A program made the position numbers and the translations under genes. The notes beneath the pieces are model-generated. The model ran no database searches, was not told the origin of the DNA, and worked only from the letters and a program-made list of their open reading frames with translations. Source: Rubripirellula amarantea (lineage in GTDB: Bacteria; Planctomycetota; Planctomycetia; Pirellulales; Pirellulaceae). Taken from it: 64,000 nucleotides of DNA. How positions within the stretch are numbered: the stretch's first letter is position 1; the number at the start of each line of letters is the position of its first letter. The stretch covers positions 3,223,406-3,287,405 of the forward strand of contig NZ_SJPI01000001.1 in assembly GCF_007859865.1 (NCBI RefSeq). Reading direction: 5' to 3'. Positions 1 through 64,000 of this stretch are shown one piece after another.

Positions 1-2774
1 GTGATCATTCGCACTGGTTTGCCAGTGTAGCGGACTCGATAGATGCCTCCGTCGGCCAAGTCTCCTCTTCCGTTGTCGTTCCAACCATTGAGTCCGGTCA
101 CGTAGAGTTGTCCGTCGACGGGGTTGACGCGTCCTCGCATGATGCCGGTTTCAAAGTCATGTGGGAATTGCACCAAAGCGGCTTGGCTTAGGCCGTCCAC
201 TTCTTGCGTCATCAGGTAAAATAAACGTCCCTGGCCGAAGCTCGTATGCAGCAATCGCCCGGCCAAGGGACCAAACCGGTCATCTTCTACGACAACCTGG
301 CCGCCCGACGAATTGTCGACCTCCTGGGGCATCCAAATCAGTGGTGGATCAAAGGACTTTGGCGGAACAACTTTGCGGTGATCAATTCTGCCTCCGTCCG
401 GTGCCCACGCGCCGCCACCTTGGTTCTGGATGTAGCCGTAGAAGCCTCCGCGTTTGACCAAGTTGATTTTCGAAGCTGGCATCCAAGTGCCTTGGTTATC
501 GCTGACGGTCAGTCGATCATCGGGCAGTATTCCTAATCCGTTAGGCGTTCGCAGTCCCGTGCAAATCACTTCGCGAGTTTTCCCGTCGGCGGAAACTTTA
601 ACGATCGCCCCAGGCAGCTTGTAGTCCGTGTACTGCCCACTCTTGGCATAGTAGAAATTGCCTTCTGTATCGGTTTGCAAATCAAAGTTGAATGCGTGAA
701 AGAAGGTCGAGACGTCGGTGTCTGCACTGAAGCTTTCATAAAAGTCGGCTTCGCCATCTTGGTTGAGGTCATGCAGTCGCACTAGCCGGTCTCGGCAGGT
801 GACATAAATCAACCCATCAACCACTTTGATCCCAAAGGGTTCGAACATGCCGCCCGCATACCGCTTCCATCGCACGTTCAGCAAGTTATCGTCAACACCC
901 GAGACAATCCAAACGTCACCCCCGACCGTCGCCACCGCCATTCGTCCGTCGGGAAAGAAGTCGATCGCCGACGTTCGGAACCATGTATTCCATGGTGTTG
1001 ATTCTGGGATAGAGATGGTGTCGACGGCATAGGCACCGGATTGAAAGCCTCGGTAACCGATCGTTTCAAAACGTTCAGGCCAACGCAGATCTCCGCCAGC
1101 AATCATCGATGTCGGTCTGTTTTCCAAAAGAGACAATTCTTTGGTTGGTAACAACGCACCGCCGAATCGAATGATGTCGATCTCTCGCGTTACTTCACCC
1201 GCAGGGATTTTCACGACCCACCGTTGTTGGTGATCCAACTCAAGCGTCACCTCATCGATGTCGCCCTTCAGCAAAGGACGTGCGCGGCCGAGCGCCGATT
1301 TTCCCACTGCAAGAACCAATGCGTTTCCAGCATGGACGGTCAATGAATGACGAACCGCCGTCTGGTTCGCCAGAGTCGATGGAGATTCGAGAATTTCACG
1401 GTTGTCGATCGAATAGCTTAAGACGATCTTGTCGCCACAAAGAAAGTGCCCGTGATAGTTAAGCCACTGTTCGGGCAGGGGGCCACGCGGCAACAGATCC
1501 TTTGTTGCGTAATCTAGCGAACCGTCGTGTCCCCATTGCCAAAGATCAAGCGTTTCGATGGTCTCGCCTCGCGGGTGAGGGTAGCCTTCGCCACGACCTC
1601 GTTTGTGCTGAGTTTGATCGACATCCAAGAAACCTCCTGACCAGATGGCAGCTTGATCCATCGTGTGCAGGTCGTAGGCGATGGACATGTCGCCTAACTT
1701 GATGGTCAACGCGCTATTCACGTCGCGTCCCAACTGCGATGCCAAGGCTGGGCCGTAATCACGATCGGGATCGAGCTTGAAGTCACCCATGTCCGTCCCT
1801 TGGGGCAGTCCCTTAAAGTACTCGGGCGTGACCAAGAAGTAGTCTGGGTTTAAACCCTTCATGAACCGATTGCGAATGTAAGCGACCACTTCGTAGCGTT
1901 CTCGTGGTGACAACGCCGAAGCAGCGGCCATCAAGCCGTTGCCATGCGAAAGTGTTTTGAACATGCTGTGCGGATCAGAACCGAATTTTAGTTTCTGAGT
2001 ACCGAATGCCCGAGCCGTGGCCAATGATGGAGTGTTCCCATCCTTGCCATGGCACTGGTAGCAAGTCGATTCGTAGATCTGTTTGCCGCGATTGAGTTTC
2101 CTGTTTTCCACCTGCCGAATGATCTTGGCGTGATCGAGATTGATAGTGTCATCTTTGGGGATCAATTGCTCGGGTGTCGGCTTTAGTTCGTCGGCACGCT
2201 TGCGACCACCTTCGTGAATCGCAAAAAGGTAGCTGAGTAAGTCAAGGAATTCGCGTGGGGATTTGAGCGTCGCCACCAAGCCCGCGGGCATCATTGAAAC
2301 GTTGGAACGATTTCGTGCATCGATATCCTCTTTAAGGATTGTAATGCTGGCGTGCAGGTTTGACGCGTCTCGTAAAACGATTTGATTGTCGTCTTCCGAT
2401 ACCATCATTCCGGATTGAACATCCCCATCGACGGTGACCAATTGGATGGTTTCAAAACACTTTCGAATGGACTTCGATGGGTGCAGCAGCGATTCGACGA
2501 GATGAACGTCGGATATTTCGTCCCCCAGACGCGTCAAGTCTGGCCCAAGTGGGGACGGCCCATCACCGGTCACGTGACACTTAGCGCACGCCGCCGCTGA
2601 AGCATAGAAGACGATCGCCCCGCGTTTTGGGTTCCCTCGTAGTCGCGCCTCATTAGCAATTTCGATGGAATCCACCGATTCAAACACCTCTTGCAGCGTT
2701 GCCGTTTGAGCGAAGGCAGGGGAAGCAAGTAAGGCACTGATTAACGTGCACAAAAAAACAAAGGTGCGGGACAT
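1..2774 (-). CDS. Secreted di-heme PVC-type dehydrogenase-like protein (3' end outside window)
   Basis: I read this frame directly: it is open from the ATG at 2774 to the left edge (about 924 codons) with no stop, so the C-terminus is missing. Residues 1-22 form a signal peptide ending SPAFA. Two c-type heme sites are visible, C63-A-K-C66-H67 and C238-Y-Q-C241-H242. The C-terminal part reads like a beta-propeller of the kind found in planctomycete membrane-bound dehydrogenase-like proteins (phrases such as FEPFGIKVVDGLIYVTCRD and GLRTPNGLGILPDDRLTV). The middle may be a DUF6797-type domain; that name is from memory. The likely role is a periplasmic oxidoreductase or electron-transfer protein, with unknown substrate. 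It follows the sigma/FecR pair on the same strand after a 72-bp gap and may be its target, which is inference. Confidence 0.85.
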   Translation of the reverse strand, partial: MSRTFVFLCTLISALLASPAFAQTATLQEVFESVDSIEIANEARLRGNPKRGAIVFYASAAACAKCHVTGDGPSPLGPDLTRLGDEISDVHLVESLLHPSKSIRKCFETIQLVTVDGDVQSGMMVSEDDNQIVLRDASNLHASITILKEDIDARNRSNVSMMPAGLVATLKSPREFLDLLSYLFAIHEGGRKRADELKPTPEQLIPKDDTINLDHAKIIRQVENRKLNRGKQIYESTCYQCHGKDGNTPSLATARAFGTQKLKFGSDPHSMFKTLSHGNGLMAAASALSPRERYEVVAYIRNRFMKGLNPDYFLVTPEYFKGLPQGTDMGDFKLDPDRDYGPALASQLGRDVNSALTIKLGDMSIAYDLHTMDQAAIWSGGFLDVDQTQHKRGRGEGYPHPRGETIETLDLWQWGHDGSLDYATKDLLPRGPLPEQWLNYHGHFLCGDKIVLSYSIDNREILESPSTLANQTAVRHSLTVHAGNALVLAVGKSALGRARPLLKGDIDEVTLELDHQQRWVVKIPAGEVTREIDIIRFGGALLPTKELSLLENRPTSMIAGGDLRWPERFETIGYRGFQSGAYAVDTISIPESTPWNTWFRTSAIDFFPDGRMAVATVGGDVWIVSGVDDNLLNVRWKRYAGGMFEPFGIKVVDGLIYVTCRDRLVRLHDLNQDGEADFYESFSADTDVSTFFHAFNFDLQTDTEGNFYYAKSGQYTDYKLPGAIVKVSADGKTREVICTGLRTPNGLGILPDDRLTVSDNQGTWMPASKINLVKRGGFYGYIQNQGGGAWAPDGGRIDHRKVVPPKSFDPPLIWMPQEVDNSSGGQVVVEDDRFGPLAGRLLHTSFGQGRLFYLMTQEVDGLSQAALVQFPHDFETGIMRGRVNPVDGQLYVTGLNGWNDNGRGDLADGGIYRVRYTGKPVRMI

Positions 2775-2846
2775 TAGCGATCCAAGAGAATGAACGTTGT
2801 AGCTGAGCATGCGGGGTAAGGTTTGGAGAATCTTGATGTTTTAAAA

Positions 2847-4244
2847 CTATTGATTGCCGGTGGTTCTTTTGACCGCAATGCCGAACATCGCATTGTTGGC
2901 GCGGTCGCCATCCGCTTGCGGCGGACCAAGTTCAACGATACCGGCTGCATCGACACGCCTAGTCCACACTGAGTAAGGAACATAGATGCCGCCTTCGCTG
3001 TCGGGCTCGATGCCGTGAGCTAGAGGGCTCACTGGACGCCAAGGCCCGCTGCGTAGTTTGAGTTCTGTCTTACGGAAATTTTCCTTTAACCAAGCCGAGG
3101 GCTTTCTGCGTTGATCTTGCATGACGTAGATGTCGGCTGGTCCGGCAAGTTGCAACGAAATGGTCAGCGACTGTTCTCGCCGGTCGATATGGAAAGGGCA
3201 TACGACATCTGCGTTGATCAATTCGGAAGGGAAATCTTCGCCTTTTGCCGCTTGCCAAACCACGTCGCGACGAGGAGTTGACGCGTGTGTTGTATAGGCG
3301 ATGGTCCCGTCACGCATGCCGCCGGCAATGATTCCATAGAATCGGTGGAACCCATCGGTGTCTGCATTGTCCGATACATCGACGACGATCGAGGAGGTGT
3401 CGCTCGCAGATAGCCCGAGTTTTTCTTGCGACAACCAAACGGCAGACAGTCGACGCGGTTGTTGACCTTTGCGAAGTCGGACGCCTTCGCCTTCCAAGAC
3501 GTTGAGCGGACCTCGCGCGCTAGCATTGCCATCAGATTTAACTTTCACCTTGCCGTCGAAGACCGCGAGACTTGCTTCGTCTCCTTTGACATCGACGCCA
3601 AACCGAGTGCCAAGGTCGACGATTTCGCCGTGATCGGTAACGATCGTAAAGCCGTGCCCCGATTCACCAATGTCCGCGTTGACTCGTCCTCGGGCAATTC
3701 GCAGACGCATCGGAGATTCAAAAGTTGCATCCATAGGACCAGATAAATCAAGGGCGATGCCGCTTTCCAATCGAACTTGGATTGCACCGGACGTCAACTG
3801 AATCCGATTTAGCGCGATCCAATCGCCAGTTTTGATGTCGGAATCGAAATCCACCCATTGAACTGAATCCAGTGAAACTACTTCAAGCGGTATGGTTGCG
3901 GCCGACGCGCCGGAGCCGGTAACTGACTTAAACCAGAAGAGGCCGACGATCAAGAGCGCAGCAGCGGCGATCGCAATCATCAAGCTAGTCGTTTTCAACG
4001 ACGATTGTCGCATCACGACGCTGTTAGCGGATGCCAAGTGCTCAGAACTCATCGCATCGAATTCCGAATCTGAAATCGCTGCGACGTCAGAGATTGCCGA
4101 GTCTACATTCATGTACTCGACGAAATTGCGTCGGAAATGCGCGTCCGAGCGAAGAGCTGATTCAAGTCTTTGCAACGATTCTGCATCGATAGTTCCGCTA
4201 GCGTAGTCGGCAATTAGCATTTGCCTTTCGGATGGGCGACTCAC
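2847..4244 (-). CDS. FecR-like anti-sigma / sigma regulator
   Basis: A membrane protein with a cytoplasmic N-terminal part (MLIADYASGTIDAESLQRLE), one transmembrane helix (about residues 88-105, MIAIAAAALLIVGLFWF) and a FecR domain outside (RGRVNADIGESGHGF, then DLGTRFGVDVKGDEASLAVF). FecR proteins of this class control the ECF sigma factor encoded beside them. I chose the GTG at 4244 because its GTGA overlaps the stop of the sigma gene and a GGAGGGG sequence sits six bases upstream; an ATG at 4280 in the same frame would overlap the sigma gene by 40 bases. The C-terminal third (from about residue 270) resembles no domain I can name. The signal it senses is unknown. Confidence 0.85.
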   Translation of the reverse strand: MSRPSERQMLIADYASGTIDAESLQRLESALRSDAHFRRNFVEYMNVDSAISDVAAISDSEFDAMSSEHLASANSVVMRQSSLKTTSLMIAIAAAALLIVGLFWFKSVTGSGASAATIPLEVVSLDSVQWVDFDSDIKTGDWIALNRIQLTSGAIQVRLESGIALDLSGPMDATFESPMRLRIARGRVNADIGESGHGFTIVTDHGEIVDLGTRFGVDVKGDEASLAVFDGKVKVKSDGNASARGPLNVLEGEGVRLRKGQQPRRLSAVWLSQEKLGLSASDTSSIVVDVSDNADTDGFHRFYGIIAGGMRDGTIAYTTHASTPRRDVVWQAAKGEDFPSELINADVVCPFHIDRREQSLTISLQLAGPADIYVMQDQRRKPSAWLKENFRKTELKLRSGPWRPVSPLAHGIEPDSEGGIYVPYSVWTRRVDAAGIVELGPPQADGDRANNAMFGIAVKRTTGNQ

Positions 4245-4774
4245 GACAACCCCTCCAATTGAAGAGTTCGTCGTGTGCATTCAACCAACTGCAAACGAAT
4301 CCGATGCAACCATTGGTAGAACGCATTCACCGTTCGACCGCTTTGTTTTGCAACCTGCTGCATATCGGCCTGAGGTGCATAAGCCGCTAGGACAAGTTGT
4401 CGATGGGGAGTTGGTAGCTTTTCAAGGCAGCCATCGAGTGCATCTCGCTGGGCGGCGAGTTTTGCTTCATTGTGAGCGGACTCGTCGACTACCACCTTGA
4501 TCACATCAACGGAAAGCACATGTCGATCACGACCGGTATCTCGCAGCCATCCGAGTGCTTCGTAACGCGCCACGCGAAAGGCCCATTTGCGAAATCCATC
4601 GAGATCCTCGAGTTCATCGAACTTTCGCCATAGCACGAGTGCGACCCCCTGCATGACATCGGAAGTATCCTGACGAGTCGGAACCATGCGACGAACGAAT
4701 GCCCGAATCGCCGCTTCGTTCTCGGTGAACAGCGCCAGGAATGTCTCGTGTTTGTCCGCAGTTTTGTCTTTCAT
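4241..4774 (-). CDS. ECF RNA polymerase sigma factor (Rhodopirellula/Verrucomicrobium type)
   Basis: A short sigma-70 family protein with region 2 (ENEAAIRAFVRRMVPTRQD, then DVMQGVALVLWRKFDEL and FRKWAFRVARYEALGWLRD) and region 4 (LVLAAYAPQADMQQVAKQSG, then VNAFYQWLHRIRLQLVECTRR). It directs RNA polymerase to a small regulon, and the FecR-like protein translated from the overlapping next gene is its likely controller. The ATG at 4774 has GGAG nine bases upstream; a GTG at 4789 would add five residues. It lies downstream of a 558-base gene-free stretch that must hold its promoter. Confidence 0.9.
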   Translation of the reverse strand: MKDKTADKHETFLALFTENEAAIRAFVRRMVPTRQDTSDVMQGVALVLWRKFDELEDLDGFRKWAFRVARYEALGWLRDTGRDRHVLSVDVIKVVVDESAHNEAKLAAQRDALDGCLEKLPTPHRQLVLAAYAPQADMQQVAKQSGRTVNAFYQWLHRIRLQLVECTRRTLQLEGLS

Positions 4775-5332
4775 GCAACTACACTCCACTAATCCAAGCG
4801 GTCTTACGAAGAAAACCTAGAAAACTTGGGTGTTAAACCGACAAGCCGCCGACGATCGGCGACCTCTTCCCGGCAAGAAGGGCAAGTAGACCTTGCGGAT
4901 AAGCATCTTCACATCCTGTTCTAGCTGCGTGCTCACGTTGCACATTCAGGACACTTACTCCGGCGTTTCAAATGAATGCCAACGCGGTTAAAGAAAGCGA
5001 ATTGCTGAATGAAACGGTCAAGTGACGTTCTCCAAGATAGGTGTTGTGGCGGCATTTTTAAACGATCGAGGACAACGGCAACGCGAACGCAACGTAAGGC
5101 ATTTGATTTGCTGAAATTTACTTTGCAATCGTTGTGTTATGTCTACAAGCCGACTGGAGAGTGTTTTTAGTCACGTAGCTCAGTTCCCGTCTCTCACGAA
5201 TCGGGTAGGGGATTCAGCGGATTCGTTTGGGCGTTGCGATCGTTCAGTCAGAGGGAACCCAGTTCAGCACCGACGACATTTCTGTTTCGCCTTCGACGTT
5301 GTTGCTGGGACTCCGCCGCCGCTTGGTGAACT
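4775..5332. other. Gene-free stretch upstream of the sigma gene
   Basis: This separates the end of the sugar operon (stop at 5333, minus strand) from the start of the ECF sigma gene. It contains only short open frames; a 72-codon plus-strand frame at 5139-5357 runs antisense into the GT4 gene and has no recognisable sequence. I saw no hairpin followed by a T-run for the operon end and no clear promoter hexamers. Confidence 0.5.
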
Positions 5333-6343
5333 CTATCGGTTAAGGATGTGTCGATAGGCGGTCAAGTAGGCTTCGGCCATCCTGTCAATTGAGAACCGTT
5401 TTTCGACAGCACGGCGAACGGCGGAGCGATCGATCTCGTCGATTCGTTCGATCGCTTCTTCCGCTTCTTCCATGCTATCGACTAGAAATCCGGTGACACC
5501 ATGCTCGATCAACTCTGGCATTGATCCGCGTCGTGATGCTATGACGGGAGTTCCGCACGCCATCGCCTCAATGACGGAGAGCCCAAAGGGTTCGTCGAAG
5601 TTGATCAGGTGCAAAAGGGCCCTGGCATTGCCCAGCGCATCAAGTCTTTGTGTTCCACCCACTGCGCCATGGTAAGTCATGTGCACACCGTCGTTCGCAG
5701 GCTCTACATGCGATTGATAGTACTGGCGGTCCTGCACGATACCATACATGTGGAGATGTCGTCCGCTGCGACGTGCAACCGCGATCGCTTCCGCAGCACC
5801 CTTGTCGGGGTGAATTCGACCAAAGAAAAGCAAGTCATCACCAAGCTTCGGATTGAATGGGAAGTCGCTGATGAGAATCCCGTGATGAATGGTGGCCGCG
5901 TATCGCAAGCTGGGGTGGCGATCGGAATCGCTGATCGCGATGAAGTGAACCACGTCCTGGTATTCGAGATACATCGGCAGAATACGATCCGATGAAAAGC
6001 CATGAATCGTTGTGACGATCGGTGTGTCTATTAGTCGGGCAAAGGCGTGGGCAGGGAAGTCCGCTTGGTTATGTATTAAATCAAATTGGTCTGCTTGTTC
6101 AAACAGGTGCGCGAGGTGTCGGAACTCCCAGACTTTCGCGTCGATGGAAGCGTCGTCGCCATAGGGTGCCGGAACCACTCCGTCGAGCGTTCCGGATGTT
6201 TCACTATCAAGCGTTGCGAAGAGGGTCACGTCCACGCCTCGCTTCACCAGCGCCTCGGTCAACAGACTCGTAACAAGTTCCCATGGTCCGTAAGCTCTCG
6301 GTGGAGTTCGCCACGCAATGGGGGCCAACATTGCAATTCGCAT
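5333..6343 (-). CDS. Glycosyltransferase family 4
   Basis: A 336-residue GT-B enzyme. The N-terminal Rossmann domain begins MRIAMLAPIAWRTPPRAYG, where family 4 enzymes bind the acceptor. The C-terminal nucleotide-sugar domain carries FFGRIHPDKGAAEAI and the family hallmark EPFGLSVIEAMACGTPVIAS followed by GSMPELIEHGVTGFLV. It is cytoplasmic, with no signal peptide. It starts seven bases after the GH13 stop and is the last gene of the sugar operon. The PPRAYGPWE motif is common in GT4 proteins annotated only generically, so neither donor nor product can be given. Confidence 0.9.
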   Translation of the reverse strand: MRIAMLAPIAWRTPPRAYGPWELVTSLLTEALVKRGVDVTLFATLDSETSGTLDGVVPAPYGDDASIDAKVWEFRHLAHLFEQADQFDLIHNQADFPAHAFARLIDTPIVTTIHGFSSDRILPMYLEYQDVVHFIAISDSDRHPSLRYAATIHHGILISDFPFNPKLGDDLLFFGRIHPDKGAAEAIAVARRSGRHLHMYGIVQDRQYYQSHVEPANDGVHMTYHGAVGGTQRLDALGNARALLHLINFDEPFGLSVIEAMACGTPVIASRRGSMPELIEHGVTGFLVDSMEEAEEAIERIDEIDRSAVRRAVEKRFSIDRMAEAYLTAYRHILNR

Positions 6344-6350
6344 TCTAGGA

Positions 6351-7955
6351 CTACTTTCTTAGTTGCAGGACAAGGCCTTCGTTCGGCGCGAGCGTTCCAT
6401 TGAGTGGCCGAGGTGTCGTCGTCGAACACAGTAATTTGCCAATGACAGTATCTTTGGGCGTTGGCAGAGTCTGGGTTTGGTCGCCAAGATTCAGAACAAT
6501 TAGCAGTTGCTGATTGTCATGCTGTCGCACAAAGGAAAGCACGTCACCGGACGATTCAACTCGCAGCAATGCGCCGATTGCCAATGCCGGGTAGCTTCGC
6601 CGGAGCGAAAGCAATGTTCGGTACAGGGTGAGAAGCGATCGAGGATCTTGGCCTTGTACCGCAACATTCCGTTCACGCCAATCGTTGCCTAGCGGAAGCC
6701 AAGGTTCGGCCGTGCTAAACCCGGCGTGTGCTGAACGGTCCCACGGCATGGGCGTGCGGGAACGATCGCGACCGATTCCGAGTTTGGGTTGCTGCAGATC
6801 CTGAGGGTCTCGAACTCGATCAAGAGGGATATGCACGTCACCGATGCCAATCTCGTCGCCTTGGTAGAGCGTCGGAGTACCGCGAAGGGTTAACAACAGC
6901 ATGGCTGCAACTCTGGCTTGAGCATTGCCAACCCGCGCCGCAATGCGAGGTGCATCATGATTGCCAATGACCCAGTTGGGCCATCCGAATGCGGGAAGTG
7001 ATGCTTCGTAGTTTGTAATCAATCGGCATAGGGACGCTGCATTCCAATCGTTTTCGATTATCTGGAAATTGACCGGAAGATGCACCTGAGGACGATCTGC
7101 GGTTCCAAACCAGCGAGCGAGACGATCGTTCGGCAAACTGATCTCGCCGATCAAAACTCGGTCGCCATAGCTGTCAGCCAAGGCTCGGAACTCTGCGGCA
7201 ATCTCATGAGCTTCCTGTTGATCAGTCGAGTGCAACTGAATGAGTCGATCTCGCTCAGTGCGGTCGGGTGTCCAATGGGGGTTGATCGGGTTGTCTCGTA
7301 GTTTCGCGTCTTTGACGATGTGCCAAAGGACGTCCATACGGAAGCCGTCGACGCCTCGATCCAGCCAAAATCGCAGTACTCCCATCATCGCTTTGCGTAA
7401 TTCGGGGTGACGCCAATTGAGATCGGGTTGCTGAGGAAGAAACGCGTGCAAATAGTACTGCTGCGTCGTCGCGTCCCACTGCCATGATGAGCCTCCGAAA
7501 TCACTTATCCAATTATTGGGTGGGCCTCCGCTAGAAGAAGGATCACGCCAAATATACCAGTCTCGTTTGGGGTTCTTGCGAGACGATCGGCTCTCGATGA
7601 ACCAAGGGTGTTGATCTGATGAATGATTGGGGACAAAATCGAGCAGAAGTTTGATGCCGCTAGCATGAACAGCATTTAGCAACTGATCAAACTCATCCAG
7701 ATCACCGAATATTGGATCAATGTCACGGTAGTCGGCTACGTCATAGCCGAAATCGGCCATTGGGGAAGGGTAGATCGGGGACAACCAGATCGCATCGATC
7801 CCAAGACTCACAAGATAGTCCAGTCGTTTTTCGATACCGGCAAGGTCGCCCACCCCGTCCGCATTGCTGTCCTGGAACGAACGGGGATAGATCTGGTAGA
7901 TCACGCCCGATTCCCACCAGCAAGACTTGTTTGGAATTGGGGGGGGTATTTTCAT
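6351..7955 (-). CDS. GH13 alpha-glucosidase / alpha-amylase family enzyme
   Basis: A 534-residue protein with the whole GH13 barrel: region I DFVPNH (106-111), nucleophile D208 in GFRMDV, acid/base E271 in LIGEI, and region IV NHD with D334. The opening WWESGVIYQIYPRSFQDSN and the early QDSNADGVGDL are typical of the oligo-1,6-glucosidase / trehalose-6-phosphate hydrolase / alpha-glucosidase subfamilies rather than of endo-amylases. No signal peptide, so it acts on a sugar inside the cell. It lies between the GH130 and GT4 genes of the operon with a 124-base gap upstream. The exact substrate is open; isomaltose-type glucosides or sucrose are possible. Confidence 0.92.
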   Translation of the reverse strand: MKIPPPIPNKSCWWESGVIYQIYPRSFQDSNADGVGDLAGIEKRLDYLVSLGIDAIWLSPIYPSPMADFGYDVADYRDIDPIFGDLDEFDQLLNAVHASGIKLLLDFVPNHSSDQHPWFIESRSSRKNPKRDWYIWRDPSSSGGPPNNWISDFGGSSWQWDATTQQYYLHAFLPQQPDLNWRHPELRKAMMGVLRFWLDRGVDGFRMDVLWHIVKDAKLRDNPINPHWTPDRTERDRLIQLHSTDQQEAHEIAAEFRALADSYGDRVLIGEISLPNDRLARWFGTADRPQVHLPVNFQIIENDWNAASLCRLITNYEASLPAFGWPNWVIGNHDAPRIAARVGNAQARVAAMLLLTLRGTPTLYQGDEIGIGDVHIPLDRVRDPQDLQQPKLGIGRDRSRTPMPWDRSAHAGFSTAEPWLPLGNDWRERNVAVQGQDPRSLLTLYRTLLSLRRSYPALAIGALLRVESSGDVLSFVRQHDNQQLLIVLNLGDQTQTLPTPKDTVIGKLLCSTTTPRPLNGTLAPNEGLVLQLRK

Positions 7956-8079
7956 CGGTTATCGTTCCGCAAATGAATGGACGCAGCGGCAGGACGCAAG
8001 CAATCTTCGATTGCCCGGTACCGGACTGCTAACGCTGCTCCGGTAGACCCCGACTCACTAATCGAATGACCTCGTTTAC

Positions 8080-9525
8080 TTAAGTCATAGAAGCCAGCAG
8101 GTCTTTGACTTCGATGGTGGCAAATGTTGTCGCGTAGTCAGACATCGCGTAAGGGATGATGAGATGGTCTTGATGAATGATTGAACCACAGGTGTAGACC
8201 ACATTAGGCACATAACCTTCTCGCTCGACTTCATTGGGAGTGATCAAAGGTTCGCTTAATCTTGCGATGACTTTAGATGGATCATCTAAATCCAAAAGCA
8301 TTGCTCCGATGCAGTACTTACGCATCGGACCCACACCATGAGTGAGAACGAGCCATCCGACTTCGGTTTCGATCGGCGAGCCACAGTTGCCCATTTGTAC
8401 GTATTCCCAAGGTTTCGCCGGCTTAATAATCAACTCGCTAGTGTGCCAAAAATAGAGCATGTCGGAATACATCAAGAAAAGATGCTCGCCATCCTGGCGG
8501 CCTAGCATCGCATAGTGACCATTGATTTTCCGCGGGAACAATGCCATGCCCTTGTTGGCAACGGCGGGGCCATTGAGGGTGTGCATCTTGAAACGAAGGA
8601 AGTCCTTCGTTTCCAATAGTTGAGGCAATACTAGTTGTCCGTCGTAAGCGCTGTAGGTTGCGTAGTATCGACTCTCGCCATCTTCGTCTTGAAAGTGCAC
8701 GAATCGTGCGTCTTCGATCCCGTTACTTTCCGTGGGGCTGAATGGGAAAATCACTCGTTCGGACAACTCGTGATCGGGCGTGTATTGGATTTCATAATTA
8801 GATTTGGCTAACATCACGACGCGATCGACTAAGGGAGCGAGTTCGCTGTGAATCGAGCGATGTTCACGCAGCGAAGCCTGCAATCGTGTTTCAAGTTCTT
8901 CCAGCGTGAATTCTTCAGATAGCGACGCAAGAACTTCGTATGTGTAAGTATTTCCGAGGCCGAGTTCGATGAGTTTGCGACGAAAGAGATCGTTCTCGTA
9001 GCAGGAGTCAGGGACGAATCGCGGTGTCGTGACAAACCGCACTGGTTCATCGATGTCGATCTTCAAGTTTCGGCTGATCGTTCCGCTGCGAAATACAATT
9101 GAAGAGATGTGTCCTTCCCCGACCGCTCGCAGACTCATGGCAAATCGCCGGGAGCCCGCAGGTAAATTGGATTGGTCGGGGTGCCATACGATCGAAGGAT
9201 TGAACAACGCTGCCGATTCCAGAGCGTATTCTTGGGTGAAGTAAGCCCCCAGTAGCAGACGCCGGTTTTCGCTTAACGGTGTATCGGTGAGAAGATGATG
9301 TTTGAGATGTTGGAATCTGCGTTCAAAGTAGGCTTTGGGTCTCTGGTGACGCCCATGGAACTCTTTTAGAACGCCAGCAAGTTGTTGATCGACCTGTGCT
9401 TCTGACAGTGTGCAGACGCGTCCGATGACGCGCAACACCCGGTCATCGCCCGGGGGCTGGAACGGTCGCAACACGACTCGTTGTTTATTTGGCGAGAGAA
9501 CGATTCCGGTTCGTTTGATTGGCAA
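8080..9525 (-). CDS. GH130 family glycoside phosphorylase/hydrolase (long form)
   Basis: A 481-residue protein of the GH130 five-bladed propeller family, whose known members mostly phosphorolyse or hydrolyse beta-mannosides. Evidence is the start (KRTGIVLSPNKQRVVLRPF), the blade sequence GIEDARFVHF, and the end GYVPNVVYTCGSIIHQDHLIIPY. It carries about 100 N-terminal residues more than the paralogue at 11799-12881. The only usable start is a TTG at 9525, six bases after the stop of the GT4 fusion gene, so coupled translation is likely. It is cytoplasmic. Phosphorylase versus hydrolase cannot be decided from sequence alone. Confidence 0.88.
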   Translation of the reverse strand: MPIKRTGIVLSPNKQRVVLRPFQPPGDDRVLRVIGRVCTLSEAQVDQQLAGVLKEFHGRHQRPKAYFERRFQHLKHHLLTDTPLSENRRLLLGAYFTQEYALESAALFNPSIVWHPDQSNLPAGSRRFAMSLRAVGEGHISSIVFRSGTISRNLKIDIDEPVRFVTTPRFVPDSCYENDLFRRKLIELGLGNTYTYEVLASLSEEFTLEELETRLQASLREHRSIHSELAPLVDRVVMLAKSNYEIQYTPDHELSERVIFPFSPTESNGIEDARFVHFQDEDGESRYYATYSAYDGQLVLPQLLETKDFLRFKMHTLNGPAVANKGMALFPRKINGHYAMLGRQDGEHLFLMYSDMLYFWHTSELIIKPAKPWEYVQMGNCGSPIETEVGWLVLTHGVGPMRKYCIGAMLLDLDDPSKVIARLSEPLITPNEVEREGYVPNVVYTCGSIIHQDHLIIPYAMSDYATTFATIEVKDLLASMT

Positions 9526-9531
9526 GTGTGT

Positions 9532-11817
9532 TCAGTGAGTAGGGTGGGAGGTAACGCGCATCATAGCATTGAGGCCACGCATTTCAGCGAGTGAGAGTAG
9601 GAACGCGAGCGTTGACTCGGCACCCTGGTTTTCGTTGACTTGGTTCTCCATCAGGCCGTCAAAGCAACCTCCTGTTGATGGATCGTAGATTGGTTGGCCG
9701 AGATCATTGCGGCCTAAGAACCAATCAAATGCCAAGTGAGCTTGTTCGGACCAGAAGTTGTCTTTGCTGAGTGCAAAGGCTTCGATCGAAGCTGAGACCA
9801 TCGCATGGGCCTCGATGGCTTGTTGGTCAAATATCGCGGTCACTACGCCTTCGCGGCTGAAGCCATTCGAGCCGATTGGACGGAACCTGCCTTGCGGCGA
9901 AAGCTGTTTTTCGGCAAGCCAATGCAATGACTTCAGCCCAATATCCGCCACATGATGATCGTCGAACCAGTGACCGTGTGTGATCAGTGCCTGTGATAGC
10001 TTCGCGTTGTTGTAAGTCGCGGTCACTTCAAACCAAGGCCAATCGGCCGTTGCAGTGGCTTCGTACATTTCAGTAAGCCGGCTTGCCAGTAGCTGACTCA
10101 TTGTCGCAGCAATTCGATCACCGGTGTAGCGGCGCAAGTACTCATGAATGCCGATGATACCTAGCGCCCAGGTTCTTGGTGAGGTCGTTTGCTCACAGGT
10201 TGGAAGCGCTTGATGGAAAACGTCTCGAGCCCAGGCAACCAAACCCGCGTTGCGTGATCGGCCGATGCACGTCCCCAACGCCCACAAGGCGCGGCCCTGT
10301 GAATCGTCCGATCCGTCGTTCTCTAGCCACTGTCGATCAAATCCTAAGAAGTTTCGGAACCGGCCTGTGTCTCGATTGAACGCGTTGTTGAGAAAAGCGG
10401 CATAGCGTGATGCCAAAGAACGCACGTCGGCCGAATCCTTGCCTTGTTCTTCGAGCAAGACGGTCAGGATCAATGCCCGTGCGTTGTCGTCCGTGCAATA
10501 GCCATGGGCATGATCAGGAATGGTGTAGTTGGCGTGCTGAATGACGCCGGTGGAATCACTCAAGTGTTGCAAGTGGTCGAGTTGCATCTGCGGCAACGCC
10601 AATGGTTGCTCATCGAGCGTGCGGACGGCCAGTGGTTTTAACGATGACGTTCGATGACTTCGTGCCCGATTGAACGAGTCAAGGTACAACTGAGAAACGT
10701 GATCCCATGTCATGCTGCGACCTAATTGGTAGGCTTGCTTTCGCATCGCCAACCGCCGATCGTCGTCGTCAAGCAACCCAATCACCTCCCGAGCAATCGC
10801 GGATGAATCCGCAAATGGGACAAGCGTACCGCGTCCGTCAGCGAGCAGTTCTTCAGCGTGCCAGTAAGGTGTAGAGATTACTGCTTGGCCACAACCGAAC
10901 GCATAGGCCAGCGTTCCCGAGACAGCCTGTTGAACGTTTAGATAAGGAGTGATGTATAAATCAGCGGCACCGATGAACTCTGTCAGTTCCTCTAATTCAA
11001 CAAACCGATTGTAAAAGCTGACATGCTTGGAAACGCCGAGTTCCTTGGCCATCCGTTCCAGGCTAATCCGATACCGTTCCCCTTGGTCGCGAACCAAGCT
11101 GGGGTGTGTCGCACCGAGGACGATGTAAATAAATTCTGGAAATCTGGTGACGATATCCGGGATTGCTTTCAATACATGTTCGATGCCCTTTCCAGGTGAA
11201 AGCAACCCGAAAGTGAGCGCGACGGGTTTGTTTTCGACTCCGAACTGTTCTTTTAAAACACTTTGATCTGTTTCGGGGGCGTCCGGGATTCCGTGCGCGA
11301 TTAAGTCCACCTGTTCCTCGTCGACTGAGTACGTGTTGAACAACGTTTGTCGACATCGTTCGGTCATCACCACCAGCCTTGTTGATAGCCGTATAAGCTG
11401 CATCATCACAGCGCGTTGAGTCTGGCTGGGCTCCGACAAAACGGTGTGCAGGGTCGTGATAACGGGCATCCGTACATCTTGCAGAAGTGCCAGAATGTGG
11501 CTTCCGCCCGGGCCACCGTAAATGCCAAATTCGTGCTGCAACGAGATGACATCGACGTTGCTGAAGTTTAGGAAATCGGCGGCCGATCGGTATTCTTCGA
11601 GTTCTTGGTCGTCAACTTGAAATTGAACTTCATCTTCATAGGCGTACCCGCCATGGACGTCGTCCATCGCAACCACGATGCACTCCGCGCAGGACTCTTT
11701 AGAAACGGCAATCCGCAGGTCGTGCGTGAACGTTGCGATGCCACACTTACGAGGTAAGTAGTCACCAACAAACGCAATCTTTAATAAATTAGGAGTTGTC
11801 ATTGTCTTGGTTTGCAT
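9532..11817 (-). CDS. GT4 glycosyltransferase fused to an alpha/alpha-barrel-like C-terminal domain
   Basis: A 761-residue two-part protein. Residues about 10-395 are a GT4 enzyme (FVGDYLPRKCGIATFTHDLR; LQHEFGIYGGPGGSHI; LTFGLLSPGKGIEHVLKAI; SGTLAYAFGCGQAVISTPYW). From about residue 430 a helical domain follows, beginning with DSTGVIQHANYTIPDHAHG and YCTDDNARALIL, and with regular short helices that recall six-hairpin glycosidases or glycan epimerase-like folds. The fusion suggests one protein that both transfers and trims or binds the glycan. It overlaps the upstream GH130 gene by 19 bases if it starts at 11817; a second ATG at 11802 is possible. Confidence 0.88.
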   Translation of the reverse strand: MQTKTMTTPNLLKIAFVGDYLPRKCGIATFTHDLRIAVSKESCAECIVVAMDDVHGGYAYEDEVQFQVDDQELEEYRSAADFLNFSNVDVISLQHEFGIYGGPGGSHILALLQDVRMPVITTLHTVLSEPSQTQRAVMMQLIRLSTRLVVMTERCRQTLFNTYSVDEEQVDLIAHGIPDAPETDQSVLKEQFGVENKPVALTFGLLSPGKGIEHVLKAIPDIVTRFPEFIYIVLGATHPSLVRDQGERYRISLERMAKELGVSKHVSFYNRFVELEELTEFIGAADLYITPYLNVQQAVSGTLAYAFGCGQAVISTPYWHAEELLADGRGTLVPFADSSAIAREVIGLLDDDDRRLAMRKQAYQLGRSMTWDHVSQLYLDSFNRARSHRTSSLKPLAVRTLDEQPLALPQMQLDHLQHLSDSTGVIQHANYTIPDHAHGYCTDDNARALILTVLLEEQGKDSADVRSLASRYAAFLNNAFNRDTGRFRNFLGFDRQWLENDGSDDSQGRALWALGTCIGRSRNAGLVAWARDVFHQALPTCEQTTSPRTWALGIIGIHEYLRRYTGDRIAATMSQLLASRLTEMYEATATADWPWFEVTATYNNAKLSQALITHGHWFDDHHVADIGLKSLHWLAEKQLSPQGRFRPIGSNGFSREGVVTAIFDQQAIEAHAMVSASIEAFALSKDNFWSEQAHLAFDWFLGRNDLGQPIYDPSTGGCFDGLMENQVNENQGAESTLAFLLSLAEMRGLNAMMRVTSHPTH

Positions 11818-12881
11818 GAGTCTTTTAGTTGCAGCGAATCCAGGACGGATTGCTTGAGGAAACGAGCTGCGGCGATATACGTATCAGCGGCTCCATAGAA
11901 GACGTGGAGCTCTTCGTCTCGATCTAACATTGCTGTGGGAAACACAACGTTGGGAACAAAGCCGTGAAGTTCGTAGTCGGTCGACGGTTGCATGATCGGC
12001 TGACTTGACCGAGCCAACACGCGACCAGGCTGATCGCGATCGAGCAAGAGAGCGCCTGCTGAATAGCAACCTACGGTGCCAGTGGAGTTTGGGCGCGTAC
12101 TACCGTGGTAGAGCGTGAGCCAACCTTCATCGCACAAAATCGGCGGAGTGCCACTTCCGACTCGATCGCCTTCCCAAGGGTGCATTCCACTAAGAACAAG
12201 TTGGTGACGCCCCCAATGGATCATGTCGAGTGAACGGGCTAGCCAAATCTGGGGCGCCTTAAAACGGGAATGAGGGTTTGGACGGTGCAGAGCCGCATAG
12301 CCATCGGAGAACATTTCGGGGAATAGAACTACGTCTTTGTTTTCACTCGGGAATATGATGCCGTGACGCTGGAAGTTCACCATGTCCGTCGAGGACATCA
12401 GAGCGGTCGCTGCACCCGATCGTGAAACAGCGACATACGTAACCCAGTAGGTATCGTCGATTTTCGTAATACGCGGGTCTTCAATGCCATATTCTTCCCA
12501 CGGACCTTCGGGAAGAATCGTCCGCACGAAATCCCAGGACTCGCCAGTGATGTTCGACGAGCGTAAGACTTGCAAATGAGAAACGGAAGTCAGGCGTAGA
12601 TCACCACTGTCTTTTATCGCAACAACGCGTGCATCGATAAGCGTTAGATCTTGATTGCGTACCCAGTCCACCTCTATGGCCCCAGAGGATGACCATCGCG
12701 GAAGCGGAGTCCAATCAGCTCGTGATTCGAGTGGACGTTCGGCGACTCTTGCTAACATCGTTAGACCGTTATTACCTATCGCGACGGCCGGATTGAACAC
12801 TCCAACTACTTCAAGGTCCGATCGGGATGGGGAAACATCGCAAGGTCGCAGTAGTAGCGATTCAGATCGAGTTTCGATCAT
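11799..12881 (-). CDS. GH130 family glycoside phosphorylase/hydrolase (short form)
   Basis: About 360 residues, the core GH130 propeller. The start FNPAVAIGNNGLTMLARVAE, the catalytic-region phrase YGIEDPRITKIDDTYWVTYV with its conserved Asp, the LARSLDMIHWG blade and the ending FVPNVVFPTAMLD are typical. The ATG at 12881 overlaps the enzyme I stop as ATGA and has AGGA seven bases upstream, so I prefer it to the ATG two codons earlier at 12887. Two GH130 genes flank the GT4 fusion, which suggests sequential steps on one mannoside-containing oligosaccharide. Specificity is unknown. Confidence 0.88.
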   Translation of the reverse strand: MIETRSESLLLRPCDVSPSRSDLEVVGVFNPAVAIGNNGLTMLARVAERPLESRADWTPLPRWSSSGAIEVDWVRNQDLTLIDARVVAIKDSGDLRLTSVSHLQVLRSSNITGESWDFVRTILPEGPWEEYGIEDPRITKIDDTYWVTYVAVSRSGAATALMSSTDMVNFQRHGIIFPSENKDVVLFPEMFSDGYAALHRPNPHSRFKAPQIWLARSLDMIHWGRHQLVLSGMHPWEGDRVGSGTPPILCDEGWLTLYHGSTRPNSTGTVGCYSAGALLLDRDQPGRVLARSSQPIMQPSTDYELHGFVPNVVFPTAMLDRDEELHVFYGAADTYIAAARFLKQSVLDSLQLKDSCKPRQ

Positions 12882-14659
12882 GAGCATGTCCTAGCCACAT
12901 GCGACGATCGGCTTTTGGGTTCTGCGCGATGAGTGCCTCTGCATTCTGCAGACCATAAAGATCGGACTTCTTGCGGGCTGTGACACTCTTGTGCTCGTTG
13001 AGCGAGGGCACATGCGGCAGTCGAGTCGACTCGACTAATCGCTGCCCTCAGTTTTCCTGACCGCGAAGCACTGATACTCAGTTCCCGAACTCCGAGGCCA
13101 ATTAGTAGTTCTGCGAAATCGACCTCGCTAGCTTCCTCACCACACACACACACGGGACAATTCCACCTTCTGGCGGCAACCACGACTTGGTGGATTGCTC
13201 GCAAGACTGCCGGGTGCATCGCGGTCACCTGTTCGCTTTCGGCGGACAACTCTCGGTCAGCCGCCAACAAGTACTGTGTGAGATCGTTGGTGCCGATAGC
13301 GACAAAGTCTGCGAGTTCGAAGATCTCGTCGAGGCAGAATAATGCCGCGGGAGTTTCGATCATGGCACCAATTTGCGGTCGCTTTAGCGCGTTGCACTCT
13401 TCGGCGATCTCATCAACCATCGCGATGGCTCGAGCGAAATCATCGCCGCCGATTACCATCGGAAACAAGATCCTCACGTCGGCTTCTTGGGCAACTGCAA
13501 TGATGGCGGTCAGTTGTGCGCGTAACAAGTGCCTTTCCGCTAGCGAGAATCGCAGTCCACGCAAACTGAGGTTCGAGGAATCCACGTTGTCATCGAGTGA
13601 AAGAAAAGGTGGCAGCTTATCCCCGCCCAGGTCGAACGTGCGGATGACTAATGGTCGGTCGCCGAGCTGCTTTGACATCTTCGCATAAAGGCGACGTTGG
13701 GCCTCGGCATCCGGACGACGTTTCGATTGCAGATAGAGGAATTCGGTTCGGAACAGTCCGACGCCCGCCAGCCCGCGACGGAGCACTTGGTCAAGATCGG
13801 CAGACAGCCCGACGTTGCCGTAAAGCGTTATCTCAATTCCATCGTGTGTATGGCACGGACCCGTGTTCATCGCGTCCGTTGCGTTGGACAGGCGTTTCGC
13901 TTGGACTGTCCGAGCATCGAAGTCGGACTTCTGGTCCTCTGAAGGCTCTGCGACAACGATGCCCATCTCGCCGTCGATCAACAGTGTCATTCCGCTGGCA
14001 ATTTGCTGCGTGACATTCGAGATTCCCGACACTGCGGGAATGCCAAGTGATCGAGCGATGATGGCGGTGTGACCCAGGTTTCCTCCTATCTGAGTCACTA
14101 TGCCGATCAGCCCGGAATTAGCCAGCGCAATCGCATCTGACGGAACAAGTTCACGAGCAACAATGATGACGTCACGGGGGAGGTCAGCTAGGTTTGTTGG
14201 CGTCAGTCCTAGTAAGTGTCGCATCATCCGTTGCCCGATGTCGCGGACATCCGTTTCTCGCTCGCGAAGATAGTCGCTGTCGATCTGGGTTAGTCGGTTG
14301 GCGGTTTGTACGATGACAGAATTCAAGGCCTCTTCCACACCCACCAGATCATTCGAGATTCGATCTTTCACTAGCGACGCGATTTCGCCAGCCATCGCCG
14401 CATGGACAGAAACCAGTTCGATTGCCGAAGCTATGGAAGGGTTGTCGGATGCAACAGCTTTAAGATCCTGCAGGTCTCGTTTTGATCGTTCTAGAGCGTC
14501 GTCCATTCGGTCGCATTCTACTGAAACGTGAGCTCTAGAGATCGACTCCGATTGATCGGGATTCGGTAGCGTGATCGTCCGCTGTAACTCGTACCCCAAC
14601 ACCACCGCAACGCCTTTAGCGAGCCCCGTCGAGAGCGATATTCCTTGCATCCGTTTCAT
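12878..14659 (-). CDS. ptsI: PTS enzyme I (phosphoenolpyruvate-protein phosphotransferase)
   Basis: 593 residues, full length for enzyme I. The phospho-accepting histidine is H197 in GGNLGHTAIIARSLGIPAV; the residue before it is Gly where most enzyme I proteins have Ser. The C-terminal PEP-binding barrel shows R304 in GLFRTEFLYL, FPMVI, GTNDLTQYLLAADRE and the catalytic C506 in VCVCGEEASE. It passes phosphate from PEP to HPr. No HPr or EII gene is in the window, so its place at the head of glycan genes suggests a regulatory or dedicated phosphorelay role, which is inference. It may still be the cell's general enzyme I. Confidence 0.92.
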   Translation of the reverse strand: MKRMQGISLSTGLAKGVAVVLGYELQRTITLPNPDQSESISRAHVSVECDRMDDALERSKRDLQDLKAVASDNPSIASAIELVSVHAAMAGEIASLVKDRISNDLVGVEEALNSVIVQTANRLTQIDSDYLRERETDVRDIGQRMMRHLLGLTPTNLADLPRDVIIVARELVPSDAIALANSGLIGIVTQIGGNLGHTAIIARSLGIPAVSGISNVTQQIASGMTLLIDGEMGIVVAEPSEDQKSDFDARTVQAKRLSNATDAMNTGPCHTHDGIEITLYGNVGLSADLDQVLRRGLAGVGLFRTEFLYLQSKRRPDAEAQRRLYAKMSKQLGDRPLVIRTFDLGGDKLPPFLSLDDNVDSSNLSLRGLRFSLAERHLLRAQLTAIIAVAQEADVRILFPMVIGGDDFARAIAMVDEIAEECNALKRPQIGAMIETPAALFCLDEIFELADFVAIGTNDLTQYLLAADRELSAESEQVTAMHPAVLRAIHQVVVAARRWNCPVCVCGEEASEVDFAELLIGLGVRELSISASRSGKLRAAISRVDSTAACALAQRAQECHSPQEVRSLWSAECRGTHRAEPKSRSSHVARTCS

Positions 14660-14694
14660 ATGGGCTTTCCTATTAGTTTCATTTAGTGCCTGTG

Positions 14695-15002
14695 TTATTC
14701 GGGACGCTTAAGTTCCGCCATCACGTTGGTGAACGCTCGTGGGCCTATCGATCCCGCATACCGATAATTCGCGAGTGGAGAACCATCGTCGAGTGCATAC
14801 AATGCGACACTGGTAAGCGAATTTTCCACAGTGGGTTTGATGCAATCACCGTGACCTCGCTGTCGCAAGGAGGCATTCGTGACAAGCCATACGACATCAG
14901 GAGCCAGAGGTTTTTTGTTGACAGATACTGTTGTCGATAGCCATCGAATGGGCCGCCAATGACCTCAATCCACTGATCGGAATTATCGGCGATTGGTAAC
15001 AT
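14695..15002 (-). pseudogene. Small gene split by a -1 frame change at an A AAA AAC heptamer
   Basis: The frame starting with ATG at 15002 reads sensibly for 31 codons (MLPIADNSDQWIEVIGGPFD, then GYRQQYLSTKN) and then becomes unlikely, ending at 14745. From the same point the -1 frame reads like protein to a TAA at 14695: PLAPDVVWLVTNASLRQ, later LYALDDGSPLANYRYAG, ending NVMAELKRPE. Joined, it gives a protein of about 102 residues of unknown function. The switch lies in A AAA AAC (14916-14910), an in-frame canonical -1 slippery heptamer, but also a run of six A where an indel or sequencing error is easy. The start overlaps the CsbD-like gene by 20 bases, and the stop is 35 bases before ptsI. 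Confidence 0.6.
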
Positions 15003-15270
15003 GGATTTGCCCCAAGCATTTCTTTAGCAGGCGAGAAAACCAAAGTTGACTCAGTCGTCGTTTGCTTCCGGGTTGTAGTCGTTCAATGAAGGCGTCGACT
15101 TTTTTTTCCGCAACAGGCTCCGCGTAACCATAGCGCTGTGCAAGAACGCGGATGAATAGATCACGTTCGCCGTGAATCATTTTCAAGTCTGTCTCGTCGA
15201 TTCTTCCCCATGTTCGTTTCACCCCTTCTTGCACTGTAGCCCAATCTCCTTTGACTTGGTTCCACCTCAT
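14983..15270 (-). CDS. CsbD-like stress protein
   Basis: A 95-residue protein whose first 50 residues match the CsbD pattern (MRWNQVKGDWATVQEGVKR, then WGRIDETDLKMIHGERD). CsbD-type proteins are small, abundant general-stress proteins of unknown molecular action. The C-terminal half is longer than usual and basic (PGSKRRLSQLWFSRLLKK). Its ATG overlaps the stop of the upstream gene as ATGA, and its end overlaps the start of the interrupted gene, so it belongs to the same transcript. Its presence suggests the sugar operon is induced by osmotic or other stress. Confidence 0.8.
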   Translation of the reverse strand: MRWNQVKGDWATVQEGVKRTWGRIDETDLKMIHGERDLFIRVLAQRYGYAEPVAEKKVDAFIERLQPGSKRRLSQLWFSRLLKKCLGQIHVTNRR

Positions 15271-15692
15271 GACAATGGCTCCGCAGGCGAGAAAAACGAA
15301 AAGGCCTCAATGCGGTAAAGGGGCGAGGACGCTTCAAGTACAAGTCGGTGCGAGACGGTCACGCATTCCAAGTCACTTTGGAACGACTTCAGCACGGATT
15401 GAAACGTCGCTGCGTACAAGCACTGTTCCGCTGAAGAACCCGCGTCGAGCACGACCAGTTTTAGAGATCCGCTATCGACGTTAATCTGATTCTTCAAGAA
15501 TCCCTTCACTAGCGGATAAGGCGTCAATGCTAATGAACTACCCGATAGAAATGCATCGTACTCCGGTTTATCAGAGAAGCCGTAGATGACCACGGCATGA
15601 TTATCCGAAGATGTCTGTAAGACAGATGGACAACTCGGGTACGAGCCTTCCTTCAACACATATCTTGGTGTCTTGGCATAACCGTCGACCAT
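15267..15692 (-). CDS. Hypothetical protein, first gene of the sugar operon
   Basis: 141 residues, not recognised. It has no signal peptide or membrane segment. The sequence is soluble and mixed (VVIYGFSDKPEYDAFLSG, LKLVVLDAGSSAEQCLYAA). An AGGAGG sits five bases before the ATG at 15692, the strongest ribosome site seen in this part of the window, consistent with the first gene of a well-translated operon. Its stop overlaps the CsbD-like start by ATGA. A role in sensing or protecting during stress is only a guess from the neighbour. Confidence 0.7.
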   Translation of the reverse strand: MVDGYAKTPRYVLKEGSYPSCPSVLQTSSDNHAVVIYGFSDKPEYDAFLSGSSLALTPYPLVKGFLKNQINVDSGSLKLVVLDAGSSAEQCLYAATFQSVLKSFQSDLECVTVSHRLVLEASSPLYRIEAFSFFSPAEPLS

Positions 15693-16164
15693 GGTCGCCT
15701 CCTGCGGGCTACCGCTAGGCCTGCTGCGGTCTGTCTGCCAAAGAGAATCCTTGACGCGAGCGAACAGCGGATTGCGAAAAATGGAGCCTCAATCGTAATG
15801 ACAACTGAAACCCACACACGGCACCTAAATGCACGTATCGCGCAGGCCAACGTTCCAACGTATCACGGTTCCCCGCTAACACAATGGCAAAATGGCTAGC
15901 AAGCAGCGAAGAGCCTTGTGAGGTAAATGAACGCGGTGGAATCACGCATAAAGGAGAAATGTCGAATATTCGGTTTCCAAATCGAAATGCAGCGGCAAGC
16001 GCTCACTGGCTGTTTGAAAGTACTTACGGGGAGTTCTCCAGGAGTCATGTTACTGGCTGATTGACGAAGCTCTGGGTCCTTGAAGAGTATTCTCACGAAT
16101 GCAAATGTCGAGACTCGCCTCACGAGCTGAAAACTTGTAGCAGCTTCCTTCAGGCATCGGTTTG
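15693..16164. other. Leader region of the sugar operon
   Basis: About 470 bases that must hold the promoter of the minus-strand operon. I found no convincing -35/-10 pair. A plus-strand frame of 58 codons at 15884-16060 (MAKWLASSEEPCEVNERGG..., ending SRSHVTG) reads passably like protein but has no ribosome site, and an internal ATG at 15959 has AAGGAG only two bases away. I do not call it a gene. Confidence 0.4.
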
Positions 16165-16172
16165 AGTGACGG

Positions 16173-16565
16173 CTAGCTTGGTTCCGCTAGTAACTTGCCG
16201 GTTCGGTCGTCCACGCGGTGCAGTCGCGTGACGCCTCCGATCAAGTCATCGCCGGGTTTTAGGGATACCAACCAATACGGATCGTCGGGCACGTTGGCGG
16301 CTACCATCGCTCGAAGTATTTCCTGATCTCGCACACCGTTCTCGCTGTACAACCTTGCGTAGAACTCTTTTTCTCGCCGAATTTTATCCGTGTCGAAGAA
16401 CACGGCGGAGCATTTCGTGCCGGCCGGAATGTCACCGAGGTGTTCAATGACAATCATGATTGCCGCTTTCTGATCGATTTCTCGTTTTGTCAATTTGTGC
16501 TCCCCGCGTTGGATGTCCGTTTGACACACGTCACATCGGCAAAACTGGTCAATCACGAAATTCAT
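16173..16565 (-). CDS. Hypothetical protein with N-terminal Cys pair
   Basis: About 130 residues, unrecognised. The N-terminus has CRCDVCQTDIQRGEHKLTKR, with a C-x-C-x-x-C arrangement and a following His that could bind zinc. Later parts read as a small soluble domain (AAIMIVIEHLGDIPAGTKCS, DPYWLVSLKPGDDLIGGVTR). I use the ATG at 16565; a GTG at 16571 would add two residues. It follows a second hypothetical gene on the same strand by 43 bases, so the two may be cotranscribed. Confidence 0.6.
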   Translation of the reverse strand: MNFVIDQFCRCDVCQTDIQRGEHKLTKREIDQKAAIMIVIEHLGDIPAGTKCSAVFFDTDKIRREKEFYARLYSENGVRDQEILRAMVAANVPDDPYWLVSLKPGDDLIGGVTRLHRVDDRTGKLLAEPS

Positions 16566-16607
16566 TGTCACGGAATTCGCGGATTGAAAGTCTACTTGTC
16601 CTTGGCG

Positions 16608-17066
16608 TCAAAGTCCTGAAAGTTGCTGGTTGTAATCGAACTGCAAGTCAGGATGAACTTTGTCGATCGCTTTATCAATCTTCTTCAATTGCGTCGCGTA
16701 CATGTTCTCGCTGACTCGACATCCGCCGAAGCTGATGCGTTTGTCCTTGATTCTTCGGCAAAAGTGAATCCGCACTTGTAACTCTGTTTCTCGATCACCA
16801 GAGAACCGCAACGACTTGTCCATCCAACGGACCACCTTGCGGAGTGTCTTTTTGTGAATCCGTCCAGACGCATGGAGGTGCAGGTCGATTTCATCGCACA
16901 GTTCGTCCGCGTAACCGATCTCGTCGTCAGCTTTGAGCAGCAAGTACGTCAGAAGTTCTTTGCTCTCTACTTTGAACTTGGCCAATCGTATGCACACGTT
17001 AAGCAACTCGTCGTGGTCGAGTTTGCCCAGTTCCTCTTTCAACTGTTTGATCGTGGCGGCTTTCAT
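16608..17066 (-). CDS. Hypothetical helical protein
   Basis: 152 residues, mainly predicted helix, highly charged (MKAATIKQLKEELGKLDHDE; KKTLRKVVRWMDKSLRFSGD; TQLKKIDKAIDKVHPDLQFD). The N-terminal part resembles many bacteroidete and planctomycete helical proteins of unknown function, with no enzyme motif visible. No signal peptide. It starts at an ATG at 17066 opposite the divergent SBBP gene, sharing an intergenic region of 332 bases. Confidence 0.7.
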   Translation of the reverse strand: MKAATIKQLKEELGKLDHDELLNVCIRLAKFKVESKELLTYLLLKADDEIGYADELCDEIDLHLHASGRIHKKTLRKVVRWMDKSLRFSGDRETELQVRIHFCRRIKDKRISFGGCRVSENMYATQLKKIDKAIDKVHPDLQFDYNQQLSGL

Positions 17067-17398
17067 GACGTTTCAAAACAGGGTCAGGATCCCAGGGCGA
17101 CCAATCCGCCCGGGCGAAACGGTAGGATATGGGGATAAGGTCCATTTGCAAGGTGCCCCGGTCAGGGTGCCCTGGTAAGACGCACGCGGTTGCCAACGAA
17201 TGAAAACCCTTTCGCTACACGGGTGAACCTTGGGTATTCATTCTTGTTGTTGTGTAACGTGGCTGCTGAGCAACCTGGCTGTCGTACAGCTTAAACTCAC
17301 TGGAAAGCAGTTTGCGGGATCGATAACAGGTTCCCCAGCGTTCCCTTATTGCCCGCTAAAGGTTGGTCGTGTTGGTTGCAGCAACTCGGAGAAATGAA
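17067..17398. other. Divergent intergenic region
   Basis: The promoters of the helical hypothetical (minus) and the SBBP gene (plus) must lie here. The stretch contains GGTGCCC twice (near 17153 and 17167) and a short palindrome CAGGG-TG-CCCTG at about 17163-17174. No promoter hexamers stand out. Confidence 0.35.
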
Positions 17399-18940
17399 AT
17401 GCAAACTAGCTTGAAGAAGTTTCGAAATCGAATCCTTGCCTTCGCAGCCAGCGCTGTGTTGTTGAGTTCCCCGTTGATCGCGGCTGAGCTTTCTTTTTCG
17501 ACCCTGTTGGGCGGTTCGGAATGGGAGCACGCGCGAGATGTCTTCGTTGATGATTCGGGGTTTGTCTATGTCGTCGGGGGGACACGATCGAGTGACTTTC
17601 CCACAACGTCGAACGCTTTGCAGACTGCTCACGACAAGTCGGGCGACAAAATTGGATCGGGTGGATACTGCGACGTCATTGTGTCGAAGTTTGCTAAGTC
17701 GGGAGAACTGGTCTGGTCGACGCTGCTAGGCGGTCCGAATTACGATCGGGCCTACGCCGTGGAGGTCGACCACGATGGCTACGTCTACGTTGCTGGCCGA
17801 GCCGGTCCTGGTTTTCCCGTTACTGAGAACGCATTTCAAACGACGTTTCAGGGTGCTGACGCTGGTATCTATGGAATGCAAAATGGATTTGTCGCAAAGA
17901 TCAATCCCGAAGGATCGGCGATTGAGTGGGCATCCTACGTGGGTGTGGGTGTGCTTTGCCGAGACATTTCGATTGATGATCAAGGTGACGTGTATCTACC
18001 AACCAGCTATTCGGGGAAAGGACCACTTCCACCCGCGTCATGGTTTGAAAGCTCATTTCAACCTAGTCCCGGTGGAGGTGCAGATACCGGGGCGATGAAG
18101 ATCACGTCCGACGGTCGTCGTGTTGTTTGGGCAACTTGGTTGGGCGGTAGTGGGTTAGAAGTTCCCAACACGGGCATCCGGATTGATTCTGAAAAGAACG
18201 TGTTTCTGAATTTGACCACTGAATCAACGGACATGCCTACTACTTCGGGAGCCCATGACCGCTCGCACAACGGCGGCAAAGACGCTTACATTGCAAAGCT
18301 TAGTCCCGATGGTTCACGGTTGTTGTACGGAACTTACTTTGGCGGGGCGGGTGACGAGTACGGAAACAGTACCCACAACTTGGCCATTGACCGACAAGGG
18401 AACGCGTACTTGGTGAATGCATCAGACCAAAATGATATGCCGGTAACCCCGGGAGTTATTCAGTCACGTTTGAAAGGCGAACGCAATATCGTCGCGGCAA
18501 AGTTTTCGCCGACGGGGGCGTTGTTGTGCTGCACTTACCTGGGCGGCAGCGGTGCAGACGGTCCCGATGGAGTTTACACAAATGACGATGGCGAAGTCTT
18601 TTTCACGGGGACAACATCTTCAGCCGATTTTCCAACAACCGGGGACGCGATTCAAAGCCAAAAGTCCGGACAGAACGACGCAGTGATTGTCTCGCTTAAC
18701 GCTGATTTCTCGCATGTGAACTATGCGAGCTTTTTGGGAGGCAAGAGCTACGATGATGGTCGGTCATGCTTCCTCGACAAGCAGGGATCGTTTTACGTTG
18801 TAGGTTCGACGAATGGACCGGGATGGCCAAGCGTACGTCCCGCACAAAAAGAATTTGCTGGCGGAGGTGGAGGAAAGGAACTTTGCTACCAAGGCGGTTG
18901 CTACGCTGGCGATATCATCGTCTCGAAAATTCGGTTCTGA
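17399..18940 (+). CDS. Secreted SBBP-repeat beta-propeller protein
   Basis: 513 residues. A signal peptide (MQTSLKKFRNRILAFAASAV, cleaved near PLIAA) is followed by seven repeats of about 65 residues of the SBBP kind, each with a phrase like STLLGG, then a D-x-x-G-x-x-Y-V strand and a SSDFPTT turn (e.g. FVYVVGGTRSSDFPTT and VFFTGTTSSADFPTT). Seven repeats would close a seven-bladed propeller. Such proteins are exported and act as scaffolds or binding proteins; no catalytic site is visible. The start at 17399 has GGAG nine bases upstream; the frame extends to 17363 but the added residues are not signal-like. Confidence 0.88.
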   Translation: MQTSLKKFRNRILAFAASAVLLSSPLIAAELSFSTLLGGSEWEHARDVFVDDSGFVYVVGGTRSSDFPTTSNALQTAHDKSGDKIGSGGYCDVIVSKFAKSGELVWSTLLGGPNYDRAYAVEVDHDGYVYVAGRAGPGFPVTENAFQTTFQGADAGIYGMQNGFVAKINPEGSAIEWASYVGVGVLCRDISIDDQGDVYLPTSYSGKGPLPPASWFESSFQPSPGGGADTGAMKITSDGRRVVWATWLGGSGLEVPNTGIRIDSEKNVFLNLTTESTDMPTTSGAHDRSHNGGKDAYIAKLSPDGSRLLYGTYFGGAGDEYGNSTHNLAIDRQGNAYLVNASDQNDMPVTPGVIQSRLKGERNIVAAKFSPTGALLCCTYLGGSGADGPDGVYTNDDGEVFFTGTTSSADFPTTGDAIQSQKSGQNDAVIVSLNADFSHVNYASFLGGKSYDDGRSCFLDKQGSFYVVGSTNGPGWPSVRPAQKEFAGGGGGKELCYQGGCYAGDIIVSKIRF

Positions 18941-19075
18941 TCAACGACGATCTCTCGGTTTGGTGAGACAAGCTTGTCGGTAGATCAGTGATGACGACTT
19001 GTAAGGCTCGAATCCGTGAACGACTCACAATCAAGCATTCGAGCACCAAGCTCCGGCATTCAGGTACCTGAGCAA

Positions 19076-19876
19076 TCACAGGTCATCATTGGCACCGCGT
19101 GAGGATGTGGGTGAGTGATTGATTTCAGTGCGACTTGGTTCAATCCAGCGATCCGATGAACTTCGCGTTCGAACAAAAACGGAATCGCCCGAATCCGAGT
19201 GGCTGACTCGATTGGCGATTGTACTGGCGAGAAATAGTAAATCGTCTTCGCTGACATCGACGAACGAGTCGAGCGATCGTATTGCCGCTAATACTTCCTC
19301 GTGCAATTCGTTTCCGCCATGTGATTTCTTCCATGCTGTTTGGTTCGACCGTTGCACCAGGTAGGCCGGATAACGACGCCAGCGAAACGGGTAATTGATC
19401 GCAACCGCTAGGGTCAGCATGATCAATGTGTTCAGCAGCACGGGATACAAAACAAAATAGAACCCAAGTTCGTGAACGGCCGTACCACCCATGACCGCGG
19501 TGAACGCAGTTGCGCCACCGGGCGGGTGAATGCACTTAAGCTGATACATCGCGCCGATTGCCAATCCCACAGCCAGTGGTGTCGCGATCGTTGGATCGCT
19601 CACTCCATAGGCGCAACTTACTCCGATGAAGGCAGAGATTGTGTGGCCACCGACAACTGGCCAAGGTTGAGAAAGCGGGCCATGGGGTACCGCGTACAAT
19701 AGCACGGCAGTCGCACCCATCGATGCAATCACACCGGCCGCCGCGGCTGCTGGCAAGCTATACTGGGTAATGGTGAAAACACAGAAAATCGCGAAGCAAG
19801 ATCCTATGGCAGAAACCCATTTTTCGGACCAGCTTACTTCTACTAGTTCAACACCAAGCCACTTCAAAGCTTGCAT
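19076..19876 (-). CDS. HPP family integral membrane protein
   Basis: 266 residues. Four or five membrane helices fill residues 20-165, with the family signature IHPPGGATA at 116-124 and a GGHTISAFIGVSCAYG helix before it. HPP proteins in cyanobacteria and plants are linked to nitrite transport, but bacterial members are mostly uncharacterised. The C-terminal 90 residues are cytoplasmic and charged, with short acidic helices (EEVLAAIRSLDSFVDVSEDD), and no CBS pair that I can recognise. It stands alone on the minus strand, with gaps of 135 and 268 bases to its neighbours. Confidence 0.88.
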   Translation of the reverse strand: MQALKWLGVELVEVSWSEKWVSAIGSCFAIFCVFTITQYSLPAAAAAGVIASMGATAVLLYAVPHGPLSQPWPVVGGHTISAFIGVSCAYGVSDPTIATPLAVGLAIGAMYQLKCIHPPGGATAFTAVMGGTAVHELGFYFVLYPVLLNTLIMLTLAVAINYPFRWRRYPAYLVQRSNQTAWKKSHGGNELHEEVLAAIRSLDSFVDVSEDDLLFLASTIANRVSHSDSGDSVFVRTRSSSDRWIEPSRTEINHSPTSSRGANDDL

Positions 19877-20144
19877 CAGAAATTATCCGGCTATCAATAG
19901 TATCGATCGACATCGGGCATAGCTGTGTCCGCTCACAGCCACGTCACGTGTCCATCGGCCTGACAAGATAGAGCAACGGAGTTCTGAGTCAATGGAATCA
20001 TTCGCAAGTTACCGCTACGCAATCACCGTAGGTATCGACACGCTTCCTGGGACTCATTTTCTAGTCATGGAAATAGCGACTGCTGAAAAGTTGATCTCGG
20101 TGCGAGATATCGTCTTGTAGGCGCTAAATTTCAGGCAGATAAGG

Positions 20145-21005
20145 TCAGAAGCCGGCGGGAGCAAGCGTCGTTGCTTGCTCAATCTCTTTCTCACTCGGAT
20201 CGCGGAGTGCTTCGAGGCGATCTTGCGAAGGATCGAACGAAACAAGTCCAAAGGTTTGAAAGGATTCCAGCCAAGACGACATCGGCCACTCACCCCATTT
20301 CGCTCGAAATCGTTTGGCGTTGCTGATGATTTCGTGAAAATGATTGAGCGGTGGTTTGCATACCGGATGGTGTTGATGAAACGCTAATGCACCCACGAAG
20401 CCGAATGGGATGCCGGATCGACGAGCAGAAAAGGCAAAGTCCGTGTCCTCGCCGCCGTAGCCATCGAACGAGGGATCGAAGCCGCCCATTGTTGCAAAAT
20501 CTGTTTTGGTGATACCGAAGCAAAGCGACCAAAACATTTCATAGCGAGTGGATGGCTCGCGTTGATGGTGGGCGAGGTCGGGTTGAAGTGGATGTGGAAC
20601 GGCGACGGATGCTATTTCGTCTAACGTCCACGTATCGTCAGTTGCTCCAGCGGGAAGATAGCGAGGACTCCCCATCCACAATCTTGGATCCTCGGACAAT
20701 GCCGTATCAAAGGTTTCGATCATGTCAGGTGACGGAATGCAATCCACATCCAGAAAGATCATCCGTTCGGAACGACAAAGCTCGGCAGCATGGTTTCGTG
20801 CCTCCGCGAGTGGCAATCGGTTTCCATCGCCGTTTATCCGAGAATGTCTTATGTCGAGTCCCATTGGATCCGGTAGATCAACGTCTTGGTCCATGCCGAC
20901 GACGATCCACTGATTTGGCGAGCTATGAGATTGGCTAAGTCCCGCGAGCAAATTTTCCAGATGCGATTGGCGACCTCGAACAATCGTTAGGACACTAACT
21001 GACAT
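20145..21005 (-). CDS. Family 2 glycosyltransferase with galactosyltransferase-type C-terminus
   Basis: 286 residues. GT-A fold with an MSVSVLTIVRGR start, a D-x-D site in MIFLDVDCIPSPDMIETF, and a GGFDPSFDGYGGEDTDF sequence typical of the C-terminal region of GT2/GT7-type enzymes. The ATG at 21005 has AGGA nearby; the longer frame begins at 21047 inside the upstream gene. It overlaps the MurG-like gene by 19 bases, so the two are translated together. Cytoplasmic or membrane-peripheral. The acceptor is probably a cell-surface glycan. Confidence 0.88.
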   Translation of the reverse strand: MSVSVLTIVRGRQSHLENLLAGLSQSHSSPNQWIVVGMDQDVDLPDPMGLDIRHSRINGDGNRLPLAEARNHAAELCRSERMIFLDVDCIPSPDMIETFDTALSEDPRLWMGSPRYLPAGATDDTWTLDEIASVAVPHPLQPDLAHHQREPSTRYEMFWSLCFGITKTDFATMGGFDPSFDGYGGEDTDFAFSARRSGIPFGFVGALAFHQHHPVCKPPLNHFHEIISNAKRFRAKWGEWPMSSWLESFQTFGLVSFDPSQDRLEALRDPSEKEIEQATTLAPAGF

Positions 21006-22090
21006 GAGGTTCCTTCCACGGTTTGCCGGCGTTGCGATCGAGACCACAAAGCGACCCGTTCGATATGCAGTGCGGCTTGTTGAGCACCGTCGCCAACAAA
21101 CAGTCGGTCCCAGCGACTAGGATCGAGTTGTTTTGCTCGAGCGATGATCGTCGGCCACTGCGATGTTTCGGGCCACCGCGAAAGTCCGATGGCAAGCTGT
21201 TCGCGTTCTAAAATCATGGTCTTGCGGAGTTGTTCATCGAACGGGCGATCTTCGGTGATTGCTACGAACCGGCAACGTGAATTCCCGAGCTCCATGACAC
21301 TGTTGTGGCCAGCGGATGTCACCACGACTTCCGCCGATTGAAGGTACCTTTGCGGATCGGCTACCCAGCCAAGAAATTGTAAGTTGTCGGGAGTGTCGTC
21401 GCTTTGGTCGTTGTCTGACTTGCCGATCACAATCCATTCGTGATCGGGCAACAACGCCGCCGCCTCGCGAAGAATACGATGAACATCCTGCGATCCCCCG
21501 CGACCGAACATGACGACGATTCGGTTCGGAACTTTCTCGGCGCTGTGGGTGCACCGTGAATCTCGGCAGAAACCGTCGAGGTAAACGGTTTTTTGTTTGA
21601 CCCATTCTGGGGTGATCTCATCTTCCATTTGTTCCGGGAAGGGCGCTAAGAGAGAATGCGCTGCCGCGTAAGCTCCCAAATGTGCCGGGTCACTGCGGTC
21701 GCCATGCTGCCTGATCACAATTTGTGGAATCGAAGCCAAGCGAGTCAGCATCGAGATCTCGGCTGAAACATCGACGACGACCACGTCGGGTTTGTGGTCG
21801 TCTAACCATGCGGTGTATTGCGCAACTCGCCGAGTGATGTTGTCGGTCCAGAGAGGTGCATAGTGCAACGAGGGAACGTCGCTCGCATAGGCTAAGCCGC
21901 GTTCGGGAATATCATCAATGTCGCACGCTATCTCTTCCACCGATGTAAGAGTGGGGCCTTCCCAATCCAACTCATGAATCCGACTCGTGATCACCGTCGC
22001 AGGCAAATCAAGGTGCTTTAGAATCGCTTCGGTGCGATGCTTATGACCGAGCCCGTGATAGTGAACGTAGAAACCAATTTTCGCAATCAT
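20987..22090 (-). CDS. MurG-like (GT28-type) glycosyltransferase
   Basis: 367 residues. It opens IGFYVHYHGLGHKHRTEAIL, a glycine-rich acceptor loop, and ends with VVTSAGHNSVMELGNSRCRF, the donor-binding signature of MurG/MGDG-type enzymes. It is not MurG itself, which lies in the division cluster and has a different N-terminus. The ATG at 22090 overlaps the stop of the GT4 gene as ATGA; the longer frame from 22183 would lie inside that gene. It is the middle gene of a three-gene glycosyltransferase operon. Confidence 0.85.
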   Translation of the reverse strand: MIAKIGFYVHYHGLGHKHRTEAILKHLDLPATVITSRIHELDWEGPTLTSVEEIACDIDDIPERGLAYASDVPSLHYAPLWTDNITRRVAQYTAWLDDHKPDVVVVDVSAEISMLTRLASIPQIVIRQHGDRSDPAHLGAYAAAHSLLAPFPEQMEDEITPEWVKQKTVYLDGFCRDSRCTHSAEKVPNRIVVMFGRGGSQDVHRILREAAALLPDHEWIVIGKSDNDQSDDTPDNLQFLGWVADPQRYLQSAEVVVTSAGHNSVMELGNSRCRFVAITEDRPFDEQLRKTMILEREQLAIGLSRWPETSQWPTIIARAKQLDPSRWDRLFVGDGAQQAALHIERVALWSRSQRRQTVEGTSCQLVS

Positions 22091-23157
22091 GCCGCCACCT
22101 CGGTCGGTGCTATTTGATAGAGCTGCTCGTAGTTTCGAACCATTCTGAGTAGCCCGAACTGTTCCTGGGCAACTCGTCGGCAAACTTCACCGCTAAGTTG
22201 CAGGCATCGCTTCACTGCATGCGCTAATTCATCAACGTTGTCCGGTGCAGCGAGTTGACCGACGTGTTGGGTGATTAGTTCGGGTAGGGCACCACGCGCG
22301 AAACCTGCGACGGGCGTTCCACAGGCCAAAGCTTCTGCGACAACCAAGCCGAATGGTTCGTCCCAACACGGAGTCACCAGTGCGACGGCTGATCGGCTGA
22401 TCAACTGGCACAGCTCATCGTGATCGCGATGCCCCAAAAATGCATCACCGGGTTGGAGTCTTGGGAAAACTTCGCGATCGAAGTACTGTTGATCCGAGAT
22501 TGGACCCACGACATCGATGGAAAGGCCTGCGCGATGAGCAGCATCGATCGCGTAGTGCGTGCCTTTGTCCGAAAGAATCCGTCCAAACCAAATCGCGCGT
22601 TGTGTCTTTGTTGAGCTGCAGGTCTTCCAAAAGTCCGTGTCGACGCCGTTATGAATGACTGTTTGACGGGGAAGGGCGATCGACCAAGCGTTCGCATTCG
22701 CTTCGGAGATGTTGACAAAGTCACCACAGGCCAACGGGCCACGATCTCGAATCTCATCCACCATCCGAGGAAGTGGTGGGGCATGAAGCGTGGTCAGCAT
22801 CCGAACCGGAAGTGTCGAAGCAAACCGCAACGGAATGGGGCTGAGTGAATGATTGTGGATGACGTCAAAGTTTGACGACGCAAGGTTAGCCATCAAGTTG
22901 GCGTAAGCTTCATCCTCAACGGACTCCACCCACTCGACGTCGTAATGACCTAGACGACGTTGGGAATCGGGGATCGTGCCGGCGGCGACGACGGGGTGAA
23001 CTGGAAGTCGAGGATCGGAATCGCCTGCGGCAAAGAGAGTCACCTGATGACCACGTGAGACCAAGCGACTTACAAATTGATGAGTAAACGTTTCCAGTCC
23101 ACCAGCAAACGGTTTTGCGATTGGGAACTTCAGGTGCCCAATGATCCCAATCTTCAT
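22087..23157 (-). CDS. Glycosyltransferase family 4
   Basis: 356 residues, GT-B fold. N-terminus MKIGIIGHLKFPIAKPFAGG-LETFTHQF, with glycine loop; middle IWFGRILSDKGTHYAIDAAH; hallmark EPFGLVVAEALACGTPVAGF with GALPELI. It resembles the enzyme at 5333-6343 in overall plan but is a distinct sequence. It is the first gene of the three-gene glycosyltransferase operon, 377 bases from the divergent MATE transporter gene; together the four could make and export a surface glycan or glycolipid. Confidence 0.9.
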   Translation of the reverse strand: MKIGIIGHLKFPIAKPFAGGLETFTHQFVSRLVSRGHQVTLFAAGDSDPRLPVHPVVAAGTIPDSQRRLGHYDVEWVESVEDEAYANLMANLASSNFDVIHNHSLSPIPLRFASTLPVRMLTTLHAPPLPRMVDEIRDRGPLACGDFVNISEANANAWSIALPRQTVIHNGVDTDFWKTCSSTKTQRAIWFGRILSDKGTHYAIDAAHRAGLSIDVVGPISDQQYFDREVFPRLQPGDAFLGHRDHDELCQLISRSAVALVTPCWDEPFGLVVAEALACGTPVAGFARGALPELITQHVGQLAAPDNVDELAHAVKRCLQLSGEVCRRVAQEQFGLLRMVRNYEQLYQIAPTEVAA

Positions 23158-23534
23158 TTCGTCGACTCCAACTTGCTCTTATCAGGGGTGAGGATGTGAG
23201 TTACGCTTCGATCGAATTTTGAGTTTCGGTCGATACGATTCCGATGCCTTCCATGGGTGGGCTGGCAACTCCGGTTTCGCGAGTTAGCATTTCTGCCTTT
23301 GCGATTGTGTTGCTAACCTTTGCCAATGATTGAAAGATTTGATTCAACAGGCGAGGTGATGAGTCCACGACCAATGATTGAACAGGTGAGGGTTGCACTT
23401 CGCGATCTCCAACGATGGGTGGAAGAAGTAGTTCTTAGATTGCTCATGTCTCTAAGCAGCTTGTGGGCCAATTGGCTCAAAATCTGCGGCCTGGCAAAAC
23501 GGAAGTTTCTAACTCAAGGAAATGCAACGATTTA
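23158..23534. other. Divergent promoter region, GT operon and MATE gene
   Basis: 377 bases between divergent start codons. Short frames on both strands (23201-23398 minus, 23320-23535 plus) overlap each other and match nothing I know. The plus one ends at the MATE start. No clear operator or terminator was seen. Confidence 0.35.
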
Positions 23535-24953
23535 ATGACATTGACTTCGCCCTCAGATGATCGCGTGACATTCGGCTACCGAGCGATGTTGAATGTTGCG
23601 CTTCCACTCACCGCCACCGTTGGTTGTTTTGCGATCACTCTCTTTACCGACCGAACGCTGTTGATGTGGTACCAACCTGTTTCTTCCGCAGCATCGATCG
23701 CGGCAGGGAACTTGTACTGGGCAACTGTGTGTATCCCCGTGACGGCTATGGGATTCATCACTCCTTTGGTGGCCATTGCGATGGGGCCCAAGCGAAGGCG
23801 CGGCATCGCGAATCAACGTGTGTGGAGTTTGCTTTGGCAATCGATTTGGATCACGTTGTTTTGTGTTCCGATCTTCGCCGTTATCGGTTTGCTAAGTGGT
23901 TCTATTTTTACTGCCGTCGGCCACGCACCTGAATTGGCGGCAGAGGAAGCGACCTACTTTCGAACGTTGTTGTTAGTGGCACCGGCATCGATGTTGGAAG
24001 CTGGATTAACTGCGTTCTTCATCGGCCGCCGAATCACCAGTCCAATTTTGCGAGCGAACATTGCTTCGGCAGTGCTGAACGTCGTCTTAGATGTTTGGAT
24101 CATCTTTGGTGGACTCGGAGTGCCCGCCATGGGAGTGTTGGGAGCAGCATTAGCGACGGCAGTTTCGATGTGGTTCAAGGTCGGCGTGTTTGCCGTCCTG
24201 CTGGTTCGATTGCGATCGTTTGGTCGGTACCGACTATCGGCTTGGCGGCCGAGTAAACGACTGATGTCCGAGATCATGGTTCCCGGTTCGGCTCTAGGGA
24301 TTCAGCAACTGATCCGATCCCTGTTGTTTAGCTTTGTGCTAATGGCGATTGGTGCCGCATCGGTCAACGGACTGGCGGCAACCTCGGCGGCCTTGAGTCT
24401 TTATCAGTTGCTCTCGATACCAGCGATTGGCTTGGCAACAGCGGTCACGGTTATCACCGGCCAAGCCTACGCGAAGAGCGGGATGGAGTTGGCGAAGCAC
24501 GTCATCTTTCGAAGTTTGTTTCTGGGGTTATCGTTCGCGTTGATCTTGTCAGGGTTGCTGGTGGTGTTTCCCCAGGCACTTCTGGCGATTTCGCTGGGCG
24601 GTGTCGATGACATGCAGCGAGCGGAAATCGAACCTCTAGCGGCACGCCTGCTCGGCTTTGCCGCCGTCTACTGTCTCGTCGACGTTAGCGGTTTGATCTT
24701 GGCCGCGTCCGCAAAAAGTATTGGTCGAACATCTTTGATATTGGTGGCCACAGCGATTCCAGGATTCACGTGCGTGGCGGTAGGGTGGTTCAGCTCACCA
24801 TCCACCGACGCTGCTGTGACGCACTGGTGGACTGTCTTAATCGGCTGGGCCACGTTGCAGGTCATCGGGATTGCGTGGGGGATACGCCACACGTTGGTCG
24901 ATCAATCTCGCGCGATTCGTCCTCAAGAAAAAGCGGCATCGACATCAACGTAA
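23535..24953 (+). CDS. MATE family efflux transporter
   Basis: 472 residues with about twelve membrane helices in two similar halves, as in MATE/MatE multidrug exporters. Halves open YRAMLNVALPLTATVGCFA and LMSEIMVPGSALGIQQLIRS. Charged loops are short. I use the ATG at 23535 (MTLTSPSDDR) because the 24 residues before it, from 23463, overlap the unexplained leader and are not hydrophobic. It could export toxic compounds or act as a flippase for a product of the neighbouring glycosyltransferases; the sequence does not decide. Confidence 0.88.
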   Translation: MTLTSPSDDRVTFGYRAMLNVALPLTATVGCFAITLFTDRTLLMWYQPVSSAASIAAGNLYWATVCIPVTAMGFITPLVAIAMGPKRRRGIANQRVWSLLWQSIWITLFCVPIFAVIGLLSGSIFTAVGHAPELAAEEATYFRTLLLVAPASMLEAGLTAFFIGRRITSPILRANIASAVLNVVLDVWIIFGGLGVPAMGVLGAALATAVSMWFKVGVFAVLLVRLRSFGRYRLSAWRPSKRLMSEIMVPGSALGIQQLIRSLLFSFVLMAIGAASVNGLAATSAALSLYQLLSIPAIGLATAVTVITGQAYAKSGMELAKHVIFRSLFLGLSFALILSGLLVVFPQALLAISLGGVDDMQRAEIEPLAARLLGFAAVYCLVDVSGLILAASAKSIGRTSLILVATAIPGFTCVAVGWFSSPSTDAAVTHWWTVLIGWATLQVIGIAWGIRHTLVDQSRAIRPQEKAASTST

Positions 24954-25005
24954 TTGTCGTCAATCGCGATCCGCTTATAGGGCTAGAACGACCGAACATG
25001 CCAGG

Positions 25006-26076
25006 CTAACTGAAGCTCAGTCGAGGCAGCAACGTAGCGAACATGATTTCGTCTTGGGTGAGTTCAGCAACGCAATCGGGAGCGGTCTTCCTTACTGCTT
25101 CGATTAGCGTTGGCAGTTCTCCCGATGACGCCGACGCCAGAACGCCCGGATGGATATAGCTACTGCGGCAAACGGCTGGCGTATTTCCTAACTCATCTGC
25201 GGTAACCTTCACGGCCGCTACGATAGCTCGTTTGCGTTCGGCTTCGGGCATCTCGTGTTCAAGCGACGCCAACTCGGAACTGGCAATCACGCTACCCCAC
25301 CACGTTCGGAAATCCTTCGCTGTTACTTTGGCATCACAGATTTCTTCGAGGTACTGATTGATGTCTGAAGATTGCATGACAGCCGTGTCGCCGCATTGGG
25401 TTTCGTACATGAATAGAAACTGTCCGTCGAGTTCCTGGCACTGCTCGATTACCGTCGCGACTTTACGATCACGGAATTCGACCTTTTGTTGCTGCCCACT
25501 TTTTCCTGGGAAATCGAGCGACACAACGAAGCCATCGACGGCGACGTGATCGTCCGTTAGCGTCGTCGCACCGCGCGATCCGTTTTCCTTGGCATAGCGT
25601 GAGTTACCGACACGGATATGACCTTTGTCCAGAATCCGAATGACCGTTGCCGCCACGCGTTCGCGTGTGAGGCCGTCTTCGCGGAGGTCTCGTCGGACGC
25701 GTCGCCGAATTCGCGGTAGCAGTTCCGAGAAAAGTTCCATGCGATCGAATTTTGCGGCAGTACTGATCGCGTGCCAAGCGTCGTGATAGATGTATTGCGG
25801 TCTGCCGGCTTCGTCGATTCCTTTCGCCTGGATGTGACCGTCGGAATGAGGACAGATCCAAACGTCTTCCCAAGCAGGTGGAATGACAAGGCTGTCGATG
25901 CGCTGGCGATGCGTTTTCGACTTAAGCGTCTTGCCCGATGGCAGGCGATAGACGAAACCACGTCCGCACCTTCGTCTTGTGATCCCATCGTCGAAGTCAT
26001 TGACATACTTCAATCCAGCTTTTCTAGCGCGGCGAGCCTTCGAGGGCGATCTCGTTTTGGTAATCAGAGCCGACAT
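25006..26076 (-). CDS. DNA topoisomerase IB (poxvirus-like)
   Basis: 356 residues. The type IB catalytic set is visible: R155 and K163 in the HIRVGNSRYAKENGSRGATT block, R257 in TAKDFRTWWGS, and the nucleophile Y307 in VCRSSYIHPGV. The N-terminal domain (FVYRLPSGKTLKSKTHRQR; LVIPPAWEDVWICPHSDGH; KGIDEAGRPQYIYHDAW) is the bacterial Topoisom_IB domain. It nicks and reseals one DNA strand, relaxing supercoils in both directions without ATP. Such genes are scattered in bacteria and probably moved by transfer. It is convergent with the MATE gene, with 52 bases between their stops. Confidence 0.92.
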   Translation of the reverse strand: MSALITKTRSPSKARRARKAGLKYVNDFDDGITRRRCGRGFVYRLPSGKTLKSKTHRQRIDSLVIPPAWEDVWICPHSDGHIQAKGIDEAGRPQYIYHDAWHAISTAAKFDRMELFSELLPRIRRRVRRDLREDGLTRERVAATVIRILDKGHIRVGNSRYAKENGSRGATTLTDDHVAVDGFVVSLDFPGKSGQQQKVEFRDRKVATVIEQCQELDGQFLFMYETQCGDTAVMQSSDINQYLEEICDAKVTAKDFRTWWGSVIASSELASLEHEMPEAERKRAIVAAVKVTADELGNTPAVCRSSYIHPGVLASASSGELPTLIEAVRKTAPDCVAELTQDEIMFATLLPRLSFS

Positions 26077-26548
26077 GAAGTTCCACCGATCACATGCGGA
26101 AAATGTTTAAGACACTCGCTCTCCCGGAGCCGAAGTCGTCGAATGTCCGTGAGCAAGTGCGTGAGCAAGTGCCGTGCCACAACGCTCACGCGCCACCATG
26201 ATGTCGGGCAGCCGCGCTGAAACGTTAGCGTCATAGTGTTTGCATCAACGGGATGATGTTAGCGTCCTGGCAATAGAAGGATTGCCGTCCGGCCATCGGC
26301 TAGCTTCGTTGACAAGGCAGATGGATAGCCGAGTCGGCCTAGATTCGGCGATGTCACACGTGGGCACGACTCTGATAAGAAAGAAGGTTTGCAGAGTGAA
26401 CTTCAAGTAGACTTGGCGTGGACTTTTGATTTTGATGGCCACGACCTGTGGTCAAGGCGCACGGGCTATGTTTCACTTACGATCGACCGAGTACTTTCTT
26501 GGCGACGGCAGCCGCAACTTGTTCTTTCCGACCCACCGATAATCTTCA
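26077..26548. other. Divergent gene-free stretch
   Basis: 472 bases between the topoisomerase start (minus) and the GH88-like start (plus). It holds only short frames on either strand. A 12-base duplication GTGAGCAAGTGC occurs near 26150. No promoter or structured element was convincing. Confidence 0.35.
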
Positions 26549-27901
26549 ATGCATTCTGATTGTTCCCTGAAAACTTCTGACCTAGCCGCGAGCCTTGATC
26601 GTTTTTGGAAGGTCTCGGCCCAGAAAATCGAGCTGATTAATCGCGAGTACGACGTGTCGCAGGGATCGCCGGTTTTTACCGTTGACGGCAAGTACACGAC
26701 TCGCGGATGGACCGAATGGACCCAGGGGTTTCAATACGGTTCCGAGATTTTGCAGTTCGACGCCACTGGCGATTCGACATTCTTGAAGCTGGGAAAACAG
26801 AACACCGTTGAAAAGATGGCTCCGCACATCACGCATTTCGGTGTGCATGATCATGGATTTAACAACGTCAGTACTTACGGCAACCTTCTGCGGTTGATGA
26901 ACGAAGGGCGAATACCTGAAAACGAATGGGAACGTAACTTCTATGTAATGGCTCTGCAGGCTTCCAGCGCCGTGCAGGCCAAGCGTTGGACAGACCTTCC
27001 GTCCGGTGGATATATCTATTCGTTCAACGGTCCCCATTCGTTGTTTGCCGATACGATTCGTTCGCTTCGCGTGTTAGCGATCGGGCATCAACTCGGGCAC
27101 GCGATCATGGGCGAGAATGACAAAAAGACCAGCCTGCTTGAACGCCTCGTGCAGCACGCCAAGACGACGGCTGACTACGCGGTCTACTACGGCGAAGGTC
27201 GTGACCTCTACGATGTTTGGGGCCGAACCGCACACGAAAGTATCTTCAACCTCAACGATGGAAATTACCGCTGTCCCAATTCACAACAAGGCTTCTCGCC
27301 GTTTACCACTTGGACACGCGGTTTAGCGTGGATCATGGTGGGGGCAGCTGAGCAATTGGAGTTTCTGCAAACGGTGGAGGACGGCGAACTGGAACCGCTT
27401 GGTGGCCGCGATGCGATCGAAGGCGTCTTGCTAAAGATGGCTACGGCGACCTGCGACTTCTATCTTGCCAACACCGCCACCGATGGGATTCCTTATTGGG
27501 ATACCGGAGCACTGAACATTCACAAGCTGGGTGACGACGTTTACGAGCGAGAATCCGATCCGTTCAACAATGCGGAACCAGTCGATTCATCCGCAGCAGC
27601 CATCGGTTCGCAAGGCTTGCTTCGACTGGGACATTACTTGAACGAGCCTAAGTACATGCAGGCCGGATTGACGGTGATGCAAACCTTGTTGAGCGACAAG
27701 TATCTAAGCCTGGATGAATCCCACCAAGGTTTACTTTTGCATTCGGTCTATCATCGCCCCAACGGTTGGGATCACATTCCGAAGGGTCAGTCCGTGCCGT
27801 GTGGTGAATCAAGCATGTGGGGTGACTACCACGTTCGCGAAGCGGCTCTCTACGTTCAACGGTTGGCGAACGATCAGCCTTACTACAAGTTCTATTTGTG
27901 A
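26549..27901 (+). CDS. GH88-like unsaturated glucuronyl hydrolase family protein
   Basis: 450 residues with the alpha/alpha-barrel plan of GH88/GH105: FGVHDHGFNNVSTYGNLLRL (the HDxGF motif with a likely catalytic Asp), HSLFADTIRSLRVLAIGHQL (second Asp), SPFTTWTRGLAWIMVGAAEQ and PYWDTGALN. The family removes unsaturated uronic acid from the ends of oligosaccharides made by lyases. No signal peptide is seen, so it would act in the cytoplasm on imported oligosaccharides. An SDR gene follows on the same strand, 311 bases on, and could act on the released sugar acid. Confidence 0.85.
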   Translation: MHSDCSLKTSDLAASLDRFWKVSAQKIELINREYDVSQGSPVFTVDGKYTTRGWTEWTQGFQYGSEILQFDATGDSTFLKLGKQNTVEKMAPHITHFGVHDHGFNNVSTYGNLLRLMNEGRIPENEWERNFYVMALQASSAVQAKRWTDLPSGGYIYSFNGPHSLFADTIRSLRVLAIGHQLGHAIMGENDKKTSLLERLVQHAKTTADYAVYYGEGRDLYDVWGRTAHESIFNLNDGNYRCPNSQQGFSPFTTWTRGLAWIMVGAAEQLEFLQTVEDGELEPLGGRDAIEGVLLKMATATCDFYLANTATDGIPYWDTGALNIHKLGDDVYERESDPFNNAEPVDSSAAAIGSQGLLRLGHYLNEPKYMQAGLTVMQTLLSDKYLSLDESHQGLLLHSVYHRPNGWDHIPKGQSVPCGESSMWGDYHVREAALYVQRLANDQPYYKFYL

Positions 27902-28212
27902 GCTGAGGCAAGCGGGACGATGCGTGGAATTCGTGTCGGAAGGAACTGAAAGCCGTGGGGGTTGCCAGACTTACTTGGTCAATGCGGTGATCGAGTGATC
28001 GAGGAACGAGTGATTGAGGAAAGTTGGTCGGTAGCAACCATTGACGTAACTTGCCGTCAACGCACTGCGCAGTTGAAACACTTGACGAATCGAACCAAGG
28101 TAAGTTCTTATCTGATGCACATCGCGACCGACAGCCAACCATATGAGCCATCGGGCATGAAGACGCCTCCGTTCACTGCTCCCCCGACGCCACGTTTTAC
28201 GAGACAAGTTTG
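27902..28212. other. Intergenic stretch between GH88-like and SDR genes
   Basis: 311 bases with a short tandem-like phrase around 27990-28015 (GTGATCGAGGAACGAG and GTGATTGAGG). It does not contain a convincing gene, so the SDR may have its own promoter here. Confidence 0.3.
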
Positions 28213-28989
28213 ATGAATAAGAAAGTAGCACTAGTGACCGGCGGTGGCCGGGGCATTGGTTTAGGGATATGCGAGAAACTGGCGGCGGAAGGTTTTGACA
28301 TAGTGGTCAGTGGACGATCGAGTGCATCGAAAGTTGCTGACGCGGTCGCGAAGCTCGAAGGCCTGGGGGCCGACGTCTTGTACTGCTCGGGCGACGTTGC
28401 GTCTGCTGCCGATCGCGCTGCAATGCTCGCTGCGATCAAGGAGCGGTTTGGGAGGCTCGATGTGCTGGTGAACAATGCTGGTGTCGCACCGGAGGTACGT
28501 GCGGATATTCTCGACGCGACGGAAGAAAGCTACGAATGGCTGATGAAGATCAATTTGCAAGGCCCGTATTTTCTTTCTCAGGCATGTGCGAATTGGATGA
28601 TCGAGCAAAAGCAGGCCGACGAATCTTTTCAGCCGTGCATGATCAATGTCGGTTCCATTTCCGCGACGATTGTTTCACCTAACCGGGGTGACTACTGCGT
28701 TTCCAAAGCAGGGTTTGGAATGATGAGTTCGCTCTTCGCCGCTCGTCTTGGTGAGTTTTCGATTCCCGTCTATGAAATCCGACCGGGGCTGATCAAAACA
28801 GACATGACCGCTGGCGTGACCGAGAAGTACGACAACGTGATCTACAACAGCGACGATTTGATCGAAAAACGCTGGGGGACACCCGAAGACATCGGCAAGT
28901 TAGCCGCCGCGATGGCGCGAGGCGACTTGCCATACGCGACTGGGCAAGTGATCTATGTCGACGGCGGCCTTTCGATGAACCGTTTGTAG
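28213..28989 (+). CDS. Short-chain dehydrogenase/reductase
   Basis: 258 residues, classical SDR. Cofactor loop TGGGRGIG (9-16), NNAG (87-90), catalytic S148 in NVGSIS, Y161 and K165 in YCVSKAGFG, and a C-terminal ATGQVIYVDGG. The R after the cofactor loop (GRSS) suggests NADP(H). Databases usually call such proteins 3-ketoacyl-ACP reductase, but the GH88-like neighbour fits a sugar-acid or uronate reductase of the KduD kind just as well. The start is the ATG at 28213; a TTG just before it also fits the frame. Confidence 0.85.
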   Translation: MNKKVALVTGGGRGIGLGICEKLAAEGFDIVVSGRSSASKVADAVAKLEGLGADVLYCSGDVASAADRAAMLAAIKERFGRLDVLVNNAGVAPEVRADILDATEESYEWLMKINLQGPYFLSQACANWMIEQKQADESFQPCMINVGSISATIVSPNRGDYCVSKAGFGMMSSLFAARLGEFSIPVYEIRPGLIKTDMTAGVTEKYDNVIYNSDDLIEKRWGTPEDIGKLAAAMARGDLPYATGQVIYVDGGLSMNRL

Positions 28990-29351
28990 TGTCAACGTTT
29001 TCGTGATGCCGACGTTGGTTGGCGCTAATTGACGTTGGTTAGTGTTGCCAAGGTCAAAATGAGCCTCGCCGTAACGTTGTCTAACGCCGCGGCGATGACT
29101 CATTGGCACTGACCGGTACTTTCGGGTGGGCTAAGTCCGATCACGATGACTCTCTGGAAGCTGCGTCGTCGGACGATGGATTTCTGCACACGACTCTCCC
29201 GAAGACGGCACTCCCACAACACAGACCTCCCGCAACACGCATTGTCGAATTGCGGAAGGTGGCTTATCGGCGTTGGAGCTTTGCGAAGACCTTTCCTGAA
29301 GAATGAACGTTCGATTGCCCCAACCTTCGAATGAACTAACCTTCGAATAGA
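28990..29351. other. Gene-free stretch with short direct repeats
   Basis: Convergent region between the SDR and the CotH-like gene. Near 29010-29045 a GACGTTGGTT unit is repeated, and at 29316-29358 the phrase AACCTTCG recurs three times. No hairpin with a T-run was seen. Confidence 0.35.
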
Positions 29352-31301
29352 TTAACCTTCGTGGGATGAAAGGTAGCGGGACCTTTCTTCCGAGAACTTC
29401 TTTAGCGACATCGCTTGCTGCGCCTCGAAAGTCTCGGATCCCGTGGCAGCTTGAAACGCTTCGTAGGTGGTCATCTTGCGTGTGTCCGACTTTACAAGAG
29501 GGTCAATCAAGTCGCGGTAGCCTTCCACGAGCGGGCCAAGTTCGGACCAAGCAATCGAATCGTTTGCAATCTGCCTTACGTACTGCATGTAACGTTTTCG
29601 CAAAGCGGGCACTGCCAACAATCGGCTTCGCAGCGGCATGCGTTCGTTATCGAGTCCAGTCAACGGATCTGTGTCAACACTTCCTCCGTGCATTCCCCCG
29701 CCTCCCGGTCCACCGCGGAATCCACGGCCGCCACCGAAGCCCCGTTCGCCACCGAAGTTGCGTTCGCCACCGAAATTCGGTCCGCCACCAAATCGTGGTC
29801 CACCATCGAATCCTGGTCGATCATCGAACGGGGGTGCACTAGTGGGGCCTCGGTTATCGGATGGAGGGCCGTTGGGGCCTTGTCCGAGTTCGCGACCAAA
29901 TCCAGGTCGTCCGTCGGGACCGTTACCCGGTTCGCGATCTGGTCTGCCTGATGTCCGTTCGGGAGCATCGTCCGGTCGCCCACGTCCTGGTCCGCCTGGT
30001 CCTCCCGCTCCACCAGGTCCTCCAGGTCCACCGCGACCGCTTAACGCAAACGCCTCGTTCATGTCGTGAGGAATGACGTGGAACTTTCCGTCTTCATCAA
30101 GGAACAGGTTGTAATCACTCGCTCGAAGCCAATAACCGTCTCCGTTTAGCAACACGACATCCAAGGCCAAGAACTTTAATGCTTCGTCAATGTCTAAGAT
30201 TGGCTCGAGTGCGGATTCAAGTTTATCCAAAGGAGTTTCATTGAGCGTCTTGCAAAGCTCAACCAAAGCCATCCACTCTTTCTTGCCATCGTTGGACTTC
30301 ATTTCGAAGCGAGCTTTGTATTCGTCCAAGTCTTCGCCAAGGTAACGCAGGCCACCGTCTGCCATCGGACTGCCGCTAACCTTCCATCGGGTGCCTTTCG
30401 AGCCGTCAAAGTTCTCTTTGACAAATTGCTTGTCGAATTGTTGAACGCTGTTGTAAAGTCCCCAGCTCTCGCCGTTGACGACGACGTGAACGAAGTTAGC
30501 CTTCGGTGCGGGAATGTACTTTCGAGCGATTTGCGAATAAAGAACGCTGCTCATCATCGACGGATCACCGTTGCAGTTCAGCAAATTTAGTGTTTCGTAA
30601 CCGTCGATGTTTTGATCTTTATCGACCATGTCTAGAGACACGTTGAACGAACGCTTGCTGCCGCGAGGCACGTGGCCGTATGACGAAGCACCACGAAAGT
30701 GGACGCCGACATTTTCGTAGGTCACCGCGTCGACCGTCATCGTGGCGGGAACATCGACGTCGGTACCATGAAAGTCTTCAAGCTCGGTTTCCCATTCGTC
30801 GTTTTCGAACTGTAGAAATACCGTTCGCAAAACGGTGGTGTCGTAGAGCGGTTTGCCGGGATAGACGTTGGCTTCGTCGATCGCAACCTTGGGACCTGGT
30901 GTCCCAGGTTCTACGGAGGGACCGCGACCGCGTCGGCCGCCGGGGCCTCGTCCAGTTTCGCCACCCTGGCCACCTCGTTGCTGAGACTCAGATGCGATCG
31001 ATTGGCGAGCTGTCTGGCGCTCTGCCAAGTTGAGCCATCCGTTGCCATCGGCATCGTACTCCTTCAAGATCTTGCGTTCTGGTTGATTCGGCCCGCCTGG
31101 TCCGCCCGGCCCACCAAATCCGCCTGGCCCGCCAAACCCACCGGGGCCGCCAAACCCACCGGGGCCGCGGAAGCCGCCTGGTCCTGCGATGCCAGCCGGT
31201 CCACCGGACTCGGGCCCGTCGGGTCGCTGCGCGTACACGAAGCCTGCCACGGCAGTTCCGATCACGCTAAAAAGCAATAGAGAAAGTAGTTTTGTTTTCA
31301 T
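29352..31301 (-). CDS. CotH-like protein kinase with glycine-rich inserts
   Basis: 649 residues. Signal peptide (MKTKLLSLLLFSVIGTAVAG), a GPGGFGGPGG-type run at about 36-72, an EF-hand-like loop DADGNGWLNLAE (83-94), then a CotH kinase domain (GVHFRGASSYGHV; LNLLNCNGDPSMMSSVLYS; LNGDGYWLRASDYNLFLDED; FHVIPHDMNEAF). A second Gly/Pro-rich segment of about 120 residues is inserted just after DMNEAF and before DPLTGLDNERMPLRS, splitting the domain. CotH enzymes phosphorylate coat or surface proteins. I start at the ATG at 31301; the frame reaches 31388 but those residues lack a signal. The next genes upstream are DUF4956 and VTC. Confidence 0.9.
   Translation of the reverse strand: MKTKLLSLLLFSVIGTAVAGFVYAQRPDGPESGGPAGIAGPGGFRGPGGFGGPGGFGGPGGFGGPGGPGGPNQPERKILKEYDADGNGWLNLAERQTARQSIASESQQRGGQGGETGRGPGGRRGRGPSVEPGTPGPKVAIDEANVYPGKPLYDTTVLRTVFLQFENDEWETELEDFHGTDVDVPATMTVDAVTYENVGVHFRGASSYGHVPRGSKRSFNVSLDMVDKDQNIDGYETLNLLNCNGDPSMMSSVLYSQIARKYIPAPKANFVHVVVNGESWGLYNSVQQFDKQFVKENFDGSKGTRWKVSGSPMADGGLRYLGEDLDEYKARFEMKSNDGKKEWMALVELCKTLNETPLDKLESALEPILDIDEALKFLALDVVLLNGDGYWLRASDYNLFLDEDGKFHVIPHDMNEAFALSGRGGPGGPGGAGGPGGPGRGRPDDAPERTSGRPDREPGNGPDGRPGFGRELGQGPNGPPSDNRGPTSAPPFDDRPGFDGGPRFGGGPNFGGERNFGGERGFGGGRGFRGGPGGGGMHGGSVDTDPLTGLDNERMPLRSRLLAVPALRKRYMQYVRQIANDSIAWSELGPLVEGYRDLIDPLVKSDTRKMTTYEAFQAATGSETFEAQQAMSLKKFSEERSRYLSSHEG
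31111..31170. repeat. 18-bp tandem repeats coding GFGGPG
   Basis: Within the CotH-like gene, near-identical 18-base units (plus strand CCACCGGGGCCGCCAAAC) follow one another several times and encode the first glycine-rich run. A length-variable site is likely. Confidence 0.7.
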
Positions 31302-31347
31302 CGGAATGTTCTTGGAGGTTTTAGGTTGGGTGGAATCGGGATCGGGT

Positions 31348-32037
31348 CTAGCGTCGGGTTCGAAGTTCAACACTTTGCACTCCTTCAATCAGGTTGAGCC
31401 GGTTGAGGAGATCGGTTGGATTGGCGTCGGGACGAAGGCGGATGTTGTATTGCAAGTCCAACGATGCACCTTGCTTGCTGGTGGATCCGGAAGAGAACTC
31501 AATCTTGCTAAGCATTTGTTCAAAGACGTCTCGAAACAGCATGTCGGGATCGCGACCAACGCCAATTCGAATCTCGAGCCTAGCGTCGCCAGTCGATCCG
31601 ACGTCGGTTCCTCGGGGGCGAACTAAGAACGCGGCAAGTCCAGTCACGGTCATTCCAACCAGGGCAACGGTGATTTGATCGGCACCAACAGCCATACCTA
31701 CGAGCACCGCGAAAATCACAAACGTAATGTCGTGCGTATCTTCGACGACGGTACGGAAGCGGACGATTGACAATGCCCCCACGAGACCAAAGGCCCATGC
31801 CACGTTTTGACCGATGACTAGCGGCAGCATCGCGCAAAGAATGGACAACAAAACCAGCGTCGGCGGGAACGTCGGCATGAACTTGTCACGCGGTCGCACA
31901 CCCCAGTAGATTGCCGCGATCACACAGCCGCAAAGAAAGGCGGTGCTCAAACGAAGTGCCATTTGGATCGCGCTGCTGTCGCCCGGCGTTCCTAGCAACT
32001 GCGTTGAGTCAACGGATTCGGTTAACCATGTTGGCAT
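31348..32037 (-). CDS. DUF4956 family membrane protein
   Basis: 229 residues with three or four membrane helices (LSTAFLCGCVIAAIYWG; LVLLSILCAMLPLVIGQ; AWAFGLVGALSIVRFRT; FVIFAVLVGMAVGADQIT) and a cytoplasmic C-terminal domain. ALSIVRFRTVVEDTHD is the family signature. Its function is not known, but it is repeatedly found beside CotH and VTC genes. Starts at 32037, overlapping the VTC gene by 16 bases, and its stop is 46 bases before the CotH-like start. Confidence 0.88.
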   Translation of the reverse strand: MPTWLTESVDSTQLLGTPGDSSAIQMALRLSTAFLCGCVIAAIYWGVRPRDKFMPTFPPTLVLLSILCAMLPLVIGQNVAWAFGLVGALSIVRFRTVVEDTHDITFVIFAVLVGMAVGADQITVALVGMTVTGLAAFLVRPRGTDVGSTGDARLEIRIGVGRDPDMLFRDVFEQMLSKIEFSSGSTSKQGASLDLQYNIRLRPDANPTDLLNRLNLIEGVQSVELRTRR

Positions 32038-32726
32038 GTCACCACCTCGGTCGTCGTTCCACGTGACATCGGCAGCGTGATTGCAAGGGATGACAAGTCG
32101 GCTACTTTCTCGTTGGCTAAGTCAGACAAAATTGACGGATGAACAGGGAGCAAAGCAAACTGATAAAGCAATTGCTTGAACATCAGCGGCAAAGCACCTG
32201 TGAACTTCATTCTCAGAATGCTCGTGTCGATCTGAACGAACTCGGGGTGAACCCCACCGTGAAAGGTCAAGGGATGAACGCGAATGTTGCGATCGAGCGT
32301 TAAGCGACCATCATCGAAACCTTCGCAATTCATCCAGGCACGATCAAATCCAAGATCGAATTGCGGGATCAGATGTCGTTTGAGCAGCTTCTTGTGAAAC
32401 CACTTACCCGCCCAACTCTTATCGACGGTTGCATTGCGTAAGTGAGAGAGCTCACTTGTATCGATGGTGGTTTGTCTCAGCGTGGACGTGTCTTTCTTCC
32501 AGCTCTTGCACTGCAAATCGACTGACCAAGCGCAATTGATCCGGCGAACTCGAGATTGTTGAAAACTTGAAGTTGCCCGTTTGGGTATCTCGCTGTCGTA
32601 GTAGCGATCCACCACGCTTTGACGCTCGTTCCGATCGAGTCCGAATCGCCCAATCGCTTGGATCAGGGCGTCCGTGGTGTCATCGTCAACTGCGAACGTG
32701 AATTCGTTTCGAGGGCAATACTTCAA
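32022..32726 (-). CDS. VTC domain protein (polyphosphate polymerase-type)
   Basis: 234 residues of a VTC/CYTH-like tunnel fold. It has the opening RNEFTF, RYYDSEIPKR, VDLQCKSWKK (a basic strand), RHLIPQFDLGFDRAWM, and RLTLDRNIRVHP. In yeast Vtc4 this fold makes polyphosphate from ATP; bacterial members are uncharacterised, and here some of the basic tunnel residues differ. The only start I can find is TTG at 32726, immediately before YCPRNEFTF where the domain begins. Cotranscribed with DUF4956 and CotH-like genes. Confidence 0.85.
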   Translation of the reverse strand: MKYCPRNEFTFAVDDDTTDALIQAIGRFGLDRNERQSVVDRYYDSEIPKRATSSFQQSRVRRINCAWSVDLQCKSWKKDTSTLRQTTIDTSELSHLRNATVDKSWAGKWFHKKLLKRHLIPQFDLGFDRAWMNCEGFDDGRLTLDRNIRVHPLTFHGGVHPEFVQIDTSILRMKFTGALPLMFKQLLYQFALLPVHPSILSDLANEKVADLSSLAITLPMSRGTTTEVVTCQHG

Positions 32727-33116
32727 AGGGAATCTCGCTGGTTCATATGGGCTGGTTTGAACGGCAAATCACCCGCTCAGTAAGTCCTGCGTGAAAAGCT
32801 GATCAAGGAGGCCAGCAAATCTTAAAAAAGGTCAACCTGCGAGATAAAAGTGTCTGGTTCGGAAGCTGCTTCGGTCTTCGTCTCGACCCCGTGACTCGCT
32901 TTCGCAACCAAACATCCGAGTATTAAAGGACGATCAACTTTGCCCCTGTGTACTACTGCCGCAATGGGCCCTGTGTACTACTGCCGGAATAGGCCCTGTG
33001 CACTACTGCCGCAATGGGCCCTGTGTACTAATGCCGCAATGGGCAACGAGTTTCGCAACCGCTAAGAATCCAGTTGCTTTATCGCCAAAGAAGGCTGTTG
33101 AGCGTCTGCGGACCGT
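32727..33116. other. Intergenic stretch holding a 25-bp tandem repeat
   Basis: 390 bases between the VTC start and the end of the kinase gene, both on the minus strand. It contains the tandem repeat described separately and no gene that I would call. The promoter of the VTC-DUF4956-CotH operon must be here. Confidence 0.5.
32944..33043. repeat. Four tandem copies of a 25-bp unit
   Basis: Units begin at 32944, 32969, 32994 and 33019; each starts CCCTGTGTACTACTGCC or a one-base variant and ends in ATGGG or ATAGG. Copies differ at only a few positions, so the array is recent. It lies between the kinase stop and the VTC start. Coding potential is nil. Confidence 0.85.
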
Positions 33117-35624
33117 CTAGCGGGCCAATCCAAGGGACTCACGGGTCTGCTGTTGAAACCTCCGGATCGCCGGATCCGTCTCGATCTTGGTTCCGGTGAT
33201 CGCTTGGGTAGCTTCACGATGCAAGATGACCACTTCGACAAAGTCGAACCATGGGCCCGGGTTAGTGGAACTAGTGAAGGCGTCGATCATCTTGCTCAGC
33301 GACTCATCGGCCCTCGCTAGTTCGAGCTTAGATTGCGAGTCGTCGCCGAGTTGGTGATACGCGAGTGCTCTTAGCGAATGCAACATTTCGGCGCTTGGCC
33401 CTCGCGCCTGTGCTGCCATGTCGAGAAGCTCCAAGGCACGCTGGGGATTTTCGGCTCGCAAACTAGCCCACGCCGCAACGTATTGCACGATGCTTGGTGG
33501 TGCCAAGTCAAGAAACCTTGGCCCCTGATTAGGACCTCGGGGATTTCGCAGGTCTCGAGGGCCTGGGCCGCGTCCTTCGGGTCCTCTGAACTGGGGCGAA
33601 TCAAATTCCGGTGGATTGAAAGTAGCTGCTCCCAAATCCGGTGCTCCCAATCCCGAGCGTTCAGGACCTTCCGGAGGTGATCCTTCAAGGGGGGAGTGAT
33701 CAGGTGATGATCTGTCAGGTGATGATCTGTCAGGTGATGATCTGTCAGGTGATGATCTGGCAGGTTCGCGGTCCCCAAATCTGCGTCCAAAGCGTCCGGG
33801 GCCTTGAGCCATCGCGACGAGCCTTTCGCCGTCTGCAGCCCATTGTCTCGCATCCGATGAATGGGTCGGTGAGATTAGTAGTGATCGAAGGGTGTTCAAG
33901 GGCAACGGTGCTTCATCGTTGACGTGTGTTTTTACCAAACGTGCGCACAGTTCTTCGTAGTCCTCAGGTCGATCGGTGAGATAAAACACAGCGGCGGCGC
34001 CTTCCCATTGGCGACTGTCCACTGGTGCCTCTAATCGCATCGCTTCAGAAAAATCCTTCGCAGCCTCTTCCCACAAGCCCAAGTCGGCTCGCATCAACGC
34101 TCGCTGAAGCCACACTAAGTAATAGTTGGGAACAAGTTCGATGGCTTGCCCGAGCTTGGCATCCGCGGCGGAATATTCGTTGGCCACTTCGTAAGCTCTT
34201 GATTCGCCGAGCAACAGATTCGCTGTCTTCAAATGGTCGGCGAATTGGATGATTTCGTTGCGAGCTTCAATCGCATCATTCAATGCCACTTCTTTCTCAT
34301 CGCGTTCAGCGACCGCCCGCGAAGCTTGATAAAGACTCGCGCCCGTTCCCACCAATAAAGCTAAAGCGACGAGCATCGCCGTCACCAGTACTGTTCGGTT
34401 TCTTGCCGCGAATTTTCGCAAACGATAGGCATTGGACGGGGGTCTGGCTTCGATCGGTTCGGATTCCAAGAATCGCCGAACGTCGTCGCTCATTGCCGAG
34501 GACGATTCGTAGCGACGGGTGCGGTCCTTCTCGAGAGCTTTCATCACGATCCAATCCAAGTCGTTTGGAATCGCCTCACGTCTTGCCGACGTAAGATCGG
34601 CAGCCATGGGACGCACATCGACTGCGGTGAGGGAAGAACTCGATTGGATTGTCGTCAGCCGGTGGCTGGGACGTGGTGGTTCTTCTTCGCGGATGATTCG
34701 CCGCATTTCGTCGTAGCCCGCGGTGTCCAAACGGCCGCGATCAAAAGGCGTCGTGCCCGTTAGTAGCTCGTACAACAGGACTCCCAACGAATAAATGTCG
34801 CTTCGTGTGTCCACATCCAAACCGCTCATCGCAGCCTGTTCGGGGCTCATGTAGAGCGGCGTACCGATCATCGAATAGAACCGCGTGTAAAGCGTTTGGT
34901 CGGTTAGGTCTTGCCCAATCGCCTTGGCGACTCCAAAGTCAATCACTTTCACCACGGGCTTGTCGTCGTGCAACGCCACCATCACGTTGGATGGTTTCAG
35001 GTCGCGATGAATGACGCCTTTTTGGTGCGCGTGTTGAGTCGCGGCACAAACGTCGCGGAATAATTCCATTCGCTTGCGTAGCGGGAGGGCGTGTTGATCA
35101 CAAAATTCGGTGATCGGTTGCCCCTTAACCAATTCCATCACGAAGTAAGGCCGTGCATCGTCAGTGACTCCGGCGTCAAACACTCTGGCGATATTTGGGT
35201 GATCCATCATGGCCACGGCTTGCCGTTCGGCATCAAAGCGAGCCAGGATTTCTCGGGACGCCGTGCCCGGTTTAATGATCTTCAGGGCCACCTTTCGCCT
35301 AACGGGTTTTTCTTGCTGGGCGACAAACACCAAACCGAACCCGCCCTCGCCGATTTGTTCCATCAAACGATACGGACCGATCGTTAAACCAAGGTGATCA
35401 GAGATTGGCGTTTGGTCAGTTACCAGCGTTTCGGCAAGCTGATTGGGAAGGACAGGCCGATCGAGCGGGTTTTCAGGGCGGTCGTGCGCCAACAGCAACG
35501 CGTCAACGGCCGATCGCAATTCGACGTCATCACCGCAAGCGGACCGCAAATAGGTTTCCCGACCTTGCGGATCATCCTGATCAAGGGCTTCTAGAAAAAT
35601 CGTTCGTTGACTCGGTCGGTTCAT
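33117..35624 (-). CDS. Transmembrane Ser/Thr protein kinase with TPR-like extracytoplasmic region
   Basis: 835 residues. Residues 84-370 are a full Hanks-type kinase: GEGGFG (92-97), K115, HRDLKPSN (206-213), DFG (229-231) and GTPLYMSPEQA. A membrane helix (ALALLVGTGASLY) lies near 415-435, then tetratricopeptide-like helices (LEGSAYEVANEYSAADAKLG... region and LIMRADLGLWEEAAKDFSEA). About residues 620-700 are a Pro/Ser/Asp spacer with SPDRS tandem repeats. It phosphorylates cytoplasmic proteins on Ser/Thr. The ECF sigma gene precedes it by 109 bases, the usual planctomycete sigma plus kinase pair. Confidence 0.93.
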   Translation of the reverse strand: MNRPSQRTIFLEALDQDDPQGRETYLRSACGDDVELRSAVDALLLAHDRPENPLDRPVLPNQLAETLVTDQTPISDHLGLTIGPYRLMEQIGEGGFGLVFVAQQEKPVRRKVALKIIKPGTASREILARFDAERQAVAMMDHPNIARVFDAGVTDDARPYFVMELVKGQPITEFCDQHALPLRKRMELFRDVCAATQHAHQKGVIHRDLKPSNVMVALHDDKPVVKVIDFGVAKAIGQDLTDQTLYTRFYSMIGTPLYMSPEQAAMSGLDVDTRSDIYSLGVLLYELLTGTTPFDRGRLDTAGYDEMRRIIREEEPPRPSHRLTTIQSSSSLTAVDVRPMAADLTSARREAIPNDLDWIVMKALEKDRTRRYESSSAMSDDVRRFLESEPIEARPPSNAYRLRKFAARNRTVLVTAMLVALALLVGTGASLYQASRAVAERDEKEVALNDAIEARNEIIQFADHLKTANLLLGESRAYEVANEYSAADAKLGQAIELVPNYYLVWLQRALMRADLGLWEEAAKDFSEAMRLEAPVDSRQWEGAAAVFYLTDRPEDYEELCARLVKTHVNDEAPLPLNTLRSLLISPTHSSDARQWAADGERLVAMAQGPGRFGRRFGDREPARSSPDRSSPDRSSPDRSSPDHSPLEGSPPEGPERSGLGAPDLGAATFNPPEFDSPQFRGPEGRGPGPRDLRNPRGPNQGPRFLDLAPPSIVQYVAAWASLRAENPQRALELLDMAAQARGPSAEMLHSLRALAYHQLGDDSQSKLELARADESLSKMIDAFTSSTNPGPWFDFVEVVILHREATQAITGTKIETDPAIRRFQQQTRESLGLAR
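33706..33765. repeat. 15-bp tandem repeat inside the kinase gene
   Basis: Four copies of GATGATCTGTCAGGT (last one GG for GT at one site), encoding SPDRS on the minus strand. The unit is a multiple of three, so copy number can change without shifting the frame. Confidence 0.85.
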
Positions 35625-35733
35625 GAAAAGCAGTGCGTCAAGCCGAGTCGAATCGGGCCATCTCGTTTTGGGAAATCGGGAAAAAAATCAGCCCGACCAT
35701 ACGGCGTGCCTTACCGACATTCGTCGGTTCGCA

Positions 35734-36300
35734 CTACGCTTCGCTGTCGATGTGATTTCGAAGCCAAGCACGGGCATACGTCCAGTTTCGTTTCACCGTA
35801 CGAGCGGAAATGCCTAGAATGTCAGCGGTTTCGTCAATTGTGAGCCCTGCGAAATATCGCAACTCGACCAGCTTTGCCAATTGAGCATCGTGGTTCTCTA
35901 AATCTAGCAAAGCATCGTTGAGCGATAACAGCACATGATCGTTCTGCGGGCAAGCGGCGGCATCGTCATCCAAAAGTTCGCGGCGAACCAAGTCGCCGCC
36001 CCGTTTCTCGGTATTCCGCCGCCTGGCACTCTCGATCAAAATCCTTCGCATCGACTCCGCCGCCGCCGCGAAGAAATGGGCTCGCCCATTCCATTTTTGC
36101 TGGTCAGCGCCTCCGACCAATCGCATGAAAGCCTCGTGGACCAGCGCGGTGGGCTGCAAGGTATGCCCTGACTTTTCATGCGACATTCGGCTAGCCGCTA
36201 ATCGACGTAATTCTTGGTAAACGATGGGCAAGAGTTGCTCCGTCGCCTGACGATCGCCGTTTTCGATTGCGTCCAAAATTTGGGTGACATCACTGCTCAT
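35734..36300 (-). CDS. ECF sigma factor (SigX/TIGR02999-like)
   Basis: 188 residues. It opens MSSDVTQILDAIENGDRQAT, has region 2 (PIVYQELRRLAASRMSHEKS; LQPTALVHEAFMRLVGG; GRAHFFAAAAESMRRILIES) and region 4 with a helix-turn-helix (ELRYFAGLTIDETADILGIS, then ARTVKRNWTYARAWLRNHI). These match the planctomycete ECF group that is often paired with kinases. The ATG at 36300 gives the usual start; a GTG at 36324 adds eight residues. The kinase gene follows after 109 bases. Confidence 0.9.
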   Translation of the reverse strand: MSSDVTQILDAIENGDRQATEQLLPIVYQELRRLAASRMSHEKSGHTLQPTALVHEAFMRLVGGADQQKWNGRAHFFAAAAESMRRILIESARRRNTEKRGGDLVRRELLDDDAAACPQNDHVLLSLNDALLDLENHDAQLAKLVELRYFAGLTIDETADILGISARTVKRNWTYARAWLRNHIDSEA

Positions 36301-36519
36301 CCCCTCATCGTAGTCGATTGGCACACCGATGTCGGTGCCGCTTCTGGTTGCCCCCTGCTGCTACAGAATTTTCCTGCTCCAATCTCGTTTTTACAACGAT
36401 GTCGCGGTGAACCTGGTTCGCCGAGCATCAACGGTTGGCGACGCGATCGGAAAATGCCTTCCTTGGCAGACCGCGGTTTCAACTTATTTTCCCTTGGTGA
36501 TTTTGACGTAGCGTTTCCC

Positions 36520-37833
36520 ATGAATGCTTTTTTTGTTCTCGCTTTCTTGATCTTGTTGTCGAGCTTCTTTTCGTTGGCTGAGATGGCCCTGGCTTCGGCT
36601 CGCCGGTCACGTTTGTTGCAGATGGCTGAGGACGGGGATTTGCGCGCGACAAAAGCGATTGTGATCAAAGACCACCCCAGTCGCTTACTGGCGGCCACCC
36701 AAACCGGCATCACGGCCGCAGCACTGCTGGTGGGGATTTACGGAGAGTCCGCCTTGCTAAGCAGTGTGGATCGTCTGTTGCAACACAATGTTCCGTTTCT
36801 TGAGCCGTGGATTGGCACCATCTCTTTCGTGCTAACGATTGCTGTGGTAACCGCCATCACGATTGTTTTGAGTGAGATCGTGCCAAAACGAATCGCTCTT
36901 GCTCATCCAGAACGAGTCGCCGCATTTTGTGCTCCGTTCATGTTTGTCTTCATCCGCGCACTTTCGCCCGCTGTGCACCTGTTGTCGTGGCTTGCCGATT
37001 GCATTTTGTCGTTGTTGCCTTGGGACTACGCGCCCGCGGTCAGCAGCATCGAAGACATCCTCGCCTACGTTGACGAAGGCGAGCGATCGGGGACACTGGC
37101 ACCCGAAGAGAGCCATCTCCTTAGCAACGTGTTGCGTCTAGATGAACGTCACCTAGCGTCGATCATGACCCCGATTGCAGATGTGGACTGGTTGGATCTG
37201 TTGGCGCCGCGCGAGCAGAATATGCAAGCGCTACGCGATTCACCGCACTCTCAATTGCCGGTCTGCAAAGGGGATTTGCAGCACGTGATTGGTATCGCCA
37301 GCAGTCACAGCCTCTTACAGTCTGCGATTGATGGCGACATCGACCTAGCAGAGATTCCGCTTGATCAACCATTGTTTGTTCCCGTCTCTCTTACGCTCAT
37401 CGAACTCTTGCGCACCTTTCGCACGCAACGATCGACAATGGCATTGGTTGTTAGCGAGTTCGGAAATACTGAAGGCGTAGTGACGGTGGACGATCTGGTG
37501 CTTTCGTTAGTGGGCGACATGATGCCATTGGCGGATGATCCCGAAGAATCGCTCGCGGTAAGACGAGCCGACGGATCATGGTTGCTTGATGGCCTGCTAG
37601 CGATCGATGACATGAAATACAAACTTGAGATCGCCAATGTGCCCAATGAAGAACTGGGCAACTACCACACGGTAGGCGGTTTCGTATTGGCATCCTTAGG
37701 ACGAATTCCCCGCAAGACCGAACGATTCGAATGGTCGGGATGGTCGTTCGAAGTCGTTGACGTGGATCGGAATCGAGTCGACCAAGTCTTGGCGATTCGA
37801 AGCATCGAATTACCGACCCCGGAGTTGGCTTAG
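36520..37833 (+). CDS. CNNM/CorC-type membrane protein (DUF21, CBS pair, CorC/HlyC domain)
   Basis: 437 residues. An N-terminal DUF21 membrane domain with about four helices (FFVLAFLILLSSFFSLAEMA; AATQTGITAAALLVGIYG; ISFVLTIAVVTAITIVLSEI), a pair of CBS modules (LASIMTPIADVDWLDLL; LPVCKGDLQHVIGIASS), and a C-terminal CorC_HlyC domain (VSEFGNTEGVVTVDDLVLSL). Family members export Mg2+ or Co2+ or have been called hemolysins. I use the ATG at 36520; the upstream 102 codons of the open frame overlap the divergent sigma gene and do not read as protein. Confidence 0.9.
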   Translation: MNAFFVLAFLILLSSFFSLAEMALASARRSRLLQMAEDGDLRATKAIVIKDHPSRLLAATQTGITAAALLVGIYGESALLSSVDRLLQHNVPFLEPWIGTISFVLTIAVVTAITIVLSEIVPKRIALAHPERVAAFCAPFMFVFIRALSPAVHLLSWLADCILSLLPWDYAPAVSSIEDILAYVDEGERSGTLAPEESHLLSNVLRLDERHLASIMTPIADVDWLDLLAPREQNMQALRDSPHSQLPVCKGDLQHVIGIASSHSLLQSAIDGDIDLAEIPLDQPLFVPVSLTLIELLRTFRTQRSTMALVVSEFGNTEGVVTVDDLVLSLVGDMMPLADDPEESLAVRRADGSWLLDGLLAIDDMKYKLEIANVPNEELGNYHTVGGFVLASLGRIPRKTERFEWSGWSFEVVDVDRNRVDQVLAIRSIELPTPELA

Positions 37834-38181
37834 GCAGTGACCCCAAAGGACGGAATGGTTCATTAGCAAGGGCGAGTGACCAGTATGAGCGAGGCTATTG
37901 ACGAGCCGTCGCAATGCTTGGTGAGTTTCCAATAATGATCGTTGCGTGGAACGAAGCGGGCAGCGATACGCGTTGCTAAACAACGATAATCGCCCGCTTG
38001 CGTTTTCCAGACTTGTGAAGTCTGCAGGTGAGTTGGTCCGGCCAAATTCTTCCGTTTGCGTCTGAGATCCGGGTAGATCGAAGAATGTGATGAAGGTGGC
38101 ATTTTTTTGCCGCCTCACGCAATTTTCGTGACCTAGTGTTTTGAGACTGGCCGTAATCAAACCCCCCACGATGCAAGAACT
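37834..38181. other. Intergenic stretch with a long hairpin
   Basis: 348 bases between the CorC-type gene and the DHH gene, both plus strand. Its clearest content is the hairpin listed below. No gene was found. Confidence 0.5.
37948..38008. other. Long imperfect hairpin, possible structured RNA or terminator
   Basis: Outer arms GGAACG (37948-37953) and CGTTTTCC (38001-38008, bulged); stem AAGCGGG (37954-37960) with CCCGCTT (37993-37999); CGAT (37964-37967) with ATCG (37989-37992); CGTTG (37971-37975) with CAACG (37981-37985); loop CTAAA. The three inner segments alone pair 16 bases. A short T-run (GCGTTTTCC) follows, so it could end the upstream transcript, but the size suggests more. It is symmetric in both strands. 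Confidence 0.55.
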
Positions 38182-39132
38182 ATGACTCAATCACAAAAGT
38201 ATCGCCTTCTCACACGCAGTGACTTCGATGGTTTGGTATGTGCCATCCTATTAAAAGACATGGGAATCCTTGGCGATATCAAGTTCGTTCACCCCAAGGA
38301 CGTTCAGGACGGCCAGATCGAAGTGAACGAAAACGACATTCTCACCAACCTGCCCTACGTTGCCGGATGTCATCTGTGTTTCGACCATCATTCAAGCGAG
38401 TTAGCCCGCGGCAACGGAGAGGAGCGTGACAATCACGTTCTGACTCCTTCAGCCGATTCGGCTGCAAGAGTTGTTTACGACTACTACGGTGGCAAGCAAC
38501 AGTTTCCGTTGATCAGTGATGAAATGATGGAAGCGGTAGACAAAGCGGATGCCGCGAAATTCACAATCGAAGATGTTCTTAATCCGCAACGTTGGGAACT
38601 GCTTTCATTCTTGATGGACGCTCGCACTGGCTTGGGGCGATTCCACGATTTCCGCGTGTCGAATTACCAGTTGATGATGGACTTAATCGACTACTGCAAA
38701 GGTCATACGATTGATGAAATTCTGACACTGCCCGATGTTGATGAACGAGTGCAACTATTTCGTTCGCATGAAGCGAACGCGAAGGAGCAAATTAGACGTT
38801 GCAGCACCGTGGAAGGAAATCTCGTTGTGCTCGATCTTCGTGATGAGGAAACCATTTACGCTGCCAACCGGTTTATCGTCTACTCGCTGTTTCCGCAGTG
38901 CAACATTTCGATGCATTGTTTGTGGGGCCGGCAAAAACAAAACACGGTATTCACAATCGGAAAGTCAATTTTCGATCGCTCGTGCAGCACAAACGTTGGC
39001 GAACTTTGCTTGTCTTATGCTGGCGGTGGACATGAGGCAGCGGGCACATGCCAAGTCGCTCACGAAGACGCCGATCGAGTTCAGCAAGAACTGATTCGTG
39101 CGATCAATGCAGACGCAGCGGTCACAGTCTAA
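38182..39132 (+). CDS. DHH family phosphoesterase (exopolyphosphatase-like)
   Basis: 316 residues. DHH core motifs: TRSDFDGLVCAILLK, FDHHSSE (the name motif) and LSYAGGGHEAAGTCQV in the C-terminal DHHA1 part. Such proteins cleave phosphodiester or phosphoanhydride bonds: PPX1, NrnA or RecJ-like. The absence of an obvious nucleic-acid-binding extension and the long HCLCFDHHSSE segment are in line with the exopolyphosphatase-like annotation, but NrnA-type activity is also possible. Starts at the ATG at 38182. It stands alone. Confidence 0.85.
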   Translation: MTQSQKYRLLTRSDFDGLVCAILLKDMGILGDIKFVHPKDVQDGQIEVNENDILTNLPYVAGCHLCFDHHSSELARGNGEERDNHVLTPSADSAARVVYDYYGGKQQFPLISDEMMEAVDKADAAKFTIEDVLNPQRWELLSFLMDARTGLGRFHDFRVSNYQLMMDLIDYCKGHTIDEILTLPDVDERVQLFRSHEANAKEQIRRCSTVEGNLVVLDLRDEETIYAANRFIVYSLFPQCNISMHCLWGRQKQNTVFTIGKSIFDRSCSTNVGELCLSYAGGGHEAAGTCQVAHEDADRVQQELIRAINADAAVTV

Positions 39133-39193
39133 GCGAGCATTCTCCAGTCAGGTGATGTTCGTCTAGGTGTAGCTCTAGCGACCGTGGAGGTTC

Positions 39194-39199
39194 TATAAT
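39194..39199 (+). promoter_or_regulatory. Consensus -10 element TATAAT
   Basis: TATAAT occurs exactly here, 69 bases before the DUF1593 start. No good -35 element is 16-18 bases upstream (the best is AGCTCT), so it may depend on an activator. Weak evidence on its own. Confidence 0.3.
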
Positions 39200-39268
39200 C
39201 CGGGATTGGCATAGCGATTAGCATTGTCAGTGCCGACGAACCTGAACGACAGCTCGAGAACCTTTGGA

Positions 39269-40756
39269 ATGAACACAACGAAGATGCGGTGGATGTTGAA
39301 TCGAATCGGGCGCGCATGGATCGTCTGCGGTGTCGGGTGTGCCTTGCTGATCGGCGACGCCATGTTGTCGGCGGCGGTGGAACCATCCGCACCCCGGGTC
39401 ATCGTCACGACGGACATCACCAACGAGCCGGATGATCAAGAATCATTAGTTCGGCTGTTGTTGTATTCGAACGATTTGCAAATTGAGGGACTGATCGGAT
39501 CGACCGGCATTTGGAAGCTGTCGGATCCGGCGACGCACGTGATTCACGAGTGCATCGATGCTTATGGCAAAGTGCATAAAAATTTGCTTTTGCATGATGC
39601 GAGCTACCCGAAGGCCGAAGATCTGCATCGAATTACGGTGACAGGCAACCGTGGGTATGGAATGAGTTCGGTAGGCTTTCGCCCATCGCAGGGGTCTCGA
39701 TTGATCGTCCAAGCCGTCGACAAAGACGACGATCGACCGGTGTGGCTATTAGCTTGGGGCGGAGCCAACACAATCGCTCAAGCGATTTGGACCGTCCAGC
39801 ATGAGCGTACACCCGAAGAGTTAGCACGCTTTCTAAAAAAGATTCGCATCTACGACTTGGCCGCGCAGGACGACGCCGGTGCGTGGATGGCGAAAACGTT
39901 CCCCGATCTGTTGATCGTAAGAAACGTCGCGATGTTTAAGGGAATGTCTCAGCGATTTAACTCTGATTCTTGGGAACATACGCGAGGAGGCGACGAATCC
40001 GTCTCGACGCGGCAATGGGTGAAGGAAAACATTCAAGAAAACCACGGGCCCTTAGGAACGGTGTATCCCGACGCACTTCACATATGGGAAGGCGATACGC
40101 CCACCTACTTTCATCTGTTGCCGATCGGCTTGAATGATCCCGAAAAACCGTGGCAGGGTGGTTGGGGCGGAATGTTCTCGCGAGAGAAACAGAAGAACGT
40201 CAACATCGTGGCACAGGAATACGCTGGTGCGGATTGTTCGCACGGTTGCTTTGTCAACGAAACGCCATACCTCGATTATTGGATGCACGCGGACGCGGCA
40301 GATCGTTGGGCCTACAACGGCAAGGAATACGACAACGCGTGGTGTTCGATCTTTCGCTGGCGCACGGATTTCCAGAATGACTTTGCGGCACGGATGGATT
40401 GGTGCGTCAATGATTTTCAAAACGCAAACCATCCGCCGCTACCCGTTTTGAATGACAATTCTAGCACCCAGGTGAAGTATCAGACGGTCCTCCCTGGTGA
40501 AGTAGTAACCCTTGATGCGAGCGGTTCGAGTGATCCCGATGGTGATCAACTCCATTATCAATGGTGGGTCTACGAGAGGGCGGGAACCTACGAAGGAGTC
40601 GTTTCGATCAACCAAAGTGAGACTGCAACCGCCCAACTTTCGATTCCTGCGGATGCAGCGGGCAAGGAGATTCACGCGATCTTGACCTTGCGAGACGATG
40701 GGCAACCTTCGCTAACCCGTTACCGACGACTTGTGTTGAATTGTTCGCAAGAATGA
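39269..40756 (+). CDS. Secreted DUF1593 protein with nucleoside-hydrolase-like domain and PKD-like tail (copy 1)
   Basis: 495 residues. Signal peptide (the residues up to LSAAVEPSAP), then the DUF1593 domain whose first motif TTDITNEPDDQESLVRLLLY resembles the Asp-rich calcium site of inosine-uridine hydrolases (DTDPGIDDA). Later WLLAWGGANTIAQAIWTV and DLAAQDDAGAWMAKTFPD are family hallmarks. The last 95 residues (EVVTLDASGSSDPDGDQLHY) are a PKD/cadherin-like sandwich. The likely role is hydrolysis or binding of a furanosyl N- or O-glycoside outside the cell. The ATG at 39269 is my choice; the frame begins at a TTG at 39224. The AraC regulator is the next gene, on the other strand. Confidence 0.82.
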   Translation: MNTTKMRWMLNRIGRAWIVCGVGCALLIGDAMLSAAVEPSAPRVIVTTDITNEPDDQESLVRLLLYSNDLQIEGLIGSTGIWKLSDPATHVIHECIDAYGKVHKNLLLHDASYPKAEDLHRITVTGNRGYGMSSVGFRPSQGSRLIVQAVDKDDDRPVWLLAWGGANTIAQAIWTVQHERTPEELARFLKKIRIYDLAAQDDAGAWMAKTFPDLLIVRNVAMFKGMSQRFNSDSWEHTRGGDESVSTRQWVKENIQENHGPLGTVYPDALHIWEGDTPTYFHLLPIGLNDPEKPWQGGWGGMFSREKQKNVNIVAQEYAGADCSHGCFVNETPYLDYWMHADAADRWAYNGKEYDNAWCSIFRWRTDFQNDFAARMDWCVNDFQNANHPPLPVLNDNSSTQVKYQTVLPGEVVTLDASGSSDPDGDQLHYQWWVYERAGTYEGVVSINQSETATAQLSIPADAAGKEIHAILTLRDDGQPSLTRYRRLVLNCSQE

Positions 40757-40895
40757 TCAAACCCAACCGTGTTGGCGACAATCGTCCAAGCAACAGACGA
40801 TGAGTTGCCAAACCATTCGTCGATGAACGGATGGTTCGCGGAACATTCAATCTAGGCACCAAGCAATCCGGGCACCAAGCAAGAAACCCGAGCCA

Positions 40896-41846
40896 TCAAC
40901 GGTTGCTTGCTCGACACTCTTTGCGGAAACTTCTTGGTGTGGTGCCCGTCAATTCTTTGAAAGCTCGGTTGAACCGGCTTAGGGAATCGAATCCGGAATC
41001 GAAGGCAACGTTCACAATCTGTTCATCGCTGGTGATCAACAATCGCTGCGCCTCGGCGATGCGATGTCGAGTGATCAACGTATTGAGCGTTGTTCCGAAA
41101 GTTCTTCGAAACAGATTTGCGGCGTAGTCAGGATGCAGGTTGACGGATTCCGCAATTTCCTTGATCGGCAATCGTGATCGATAGTGACGTGCGATATAGC
41201 AGGCCATCAATTCGGCCTTTTCAAGGTTGGGCGACGCACGATTCAGTTTCTGTTCATCGTCCAATACCGAGATGGCACGCCGAGGATGGTGAGCGCGAGC
41301 CAAGCGTAGCAAACGAGCTTTCAGCTCAAGCAGTACGATCTCTTTCAATTCGTCGGTACCACTACGCAAATCGCGATGCCACTGCTGAAACAGGGTCTCG
41401 TCGACATGCGAAACGGTTTCGTCGGTATCGGCCGCGATGACGTTTCCGATGATTAGTTGCGTTTGCAGTTTCTCGGGAAGCCCCCACTGCAAAAATCGTC
41501 CGAACGGAACGGTGATCACGTAGTAGTGCGTGACATCACGGAACTCGACGATCTGATGCGGTACGGCGGCCCAAAAAAGTGTTACCGTACGAGGTTCGAC
41601 CGTGACTCGACTGCCACCGATTAAATAGGTCAGCGATCCCTCCGCAAGAAAGTTAATCTCAATCTCATCGTGGCGATCGGGCCGCTGCATCCGTTTGGGT
41701 TCCCAAACTTCGCATGTGAAGCCATACGGCGAGAACTCTGGTCGGTCCGTGTCAAAGTGCAACATGGCCTCAGGATAGTACAGGTTAGCCTCGTTTTCGA
41801 TGGTGTTTGGGCTTAAATCAAGGTCTGGCGGAGCCTTATCGGCCAC
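40896..41846 (-). CDS. AraC family transcriptional regulator
   Basis: 316 residues. An N-terminal cupin-like sensing domain (EIEINFLAEGSLTYLIGGS; AVPHQIVEFRDVTHYY) and a C-terminal pair of helix-turn-helix motifs (LPIKEIAESVNLHPDYAANL; QIVNVAFDSGFDSLSRFNRA, then FKELTGTTPRSFRKE). AraC proteins with a cupin usually answer a sugar. It is divergent from the zinc dehydrogenase and close to the ribose operon, so these are the likely targets. Its start is a GTG at 41846; ATG at 41765 (MLHFDTDRPEF) would give a more usual 289 residues and is possible. Confidence 0.88.
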   Translation of the reverse strand: MADKAPPDLDLSPNTIENEANLYYPEAMLHFDTDRPEFSPYGFTCEVWEPKRMQRPDRHDEIEINFLAEGSLTYLIGGSRVTVEPRTVTLFWAAVPHQIVEFRDVTHYYVITVPFGRFLQWGLPEKLQTQLIIGNVIAADTDETVSHVDETLFQQWHRDLRSGTDELKEIVLLELKARLLRLARAHHPRRAISVLDDEQKLNRASPNLEKAELMACYIARHYRSRLPIKEIAESVNLHPDYAANLFRRTFGTTLNTLITRHRIAEAQRLLITSDEQIVNVAFDSGFDSLSRFNRAFKELTGTTPRSFRKECRASNR

Positions 41847-42143
41847 AGATTGCGTCCAGGCACGAAAATCACCGGACGTTCGATATTCCGAGCTACCTCG
41901 GAATAGTGTCAGTTTAAGACGTTTTCGAGGGAGATAAGGCTGATTCCAGTTGCCATAATCGGCGTATTAGGGTGTGGATTCTGTGGTTCGCATGCGAAGC
42001 GGGGCCGGATATGACGGGTTCGCTCGATGCCAGCGTCGTCCAGTCGTCCTAATCACAAGCCAAAGTTAAGGGCCAGAAGTCACGGGTCCGGCACTTCTCA
42101 ATCGTTCGGTTTTCACCAGCACTATCAGCACTAGAGGATGGTC
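41847..42143. other. Divergent regulatory region
   Basis: 297 bases between the AraC regulator and the zinc dehydrogenase, with the dyad listed next. No other gene. Confidence 0.5.
41884..41905. promoter_or_regulatory. Perfect dyad, candidate operator or leader hairpin
   Basis: Arms TATTCCGAG (41884-41892) and CTCGGAATA (41897-41905) are exact inverted repeats with a CTAC spacer. The dyad lies 38 bases upstream of the AraC start and about 240 bases before the dehydrogenase start. It fits an operator of a dimeric regulator, or a hairpin in the AraC leader. No second copy was found in the nearby rbs leader. Confidence 0.55.
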
Positions 42144-43349
42144 ATGTCACAAGTATTGGACTCGCAAAACACCCAGCAGGTATCGGCAACCAAGCCGGAA
42201 ACAGTGCGCGCGGTTGCGATGACGTCGCCCGGCCAAACGGAGATGCGAACGTATCCGTATCCGACGATGGACCACGATTCGGCAATTTTAAAGGTGGACA
42301 TGGCGGGCATCTGCGGAACTGACCGTCACATTTACAAAGGCGAAGCAACGCAGTTACGTGGTAAGTCGATCTTTCCTTACGTCGGTGGACACGAGGTGAT
42401 AGGAACGATCGTCGAAATTGGCGATAACGCCGCAACCACGATGGACTACGACAAGCAAACGCTGAAGGTTGGCGATCGAGTCGCTCTCGCTGTCGAAGTG
42501 AATTGCGGTCACTGTTACTACTGTCGCAAACACTACAACAACACGACCTGCTTGAACCAGTTGCAAGCCTACGGGTTGCACCCGAACTGCGATACGAAGC
42601 CCTACCTTCGCGGTGGTTTTGCGGAATACATGTACATTCGACCCGGGACGCACTTGTTTAAGGTTCCCGAGGTCATGTCGACTGACGTCGCCGTGTTTGT
42701 GGAAGAGATGGCCGTCGCGTTTCATGCTCTCGGTCGGGCGGCCGGGCCGTTTGCACCAGTGAATGAAGGATTTGGACCTGGAATGTCAGTCGCCGTTCTC
42801 GGCAATGGTCCACTTGGAATTTTGCACGGGATCATGGCGAGCATTCATGGTGCGGGATTGCGTATCGCGACTGACCTATCGGACTTGAGGCTGGCGAAGG
42901 CGAAGGGGCTTTACGCCGACGTGACGATCAATGCAGCTCAGGTTTCGATGGACGATCGCATCGCTCAAGTTCAGGAGATGACTGAAGGAGTCGGTCCGGA
43001 CTTGGTGATCGAATCCGCTGGCGAACCCGAGGCATTTATCGAGGCTTTGCGTATGGTTCGTAAGGGCGGTACGGTGATCGAAGTTGGCAACTGGGTTGAC
43101 CTAGGGAAGCCCGTGGCACTCGATGTGATGCGGCACATCAGTTCTAAGAATCTTCACATTCACTCAGTGTTTCACTGCGGAACCGATTGGCGTCCCGTGC
43201 TTAATATTCTTCATCAGCAATCCAATCGCTACGACTTCGCATCCTTGATCACTCACCGATTTAGCTTGGACGAATTGGTCGACCAGTTTGGAACCGTCAC
43301 CAACTTCGATGAATGCTGTAAGATCGAAGTCTTGCCTCACAAGAAATAG
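42144..43349 (+). CDS. Zinc-dependent medium-chain dehydrogenase
   Basis: 401 residues. Catalytic zinc site CGTDRHIYKGE and GGHEVIGTIVEIG, structural zinc cysteines C-x2-C-x2-C-x8-C in NCGHCYYCRKHYNNTTC, and Rossmann motif VAVLGNGPLGILHG. Members oxidise polyols or sugar alcohols such as sorbitol, threonine or glucose with NAD(P). The ATG at 42144 follows AGAGG by six bases; the ATG at 42138 lies on the ribosome site itself. Position between AraC and the ribose operon suggests a ribose- or polyol-linked substrate; this is inference. Confidence 0.9.
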   Translation: MSQVLDSQNTQQVSATKPETVRAVAMTSPGQTEMRTYPYPTMDHDSAILKVDMAGICGTDRHIYKGEATQLRGKSIFPYVGGHEVIGTIVEIGDNAATTMDYDKQTLKVGDRVALAVEVNCGHCYYCRKHYNNTTCLNQLQAYGLHPNCDTKPYLRGGFAEYMYIRPGTHLFKVPEVMSTDVAVFVEEMAVAFHALGRAAGPFAPVNEGFGPGMSVAVLGNGPLGILHGIMASIHGAGLRIATDLSDLRLAKAKGLYADVTINAAQVSMDDRIAQVQEMTEGVGPDLVIESAGEPEAFIEALRMVRKGGTVIEVGNWVDLGKPVALDVMRHISSKNLHIHSVFHCGTDWRPVLNILHQQSNRYDFASLITHRFSLDELVDQFGTVTNFDECCKIEVLPHKK

Positions 43350-43526
43350 TACGGTCCGTTTCCGTTAATGCTTGGCAACATACTTCGTTGCCGCTGCATT
43401 CAATAGCCAAGACTCATGCGATGTCGCGGTGCGGATTACGATGGCTCGTGTTCAATGCGTTTCACTCAACAAGGTTGACTCCATGATTTTCGTCATTCAG
43501 GAACGATCGTTGGCGTTGCGTGCACG

Positions 43527-43934
43527 ATGAAACGCAATCGATTACTTAATAGCGAACTGAGCTACGAGATTAGCCGGATTGGGCACACGGCATCGATCAC
43601 ATTGTGCGATGCTGGATTGCCCATTCCTTCGGGAGTGAAACGAATTGATCTCGCGATTGAGAATGGTTACCCAACGTTCCTTCGCACGCTCGACGCAATA
43701 CTGTCGGAAATGATGGTCGAGGAGATTGTGATCGCCAAAGAGATTCACGACCATAATCAATCAATCTACGACCAAATGATCCAAATTTTCGAAACACATT
43801 CGATGAACCCCAAGTTGACGGAAGTCTCGCACGAGGCATTCAAGAAATTGACCAGCGACAGCGAGGCGATCGTGCGTACTGGCGAGTGTACTCCTTACGC
43901 GAATGTCATACTGAAATCAGGCGTTGTGTTTTAA
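43527..43934 (+). CDS. rbsD: D-ribose pyranase
   Basis: 135 residues, the usual length. The key H20 is in [20 protein letters not shown], with D28 nearby and the C-terminal [18 protein letters not shown], both RbsD hallmarks. It speeds the ring change of beta-ribopyranose to the furanose form that ribokinase accepts. It heads the operon, with the start 177 bases after the dehydrogenase. A 29-codon frame at 43441-43530 ends in ATGA at this start and could couple translation; its reality is doubtful. Confidence 0.92.
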
Positions 43935-43971
43935 CGCACTTTCGCGGCCACCTTATCTAGTGATTATTGTG

Positions 43972-44991
43972 ATGAATCCAATCGAGGTTATGAATCGAAT
44001 CAACCGACGGCTAGCCATAAAACTGGTTTGCACACTGGCGATTGTTTTGACGGGGTGTGGCATCACGGGGTGCAGCAAGCAGGCCAGCACAAGCAAATCA
44101 ACGGATCAGGATACGACGGCAGTTAAGAAGGTTGCGGTTATCGTTTCAACTTTGAACAACCCTTGGTTTGTGGTCCTGGCGGAATCAGCCAAGGAAAATG
44201 CTGAGGCGTTGGGATACGACACCGTCATCTTTGATTCGCAGAATGACCCTTCCAAGGAAACCGCTCACTTCGACAACGTGATCGCGTCGGGATATTCCGC
44301 GGTTTTGTTCAATCCAACTGATGCCGATGGATCGATTGCAAATGTACGTCGAGCCAAAGAAGGGGGCGTACCTGTGTTTTGCATGGATCGCGAAATCAAC
44401 ACCACCGATGCTGCGGTCTCGCAAATTTTGTCGGACAACTTTTCCGGTTGCGTTGAGATCGGTCGCCATTTCGTGAAGACGGTGGGTGAAGAGGGAACGT
44501 ACGTTGAGCTGTTGGGGCTGGTGGGTGATAACAACACGCGAAGTCGGTCCGATGGATTCCACAGTGTCGTCGATCGATACCCCGGACTAAAAATGGTGGC
44601 TCAGCAAAGCGCCGATTTTGACCGTGCGAAGGCACTCGAAGTTATGGAAACGATCTTGCAAGCCAATCCGGATATCGACGCGGTCTTCTGCGGCAATGAC
44701 GCCATGGCGATGGGCGCCTATCAGGCGTTGTTGGCTTCCGGGAAAGACCAACAGGTCAAGATCTATGGTTTTGACGGCGCGGACGACGTGGTCAACATGA
44801 TCAAAGAGGGCAAGATCGTTGCGACGGGAATGCAGTTTCCCAAGCTGATGGCCAAGGCTGCTGCAGAGTACGCGGATAAGTATCTTAAAGGTGATCACGA
44901 GTTGCCGCAGAAGGTGCCTGTTTCGGTCGAGCTTGTCCATCAAGGCAATGTCGACAAGTTTGGCGACCACGGCCAAAGGGATTCGGAGTGA
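43972..44991 (+). CDS. rbsB: Ribose-type ABC transporter substrate-binding lipoprotein
   Basis: 339 residues. A lipoprotein signal with the lipobox LTGC (Cys 29, and another TGC five residues on) precedes the type I periplasmic binding domain: [76 protein letters not shown]. This is typical of RbsB. Membrane-anchored, it delivers sugar to the permease. The start at 43972 is chosen for position; no strong ribosome site is seen, and ATG at 43990 is another option. Its stop overlaps the DUF2291 GTG start. Confidence 0.9.
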
Positions 44992-45644
44992 ACTTGGTCA
45001 AGCGAAAATGGTGGTTCGTTAGTGCAATCGTGGCTGGATCGGTCGTCGTGCTGTGCTATTGGCCGCTCTTTCATGTCGTATCGTTGGAACAAGCCGACAA
45101 GGACTTGGCTGACAAAAAGCAGGCTAGTTTTGAACCGGTGGCGTTCGTGGAAACGTTCTGGTCAAAGCAATTGATTCCGGGCGCCGATCGCGCTGTCGAC
45201 GTATCCGAACTGATGGAAGCGATCCGCAAAGATCGGCAGGCTGCACGCAGAGAGTTCGGTCGAAGCGTGGGGCTAAGTTCTACCTATTACTACTTTGTCA
45301 GCGGCACCGGACGTGTCATCGACCATAGCTCAAATTCCATCGGGATAGCACTTGATGACAATGCTGCGGAAGTTCAAGTGTCGCTAGAAACAGGACCTGT
45401 GTTCGGGAATGCGGTTCGTGATGGGACGGCGTTGTTAGATGTGAACGATTTCACCAATTCGCAAGACTTCAATGCGGTATCGTCAGAAATCAATCGCCGA
45501 ATCGAAGCGGACGTGTTGCCCGAGTTGCGTGAGCAATCACAACCTGGTGCGATGATCCGCTTCGTTGGTTGTGCCCAGATTTCAGACGAGGACACCGACC
45601 TGAATCCGTTGCGAGTTGTTCCGATCATCGGGGAGACGCCATGA
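44988..45644 (+). CDS. DUF2291 family protein, Rbs-associated
   Basis: 218 residues with one N-terminal membrane helix ([20 protein letters not shown]) and a periplasmic domain ([39 protein letters not shown]). DUF2291 genes sit inside sugar ABC operons in several phyla, but their function is unknown. The GTG start at 44988 overlaps the RbsB stop (GTGA), and its own stop overlaps the RbsA ATG (ATGA), so the five central genes are read as one unit. Its place between receptor and ATPase suggests a transporter accessory. Confidence 0.88.
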
Positions 45645-47176
45645 CGGAAGTAAGTGAGATCGTTCTTCAGGCCCGACAGATTTCGAAGTCGTTCCCCGGT
45701 GTCAAAGCACTCGACGCCGTTGATCTAACCTTGCGTGCTGGACGATTGACAGCGCTGCTTGGAGAGAACGGTGCTGGTAAATCAACGTTGATGAACATTC
45801 TTGCCGGTGTTCAGACTCCCGATAGTGGCGAATTGATTCTAGGTGGTAGTCCGGTTGCATTAACGAGTCCACGTCACGCGCTCGATCTCGGCATCGCCAT
45901 GATTCACCAGGAACTCAGCCTTGTTCCTGACCTGACCGTTGCCGAGAACATCTTCCTGGGACGCGAACCGCGATTGTTTGATGCGTTGATCGATTACCAA
46001 ACGATGAACCGTCGTGCTGCAGAATGGCTGAAGCTATTGGAACTCGATGTCCTGCCAACAACCGTTGTGGGACGATTGCGAGTGGGCCAACAACAGTTAG
46101 TCGAGATTGCTCGCGCGATGGCCGGCGATGTTCGCATTCTGATCATGGACGAACCCACGTCGGCTATCACCGAGCATGAAACGGAAGTGCTATTTCGTTG
46201 CATCAACGATCTGAAGCGACAAAACGTAGCCGTCGTTTATATCACTCATCGACTGGAAGAGCTTTCGCGAATCGCCGACGACGTCGCGGTGATGCGTGAC
46301 GGTTGCATGATGGGTACCGCGGAACTGGGGGCGATCAGCCAAGAACAAATGGTCCACATGATGGCTGGTCGAGAATTGAAAGCCTCGGTTAGGACTTCGC
46401 ATGCGTTGGGTGACGATGTGTTGCGAGTCGAAAGTGTTTCGCTGCCCCATCCCACACGTCCGGCGGATTTTCTGGTGCGCGACGTTAGCTTTCGTGTCCG
46501 TAAAGGCGAAGTGCTAGGGATATTTGGATTGATGGGGGCTGGCCGCACCGAACTGCTTGAATGCATTTTTGGTTTACACGATGGCGTGGCGACCGGTGAT
46601 GTTTATGTCAACGATCGCCACGTTGAAATCCGATCGCCGCGGGACGCCATACGCAGCGGCATCGCGCTCGTTCCTGAGGATCGCAAACGAGACGGACTGG
46701 TTTTGTCGATGACCGTCGCGGAAAACGCTAGCCTGGCTAGTCTTGCCCAGGCCGAGCGGTATGGACTGCTCAATCGCCGAGCGGAACACGAACATGTGCA
46801 ACGCTATGTCAAACGGTTCCGTGTGAAGTCGCCTTCACTACGTGAGTGCATCGTAAACCTGAGCGGTGGAAACCAGCAGAAAGTGATCCTCGCGAAGTGG
46901 CTTGCGACCGGACCGACAGTCCTGATGCTCGATGAGCCCACACGCGGTATCGACGTTCAGGCAAAGTCTGAAATCTACACCTTGATCAATGAACTAACCG
47001 CCGAAGGACTCGCCGTGGTGATCGTATCGTCTGAGTTACCCGAAGTGATGGCGGTTTCCGATCGCATCGTTGTATTGTGCGAAGGTAGGGAAACAGCCGA
47101 ACTTGACCGAAAGCATGCGACGGATGAACAGATCTTGAGTGCTGCCTTGCCGCGAGGAGCAGCCATTCCATGCTAA
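45641..47176 (+). CDS. rbsA: Ribose-type ABC transporter ATP-binding protein
   Basis: 511 residues, two ATPase halves. First Walker A GENGAGKST at 41-49, then VGRLRVGQQQLVEIARAMAG and ILIMDEPTSAIT. The second half lacks a good Walker A (FGLMGAGRTELLE) but has NLSGGNQQKVILAKWLA and LMLDEPTRGIDV. This degenerate second site is normal for RbsA/MglA/AraG. The ATG at 45641 overlaps the DUF2291 stop. It powers uptake with RbsC. Confidence 0.93.
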   Translation: MTEVSEIVLQARQISKSFPGVKALDAVDLTLRAGRLTALLGENGAGKSTLMNILAGVQTPDSGELILGGSPVALTSPRHALDLGIAMIHQELSLVPDLTVAENIFLGREPRLFDALIDYQTMNRRAAEWLKLLELDVLPTTVVGRLRVGQQQLVEIARAMAGDVRILIMDEPTSAITEHETEVLFRCINDLKRQNVAVVYITHRLEELSRIADDVAVMRDGCMMGTAELGAISQEQMVHMMAGRELKASVRTSHALGDDVLRVESVSLPHPTRPADFLVRDVSFRVRKGEVLGIFGLMGAGRTELLECIFGLHDGVATGDVYVNDRHVEIRSPRDAIRSGIALVPEDRKRDGLVLSMTVAENASLASLAQAERYGLLNRRAEHEHVQRYVKRFRVKSPSLRECIVNLSGGNQQKVILAKWLATGPTVLMLDEPTRGIDVQAKSEIYTLINELTAEGLAVVIVSSELPEVMAVSDRIVVLCEGRETAELDRKHATDEQILSAALPRGAAIPC

Positions 47177-48141
47177 AGGTTGATCGTGGCCACATTGCGA
47201 AGTTCCAGTCGCTCATCGCGCTAGCCGTGATGCTAGTCGGAATGAGTCTATTGTCTGAAAGTTTTTTGACCACGGAAAATGGACTGAACATTCTTCGCCA
47301 GATATCGGTGAACCTCTGTCTTTCGATCGGAATGACGCTGATCATTTTAGCTGGCGGAATTGACCTGTCGGTAGGAGCAGTGCTTGCTCTTTCCGGCGCG
47401 GTGGCGGCGGGCTTACTCAAAAACGGGCTCCGACTTGACTTTTTAGGTGTGCAATTGCAGTTCACCGTTTTCGGTTCGATCGTTGCTGGCTTGCTTGCCG
47501 GTGCCGCAGCAGGTCTGTTCAACGGAGTCGCAATCACCCGGTTCAAGTTGCCGCCCTTCGTCGCGACGCTCGGGATGTTCAGTATTGCTCGCGGTTTGAC
47601 GATGTTGTGGACGGGAGGTTTTCCGGTCACGGGACTAGGTCCAACATTTGGCATCATTGGTACGGGCGTGTTCTTAAAAGTTCCCGTTCCCGTTTGGATT
47701 ACTGCGGCGTTGGTGGGTGCGTTCGTATTGCTAACAAGGATGACACGATTCGGCAGACATCTTTATGCCGTCGGTGGCAACGAGCGAGCGGCATTGTTGA
47801 CGGGGCTTCCGGTGACGGGTATCAAGATCGCCGTTTACTCGATTGGCGGATTGCTTTCCGCAGTTGCGGGACTGATCGTGACGTCGCGGCTCGATTCGGC
47901 GCAGCCCAACGCTGGTTTGGGTTATGAACTCGATTCAATTGCTGCGGTGGTGATTGGTGGAACTTCGCTATCGGGCGGTCGCGGAAGTGTAATGGGGACC
48001 GTGATCGGATGCCTAATCATTGGCGTTCTTAATAACGGTCTATTCTTGCTGAATGTTTCTCCGTTCTGGCAACAAGTTGTCAAAGGATTTGTAATCTTGG
48101 CCGCCGTAGCGATCGACAGAATGAGTCAACCGGAAAGGTAG
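47170..48141 (+). CDS. rbsC: Ribose-type ABC transporter permease
   Basis: 323 residues and eight to ten membrane helices, with the family phrases LIILAGGIDLSVGAVLALSG, FVATLGMFSIARGLTMLWTG and AAVVIGGTSLSGGRGSVMGT. It forms the inner-membrane channel with RbsA. Its ATG overlaps the end of rbsA by seven bases. The next gene, rbsK, begins one base after its stop. Confidence 0.93.
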   Translation: MLKVDRGHIAKFQSLIALAVMLVGMSLLSESFLTTENGLNILRQISVNLCLSIGMTLIILAGGIDLSVGAVLALSGAVAAGLLKNGLRLDFLGVQLQFTVFGSIVAGLLAGAAAGLFNGVAITRFKLPPFVATLGMFSIARGLTMLWTGGFPVTGLGPTFGIIGTGVFLKVPVPVWITAALVGAFVLLTRMTRFGRHLYAVGGNERAALLTGLPVTGIKIAVYSIGGLLSAVAGLIVTSRLDSAQPNAGLGYELDSIAAVVIGGTSLSGGRGSVMGTVIGCLIIGVLNNGLFLLNVSPFWQQVVKGFVILAAVAIDRMSQPER

Positions 48142-48142
48142 C

Positions 48143-49090
48143 ATGACTGAACACTCGACCTCTCAACGAAGAATCTGCGTCGTTGGTTCTGCCAACATTG
48201 ATCTGACGTTTCGCACGTCGCGTTTTCCGGAGCCCGGTGAAACGATCACCGGCCGATCGTTGCATCAAGGCATGGGCGGCAAAGGGGCTAATCAAGCGGT
48301 CGTTGCGGCGCGACTTGGGGCACAGGTTTCCTTCGTGGCTAGAGTTGGCAACGACAGTTTTGGAACGCAAGCCATTGAGGCATATCAAGCGGACGGAATT
48401 GATACGTCATTCATCCGTCGTTCCGAGAACCAGCCGACCGGAACGGCAGCCATCTTGGTTGACGATCATGCGGAAAATTGCATCGTGGTGGTCGCGGGGG
48501 CAAATGCCGAGCTTAGTTCCGAAGATATCGTCGCCGCCTCGACGGTCATCGAAAGTTCCAACGTCTTACTGTGTCAATTGGAAACCCCGGTGGAAGCTGC
48601 GACGGAGGCGTTTCGATTGGCTCGTGCGGCAAACGTTTTGACGGTACTGACTCCTGCGCCGGCCGAACATGTTACCGGTGAATTGCTAAACCTTTGCGAC
48701 GTATGCGTGCTCAACAAAACTGAGATCGAGTTATTGGTTGACCAGTCAGTTAATACGGAAGCCGAGGCCGTTCTCGCCGCCGAGTTGCTTCGCAAGCGTG
48801 GCGTCAACCGGGTCGCTTTGACGTTGGGAAGCGACGGTGTGGTGATTCAGGACGAACAGGGATCAATGTTCATTCCTGCTACGACGGTTCGGGCAGTCGA
48901 TAGCACTGGCGCGGGCGACGCGTTCACCGGGGCACTTGCTGTTTCGCTTGCTAGCGGACTCAGTCTTGCCGATGCTGCTCGTCGCGCTGGAATCGTGGCG
49001 GCCATCTCGGTTACTAGACTCGGCACTCAAACGTCCTTTCCCACTGTTGAGGAAGTCGCCGACTGGAACACGAAAGAGGCAATGCAATGA
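48143..49090 (+). CDS. rbsK: Ribokinase
   Basis: 315 residues, PfkB family. Substrate motif GGKGANQAVVAARLGA (45-60), ATP/anion-hole motif DSTGAGDAFTG (253-263) with the catalytic D259, and VCVLNKTEIELL. It phosphorylates D-ribose to ribose 5-phosphate, feeding the pentose phosphate pathway. An AGGTA-like site precedes the ATG at 48143. It closes the operon; the next DUF1593 gene starts 124 bases later on the same strand and could be cotranscribed. Confidence 0.93.
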   Translation: MTEHSTSQRRICVVGSANIDLTFRTSRFPEPGETITGRSLHQGMGGKGANQAVVAARLGAQVSFVARVGNDSFGTQAIEAYQADGIDTSFIRRSENQPTGTAAILVDDHAENCIVVVAGANAELSSEDIVAASTVIESSNVLLCQLETPVEAATEAFRLARAANVLTVLTPAPAEHVTGELLNLCDVCVLNKTEIELLVDQSVNTEAEAVLAAELLRKRGVNRVALTLGSDGVVIQDEQGSMFIPATTVRAVDSTGAGDAFTGALAVSLASGLSLADAARRAGIVAAISVTRLGTQTSFPTVEEVADWNTKEAMQ

Positions 49091-49214
49091 GACTAGCCAT
49101 GAAACATTTTAAGGTCAGCATGCGTCCCTAGACGATTGTGCCGACGATGCACCAATATTTTCGCTCCTACTTCGCAGCACCTTTACCCTCCCGATCGACC
49201 TACAAGCCAACGCC

Positions 49215-50561
49215 ATGAACCGACAACTCTCTTTTATCGCCTCTGCTTTCGTCATCGTCGCTGGCATTGTGCCGCTCGTGCGAGCAGACAATTCATCGAC
49301 GGTCTCTGACAAGCCTCGGATAATCACCACCACCGACCTTGGTGCGGACCCGGATGACGAACAATCCCTTGTCCGCTTGTTGGTGAGCGCCAACGAATTT
49401 GAAATGGAGGGGCTAATCGTTGCGACGGGGTGTTGGAAAAAGTCGCAAGCCGACACGAAGATGCTCGACAAAATCGTCGATGCCTACGGTGAGTGCGTTG
49501 ACAATTTGAGAGTCCACGCAGAGGGTTACCCTTCGCTGGAGTATCTGCGATCGATTTCCGTGATGGGGCAAACCGGCTACGGTATGAGTGACGTCGGCGA
49601 AGGAAAAGATAGTCCCGGTTCTGACATGATTATCGCGTCGGTTGACAAGGACGATCCGCGTCCGGTTTGGGTTGGTTGCTGGGGAGGCGCGAACAACGTC
49701 GCACAGGCAATTTGGAAAGTGCGGGCGACTCGAACGCAAGCAGAACTCGAGTCTTTCCTGTCGAAAATGCGCGTGTTTGATATTCTCGGCCAAGACGATG
49801 CGGGAGCTTGGATTGCGAAGAACTTTCCCGACCTTTTCTATATCCGCGCAACCGGGGTTTATGGTTGGCAGCCATCGGATGAAAACCTCGACAATCACAT
49901 CCAAAACCATGGTCCGCTCGGGGCGGTTTATCCCGATCGCAAGTGGGCGACCGAAGGGGATACTCCGGCCTTCATGCACGTATACCCCAACGGTTTGAAC
50001 GATCCTGATAAGGTAGACCAGGGTGGCTGGGGCGGTCGGTTTAGTACGACCAAGATAGCCGGGATACGCAGCATGAAGCCAGTCACCAATGAAGGCGACT
50101 TCGATCCTTATTTGATGTATGGCAATACGTCCGAAGGAAGCAAGGCAATTAAACGCTGGAGCGACGCCTACGACAACGACTTCGCTGCTCGCATGGATTG
50201 GACCATCACCAGCCAACGATCGGACGCGAATCATCATCCCATTGCCGTTTTGAATGGTGACAGGACACGCCGCGTGTTGGACATCTCGGCCACTCCGGGA
50301 GGCACCGTGGATCTCAACGCCGATGGATCGAGCGACCCTGATAACGATGCATTGACATATGCATGGTCGTTCTACGAAGAGCCCAGTTCCTACGACGGCG
50401 AAGTGAAAATTCAGGGCGATTCGGACTTGTCTGCAAGCGTGGCTATCCCGTCCGCCGCGGCGGGTAAGACCTTACACATCATTTTGGAAGTCCACGACGA
50501 CGGGGAACCTCGTTTGTACGCGTATCGTCGTGTGATCATCCAAGTTGAGGCTGCGAAGTAA
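49215..50561 (+). CDS. Secreted DUF1593 protein with PKD-like tail (copy 2)
   Basis: 448 residues with the same plan as the copy at 39269: signal peptide ending VPLVRA, then TTDLGADPDDEQSLVRLLVS, VGCWGGANNVAQAIWKV, FDILGQDDAGAWIAKNFPD, and a C-terminal PKD-like segment (TVDLNADGSSDPDNDALTY). The two share nearly every family motif but are different enough that they did not arise by a recent duplication. It follows rbsK on the same strand. It may release sugar from a furanosyl substrate for the transporter; no activity is shown by sequence alone. Confidence 0.82.
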   Translation: MNRQLSFIASAFVIVAGIVPLVRADNSSTVSDKPRIITTTDLGADPDDEQSLVRLLVSANEFEMEGLIVATGCWKKSQADTKMLDKIVDAYGECVDNLRVHAEGYPSLEYLRSISVMGQTGYGMSDVGEGKDSPGSDMIIASVDKDDPRPVWVGCWGGANNVAQAIWKVRATRTQAELESFLSKMRVFDILGQDDAGAWIAKNFPDLFYIRATGVYGWQPSDENLDNHIQNHGPLGAVYPDRKWATEGDTPAFMHVYPNGLNDPDKVDQGGWGGRFSTTKIAGIRSMKPVTNEGDFDPYLMYGNTSEGSKAIKRWSDAYDNDFAARMDWTITSQRSDANHHPIAVLNGDRTRRVLDISATPGGTVDLNADGSSDPDNDALTYAWSFYEEPSSYDGEVKIQGDSDLSASVAIPSAAAGKTLHIILEVHDDGEPRLYAYRRVIIQVEAAK

Positions 50562-50592
50562 AGCTAGCTGCGTAAGCTGGCCGAAACCGGTT

Positions 50593-51597
50593 CTACTTCA
50601 ACGCATTCATTCTTGCTTTCCAGTCGCGAAGATAGTCATGACGCCAGCGATTGACTGTCTTCGCTCCGTCACGATTATTTTCGCGAAGCTCCGCCTTAGG
50701 GCTGTCGGTCCAGTAATGCGGACCGTGTTCGGTTGCAAAGAACGAGCCACCCCAGTGTTCGCCGGTCGGATCCTCCGGTGGACCCTTCAGCAGATAAAGC
50801 AGTGACGGCGTGTCCCCCATTTTGATGTCGCGTTTCTTGTTCCAAAACAGTTCGCCCAGCGCCCCGTGGTTTCGAACGTTGCGTTTGACGAATTCGAGAT
50901 TGCCCCATTCGCCGTCCTGTTTGCCGCCCATGTACATTCCCCGAAATGTCGTGTTACTTTCGATCCACCAAAGGTCAGTGTGCCTGTTAAACAGGAAGTC
51001 TCGAGCGGCTTGGTCGTGTCGAGTGTTCCAGGAACCGATCGAGTACACGCGAAGCTTGTCCTTGATCGAAGGATCATCGTGGACGGCTTGAGCAACATCG
51101 GTGATGCTGCCCCAAACAAGAATCCAAAGCGGACGGTCGTCGTTTGCTTTTGCTCGCTGGACGATCAACCGTGAACCGTTGGTTGGTTGACTCCAGCCTT
51201 TCGCAGGCGCAGCTTCGATGGCACCTTGGACGGCGATGTCACGCAGTGCTTGAGGTGTGGGGTATTGGTTACCCGAGTTTCGTTGCAGGCGAGGAAAGTC
51301 AGCTTCGTAGGCATCAATGACCTCAGCGATATGCTTCACGCGGCCCTCATGAGGCGGTGACGAAATGATCCCTTCGAGGTCGAGCACGTCCGCGTAAAGC
51401 AACAGGTGGACTAGCGATTGGAAGTCGTCTGGGTCCGATCCGCCAATGTCCGTCGAAACAATCACTCGCGGGTGATCGCCCGCCAACGCTCCCTCACCCG
51501 TTGCCACGTTGCCTTGGTCGGCGCTCGCGGTTGGTTGGTAAACGAATCCAATGAAAAGCACAAAGCAGGACAATATGCGAGCAAGGGTAAAAAGCAT
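50593..51597 (-). CDS. DUF1593-type protein without PKD tail (copy 3)
   Basis: 334 residues from the ATG at 51597 (MLFTLARILSCFVLFIGFVY signal). The first motif is STDIGGSDPDDFQSLVHLLL, with one more residue before the PDD than in copies 1 and 2, followed by ILVWGSITDVAQAVHDD and LRVYSIGSWNTRHDQAARDF. It stops at the point where the other copies go on to the PKD-like region. It is transcribed toward copy 2, with 31 bases between stops, and follows the GH51 gene by 96 bases on the same strand. The longer frame from 51630 adds eleven residues. Confidence 0.8.
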   Translation of the reverse strand: MLFTLARILSCFVLFIGFVYQPTASADQGNVATGEGALAGDHPRVIVSTDIGGSDPDDFQSLVHLLLYADVLDLEGIISSPPHEGRVKHIAEVIDAYEADFPRLQRNSGNQYPTPQALRDIAVQGAIEAAPAKGWSQPTNGSRLIVQRAKANDDRPLWILVWGSITDVAQAVHDDPSIKDKLRVYSIGSWNTRHDQAARDFLFNRHTDLWWIESNTTFRGMYMGGKQDGEWGNLEFVKRNVRNHGALGELFWNKKRDIKMGDTPSLLYLLKGPPEDPTGEHWGGSFFATEHGPHYWTDSPKAELRENNRDGAKTVNRWRHDYLRDWKARMNALK

Positions 51598-51693
51598 GTT
51601 TGATTTCAAAGGGACAAGGCGGGACGCCAAAGGCTCAGTTTGGGAGCTAGCTTTCTCTGTTCCAAGACGATCTTTTCGGCGGGCGCAACGTTG

Positions 51694-53310
51694 TTACTTC
51701 GAATGAGTTGCGGACACCGTCGAAACACTGGCCGGAGGAAGCAAGAACTGTACCGTGTTGCCGACAGTTTTTAAATTCGAAATGGATCGAGGTTGAACGG
51801 CATCCGGAGTGTCGAACGTATTGTGGCCATCTAGTCGATCGGAGCGTAGTACTCGCCCATTCACATGGTCGAGGCTGTTTCCGGCGTAAGTGATTTCAAC
51901 AGGGTACGCATCGGTCGGTGACGTGTTCACCAGCGATACGGTAATCGTCCCATCGGTCGCAAGCGATGCCGAGGCGGATACCGCGTCGATCGAGTTGATC
52001 CAAGGCTTGCCTGGTTGTGCGTCTGCTTTAAAGCTTGAAGGGGGATTAAGCGGTGGCGCTTCGGCGCTATCGCACGTGTAGATAGGGCTTTCGAAAGTCA
52101 ATGGAATATGGCTGGAGCCCTGATGAACTTTGTACATCTCAAAGACGTGATACGTCGGGGTCAGTAAGATCTCGTCGTCGCGTGTCAGGATCATTGCCTG
52201 CAACACATTGACGACTTGCGCGATGTTGCCCATCGTGATGCGATCCGCATGTTCGTGGAAGATATGAAGGAACAGTGCAGCGGAAACGGCGTCGCGTATC
52301 GAGTTTTGTTGGTACAAGGCAGACGGCGTGTCAGTCCCCGGGTCATACCATGTGCCCCATTCATCAACGTACAGATCAAGACGCTTGTCAGGATCCGATT
52401 CGTCGAGGATAGCGATGTAATCCTCGATCAATTCCTTCACTTGATAGGTCTGCTGCATGACAGAGAACCATTCCGATTCAGGAAAATTCAATGCGGATCC
52501 TTTGACGTTCCAATCGGAATTGGGGAGCACGTAATAGTGCATGCTGAACGCGTCCGCGTGCTCGTGAGCGTTGCCCACGAGTGTCTTCATGAACGGCAAA
52601 TCACGGCCACTAGGTCCGTTGGCGACTTTAGTGATGCGGTTGCCGCTGAAGTCGCGAACGTAGGTGGCGTAGCGGCGATACAAATCCGAATAGTACTCGG
52701 CGGTCATGTTCCCACCGCATCCCCAATTTTCGTTTCCCACACCGAAGTATTTGACTCGCCAAGGCTTCTCTCGACCATTCTTGCGACGCAACTGCGCGAG
52801 TTCGCTTTGCGAATCGCTTGTCATGTACTCGACCCATTCTCGCATTTCTTCGACGGTACCTGATCCCACGTTGCCAGCCACGTAGGCTTCGCAGTCAAGG
52901 AGTTCGCAAAGATCCAGGAACTCGTGGGTGCCAAACGCGTTCGTCTCTTCGCCACCCCAGTAGATATTCAAGGTGCGTGGTCGTTGATCTCGCTGGCCGA
53001 TTCCATCTCGCCAGTGGTAGTCGTCAGCGAAGCAACCGCCAGGCCAGCGTAGTACAGGGACTTTTAGCTGTTTCAGAGCTTCAAGTACGTCTTTTCGATA
53101 GCCGCGAACGTTAGGTAAATTCGATTCAGGACCCACCCACAAACCGCCGTAAATGCATCCCCCTAAATGTTCGGCGAACTGTCCGTAAATCTCTGGTGCA
53201 ATGGTGTGGTCGGTTTGTGAAGGATCCACCGTGATCTTAATCTGGCATAGGGCGGGAGTCGCAGTGAGAAAAGACAGACAGCCCAGTAATAGATAACGCA
53301 GGGTTCGCAT
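51694..53310 (-). CDS. Secreted GH51 alpha-L-arabinofuranosidase
   Basis: 538 residues from ATG 53310, with a signal peptide ending ATPALC. GH51 landmarks: IYGQFAEHLGGCIYGGLW, LRWPGGCFADDYHWRDGIG, acid/base E194 in GVGNENWG, and nucleophile E317 in YVDEWGTWYD, then a C-terminal beta domain (GTITVSLVNTSPTDAYPVEI). It removes arabinofuranosyl side groups from arabinoxylan or arabinan. It is exported, unlike most intracellular GH51 enzymes. The frame reaches 53427 but those residues lie in the region of direct repeats and are not signal-like. Confidence 0.93.
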   Translation of the reverse strand: MRTLRYLLLGCLSFLTATPALCQIKITVDPSQTDHTIAPEIYGQFAEHLGGCIYGGLWVGPESNLPNVRGYRKDVLEALKQLKVPVLRWPGGCFADDYHWRDGIGQRDQRPRTLNIYWGGEETNAFGTHEFLDLCELLDCEAYVAGNVGSGTVEEMREWVEYMTSDSQSELAQLRRKNGREKPWRVKYFGVGNENWGCGGNMTAEYYSDLYRRYATYVRDFSGNRITKVANGPSGRDLPFMKTLVGNAHEHADAFSMHYYVLPNSDWNVKGSALNFPESEWFSVMQQTYQVKELIEDYIAILDESDPDKRLDLYVDEWGTWYDPGTDTPSALYQQNSIRDAVSAALFLHIFHEHADRITMGNIAQVVNVLQAMILTRDDEILLTPTYHVFEMYKVHQGSSHIPLTFESPIYTCDSAEAPPLNPPSSFKADAQPGKPWINSIDAVSASASLATDGTITVSLVNTSPTDAYPVEITYAGNSLDHVNGRVLRSDRLDGHNTFDTPDAVQPRSISNLKTVGNTVQFLLPPASVSTVSATHSK

Positions 53311-53362
53311 CGGTTCGCATTGGGAATAGGGTTCAGGAATGGCGAGCACGTTTAGACGTCGC

Positions 53363-53405
53363 GGCCACATGTCGAGGTCACATTCAGTGGCCACATGTCG
53401 CGGTC
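53363..53405. promoter_or_regulatory. Direct repeats upstream of the GH51 gene
   Basis: GGCCACATGTCG occurs at 53363-53374 and 53389-53400, starts 26 bases apart, both followed by a GGTC. Spacing of about two and a half helical turns and a position about 55 bases before the start codon suggest binding sites for an activator or repressor. Confidence 0.45.
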
Positions 53406-53540
53406 GAATTTCGTGGGCAGGTGGCAAGCGATGGTTGCATCAGCCTTTGATCAAGTCATCTGACGACATCAACACTTTCCGCCTGTTATCCGTGGTGCTT
53501 GCCAGTCCGCCGTGGCGGGGAATGGCAAAACTCGGCGAAA

Positions 53541-55052
53541 TCAAGCAATCACGTCGTTGATCACTTTGGCCGGTAATACACCCGTGAGCTTTTGATCGAG
53601 ACCCTGGAAGGGATACGAGAATTTGTTGTGGTCGATGCCCAGTAATCTTTGCATCGTTGCGTGGAAGTCGCGCACGTGGACGGGGTTCTGGGCGGCCGTG
53701 TACCCAACGTCATCTGTTTCACCGTAGCTATAACCCGGCTTCACACCGCCACCGGCCATCCACAACGTGAACGCACCAGGGTTATGGTCGCGTCCGATGT
53801 AAGTCATCTTGGTTCCCCCGCGATTTTCCTGCATGGGCGTTCGACCAAACTCACCACTCCAAACCACAAGCGTGTCCTTCAGCATGTCGCGTTGCTTAAG
53901 GTCTCGAAGAAGCGCCGCGATAGGTTGATCGACTTGTTTGCATTTGTCTTTGAAGCCTGCGTTGAGTGCTTCGTTCTTGTCGGCTCCATGCGAATCCCAG
54001 CCCCAATCGAAAAGCTGAATGAATCGCACCCCACGCTCCGCAAGTCGGCGAGCAAGCAAGCAGTTGTTAGCGAACGATTCCTGGCCTGGCTCAGTGCCGT
54101 ACATGTCGTGGATGTGTTGCGGTTCGCTGTTGATATCCATGACTTCCGGCACGGCCGTTTGCATTCGGAATGCCATTTCGTACTGCGCGATCCGCGTGAT
54201 TGTCTCTGGATCGCCGTACGTTTGATGAGATTCCATGTTGAGTCGGTTCAAAGTATCCAGCATGGTTCGCCGCTGGTTGCGTGAGATATCACCGGGGTTC
54301 TCGATGTTCAACACGGGCGACCCCTTCGACCGACATTGGACTCCTTGATACACCGACGGAAGAAAACCACTACTCCATAGCGCCTTACCCACACGTGGTT
54401 GCCGCCCGCCCGAGAGCAACACCATGAAGCCGGGAAGATCCTCGTTTTCGCTTCCAAGTCCCCATGTGACCCAGGATCCGATGGAAGGGTATCCCATGCG
54501 AGCTTGCCCGGTGTGCACCATCAGTTGCGCAGGACCGTGATTGAACTGATCCGTTTGCATCGTCTTAATGAAACAAAGGTCGTCCACTTGCTCGGACAAA
54601 TGAGGCATCCGATCGGACACCCAGGTACCGCTTTGACCGTGCTGCGAAAACTTGTATTGCGGCCCGAGCATCATGGGAGTGCCTTGGATGAAGGCGAAAC
54701 GTTTGCCTTCCAAAAAAGATTGGGGACACGGTTTTCCGTCCAATCGCTCTAGGTCGGGTTTGTAGTCGAAGAGTTCGAGTTGGCTCGGGGCGCCAATCAT
54801 GTGAAGGTAGATCACTCGCTTCGCCTTGGCGGGAAGCGGCGATTCGATTGCGCTTAGAGGATTGTTGTCCGCGTGTCGCGGAACGAATGCCTCACTGGCT
54901 CTGGCGGCGCCATGCGTTTGCGATGCTAACCACAGAGCACCAAGACCGGTCGTGCAATTCTGGAGAAACTGACGTCGCGAATCGCTCGCCAATTTCTGAC
55001 AAAACGCATGAGCCGCGTGAGACGTGTCGCTCGAGTTGGTTGTCTTTTTCAT
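53541..55052 (-). CDS. DUF1501 domain protein
   Basis: 503 residues. A Tat-like N-terminus (SRRQFLQNCTTGLGALWLAS) and the sulfatase/phosphatase-like core: RVIYLHMIGAPSQLELFDYK, LCFIKTMQTDQFNHGPAQL, RFIQLFDWGWDSHGADKN, TLVVWSGEFGRTPMQENR. Hundreds of planctomycete genomes pair this family with PSCyt1/DUF1549/DUF1553 genes; the function remains unknown. The stop of the PSCyt1 gene is six bases upstream, so they are coupled. Exported, probably to the periplasm. Confidence 0.92.
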   Translation of the reverse strand: MKKTTNSSDTSHAAHAFCQKLASDSRRQFLQNCTTGLGALWLASQTHGAARASEAFVPRHADNNPLSAIESPLPAKAKRVIYLHMIGAPSQLELFDYKPDLERLDGKPCPQSFLEGKRFAFIQGTPMMLGPQYKFSQHGQSGTWVSDRMPHLSEQVDDLCFIKTMQTDQFNHGPAQLMVHTGQARMGYPSIGSWVTWGLGSENEDLPGFMVLLSGGRQPRVGKALWSSGFLPSVYQGVQCRSKGSPVLNIENPGDISRNQRRTMLDTLNRLNMESHQTYGDPETITRIAQYEMAFRMQTAVPEVMDINSEPQHIHDMYGTEPGQESFANNCLLARRLAERGVRFIQLFDWGWDSHGADKNEALNAGFKDKCKQVDQPIAALLRDLKQRDMLKDTLVVWSGEFGRTPMQENRGGTKMTYIGRDHNPGAFTLWMAGGGVKPGYSYGETDDVGYTAAQNPVHVRDFHATMQRLLGIDHNKFSYPFQGLDQKLTGVLPAKVINDVIA

Positions 55053-55058
55053 GGTCCG

Positions 55059-57923
55059 CTATTTGGTCAAAGTTTCATCTAGGTTCAGCAAAACGCTGGC
55101 GACCGCTTCCATTGCGGCTGCGTTCTTTAGATCGTCGTAAGTTTCGGCGAGCGCGATCAATTCGTTCAGTTCACGCTGATTCGGTTCACGACAGGTGACA
55201 ACGATGAAGCCAAATTTGATTTGATCGGCAAGCGATTCGCCGCTTTGCTTCATTCGTTTGGCCAGCCCCGTGGTGCATTCGGCAAAGGTTTGGTCGTTAA
55301 GCATCATCAACGCCTGCAGCGGCGTATTGGAACGCAAACGACGCGGAGCGCAGAACTCTCGAGACGGTGAATCAAAGGAAGCGAACATCGGATAGGGAAT
55401 GCTGCGTTTGGTGTACGTGTAAATGGAACGGCGGTAGCGATTGGGATCACCCACTTCGGCGGTGTTCCATTTGTCCCATGATGCAAACGGGTTCCAGACG
55501 CCTTCTGGAATCGCTGGCCGCACCGGATACCCGCCTACTTGCTCGGTTAACAATCCCGCGCAAGCTAACGCTTGGTCTCGAACGATCTCGGCCGGCAATC
55601 GGTGTCGTGGTCCGCGAGCAAGCAACCGGTTCTGTTGATCACGCTCATGCAACTCAGGGCGTATTGCAGAGTCTTGTCGGTACGTGCTGGAAAGAATGAT
55701 CTCGCGAATCGCCGGTTTGAAGCGAGAATCATGTTCGTTTTGAAATCGCAGCGCCAAGTGATCCAGTAGATCGGGGTGCGATGGACGCTCGCCTGATGTT
55801 CCGAAGTCTTCTTCCGTAGCGACTAGTCCGGTTCCGAACAAAATCGCCCAGACCCGATTGATGGCCACTCGAGAGGTCAACGGGTTCTCTTTGCTCGTCA
55901 ACCATTCTGCCAATGCCATCCGGTTCGCTTTGCCATCCGGCAGCGGCGGAAGCGACGCGGGAGTTCCGGGCGTGACGGGTTCGCCTTTGGTTAGGAACAG
56001 ACCACGAATGAAAACGTGCGAAGGCCGTCGGAATTCTTCCGCACGTTCTTTCAGGATAGGCGTGGCTGTCGATTTGATTTTGCTCCGCTGTTCTTTAAGT
56101 TCAGCTAGTTCAATTCGCTGGTCGACCGTATCAGAGACTAAGCTTGTGAACTGCTCATTGTCAGCTAGATCTATCCGTCCGCGACGCGCCACCAAGGGAA
56201 AAGCAGACAGAATGAATTCGTCAAATCGAAGCGACACCTGTAGCTGCGCATCGAGCGGAACTTCCGTGGGTTGCTTGAGCACGAACGCTGCGGAACGTGG
56301 ATAATGGATCCGCGTGAACGCAGCAAATCCGCTCTTGCTTTTTTCGTCAAGGCTATCTTGGGGATCGTGATGAGGGGTGGGCTCATCCACCAATACACGT
56401 TCAAACTCGATCAAGCCCGAGTCCATTTGACCCGGGATGATCCATCTAGCTTCCAGGTGCGATAAAACAAAACCCCATTCGGAATCCGAAACCGCTTTCG
56501 CTAAGTCGAGCGGCATCCCGGTGAATTTTAATGCTGTGATACGCTTCATTCCCTCGGGGACATCAGAGAGCAATGTGATAGTCGTCCCGCGAGAGACGGT
56601 ATCTACGGTGTGATACTCGGCGTGATTTGACTTTGCATCCACCACGACCTTGGTCGAGTTGTTCGTCGAGACAGTCATCGATTCAATGGGATGCCATAAC
56701 TGATCGTTCTGGATTAACTCATTTTCACGTTCCCAAAGAGTGTTGTTGAGCGTCTCGATCTTGCAATCGAGATCAAGTGCTTCGTCAGCATCGCCGTCGT
56801 CCACTGGAACGTCCACGGTCGGCCAATCATCATCGAGGTCACTGTCGCAGGTGTTGTTAAAGAACGCTGCGAACTTGTAATACTCTTCGTGCTTGAATGG
56901 ATCGTAGGGGTGGCTGTGACACTGCACGCACCCAAAGGTAACACCCTGCCATGCTTGCCAGGTTGTATTGACACGGTCCAGGACGGCCGCAACGCGAAAC
57001 TCTTCGTCGTCGGTGCCGCCTTCCTCATTAGATTGACTTAAACGATGTGCGGCGGTTGCAACGAGATCGTCAAAGGTTCGATCAGGCAATAAATCACCCG
57101 CAATTTGTTTGACCGTGAAGTCGGTGTACGGCATGTCGCTGTTGAATGCGTTAATCACCCAGTCTCGATATTTCCAAACGCTGCGAGGACCATCCATGCC
57201 CAGTCCTCGCGAATCGGCATAACGAACTTGGTCCAACCAAACGCTGGCCCATCGTTCACCATAGGCGGGCGAATTGAGTAGTCGATCGGCGACCGCTTCG
57301 TAGGCCGCATCACCTCGCGCATCGACATCCGACAAGAATTCTTGGCGGTCGGTCGGCGATGGTGGCAACCCCGTCACGTCAAGTGTGGCTCGGCGCAACC
57401 AACGTTCGGGGCTGTCCTGGGGAGCGGGGGCAATCTGTTCCGCTTCGAGTCGGGCTAACACGAAATGATCGAGCGATTGCTTGGCCCATTGCGCATCGTT
57501 GTTGCTCGGCACCTCGGGATCCTTTGGCGTCTCGTATGCCCAATGGCCTCGCCATTGAGCACCTTGCTCGATCCAACGCCGAAGCAATGCAATCTCGGAC
57601 GCATCGAGTTTCGAGCCGTGGTCCGGTGGCGGCATCATCACGTCCGGATCGTCGGATTCGATCCGTTCGATCATAATCGAAGCGTCGGGATCTCCCGGTT
57701 CGACCACCCAACCATCAGGCGGCAGCACAGCTTCAGCATTGACGAACGACACGTCGCCAGCCGCCTTCACTCCGCCATGACATGCCGTGCAATGACGTGT
57801 AAAGATTGGCCGAATCTGTTCATTAAAGTTGATCTCCTCATCTGCGTTCGCACTCGCTCCAACGATCATCGAAAGCGTGGCAAGAATGCAAGAGATAAGG
57901 CATCGGACGTTGAGACTGGTCAT
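55059..57923 (-). CDS. PSCyt1/DUF1549/DUF1553 planctomycete cytochrome-type protein
   Basis: 954 residues. Signal peptide ending GASANA, a heme-type C-T-A-C-H near residue 46 (RHCTACHGGVKAAGDV), a DUF1549 domain (DHFVLARLEAEQIAPAPQ; LRRATLDVTGLPPSPTDRQE; CVQCHSHPYDPFKHEEYYKF with a second CxxCH) and DUF1553 (AVAINRVWAILFGTGLVATE; SDLAKRMKQSGESL region). The family is planctomycete-specific in number; it may be an extracellular complex that binds or oxidises polysaccharide, which is unproven. It lies between the trimodular xylanase and DUF1501, gaps of eight and six bases. Confidence 0.93.
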   Translation of the reverse strand: MTSLNVRCLISCILATLSMIVGASANADEEINFNEQIRPIFTRHCTACHGGVKAAGDVSFVNAEAVLPPDGWVVEPGDPDASIMIERIESDDPDVMMPPPDHGSKLDASEIALLRRWIEQGAQWRGHWAYETPKDPEVPSNNDAQWAKQSLDHFVLARLEAEQIAPAPQDSPERWLRRATLDVTGLPPSPTDRQEFLSDVDARGDAAYEAVADRLLNSPAYGERWASVWLDQVRYADSRGLGMDGPRSVWKYRDWVINAFNSDMPYTDFTVKQIAGDLLPDRTFDDLVATAAHRLSQSNEEGGTDDEEFRVAAVLDRVNTTWQAWQGVTFGCVQCHSHPYDPFKHEEYYKFAAFFNNTCDSDLDDDWPTVDVPVDDGDADEALDLDCKIETLNNTLWERENELIQNDQLWHPIESMTVSTNNSTKVVVDAKSNHAEYHTVDTVSRGTTITLLSDVPEGMKRITALKFTGMPLDLAKAVSDSEWGFVLSHLEARWIIPGQMDSGLIEFERVLVDEPTPHHDPQDSLDEKSKSGFAAFTRIHYPRSAAFVLKQPTEVPLDAQLQVSLRFDEFILSAFPLVARRGRIDLADNEQFTSLVSDTVDQRIELAELKEQRSKIKSTATPILKERAEEFRRPSHVFIRGLFLTKGEPVTPGTPASLPPLPDGKANRMALAEWLTSKENPLTSRVAINRVWAILFGTGLVATEEDFGTSGERPSHPDLLDHLALRFQNEHDSRFKPAIREIILSSTYRQDSAIRPELHERDQQNRLLARGPRHRLPAEIVRDQALACAGLLTEQVGGYPVRPAIPEGVWNPFASWDKWNTAEVGDPNRYRRSIYTYTKRSIPYPMFASFDSPSREFCAPRRLRSNTPLQALMMLNDQTFAECTTGLAKRMKQSGESLADQIKFGFIVVTCREPNQRELNELIALAETYDDLKNAAAMEAVASVLLNLDETLTK

Positions 57924-57931
57924 GTGCTATT

Positions 57932-60900
57932 TCAAAGGCCCGGGTTTCCGGTGGGCGGGGGTGCCTGATCTGACGCGGCCGGCGAGCCCAATAGTTGCTC
58001 TAGGACGGGACGCAATGCCTTGCCCCATACCACGTAGCCAGCCTTTTCAAGATGAATTCCGTCCGTGGAAACGTCAGGTCTTAGTTTACCATCAGGGCCC
58101 AGCAATTCCCAGTTGATATTGATCCAATGGATCCGCGCATCGTCGTCGCTGAACGCTTTGAGTCGGTGATTAATCGCAGCAATCGTTTCACTCAGTTCTG
58201 CATTTTGATCACGGGGAAACATCGCAGTTAGCACGATCGGCACCTCTGGGAATCGCTTTCGAAACTCAGCAACGATCGCCTGAATGCCATCTACGACATC
58301 GTCCACGTGCGAATCAGTCGCCGGTCCGGTCCAAGGCAAGTTGTTGGCGCCGGCTTGAAGGCACACAACTTTGGGTGACACACCCTCAAGTTCCCCGTTC
58401 TGCATTCGCCACAGCATGTGGTGCGTGCTGTCGCCGCCCCAAGCAAAGTTGGCTGCGTTCCATCCGTAGAAAGTTTCGTTCCAATGCTGAAGCAGTTCGG
58501 GATAGTCGGTTGCGCCCCAACGACGCGTGATCGAGTCGCCTTGAAAGTAGACATCTACCTTCCCTTGTTGGGTCTTAGCCACGAGTTGCTTGTGCACCGC
58601 TTGCGAATTGGCATCGTTGCGTTGCCAAGGAGTATGACTCGTCGCGTTGCCATTGTTTCCGGATGGGGCGAGCTTCTCTTTGGTCAGTAGTTGATAGACT
58701 GCGTCGAACGCCGGTTTCGGGTTCCGGTCGCGATCAAACAGCAAAGGATGGTTGACTCGTTGCCAAGGAAAGTAGTTCAACCAGCTTTGGCCATCGTGAA
58801 GATTCCAGAATGATACGCGGGCGATGATGTCGCTGTAGTCGTCAAAGAGCTCGAAGAGCTTGACATACTGGTCGACCATCTGTGTTTCAACTTCCGGCGG
58901 CATGCCGTCTTGGTAGGGATCGAATGATGCGAGTTCTTCGCGATGGGCACCATCGTCCGCCCACCATTGACCGCGTTTGACCACGTCGATGTCAAGTTCC
59001 GACACTACGATCTTGATGTTGAGTTTGCGAAGTTCATCGAAGGTTTCTCGAAGTTCGGACAGCGAATTGTCACCGAGTTCGAAGTGTCCTTGCATCCCGT
59101 AGGCGTCAACCGGTGCGCCTGCCGCCTTAAGCTTCGTTAGAAGTTCGATCAGCTTTTTTCGTTTGCCAGGTTTGTGGCCGTTGTAGTCATTGTAAATCAG
59201 CAACGCTTCAGGGTCCGATGCTCGAGCGGTTTTGAAAGCAGTGACAATGAAGTCCATGCCCGCAGTTCGTGAGTAAACCGAGTCACGTAGCAAACCGTCC
59301 TGACCATCTCCAATGGCTTCGTTGACAACGTCCCAATGGGTGGCCACGTCGGCATAGCGATCGACCACCGTTTTGACGTGAAGTTCAATTCGTTGCAACA
59401 ATTTCTCTCGCGATACGGGTAGGTCACCTTCGCTCATCATCCACGGGTCCGTACGATCATCCTTTGCCCAAACGAGACAATGCCCGACCATCTCTAGATT
59501 GTTTTTTCGAACGAAGTCTGCAAACCGATCGGTCGCTTCGAAACGCCAGCGATCTTCTGCAGGATGAATTCCTTGCGGCTTCATGCAGTTTTCAGGAGTC
59601 AGAATCTCGAAATGCTGACGAATCAACGCAGCGTCATCAGAGTTTTCAAGCACACGGTGTCCAACTCCGACTCCAACCTTGAATCGCGATCCGACGGCAT
59701 CTTTGAGCGATCGCCGATCCATCGATGATGACACGCTTTCCGCGTCGCTGTCGTCAACGCCGGGAAGTCCAGTCGGGCCAAATGGGTAAGTCGTGATGGC
59801 GATTCGATCCAGATGCGCTCCGTCTTCCCGATAGGCCATCGTCAAAGTATGCATTCCCGGCTTCAGAGCTACCACGGTGAGTTTCACCCATTCCCATCCG
59901 TTGGTACCCAGTCCATTCGCTGCGCTGAAATGGTTGTCGTCGACCTTGATCCAAAACGAGTCGTCATCGGCCGATGGGCAATTCGCCCGGGCAAACACGT
60001 AGTACTTCTTAGCCTGCGTCGTTTCAAATGGAATTGTTATCGCGCCGGACTTGTCCGAAGGTGCCGCCTTCGGACTATTGAGTCCCGGCCTTATCGTCAA
60101 GTACTTCCCTCCAGACGCTTCGGGATCACTGATGACCTGCCAATCCGATCCATACGCTGTCGATTCGACTTCGAAATTCAATGTTTCAAGGTTCTTGCTA
60201 TCTGCTGTCGGAAAGCTTGATGTCCCCGTGGTCCAACCGTCGTACCAAAGTTCATGCTCGACGTGATCGAAGGGATGCTTCGTTATCGAGGTGTTCACGT
60301 TCGCCTTACCCAGCAAAAACTTATCCACGAAAGCCTCGACTTCGGGCCGTTGTTCGTTGGGGAGTTGGCAGTGCGGATGACCAGCGACAATCGAAAAACC
60401 AAATCGGTCTGCGATGCCAAAGGCCTTCCAAACTTCGTGAGCGGCGCGGCACGATACGTAGCCAGACTCGTCGGCCAACCACTCGTAGTCTGGATTTCCT
60501 AAGACCAGCAACGCGCGAGGGGCAACAAGGGCCATGAGCTCGTGGTGGTCGTAGGGAAGTTTCTCAACGGCACCGGCGAACTGAAACATGTCTTCTAGAA
60601 ACCAAGCATGGTTGGTCTTCCCAAGCGTTTCGACATTTCCAAGAGTCTCGGAAACACGCCATGCCGCGGCACCACCGCCGCCAGATTCCTGGGCGATGGT
60701 CAACGCAATGCGTTCGTCCAAAGCACCGGCAAACAACGCCATCTTTCCTGCAAACGAACAACCGGTGACGGCAAGATGTTGAAGGTCAATCGGCAAGTCA
60801 TCTTTGACGAGCTCCAATCCATCGATGATGCGACTTATTCCCCAAGGCCATGCGCAGTACGCACCCATCGATACTTGGTCGGGATAAAGTCGGTTGATGG

Positions 60901-61453
60901 GCTCATTGCCGCGTAGTTGCGTATGCGACATGACTTGGCTGAAGTTAAATGCGATTGTCGCAATGTTGCGACTCGCGAGAATGTCACGAGGCAGGCTACC
61001 ACTTCCCTGGCCAATTCCAATGACTGCCGGGAAAGGCCCCTCACCGTCGGGCAATTCAATCTTCGCGGTCAACGACAGCGTCTGACCATTTTCAGTCACC
61101 TCTACCTTCAACAGCCCGTCGGCGTAACTTGCGGAAATGAGCTGAGGGCGGGGTGGCTTGTTTCCAATTTCGAAGTGTTCGATTTCCGATTGAATCTCAG
61201 ATCGACGGCGGCTCCAGTCGCTGAAGGAGGTAGAGCGACCACGTCGATCAGACCACTCAAAGGGATCCGGCAATGCTCGCACCGTCGGTAGCTCTGCTAT
61301 CTCGGGCAAAGGTGGATCGGAAAATTCGGTGCCTGTGTTCTCGCTAGAGTAAACCAGCGGAATGTCTTGAGCGGGCGCACGTGGCATCACGATTGCGGTA
61401 ACCACCAGACCAATACTGAGCAGCATCAAGAACCGTTGAGTCGTGAATCGCAT
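57932..61453 (-). CDS. Trimodular secreted enzyme: CE15-like esterase, GH10 xylanase, SGNH esterase
   Basis: 1173 residues, signal peptide ending MPRAPAQ. Residues 60-385: CE15-like alpha/beta hydrolase with S233 in GCSFAGK, E256 in AQESGGGG and H361 in AGHPHCQ; the usual Arg after the Ser is Phe here. About 425-557: beta-sandwich that looks like a carbohydrate-binding module. 580-925: GH10 with acid/base E712 in WDVVNEA, nucleophile E819 in VVSELDI, and WNLHDGQSW. 940-1155: SGNH esterase with S974 in QGDSIT, G1007, N1037 and D1131/H1134 in TDGIHL. Together it could cut the xylan chain, break glucuronoyl-lignin esters and remove acetyl groups. First gene of the PSCyt1/DUF1501 operon. Confidence 0.93.
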   Translation of the reverse strand: MRFTTQRFLMLLSIGLVVTAIVMPRAPAQDIPLVYSSENTGTEFSDPPLPEIAELPTVRALPDPFEWSDRRGRSTSFSDWSRRRSEIQSEIEHFEIGNKPPRPQLISASYADGLLKVEVTENGQTLSLTAKIELPDGEGPFPAVIGIGQGSGSLPRDILASRNIATIAFNFSQVMSHTQLRGNEPINRLYPDQVSMGAYCAWPWGISRIIDGLELVKDDLPIDLQHLAVTGCSFAGKMALFAGALDERIALTIAQESGGGGAAAWRVSETLGNVETLGKTNHAWFLEDMFQFAGAVEKLPYDHHELMALVAPRALLVLGNPDYEWLADESGYVSCRAAHEVWKAFGIADRFGFSIVAGHPHCQLPNEQRPEVEAFVDKFLLGKANVNTSITKHPFDHVEHELWYDGWTTGTSSFPTADSKNLETLNFEVESTAYGSDWQVISDPEASGGKYLTIRPGLNSPKAAPSDKSGAITIPFETTQAKKYYVFARANCPSADDDSFWIKVDDNHFSAANGLGTNGWEWVKLTVVALKPGMHTLTMAYREDGAHLDRIAITTYPFGPTGLPGVDDSDAESVSSSMDRRSLKDAVGSRFKVGVGVGHRVLENSDDAALIRQHFEILTPENCMKPQGIHPAEDRWRFEATDRFADFVRKNNLEMVGHCLVWAKDDRTDPWMMSEGDLPVSREKLLQRIELHVKTVVDRYADVATHWDVVNEAIGDGQDGLLRDSVYSRTAGMDFIVTAFKTARASDPEALLIYNDYNGHKPGKRKKLIELLTKLKAAGAPVDAYGMQGHFELGDNSLSELRETFDELRKLNIKIVVSELDIDVVKRGQWWADDGAHREELASFDPYQDGMPPEVETQMVDQYVKLFELFDDYSDIIARVSFWNLHDGQSWLNYFPWQRVNHPLLFDRDRNPKPAFDAVYQLLTKEKLAPSGNNGNATSHTPWQRNDANSQAVHKQLVAKTQQGKVDVYFQGDSITRRWGATDYPELLQHWNETFYGWNAANFAWGGDSTHHMLWRMQNGELEGVSPKVVCLQAGANNLPWTGPATDSHVDDVVDGIQAIVAEFRKRFPEVPIVLTAMFPRDQNAELSETIAAINHRLKAFSDDDARIHWININWELLGPDGKLRPDVSTDGIHLEKAGYVVWGKALRPVLEQLLGSPAASDQAPPPTGNPGL

Positions 61454-61822
61454 GCCGAAGAATTCCTAGCAAGAGTCGAGGTTGGCAGGTTGAGACGTTC
61501 TCCCAGCAATATGATAGTGGACCGCAACGCGGACTGGGTTCATCACTGGTCCCGCGATTGGGCACGTACTACGGGCTCATCATCAGAGGCTAGCTTCAGC
61601 TATGTTGGCCAGGCGTCTCGGCAAGCCAAGCATTGGCAACCGACCATCGGGGATCCTTTGTTTTCTCTACCCACTATGCTCTATTGGACGTTTGGGGAGA
61701 CCGTGACCGGTCTTACCGTAGTCTTCTGTACATGAGCTACCGATAATGGGGTTTAGGTTCATGAATGAGATGGTCCCTACGCCCGAAATTGCAATGCCCG
61801 AAATCGTAGACAAGTTAGAAAG
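61454..61822. other. Divergent region upstream of the trimodular xylanase
   Basis: 369 bases between the xylanase start (minus) and a small plus-strand gene. It contains an inverted repeat AGACCG-TGAC-CGGTCT (61698-61713) and the phrase GCCCGAAAT twice near 61780-61800. No gene or clear promoter. Confidence 0.35.
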
Positions 61823-62080
61823 ATGAAAAAGCACGAATGGCGTGAGGACACCGAAGATGGTGGCGTGCGTCTTGTCAGCGTTACGCAGCATGGCGGTAAT
61901 TGGCAACTGAAGTCTCGGTTAAAGTCGGAAGAGGAGTGGACCAAGTTTCCCGTCATTCCGTTGGAAGACCTCGAGACATTGCTAGAAGTCATTTCGAACA
62001 AGTACCGTCGCAACCGTGTTCCGCATAGTCACGTCTTGCAGATCGAAGCACTCATTGCCGACGCGAAGCAACGACAATAA
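61823..62080 (+). CDS. Small hypothetical protein
   Basis: 85 residues, soluble and charged, not recognised (MKKHEWREDTEDGGVRLVSV; KSEEEWTKFPVIPLEDLETL; SHVLQIEALIADAKQRQ). The regular alternation looks like a genuine small two-layer protein of about 60-70 structured residues. Its stop runs into a seven-A stretch that is the T-run of a terminator reading the other way. No operon partner. Confidence 0.65.
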   Translation: MKKHEWREDTEDGGVRLVSVTQHGGNWQLKSRLKSEEEWTKFPVIPLEDLETLLEVISNKYRRNRVPHSHVLQIEALIADAKQRQ

Positions 62081-62104
62081 AAAAAGGCCGGTGGAAACCG
62101 ACCT
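62079..62104 (-). terminator. Rho-independent terminator for the minus-strand 116-residue gene
   Basis: On the minus strand, stem AGGTCGGT pairs with ACCGGCCT (one C-A mismatch) around a TTCC loop, followed by seven T. On the plus strand the A-run overlaps the end of the small hypothetical gene. Confidence 0.65.
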
Positions 62105-62179
62105 GGCATATTTCGTTTGCTCATTGCTATTCGATGGGGCTGCATTATCCAAATGCTGCATCATTTAGATTCCGCAACA

Positions 62180-62530
62180 TCAGACCACTGGGCGATAGCC
62201 GTAGGCGTGCCGGATGTAGGCCCGGTCTGCTTCGTAGTCACCGTCGTAGTCATTGCGTAATTTTGTATCGAGTTCGTCATTCCACTTTGGATAGGACGAA
62301 TGGTATCGCTGTTGCGCGGTGTAACCAAAGCGGAAAGCTTGTTCTCGATTTTCAAAGGCATCGTCCGATCCAGCCATTTGCTTAAGCGTATCGTCGACAT
62401 CTTGATTCATGTCTCGAGCGGTATCCGAACCAAAGTCAGCCTTCGTTTGTTCCCAGTCGTTCGCAAACGCCTTCTTGATCCGTTCCCAAGTACTCAAGTC
62501 ATCTTCGGTGTAATAGTTAGTCTTACTCAT
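62180..62530 (-). CDS. Hypothetical planctomycete protein of stress type
   Basis: 116 residues, acidic, no signal peptide (MSKTNYYTEDDLSTWERIKK; AFANDWEQTKADFGSDTARD; EADRAYIRHAYGYRPVV). The WERIKKAFANDWEQTKADFG pattern recalls CsbD-like and general-stress proteins but is not CsbD. AAGGAG eight bases before the ATG at 62530 gives a strong ribosome site. A terminator follows. Possibly induced in stress; the function is unknown. Confidence 0.72.
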   Translation of the reverse strand: MSKTNYYTEDDLSTWERIKKAFANDWEQTKADFGSDTARDMNQDVDDTLKQMAGSDDAFENREQAFRFGYTAQQRYHSSYPKWNDELDTKLRNDYDGDYEADRAYIRHAYGYRPVV

Positions 62531-62682
62531 CGCCTTCTCCTTTGATTGTTTCTCGCGCCGATCGAACGTGACGACCGCTCAGGAATCGGAGTGCGAGTCA
62601 GTTACTGAGGAAGCGTGTTCCCCAAGTTGATTCGAAAGTGCTAGGTCGCAACTGGTGTGCCAACGGCGATCGCAATGAAGGC

Positions 62683-63300
62683 TTAATTCGCTCGCATTCG
62701 TTCTTGGACCATTTCATTCAGTCGAACAAGGCATCGTTGTGCGAACTGTTTTTGCAAGCGGCGGCCAAGCAATTGAAAACCCCAGCGATAGAATACGTTG
62801 GGAATGCGGTCGTACTTTGAATACGAATCCATTTGGAATTGAATGCGTCCGGTTGGTTGATGTTTGACCAATAGATATTGCATTTCACCAATTTCCCAAT
62901 GGTCTTGGAGAGTGCGATATGCGTAACCAAATCTATTCGTCTTAGTGCCATCTTTCGTGGTTTGTTCGTCGTCGATCACTTTTGACACTCGCACACCAAA
63001 TGTAAATCGTATTCCCAGAAACTTGGCTTCAAGGACCATGTTGCGACCCTGCAACGAATCCTCCTGATTGAAGTAGCCAACAATCCGTGACGGATCCGGG
63101 AACTGGTACGCGACTAGGATCTCTCGCGCGATTTGGTAGGGACCATCGGGTTGTGGTGGGCCAGGCGATTCAGAAGGAAGATCGCAGTCATAGTGGTCGA
63201 CATTCCAGCCCGGTTGCCCTTCGACGTACTCACTGGCGTCGTAATTGTAGGGCAAGGCATCAAGTTCACTCAGTCTCGTTTTCCACCAAGGGTCATTCAC
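62683..63300 (-). CDS. DUF1990-type protein
   Basis: About 205 residues. It fits the DUF1990 pattern: early LSELDALPYNYDASEYVEG, middle FGVRVSKVIDDE, then FGYAYRTLQDHWEIGEMQYL (family FAYGTLPGHPExGE), and LGRRLQKQFAQRCLVRL. Function is unknown; members resemble START-type lipid-binding folds. I prefer the GTG at 63300, overlapping the upstream stop by eight bases; the longer TTG frame from 63360 would overlap by 68. Cotranscribed with the next gene. Confidence 0.75.
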   Translation of the reverse strand: MNDPWWKTRLSELDALPYNYDASEYVEGQPGWNVDHYDCDLPSESPGPPQPDGPYQIAREILVAYQFPDPSRIVGYFNQEDSLQGRNMVLEAKFLGIRFTFGVRVSKVIDDEQTTKDGTKTNRFGYAYRTLQDHWEIGEMQYLLVKHQPTGRIQFQMDSYSKYDRIPNVFYRWGFQLLGRRLQKQFAQRCLVRLNEMVQERMRAN

Positions 63301-63946
63301 CGCACATTCCCAGTTTGCTTGCCTCTCCGAGACAAATGGTCGAGATATGAAGCGGCCCAATCACATTCTTGCCAGTAACCGCGGCAATCTTCAAACAGTA
63401 GTGACGCCACATTTTAGTTTGCATTTTTTCGGTGATCTTTAAGCCTGAATAAGTGAACCAAACCATGGGGCCCGCCGACGCAGCCCATGATTCAATCCGA
63501 AATTCGATCGTGTCCTTAACGGGGTTTGCCGAGAAGCGAATGAATCCGGCTTCGAGGTGTCCATCGAGCGTTATAAATGTAAACGAACGTTCATCGATAG
63601 CGATCGTTTCGACGGGGCCATCCCAAGGTCCGGAAATTGAGATGTGGTAACGATCTCCAACCGCCATCTGGCCTTCTTCACCCCGAGTCTTATTGAACTC
63701 AGCAAGTCGAGGATCACAATACCGACCCGGGAAAGCTTGCACGTTAGCAATGATCTCCTCAGCAGAACTTTCACTATCAAAAAGCAAGTGGTACTTACGA
63801 TTGAATATTTTGCCTACGCCTGCACTTGGCAATTGAAAGTCAGCGACATCTGGGTCCATCGCAACGACGCGTCGAAGTAGTTCGCATAGATCGGAGACTT
63901 CGTCGCCGGTGCTCTTGTCGCGATAAACCGTTTCGACACCCTCCAT
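63293..63946 (-). CDS. DUF1990-related protein, possibly open to the right edge
   Basis: 217 residues from the ATG at 63946. The end (GHLEAGFIRFSANPVKDTIE; FRIESWAASAGPMVWFTYSG; MWRHYCLKIAAVTGKNVIG) matches the second half of the DUF1990 group and is weakly like its neighbour. No stop occurs in frame from 63946 to the window edge (WIRTVFINAPPTMEG), so the true start may lie outside. Function is unknown. Confidence 0.7.
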   Translation of the reverse strand: MEGVETVYRDKSTGDEVSDLCELLRRVVAMDPDVADFQLPSAGVGKIFNRKYHLLFDSESSAEEIIANVQAFPGRYCDPRLAEFNKTRGEEGQMAVGDRYHISISGPWDGPVETIAIDERSFTFITLDGHLEAGFIRFSANPVKDTIEFRIESWAASAGPMVWFTYSGLKITEKMQTKMWRHYCLKIAAVTGKNVIGPLHISTICLGEASKLGMCGE

Positions 63947-64000
63947 CGTTGGCGGCGCGTTGATGAAAACGGTACGAATCCACCCTCTCGCGAAACGTGC

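Follow-up and report, generated by a model that had tools for sequence, protein, structure and literature searches.

A putative exported CE15-CBM-GH10-SGNH protein of Rubripirellula amarantea with an Arg-less CE15 motif and a probable role in glucuronoxylan breakdown

The locus and its domain layout

The window, a stretch of 64,000 nucleotides from Rubripirellula amarantea, contains near its end a gene for a protein with three catalytic domains and a linker module. The gene is followed on the same strand by genes for a PSCyt1-PSCyt2-PSD1 protein and a DUF1501 protein. The features, in window coordinates with the evidence for each, are:

57932..61453 (-), gene for the CE15-CBM-GH10-SGNH protein P0001, 1173 aa (ATG-started ORF and translation, Pfam)
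61370..61453 (-), probable Sec signal peptide, aa ~1-28 (by eye from the translation)
60254..61276 (-), CE15 glucuronoyl esterase domain, aa 60-400 (Pfam GCE_fung, PDB 8trx)
60743..60763 (-), nucleophile elbow GCSFAGK, aa 231-237, with Phe234 replacing Arg (alignments)
59759..60205 (-), CBM35/CBM6-like beta-sandwich module, aa 417-565 (weak GH115_C, model, PDB fold matches)
58694..59710 (-), GH10 endo-xylanase domain, aa 582-920, with E712 and E819 (Pfam, PDB match, alignment)
57974..58621 (-), SGNH hydrolase domain, PAF acetylhydrolase (PAF-AH) Ib-like, aa 945-1160 (Pfam Lipase_GDSL_2; PDB 1bwr, 1es9)
55059..57923 (-), PSCyt1-PSCyt2-PSD1 protein, next gene downstream, probably cotranscribed (Pfam, gap)
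53541..55052 (-), DUF1501 protein, probably cotranscribed (Pfam, gap)
51694..53427 (-), alpha-L-arabinofuranosidase-like protein (Pfam Alpha-L-AF_C)
50593..51630 (-), Sde182_NH-like protein (Pfam)
49215..50561 (+), second Sde182_NH-like protein, opposite strand (Pfam)

The protein is probably exported, judged by eye from its Sec-like N-terminus. Pfam places GCE_fung at residues 117-346 (E 4e-76), Glyco_hydro_10 at 582-920 (E 6e-80) and Lipase_GDSL_2 at 972-1140 (E 6e-21), each above its curated cut-off. The catalytic residues of all three domains are kept, confirming the original prediction of three complete catalytic sets in one polypeptide. In the GH10 domain, the catalytic E712 and E819 are present in 20/20 aligned rows.

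The same prediction placed a binding-type module between the catalytic domains, and this holds at the level of the fold. The linker (aa ~417-565) was modelled with a pLDDT of 94 as a beta-sandwich of the CBM35/CBM6 type, and its best solved fold matches include CBM35 modules, CBM6 modules and GH115 C-terminal domains. Glucuronic acid is present in two of the matched CBM35 structures, 4qb2 (Z 14.4, rmsd 2.1 over 121 residues) and 2w87 (Z 12.3, rmsd 2.9 over 122 residues). By sequence, the linker matched only GH115_C, at an E of 0.0027 that falls below the cut-off, and a search of its profile against PDB sequences returned no match better than E 0.29. Because GH115 domains and unrelated beta-sandwich proteins reach similar Z scores (6ovb: Z 12.5, rmsd 2.4 over 123 residues), the fold by itself does not single out a CBM family.

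The CE15 domain

The CE15 domain scores 256 bits against GCE_fung, for which the cut-off is 27, and matches 8trx at E 2e-128 (433 bits). It is 54% identical to PrCE15. The catalytic residues are S233, E256 and H361, accompanied by the cysteines C232 and C362, K237 and W325; all seven are invariant across an alignment of 92 CE15 rows. A full-length model was poor over this domain (block means 31-64, residues 231 to 420) and unusable for it.

The Arg that follows the CE15 nucleophile has been described as conserved (PMC11096219). Here it is absent and Phe234 stands in its place, as had been read from the GCSFAGK motif. At this Ser+1 position, 91 of the 92 collected rows have Phe and one has Tyr, in a set whose query was built from the Phe subgroup itself and in which few Arg-type rows were compared. 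Within that sampling, Phe at Ser+1 is the mark of a large CE15 clade, which supports a distinct subgroup. Arg-less CE15 enzymes are not new, as PrCE15 (Tyr at Ser+1; PMC11345330) and Fl6 (reported Arg-less; PMC12247016) are already published as active glucuronoyl esterases. With these two accepted as members, the Arg is usual for CE15 but not defining. Position 275 is Glu in PrCE15 and in 92/92 rows; the fungal model enzyme Cip2 has Gln there, so the pocket of the clade is not identical to that of Cip2.

The SGNH domain

The SGNH/GDSL blocks I, II, III and V are all present, represented by S974, G1006/G1007, N1038, and D1131 with H1134. S974 is conserved in 8/8 aligned rows, D1131 and H1134 in 13/13, and G1007 and N1038 in 12/13. 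The closest PDB sequences are those of PAF acetylhydrolase Ib, both by direct search (1bwr, E 4e-27) and by profile search (1es9, E 3e-30). Overall, the solved structures nearest to it belong to PAF acetylhydrolases and GDSL proteins, and no chain named acetyl xylan esterase occurs among the 29 listed by the profile search up to E 1. Assignment to the FjoAcXE-type acetyl xylan esterases was rejected. The catalytic motif of that type is GNSI (PMC9105624), whereas 8/8 aligned rows, the window protein included, have GDSI.

Gene neighbourhood

Only 8 bp separate the enzyme gene from the PSCyt1/PSCyt2/PSD1 gene, and a further 6 bp separate the latter from the DUF1501 gene; a simple scan of these two same-strand gaps found no terminator-like site. 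From this spacing, the three genes are probably cotranscribed. It would then be possible to regard the enzyme and the PSCyt1/DUF1501 pair as one machine in which the pair works on xylan, and same-strand PSCyt2/PSD1-DUF1501 pairs lie near CE15 genes at two other loci. At L083 the pair directly precedes the CE15 gene, the only other case of immediate adjacency, and at L174 it lies downstream with one gene between; no PSCyt1 domain was found in either pair. Against this, DUF1501 matches number 33 in the window genome and 16-67 in each of 15 relatives, and a PSCyt or DUF1501 gene lies within 5 kb at only 4 of ~34 PVC CE15 loci. By a rough reckoning from gene density, that is near the chance rate. 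The count was drawn from 92 CE15 loci with single window proteins as phmmer queries (E 1e-5), which very divergent copies could escape. At L096 a PSCyt gene is at ~5 kb on the opposite strand, and at L074 pieces of DUF1501 lie ~5.8 kb away, outside the count. The earlier proposal that gene order ties the pair to xylan is thus not borne out, and a joint machine is very improbable.

Other neighbours recur elsewhere. At L047 and L048, in two other genomes, the CE15 gene is likewise followed by a homologue of the alpha-L-arabinofuranosidase-like protein, and Sde182_NH-like homologues adjoin, or are fused to, CE15 or GH10.

Rarity, shuffling and loss of modules

The added SGNH domain had been called unusual, and a search showed the module order to be rare. 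CE15-CBM-GH10-SGNH was found in four genomes: that of the window, Rhodopirellula sp. JC639, Roseiconus nitratireducens and one genome of another order. Neither GH10 nor SGNH is seen at 75/80 scan loci of the CE15 clade, so CE15 function is independent of the fusion. The SGNH type recurs in AXE1-CE15-SGNH, AXE1-SGNH, CE15-SGNH, GH10-SGNH and GH10-SGNH-Sde182 fusions, and the GH10 type likewise in GH10-SGNH-Sde182 and in ThuA-DUF7133-heme-GH10 fusions.

In two genomes of one genus, a decayed scar running from GH10 to SGNH lies behind a CE15-CBM gene. Additionally, in both the CE15 and the GH10 trees, two species pairs with differing modules group as sisters. The three-enzyme combination appears to have been built and lost by domain shuffling, and on the DNA of these loci the four-module order has been lost at least once. 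The lineage that has only two modules at this locus today once had a four-module enzyme, which makes module loss in planctomycete xylan enzymes traceable in DNA.

In these genomes (G196/G255), the scar is not closer to the GH10 of the heme protein than to other GH10 sequences, so it is not claimed that the GH10 of the CE15 gene moved there. At the five CE15-CBM-GH10 loci (L045, L046, L074, L075, L076), a search for SGNH remnants gave none that was convincing, the best (E 0.009, 33 residues) not being behind the gene. Two further loci were not counted as scars: L105 is followed by a weak SGNH-like remnant (E 6e-4), and L084 by a GH10 that is intact but distant.

Proposed function

The best reading of the protein is an exported, CBM-anchored multicatalytic enzyme that acts on acetylated (4-O-methyl)glucuronoxylan and is a product of domain shuffling; we give this reading a probability of roughly 0.7. 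The CBM35-like module would hold the protein on xylan, perhaps via the uronic acid side groups. The CE15 domain, whose triad S233-H361-E256 is in place, would cleave the ester that links glucuronic acid to lignin or another alcohol, as suggested by its 54% identity to an active Arg-less enzyme. Lacking the Ser+1 Arg, it presumably holds the oxyanion either with backbone amides only or through another side chain. The SGNH domain would remove the acetyl groups of xylan, and GH10, from its family, would then cut the cleared backbone. The fused set is probably one outcome of the domain shuffling that is frequent in planctomycete xylan enzymes.

Two of these assignments have competitors. The Arg-less CE15 could have another substrate, such as the uronate esters of pectic or marine algal polymers, or could be confined to esters of bulky lignin-like alcohols, which would make the protein a xylanase joined to an esterase of other specificity. 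PrCE15 cut benzyl and allyl glucuronate but neither methyl glucuronate nor methyl galacturonate; the Arg-bearing comparison enzymes behaved alike (PMC11345330). The invariant E275 and the several Bacteroidota loci of the clade that have no GH10 within 5 kb also fit another specificity. However, Fl6, reported to be 55.6% similar to 8TRX, is active on both methyl and allyl glucuronate (PMC12247016), and the invariant K237, at Ser+4, corresponds by position to the uronate-contacting Lys of PvCE15 (PMC10807430). Furthermore, GH10 lies within 5 kb of 11/92 loci, in-frame carriers not counted. A different ester seems unlikely, and glucuronoyl esterase activity is preferred. For the SGNH domain, the affinity to PAF-AH Ib subunits and the lack of named acetyl xylan esterases among the 29 chains would fit activity towards a different acyl group or towards lipid-like acetyl esters. 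This too is doubtful, as SGNH domains of this type occur fused to AXE1, CE15 and GH10 in differing module orders. Its recurrence with other xylan domains argues instead for a xylan role, and the domain is taken as a putative xylan deacetylase of unclassified type.

If the SGNH domain does deacetylate xylan, it is a candidate for a new esterase family. Speculatively, the PAF-AH Ib-like SGNH type would form a new carbohydrate esterase family directed at acetylated glucuronoxylan, and planctomycetes would assemble giant exported proteins from reshuffled esterase, xylanase and heme-dehydrogenase-like (ThuA-DUF7133-heme) modules, including an oxidative branch acting on the products, where other xylan degraders have one-enzyme-per-gene loci. 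The protein itself is a compact, naturally occurring candidate for attacking the most recalcitrant hemicellulose decoration with three activities, and the large Arg-less CE15 clade offers a direct testing ground for the role of the oxyanion Arg.

Comparison with known systems

The PAF acetylhydrolase Ib catalytic subunits are eukaryotic and intracellular, whereas the planctomycete SGNH domain is probably exported and is fused to xylan enzymes. The FjoAcXE-type acetyl xylan esterases are reported to be SGNH enzymes with a CBM-like domain that act beside glucuronic acid (PMC9105624, PMC5863359). The window protein likewise combines SGNH with a CBM-like domain, apart from the difference in motif.

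The CE15 domain resembles both PrCE15 (Piromyces rhizinflata, PDB 8TRX) and Fl6 (Flavimarina sp. Hel_I_48) in lacking the Ser+1 Arg while keeping the triad, and PrCE15 also keeps the Cys pair. PrCE15 differs in having Tyr where the window protein has Phe. Fl6 is reported to carry a CBM9, unlike the window protein (PMC12247016), and neither enzyme is described with GH10 or SGNH in the available parts of its source (PMC11345330, PMC12247016).

Multicatalytic xylanase-esterases are already known. In CesA of Ruminococcus flavefaciens, an acetyl xylan esterase and a CE15 domain share one chain, but the Arg is present, the esterase is of family CE3 instead of the SGNH type, and the available text names no GH10 (PMC11345330). 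CkXyn10C-GE15A of Caldicellulosiruptor kristjanssonii, like the window protein, unites GH10, CE15 and CBMs in one chain (PMC8280721, PMC7151638). It is described there with two catalytic domains and five CBMs (families 9 and 22), and the available text names no SGNH, whereas the window protein adds an SGNH domain to give a rare three-enzyme combination.

Domain composition and distribution

The window (C1:3223406-3287405 on its contig) belongs to a 6.95-Mb genome in nine contigs, from the same family, Pirellulaceae, as Rhodopirellula sp. JC639. The gene under study encodes a protein of 1173 aa:

57932-61453, (-) strand, CE15-CBM-GH10-SGNH gene

The protein has a probable Sec signal, as judged by eye. 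Pfam matches to GCE_fung (CE15), Glyco_hydro_10 and Lipase_GDSL_2 each exceed the cut-off, a search of NCBIfam gave no match above cut-off, and the catalytic residues of the CE15, GH10 and SGNH domains form a complete set. The sole Pfam match in the linker between CE15 and GH10 is a sub-threshold GH115_C. Modeled from a 40-sequence alignment, the linker is a beta-sandwich (pLDDT 94) that groups with CBM35 and CBM6 modules (Foldseek, VIA-align). Among its fold matches are a CBM35 whose structure was determined with glucuronic acid (4qb2; Z 14.4, rmsd 2.1, 121 residues) and the C-terminal domain of a GH115 alpha-glucuronidase (4zmh; Z 14.6, rmsd 3.2, 142 residues).

Multimodular planctomycete CAZymes in general have been reported (PMC11131199, in part), and bacterial CE15 domains are often accompanied by other CE and GH domains (PMC10313548, in part). 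No description of the CE15-CBM-GH10-SGNH order was found in the papers searched and read on esterases and multimodular CAZymes. With scoring limited to the two top candidates per genome, the full module set turned up in 3 of the 396 genomes drawn from the taxonomic order and in 2 of 392 from the phylum, one of the latter again being the window's own. These draws overlap, and in total it was found in four genomes: the window's own, Rhodopirellula sp. JC639, Roseiconus nitratireducens and G698, from another order. The original view that an SGNH domain added to a CE15-GH10 pair is unusual is supported. Among the best 80 of 378 loci, with domains sought using only window proteins as queries, 47 had CE15 alone, 26 CE15-CBM, 3 CE15-CBM-GH10, 2 Sde182-CE15 and 2 the full set (JC639 and R. 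nitratireducens). Judged from its sequence, the protein is a real, rare multicatalytic enzyme.

Evolution of the fusion

On the CE15 tree, at least four changes are needed to explain the presence of SGNH and five that of GH10. In two cases, L067/L045 and L174/L074, genes of unlike module content pair as sisters on both the CE15 and the GH10 tree, and the SGNH domains of the four full-set genes cluster with that of L055 (100/99), a GH10-SGNH-Sde182 protein. Decayed remnants were sought behind 85 CE15 ORFs without an in-frame GH10, duplicates and one Arg-type ORF among them. Such a remnant immediately follows the CE15-CBM gene in the congeneric genomes G196 and G255:

L047:10281-10609, decayed GH10-to-SGNH scar
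L048:10033-10350, decayed GH10-to-SGNH scar

Each scar preserves the initial 50-70 residues of GH10, containing stops, and, beyond an internal deletion, the final 42 residues at the end of SGNH. Because the two are 92% identical in DNA, they probably record one event, and they show that the ancestor of these genomes had the full set. We infer an ancestral fusion that was then repeatedly lost; repeated gain may account for the module history in some lineages.

The same types of GH10 and SGNH also occur in other fusions: GH10-SGNH (L050, L051), GH10-SGNH-Sde182 (L055), CE15(Arg)-GH10 (L029), CE15(Arg)-SGNH (L037), AXE1-CE15(Arg)-SGNH (L152, L153) and AXE1-SGNH (L154). More distant GH10 types are found as GH10-Sde182 (L161) and in an 870-aa sulfatase-GH10 (L162:4628-7237(-) in G116). 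About 19 kb ahead of the window, its genome encodes a second multicatalytic xylanase (L063:9913-14232(-), or C1:3199912-3204231), an Esterase-GH10-PETase-like protein of 1440 aa. In G184, L147 encodes a chain of 1846 aa with the order Esterase-SASA-GH10-PETase.

ThuA-DUF7133-heme proteins of 1870-1880 aa with a C-terminal GH10 are encoded at L059:4255-9864(+) in G196 and L060:4767-10406(+) in G255. Their GH10 is of the window's type (71% identical). The platform itself is common, with matches in 169 of 396 genomes at E 1e-180; among the matches listed, with two candidates per genome scored, only those in G196 and G255 span GH10. An Esterase domain takes the place of GH10 at L174:24-5735(+) in G698 and L179:1435-7398(+) in G216. 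The G698 gene shares its strand with the four-module gene and is situated some 2.8 kb ahead of it. Just upstream of that four-module gene, a GH10 is split across two overlapping frames (L174:6923-8396(+)), perhaps by a frameshift.

Gene neighborhood

Behind the CE15 gene, a PSCyt1-type gene follows after 8 bp and a DUF1501 gene after a further 6 bp, an order that had been taken to link this pair to xylan. The wider survey does not support that link. The window's genome has 33 DUF1501 matches (32 above cut-off), and each of 15 relatives has 16-67, counts near 66 being lower bounds. A set of 92 CE15 loci was assembled by adding to the 80 scan loci nine more from the order, two from a class search and the window itself, four duplicates having been dropped. 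Within 5 kb of these, a PSCyt gene occurred at 4 of 92, with a DUF1501 gene at two of the four. All four were among about 34 PVC loci by our own count. We reckon that two or three would be expected by chance, given one copy per ~65-425 kb and ~8.6 kb of flank per locus.

A plant-polysaccharide setting is better matched by other neighbors, since the GH51-like neighbor is present again in two further genomes that share a genus, and 11 of the 92 loci have Sde182-like genes within 5 kb. Sde182_NH-like domains, which resemble nucleoside hydrolases, occur next to CE15 and GH10 or in one chain with them, both in planctomycetes and in Bacteroidota (window 49215-51630; L055, L116, L142, L161), which hints that they take part in xylan utilization.

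Comparison with characterized esterases

The SGNH domain is closest by sequence to PAF-AH Ib and differs from FjoAcXE-type enzymes in lacking their GNSI motif. It is predicted to be a xylan deacetylase, mainly because the same type is fused with xylan-enzyme modules elsewhere.

In the CE15 domain, GCSFAGK is found in 14 of 14 distinct close genes of the order, including the window's. The residue after the catalytic Ser is Phe in 79 and Tyr in one of the best 80 of 378 relatives from the genome scan, and Phe in 91 and Tyr in one of all 92 rows. Since the query comprised 12 Phe rows and PrCE15, the CE15 of Piromyces rhizinflata, these frequencies hold for this clade and not for CE15 at large; the GCSFAGK motif was not among the scan patterns. 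The rows come from Planctomycetota, Verrucomicrobiota, Bacteroidota, Rhodothermota and Omnitrophota, and S233, K237, E256, W325, H361 and both Cys are invariant. Together with PrCE15 they stand apart from the fungal Cip2 and five Arg-type bacterial rows, on a branch (90/86) under the starred level and with a long-branch warning. Ser-Arg is present in L010, a second CE15 of the window's genome, and in the CE15 domains of L029, L037, L152 and L153; the window's genome has two weaker CE15 matches besides. As had been proposed, the Phe variant is, at the sequence level, the mark of a large CE15 subgroup.

The nearest solved structure is PrCE15 (8trx; 433 bits, 54% identity). Tyr occupies the usual Arg position in this enzyme and in 26 of 35 anaerobic-fungal sequences, and PrCE15 cuts benzyl glucuronate with an apparent kcat of 22 per second but not methyl glucuronate (PMC11345330, in part). 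Fl6 from Flavimarina, an enzyme reported to have no Arg there, shows glucuronoyl esterase activity (PMC12247016, in part). Both examples indicate that absence of the Arg is compatible with activity among CE15 relatives. The odd CE15 active site is an already known phenomenon, which is now tied to a large clade.
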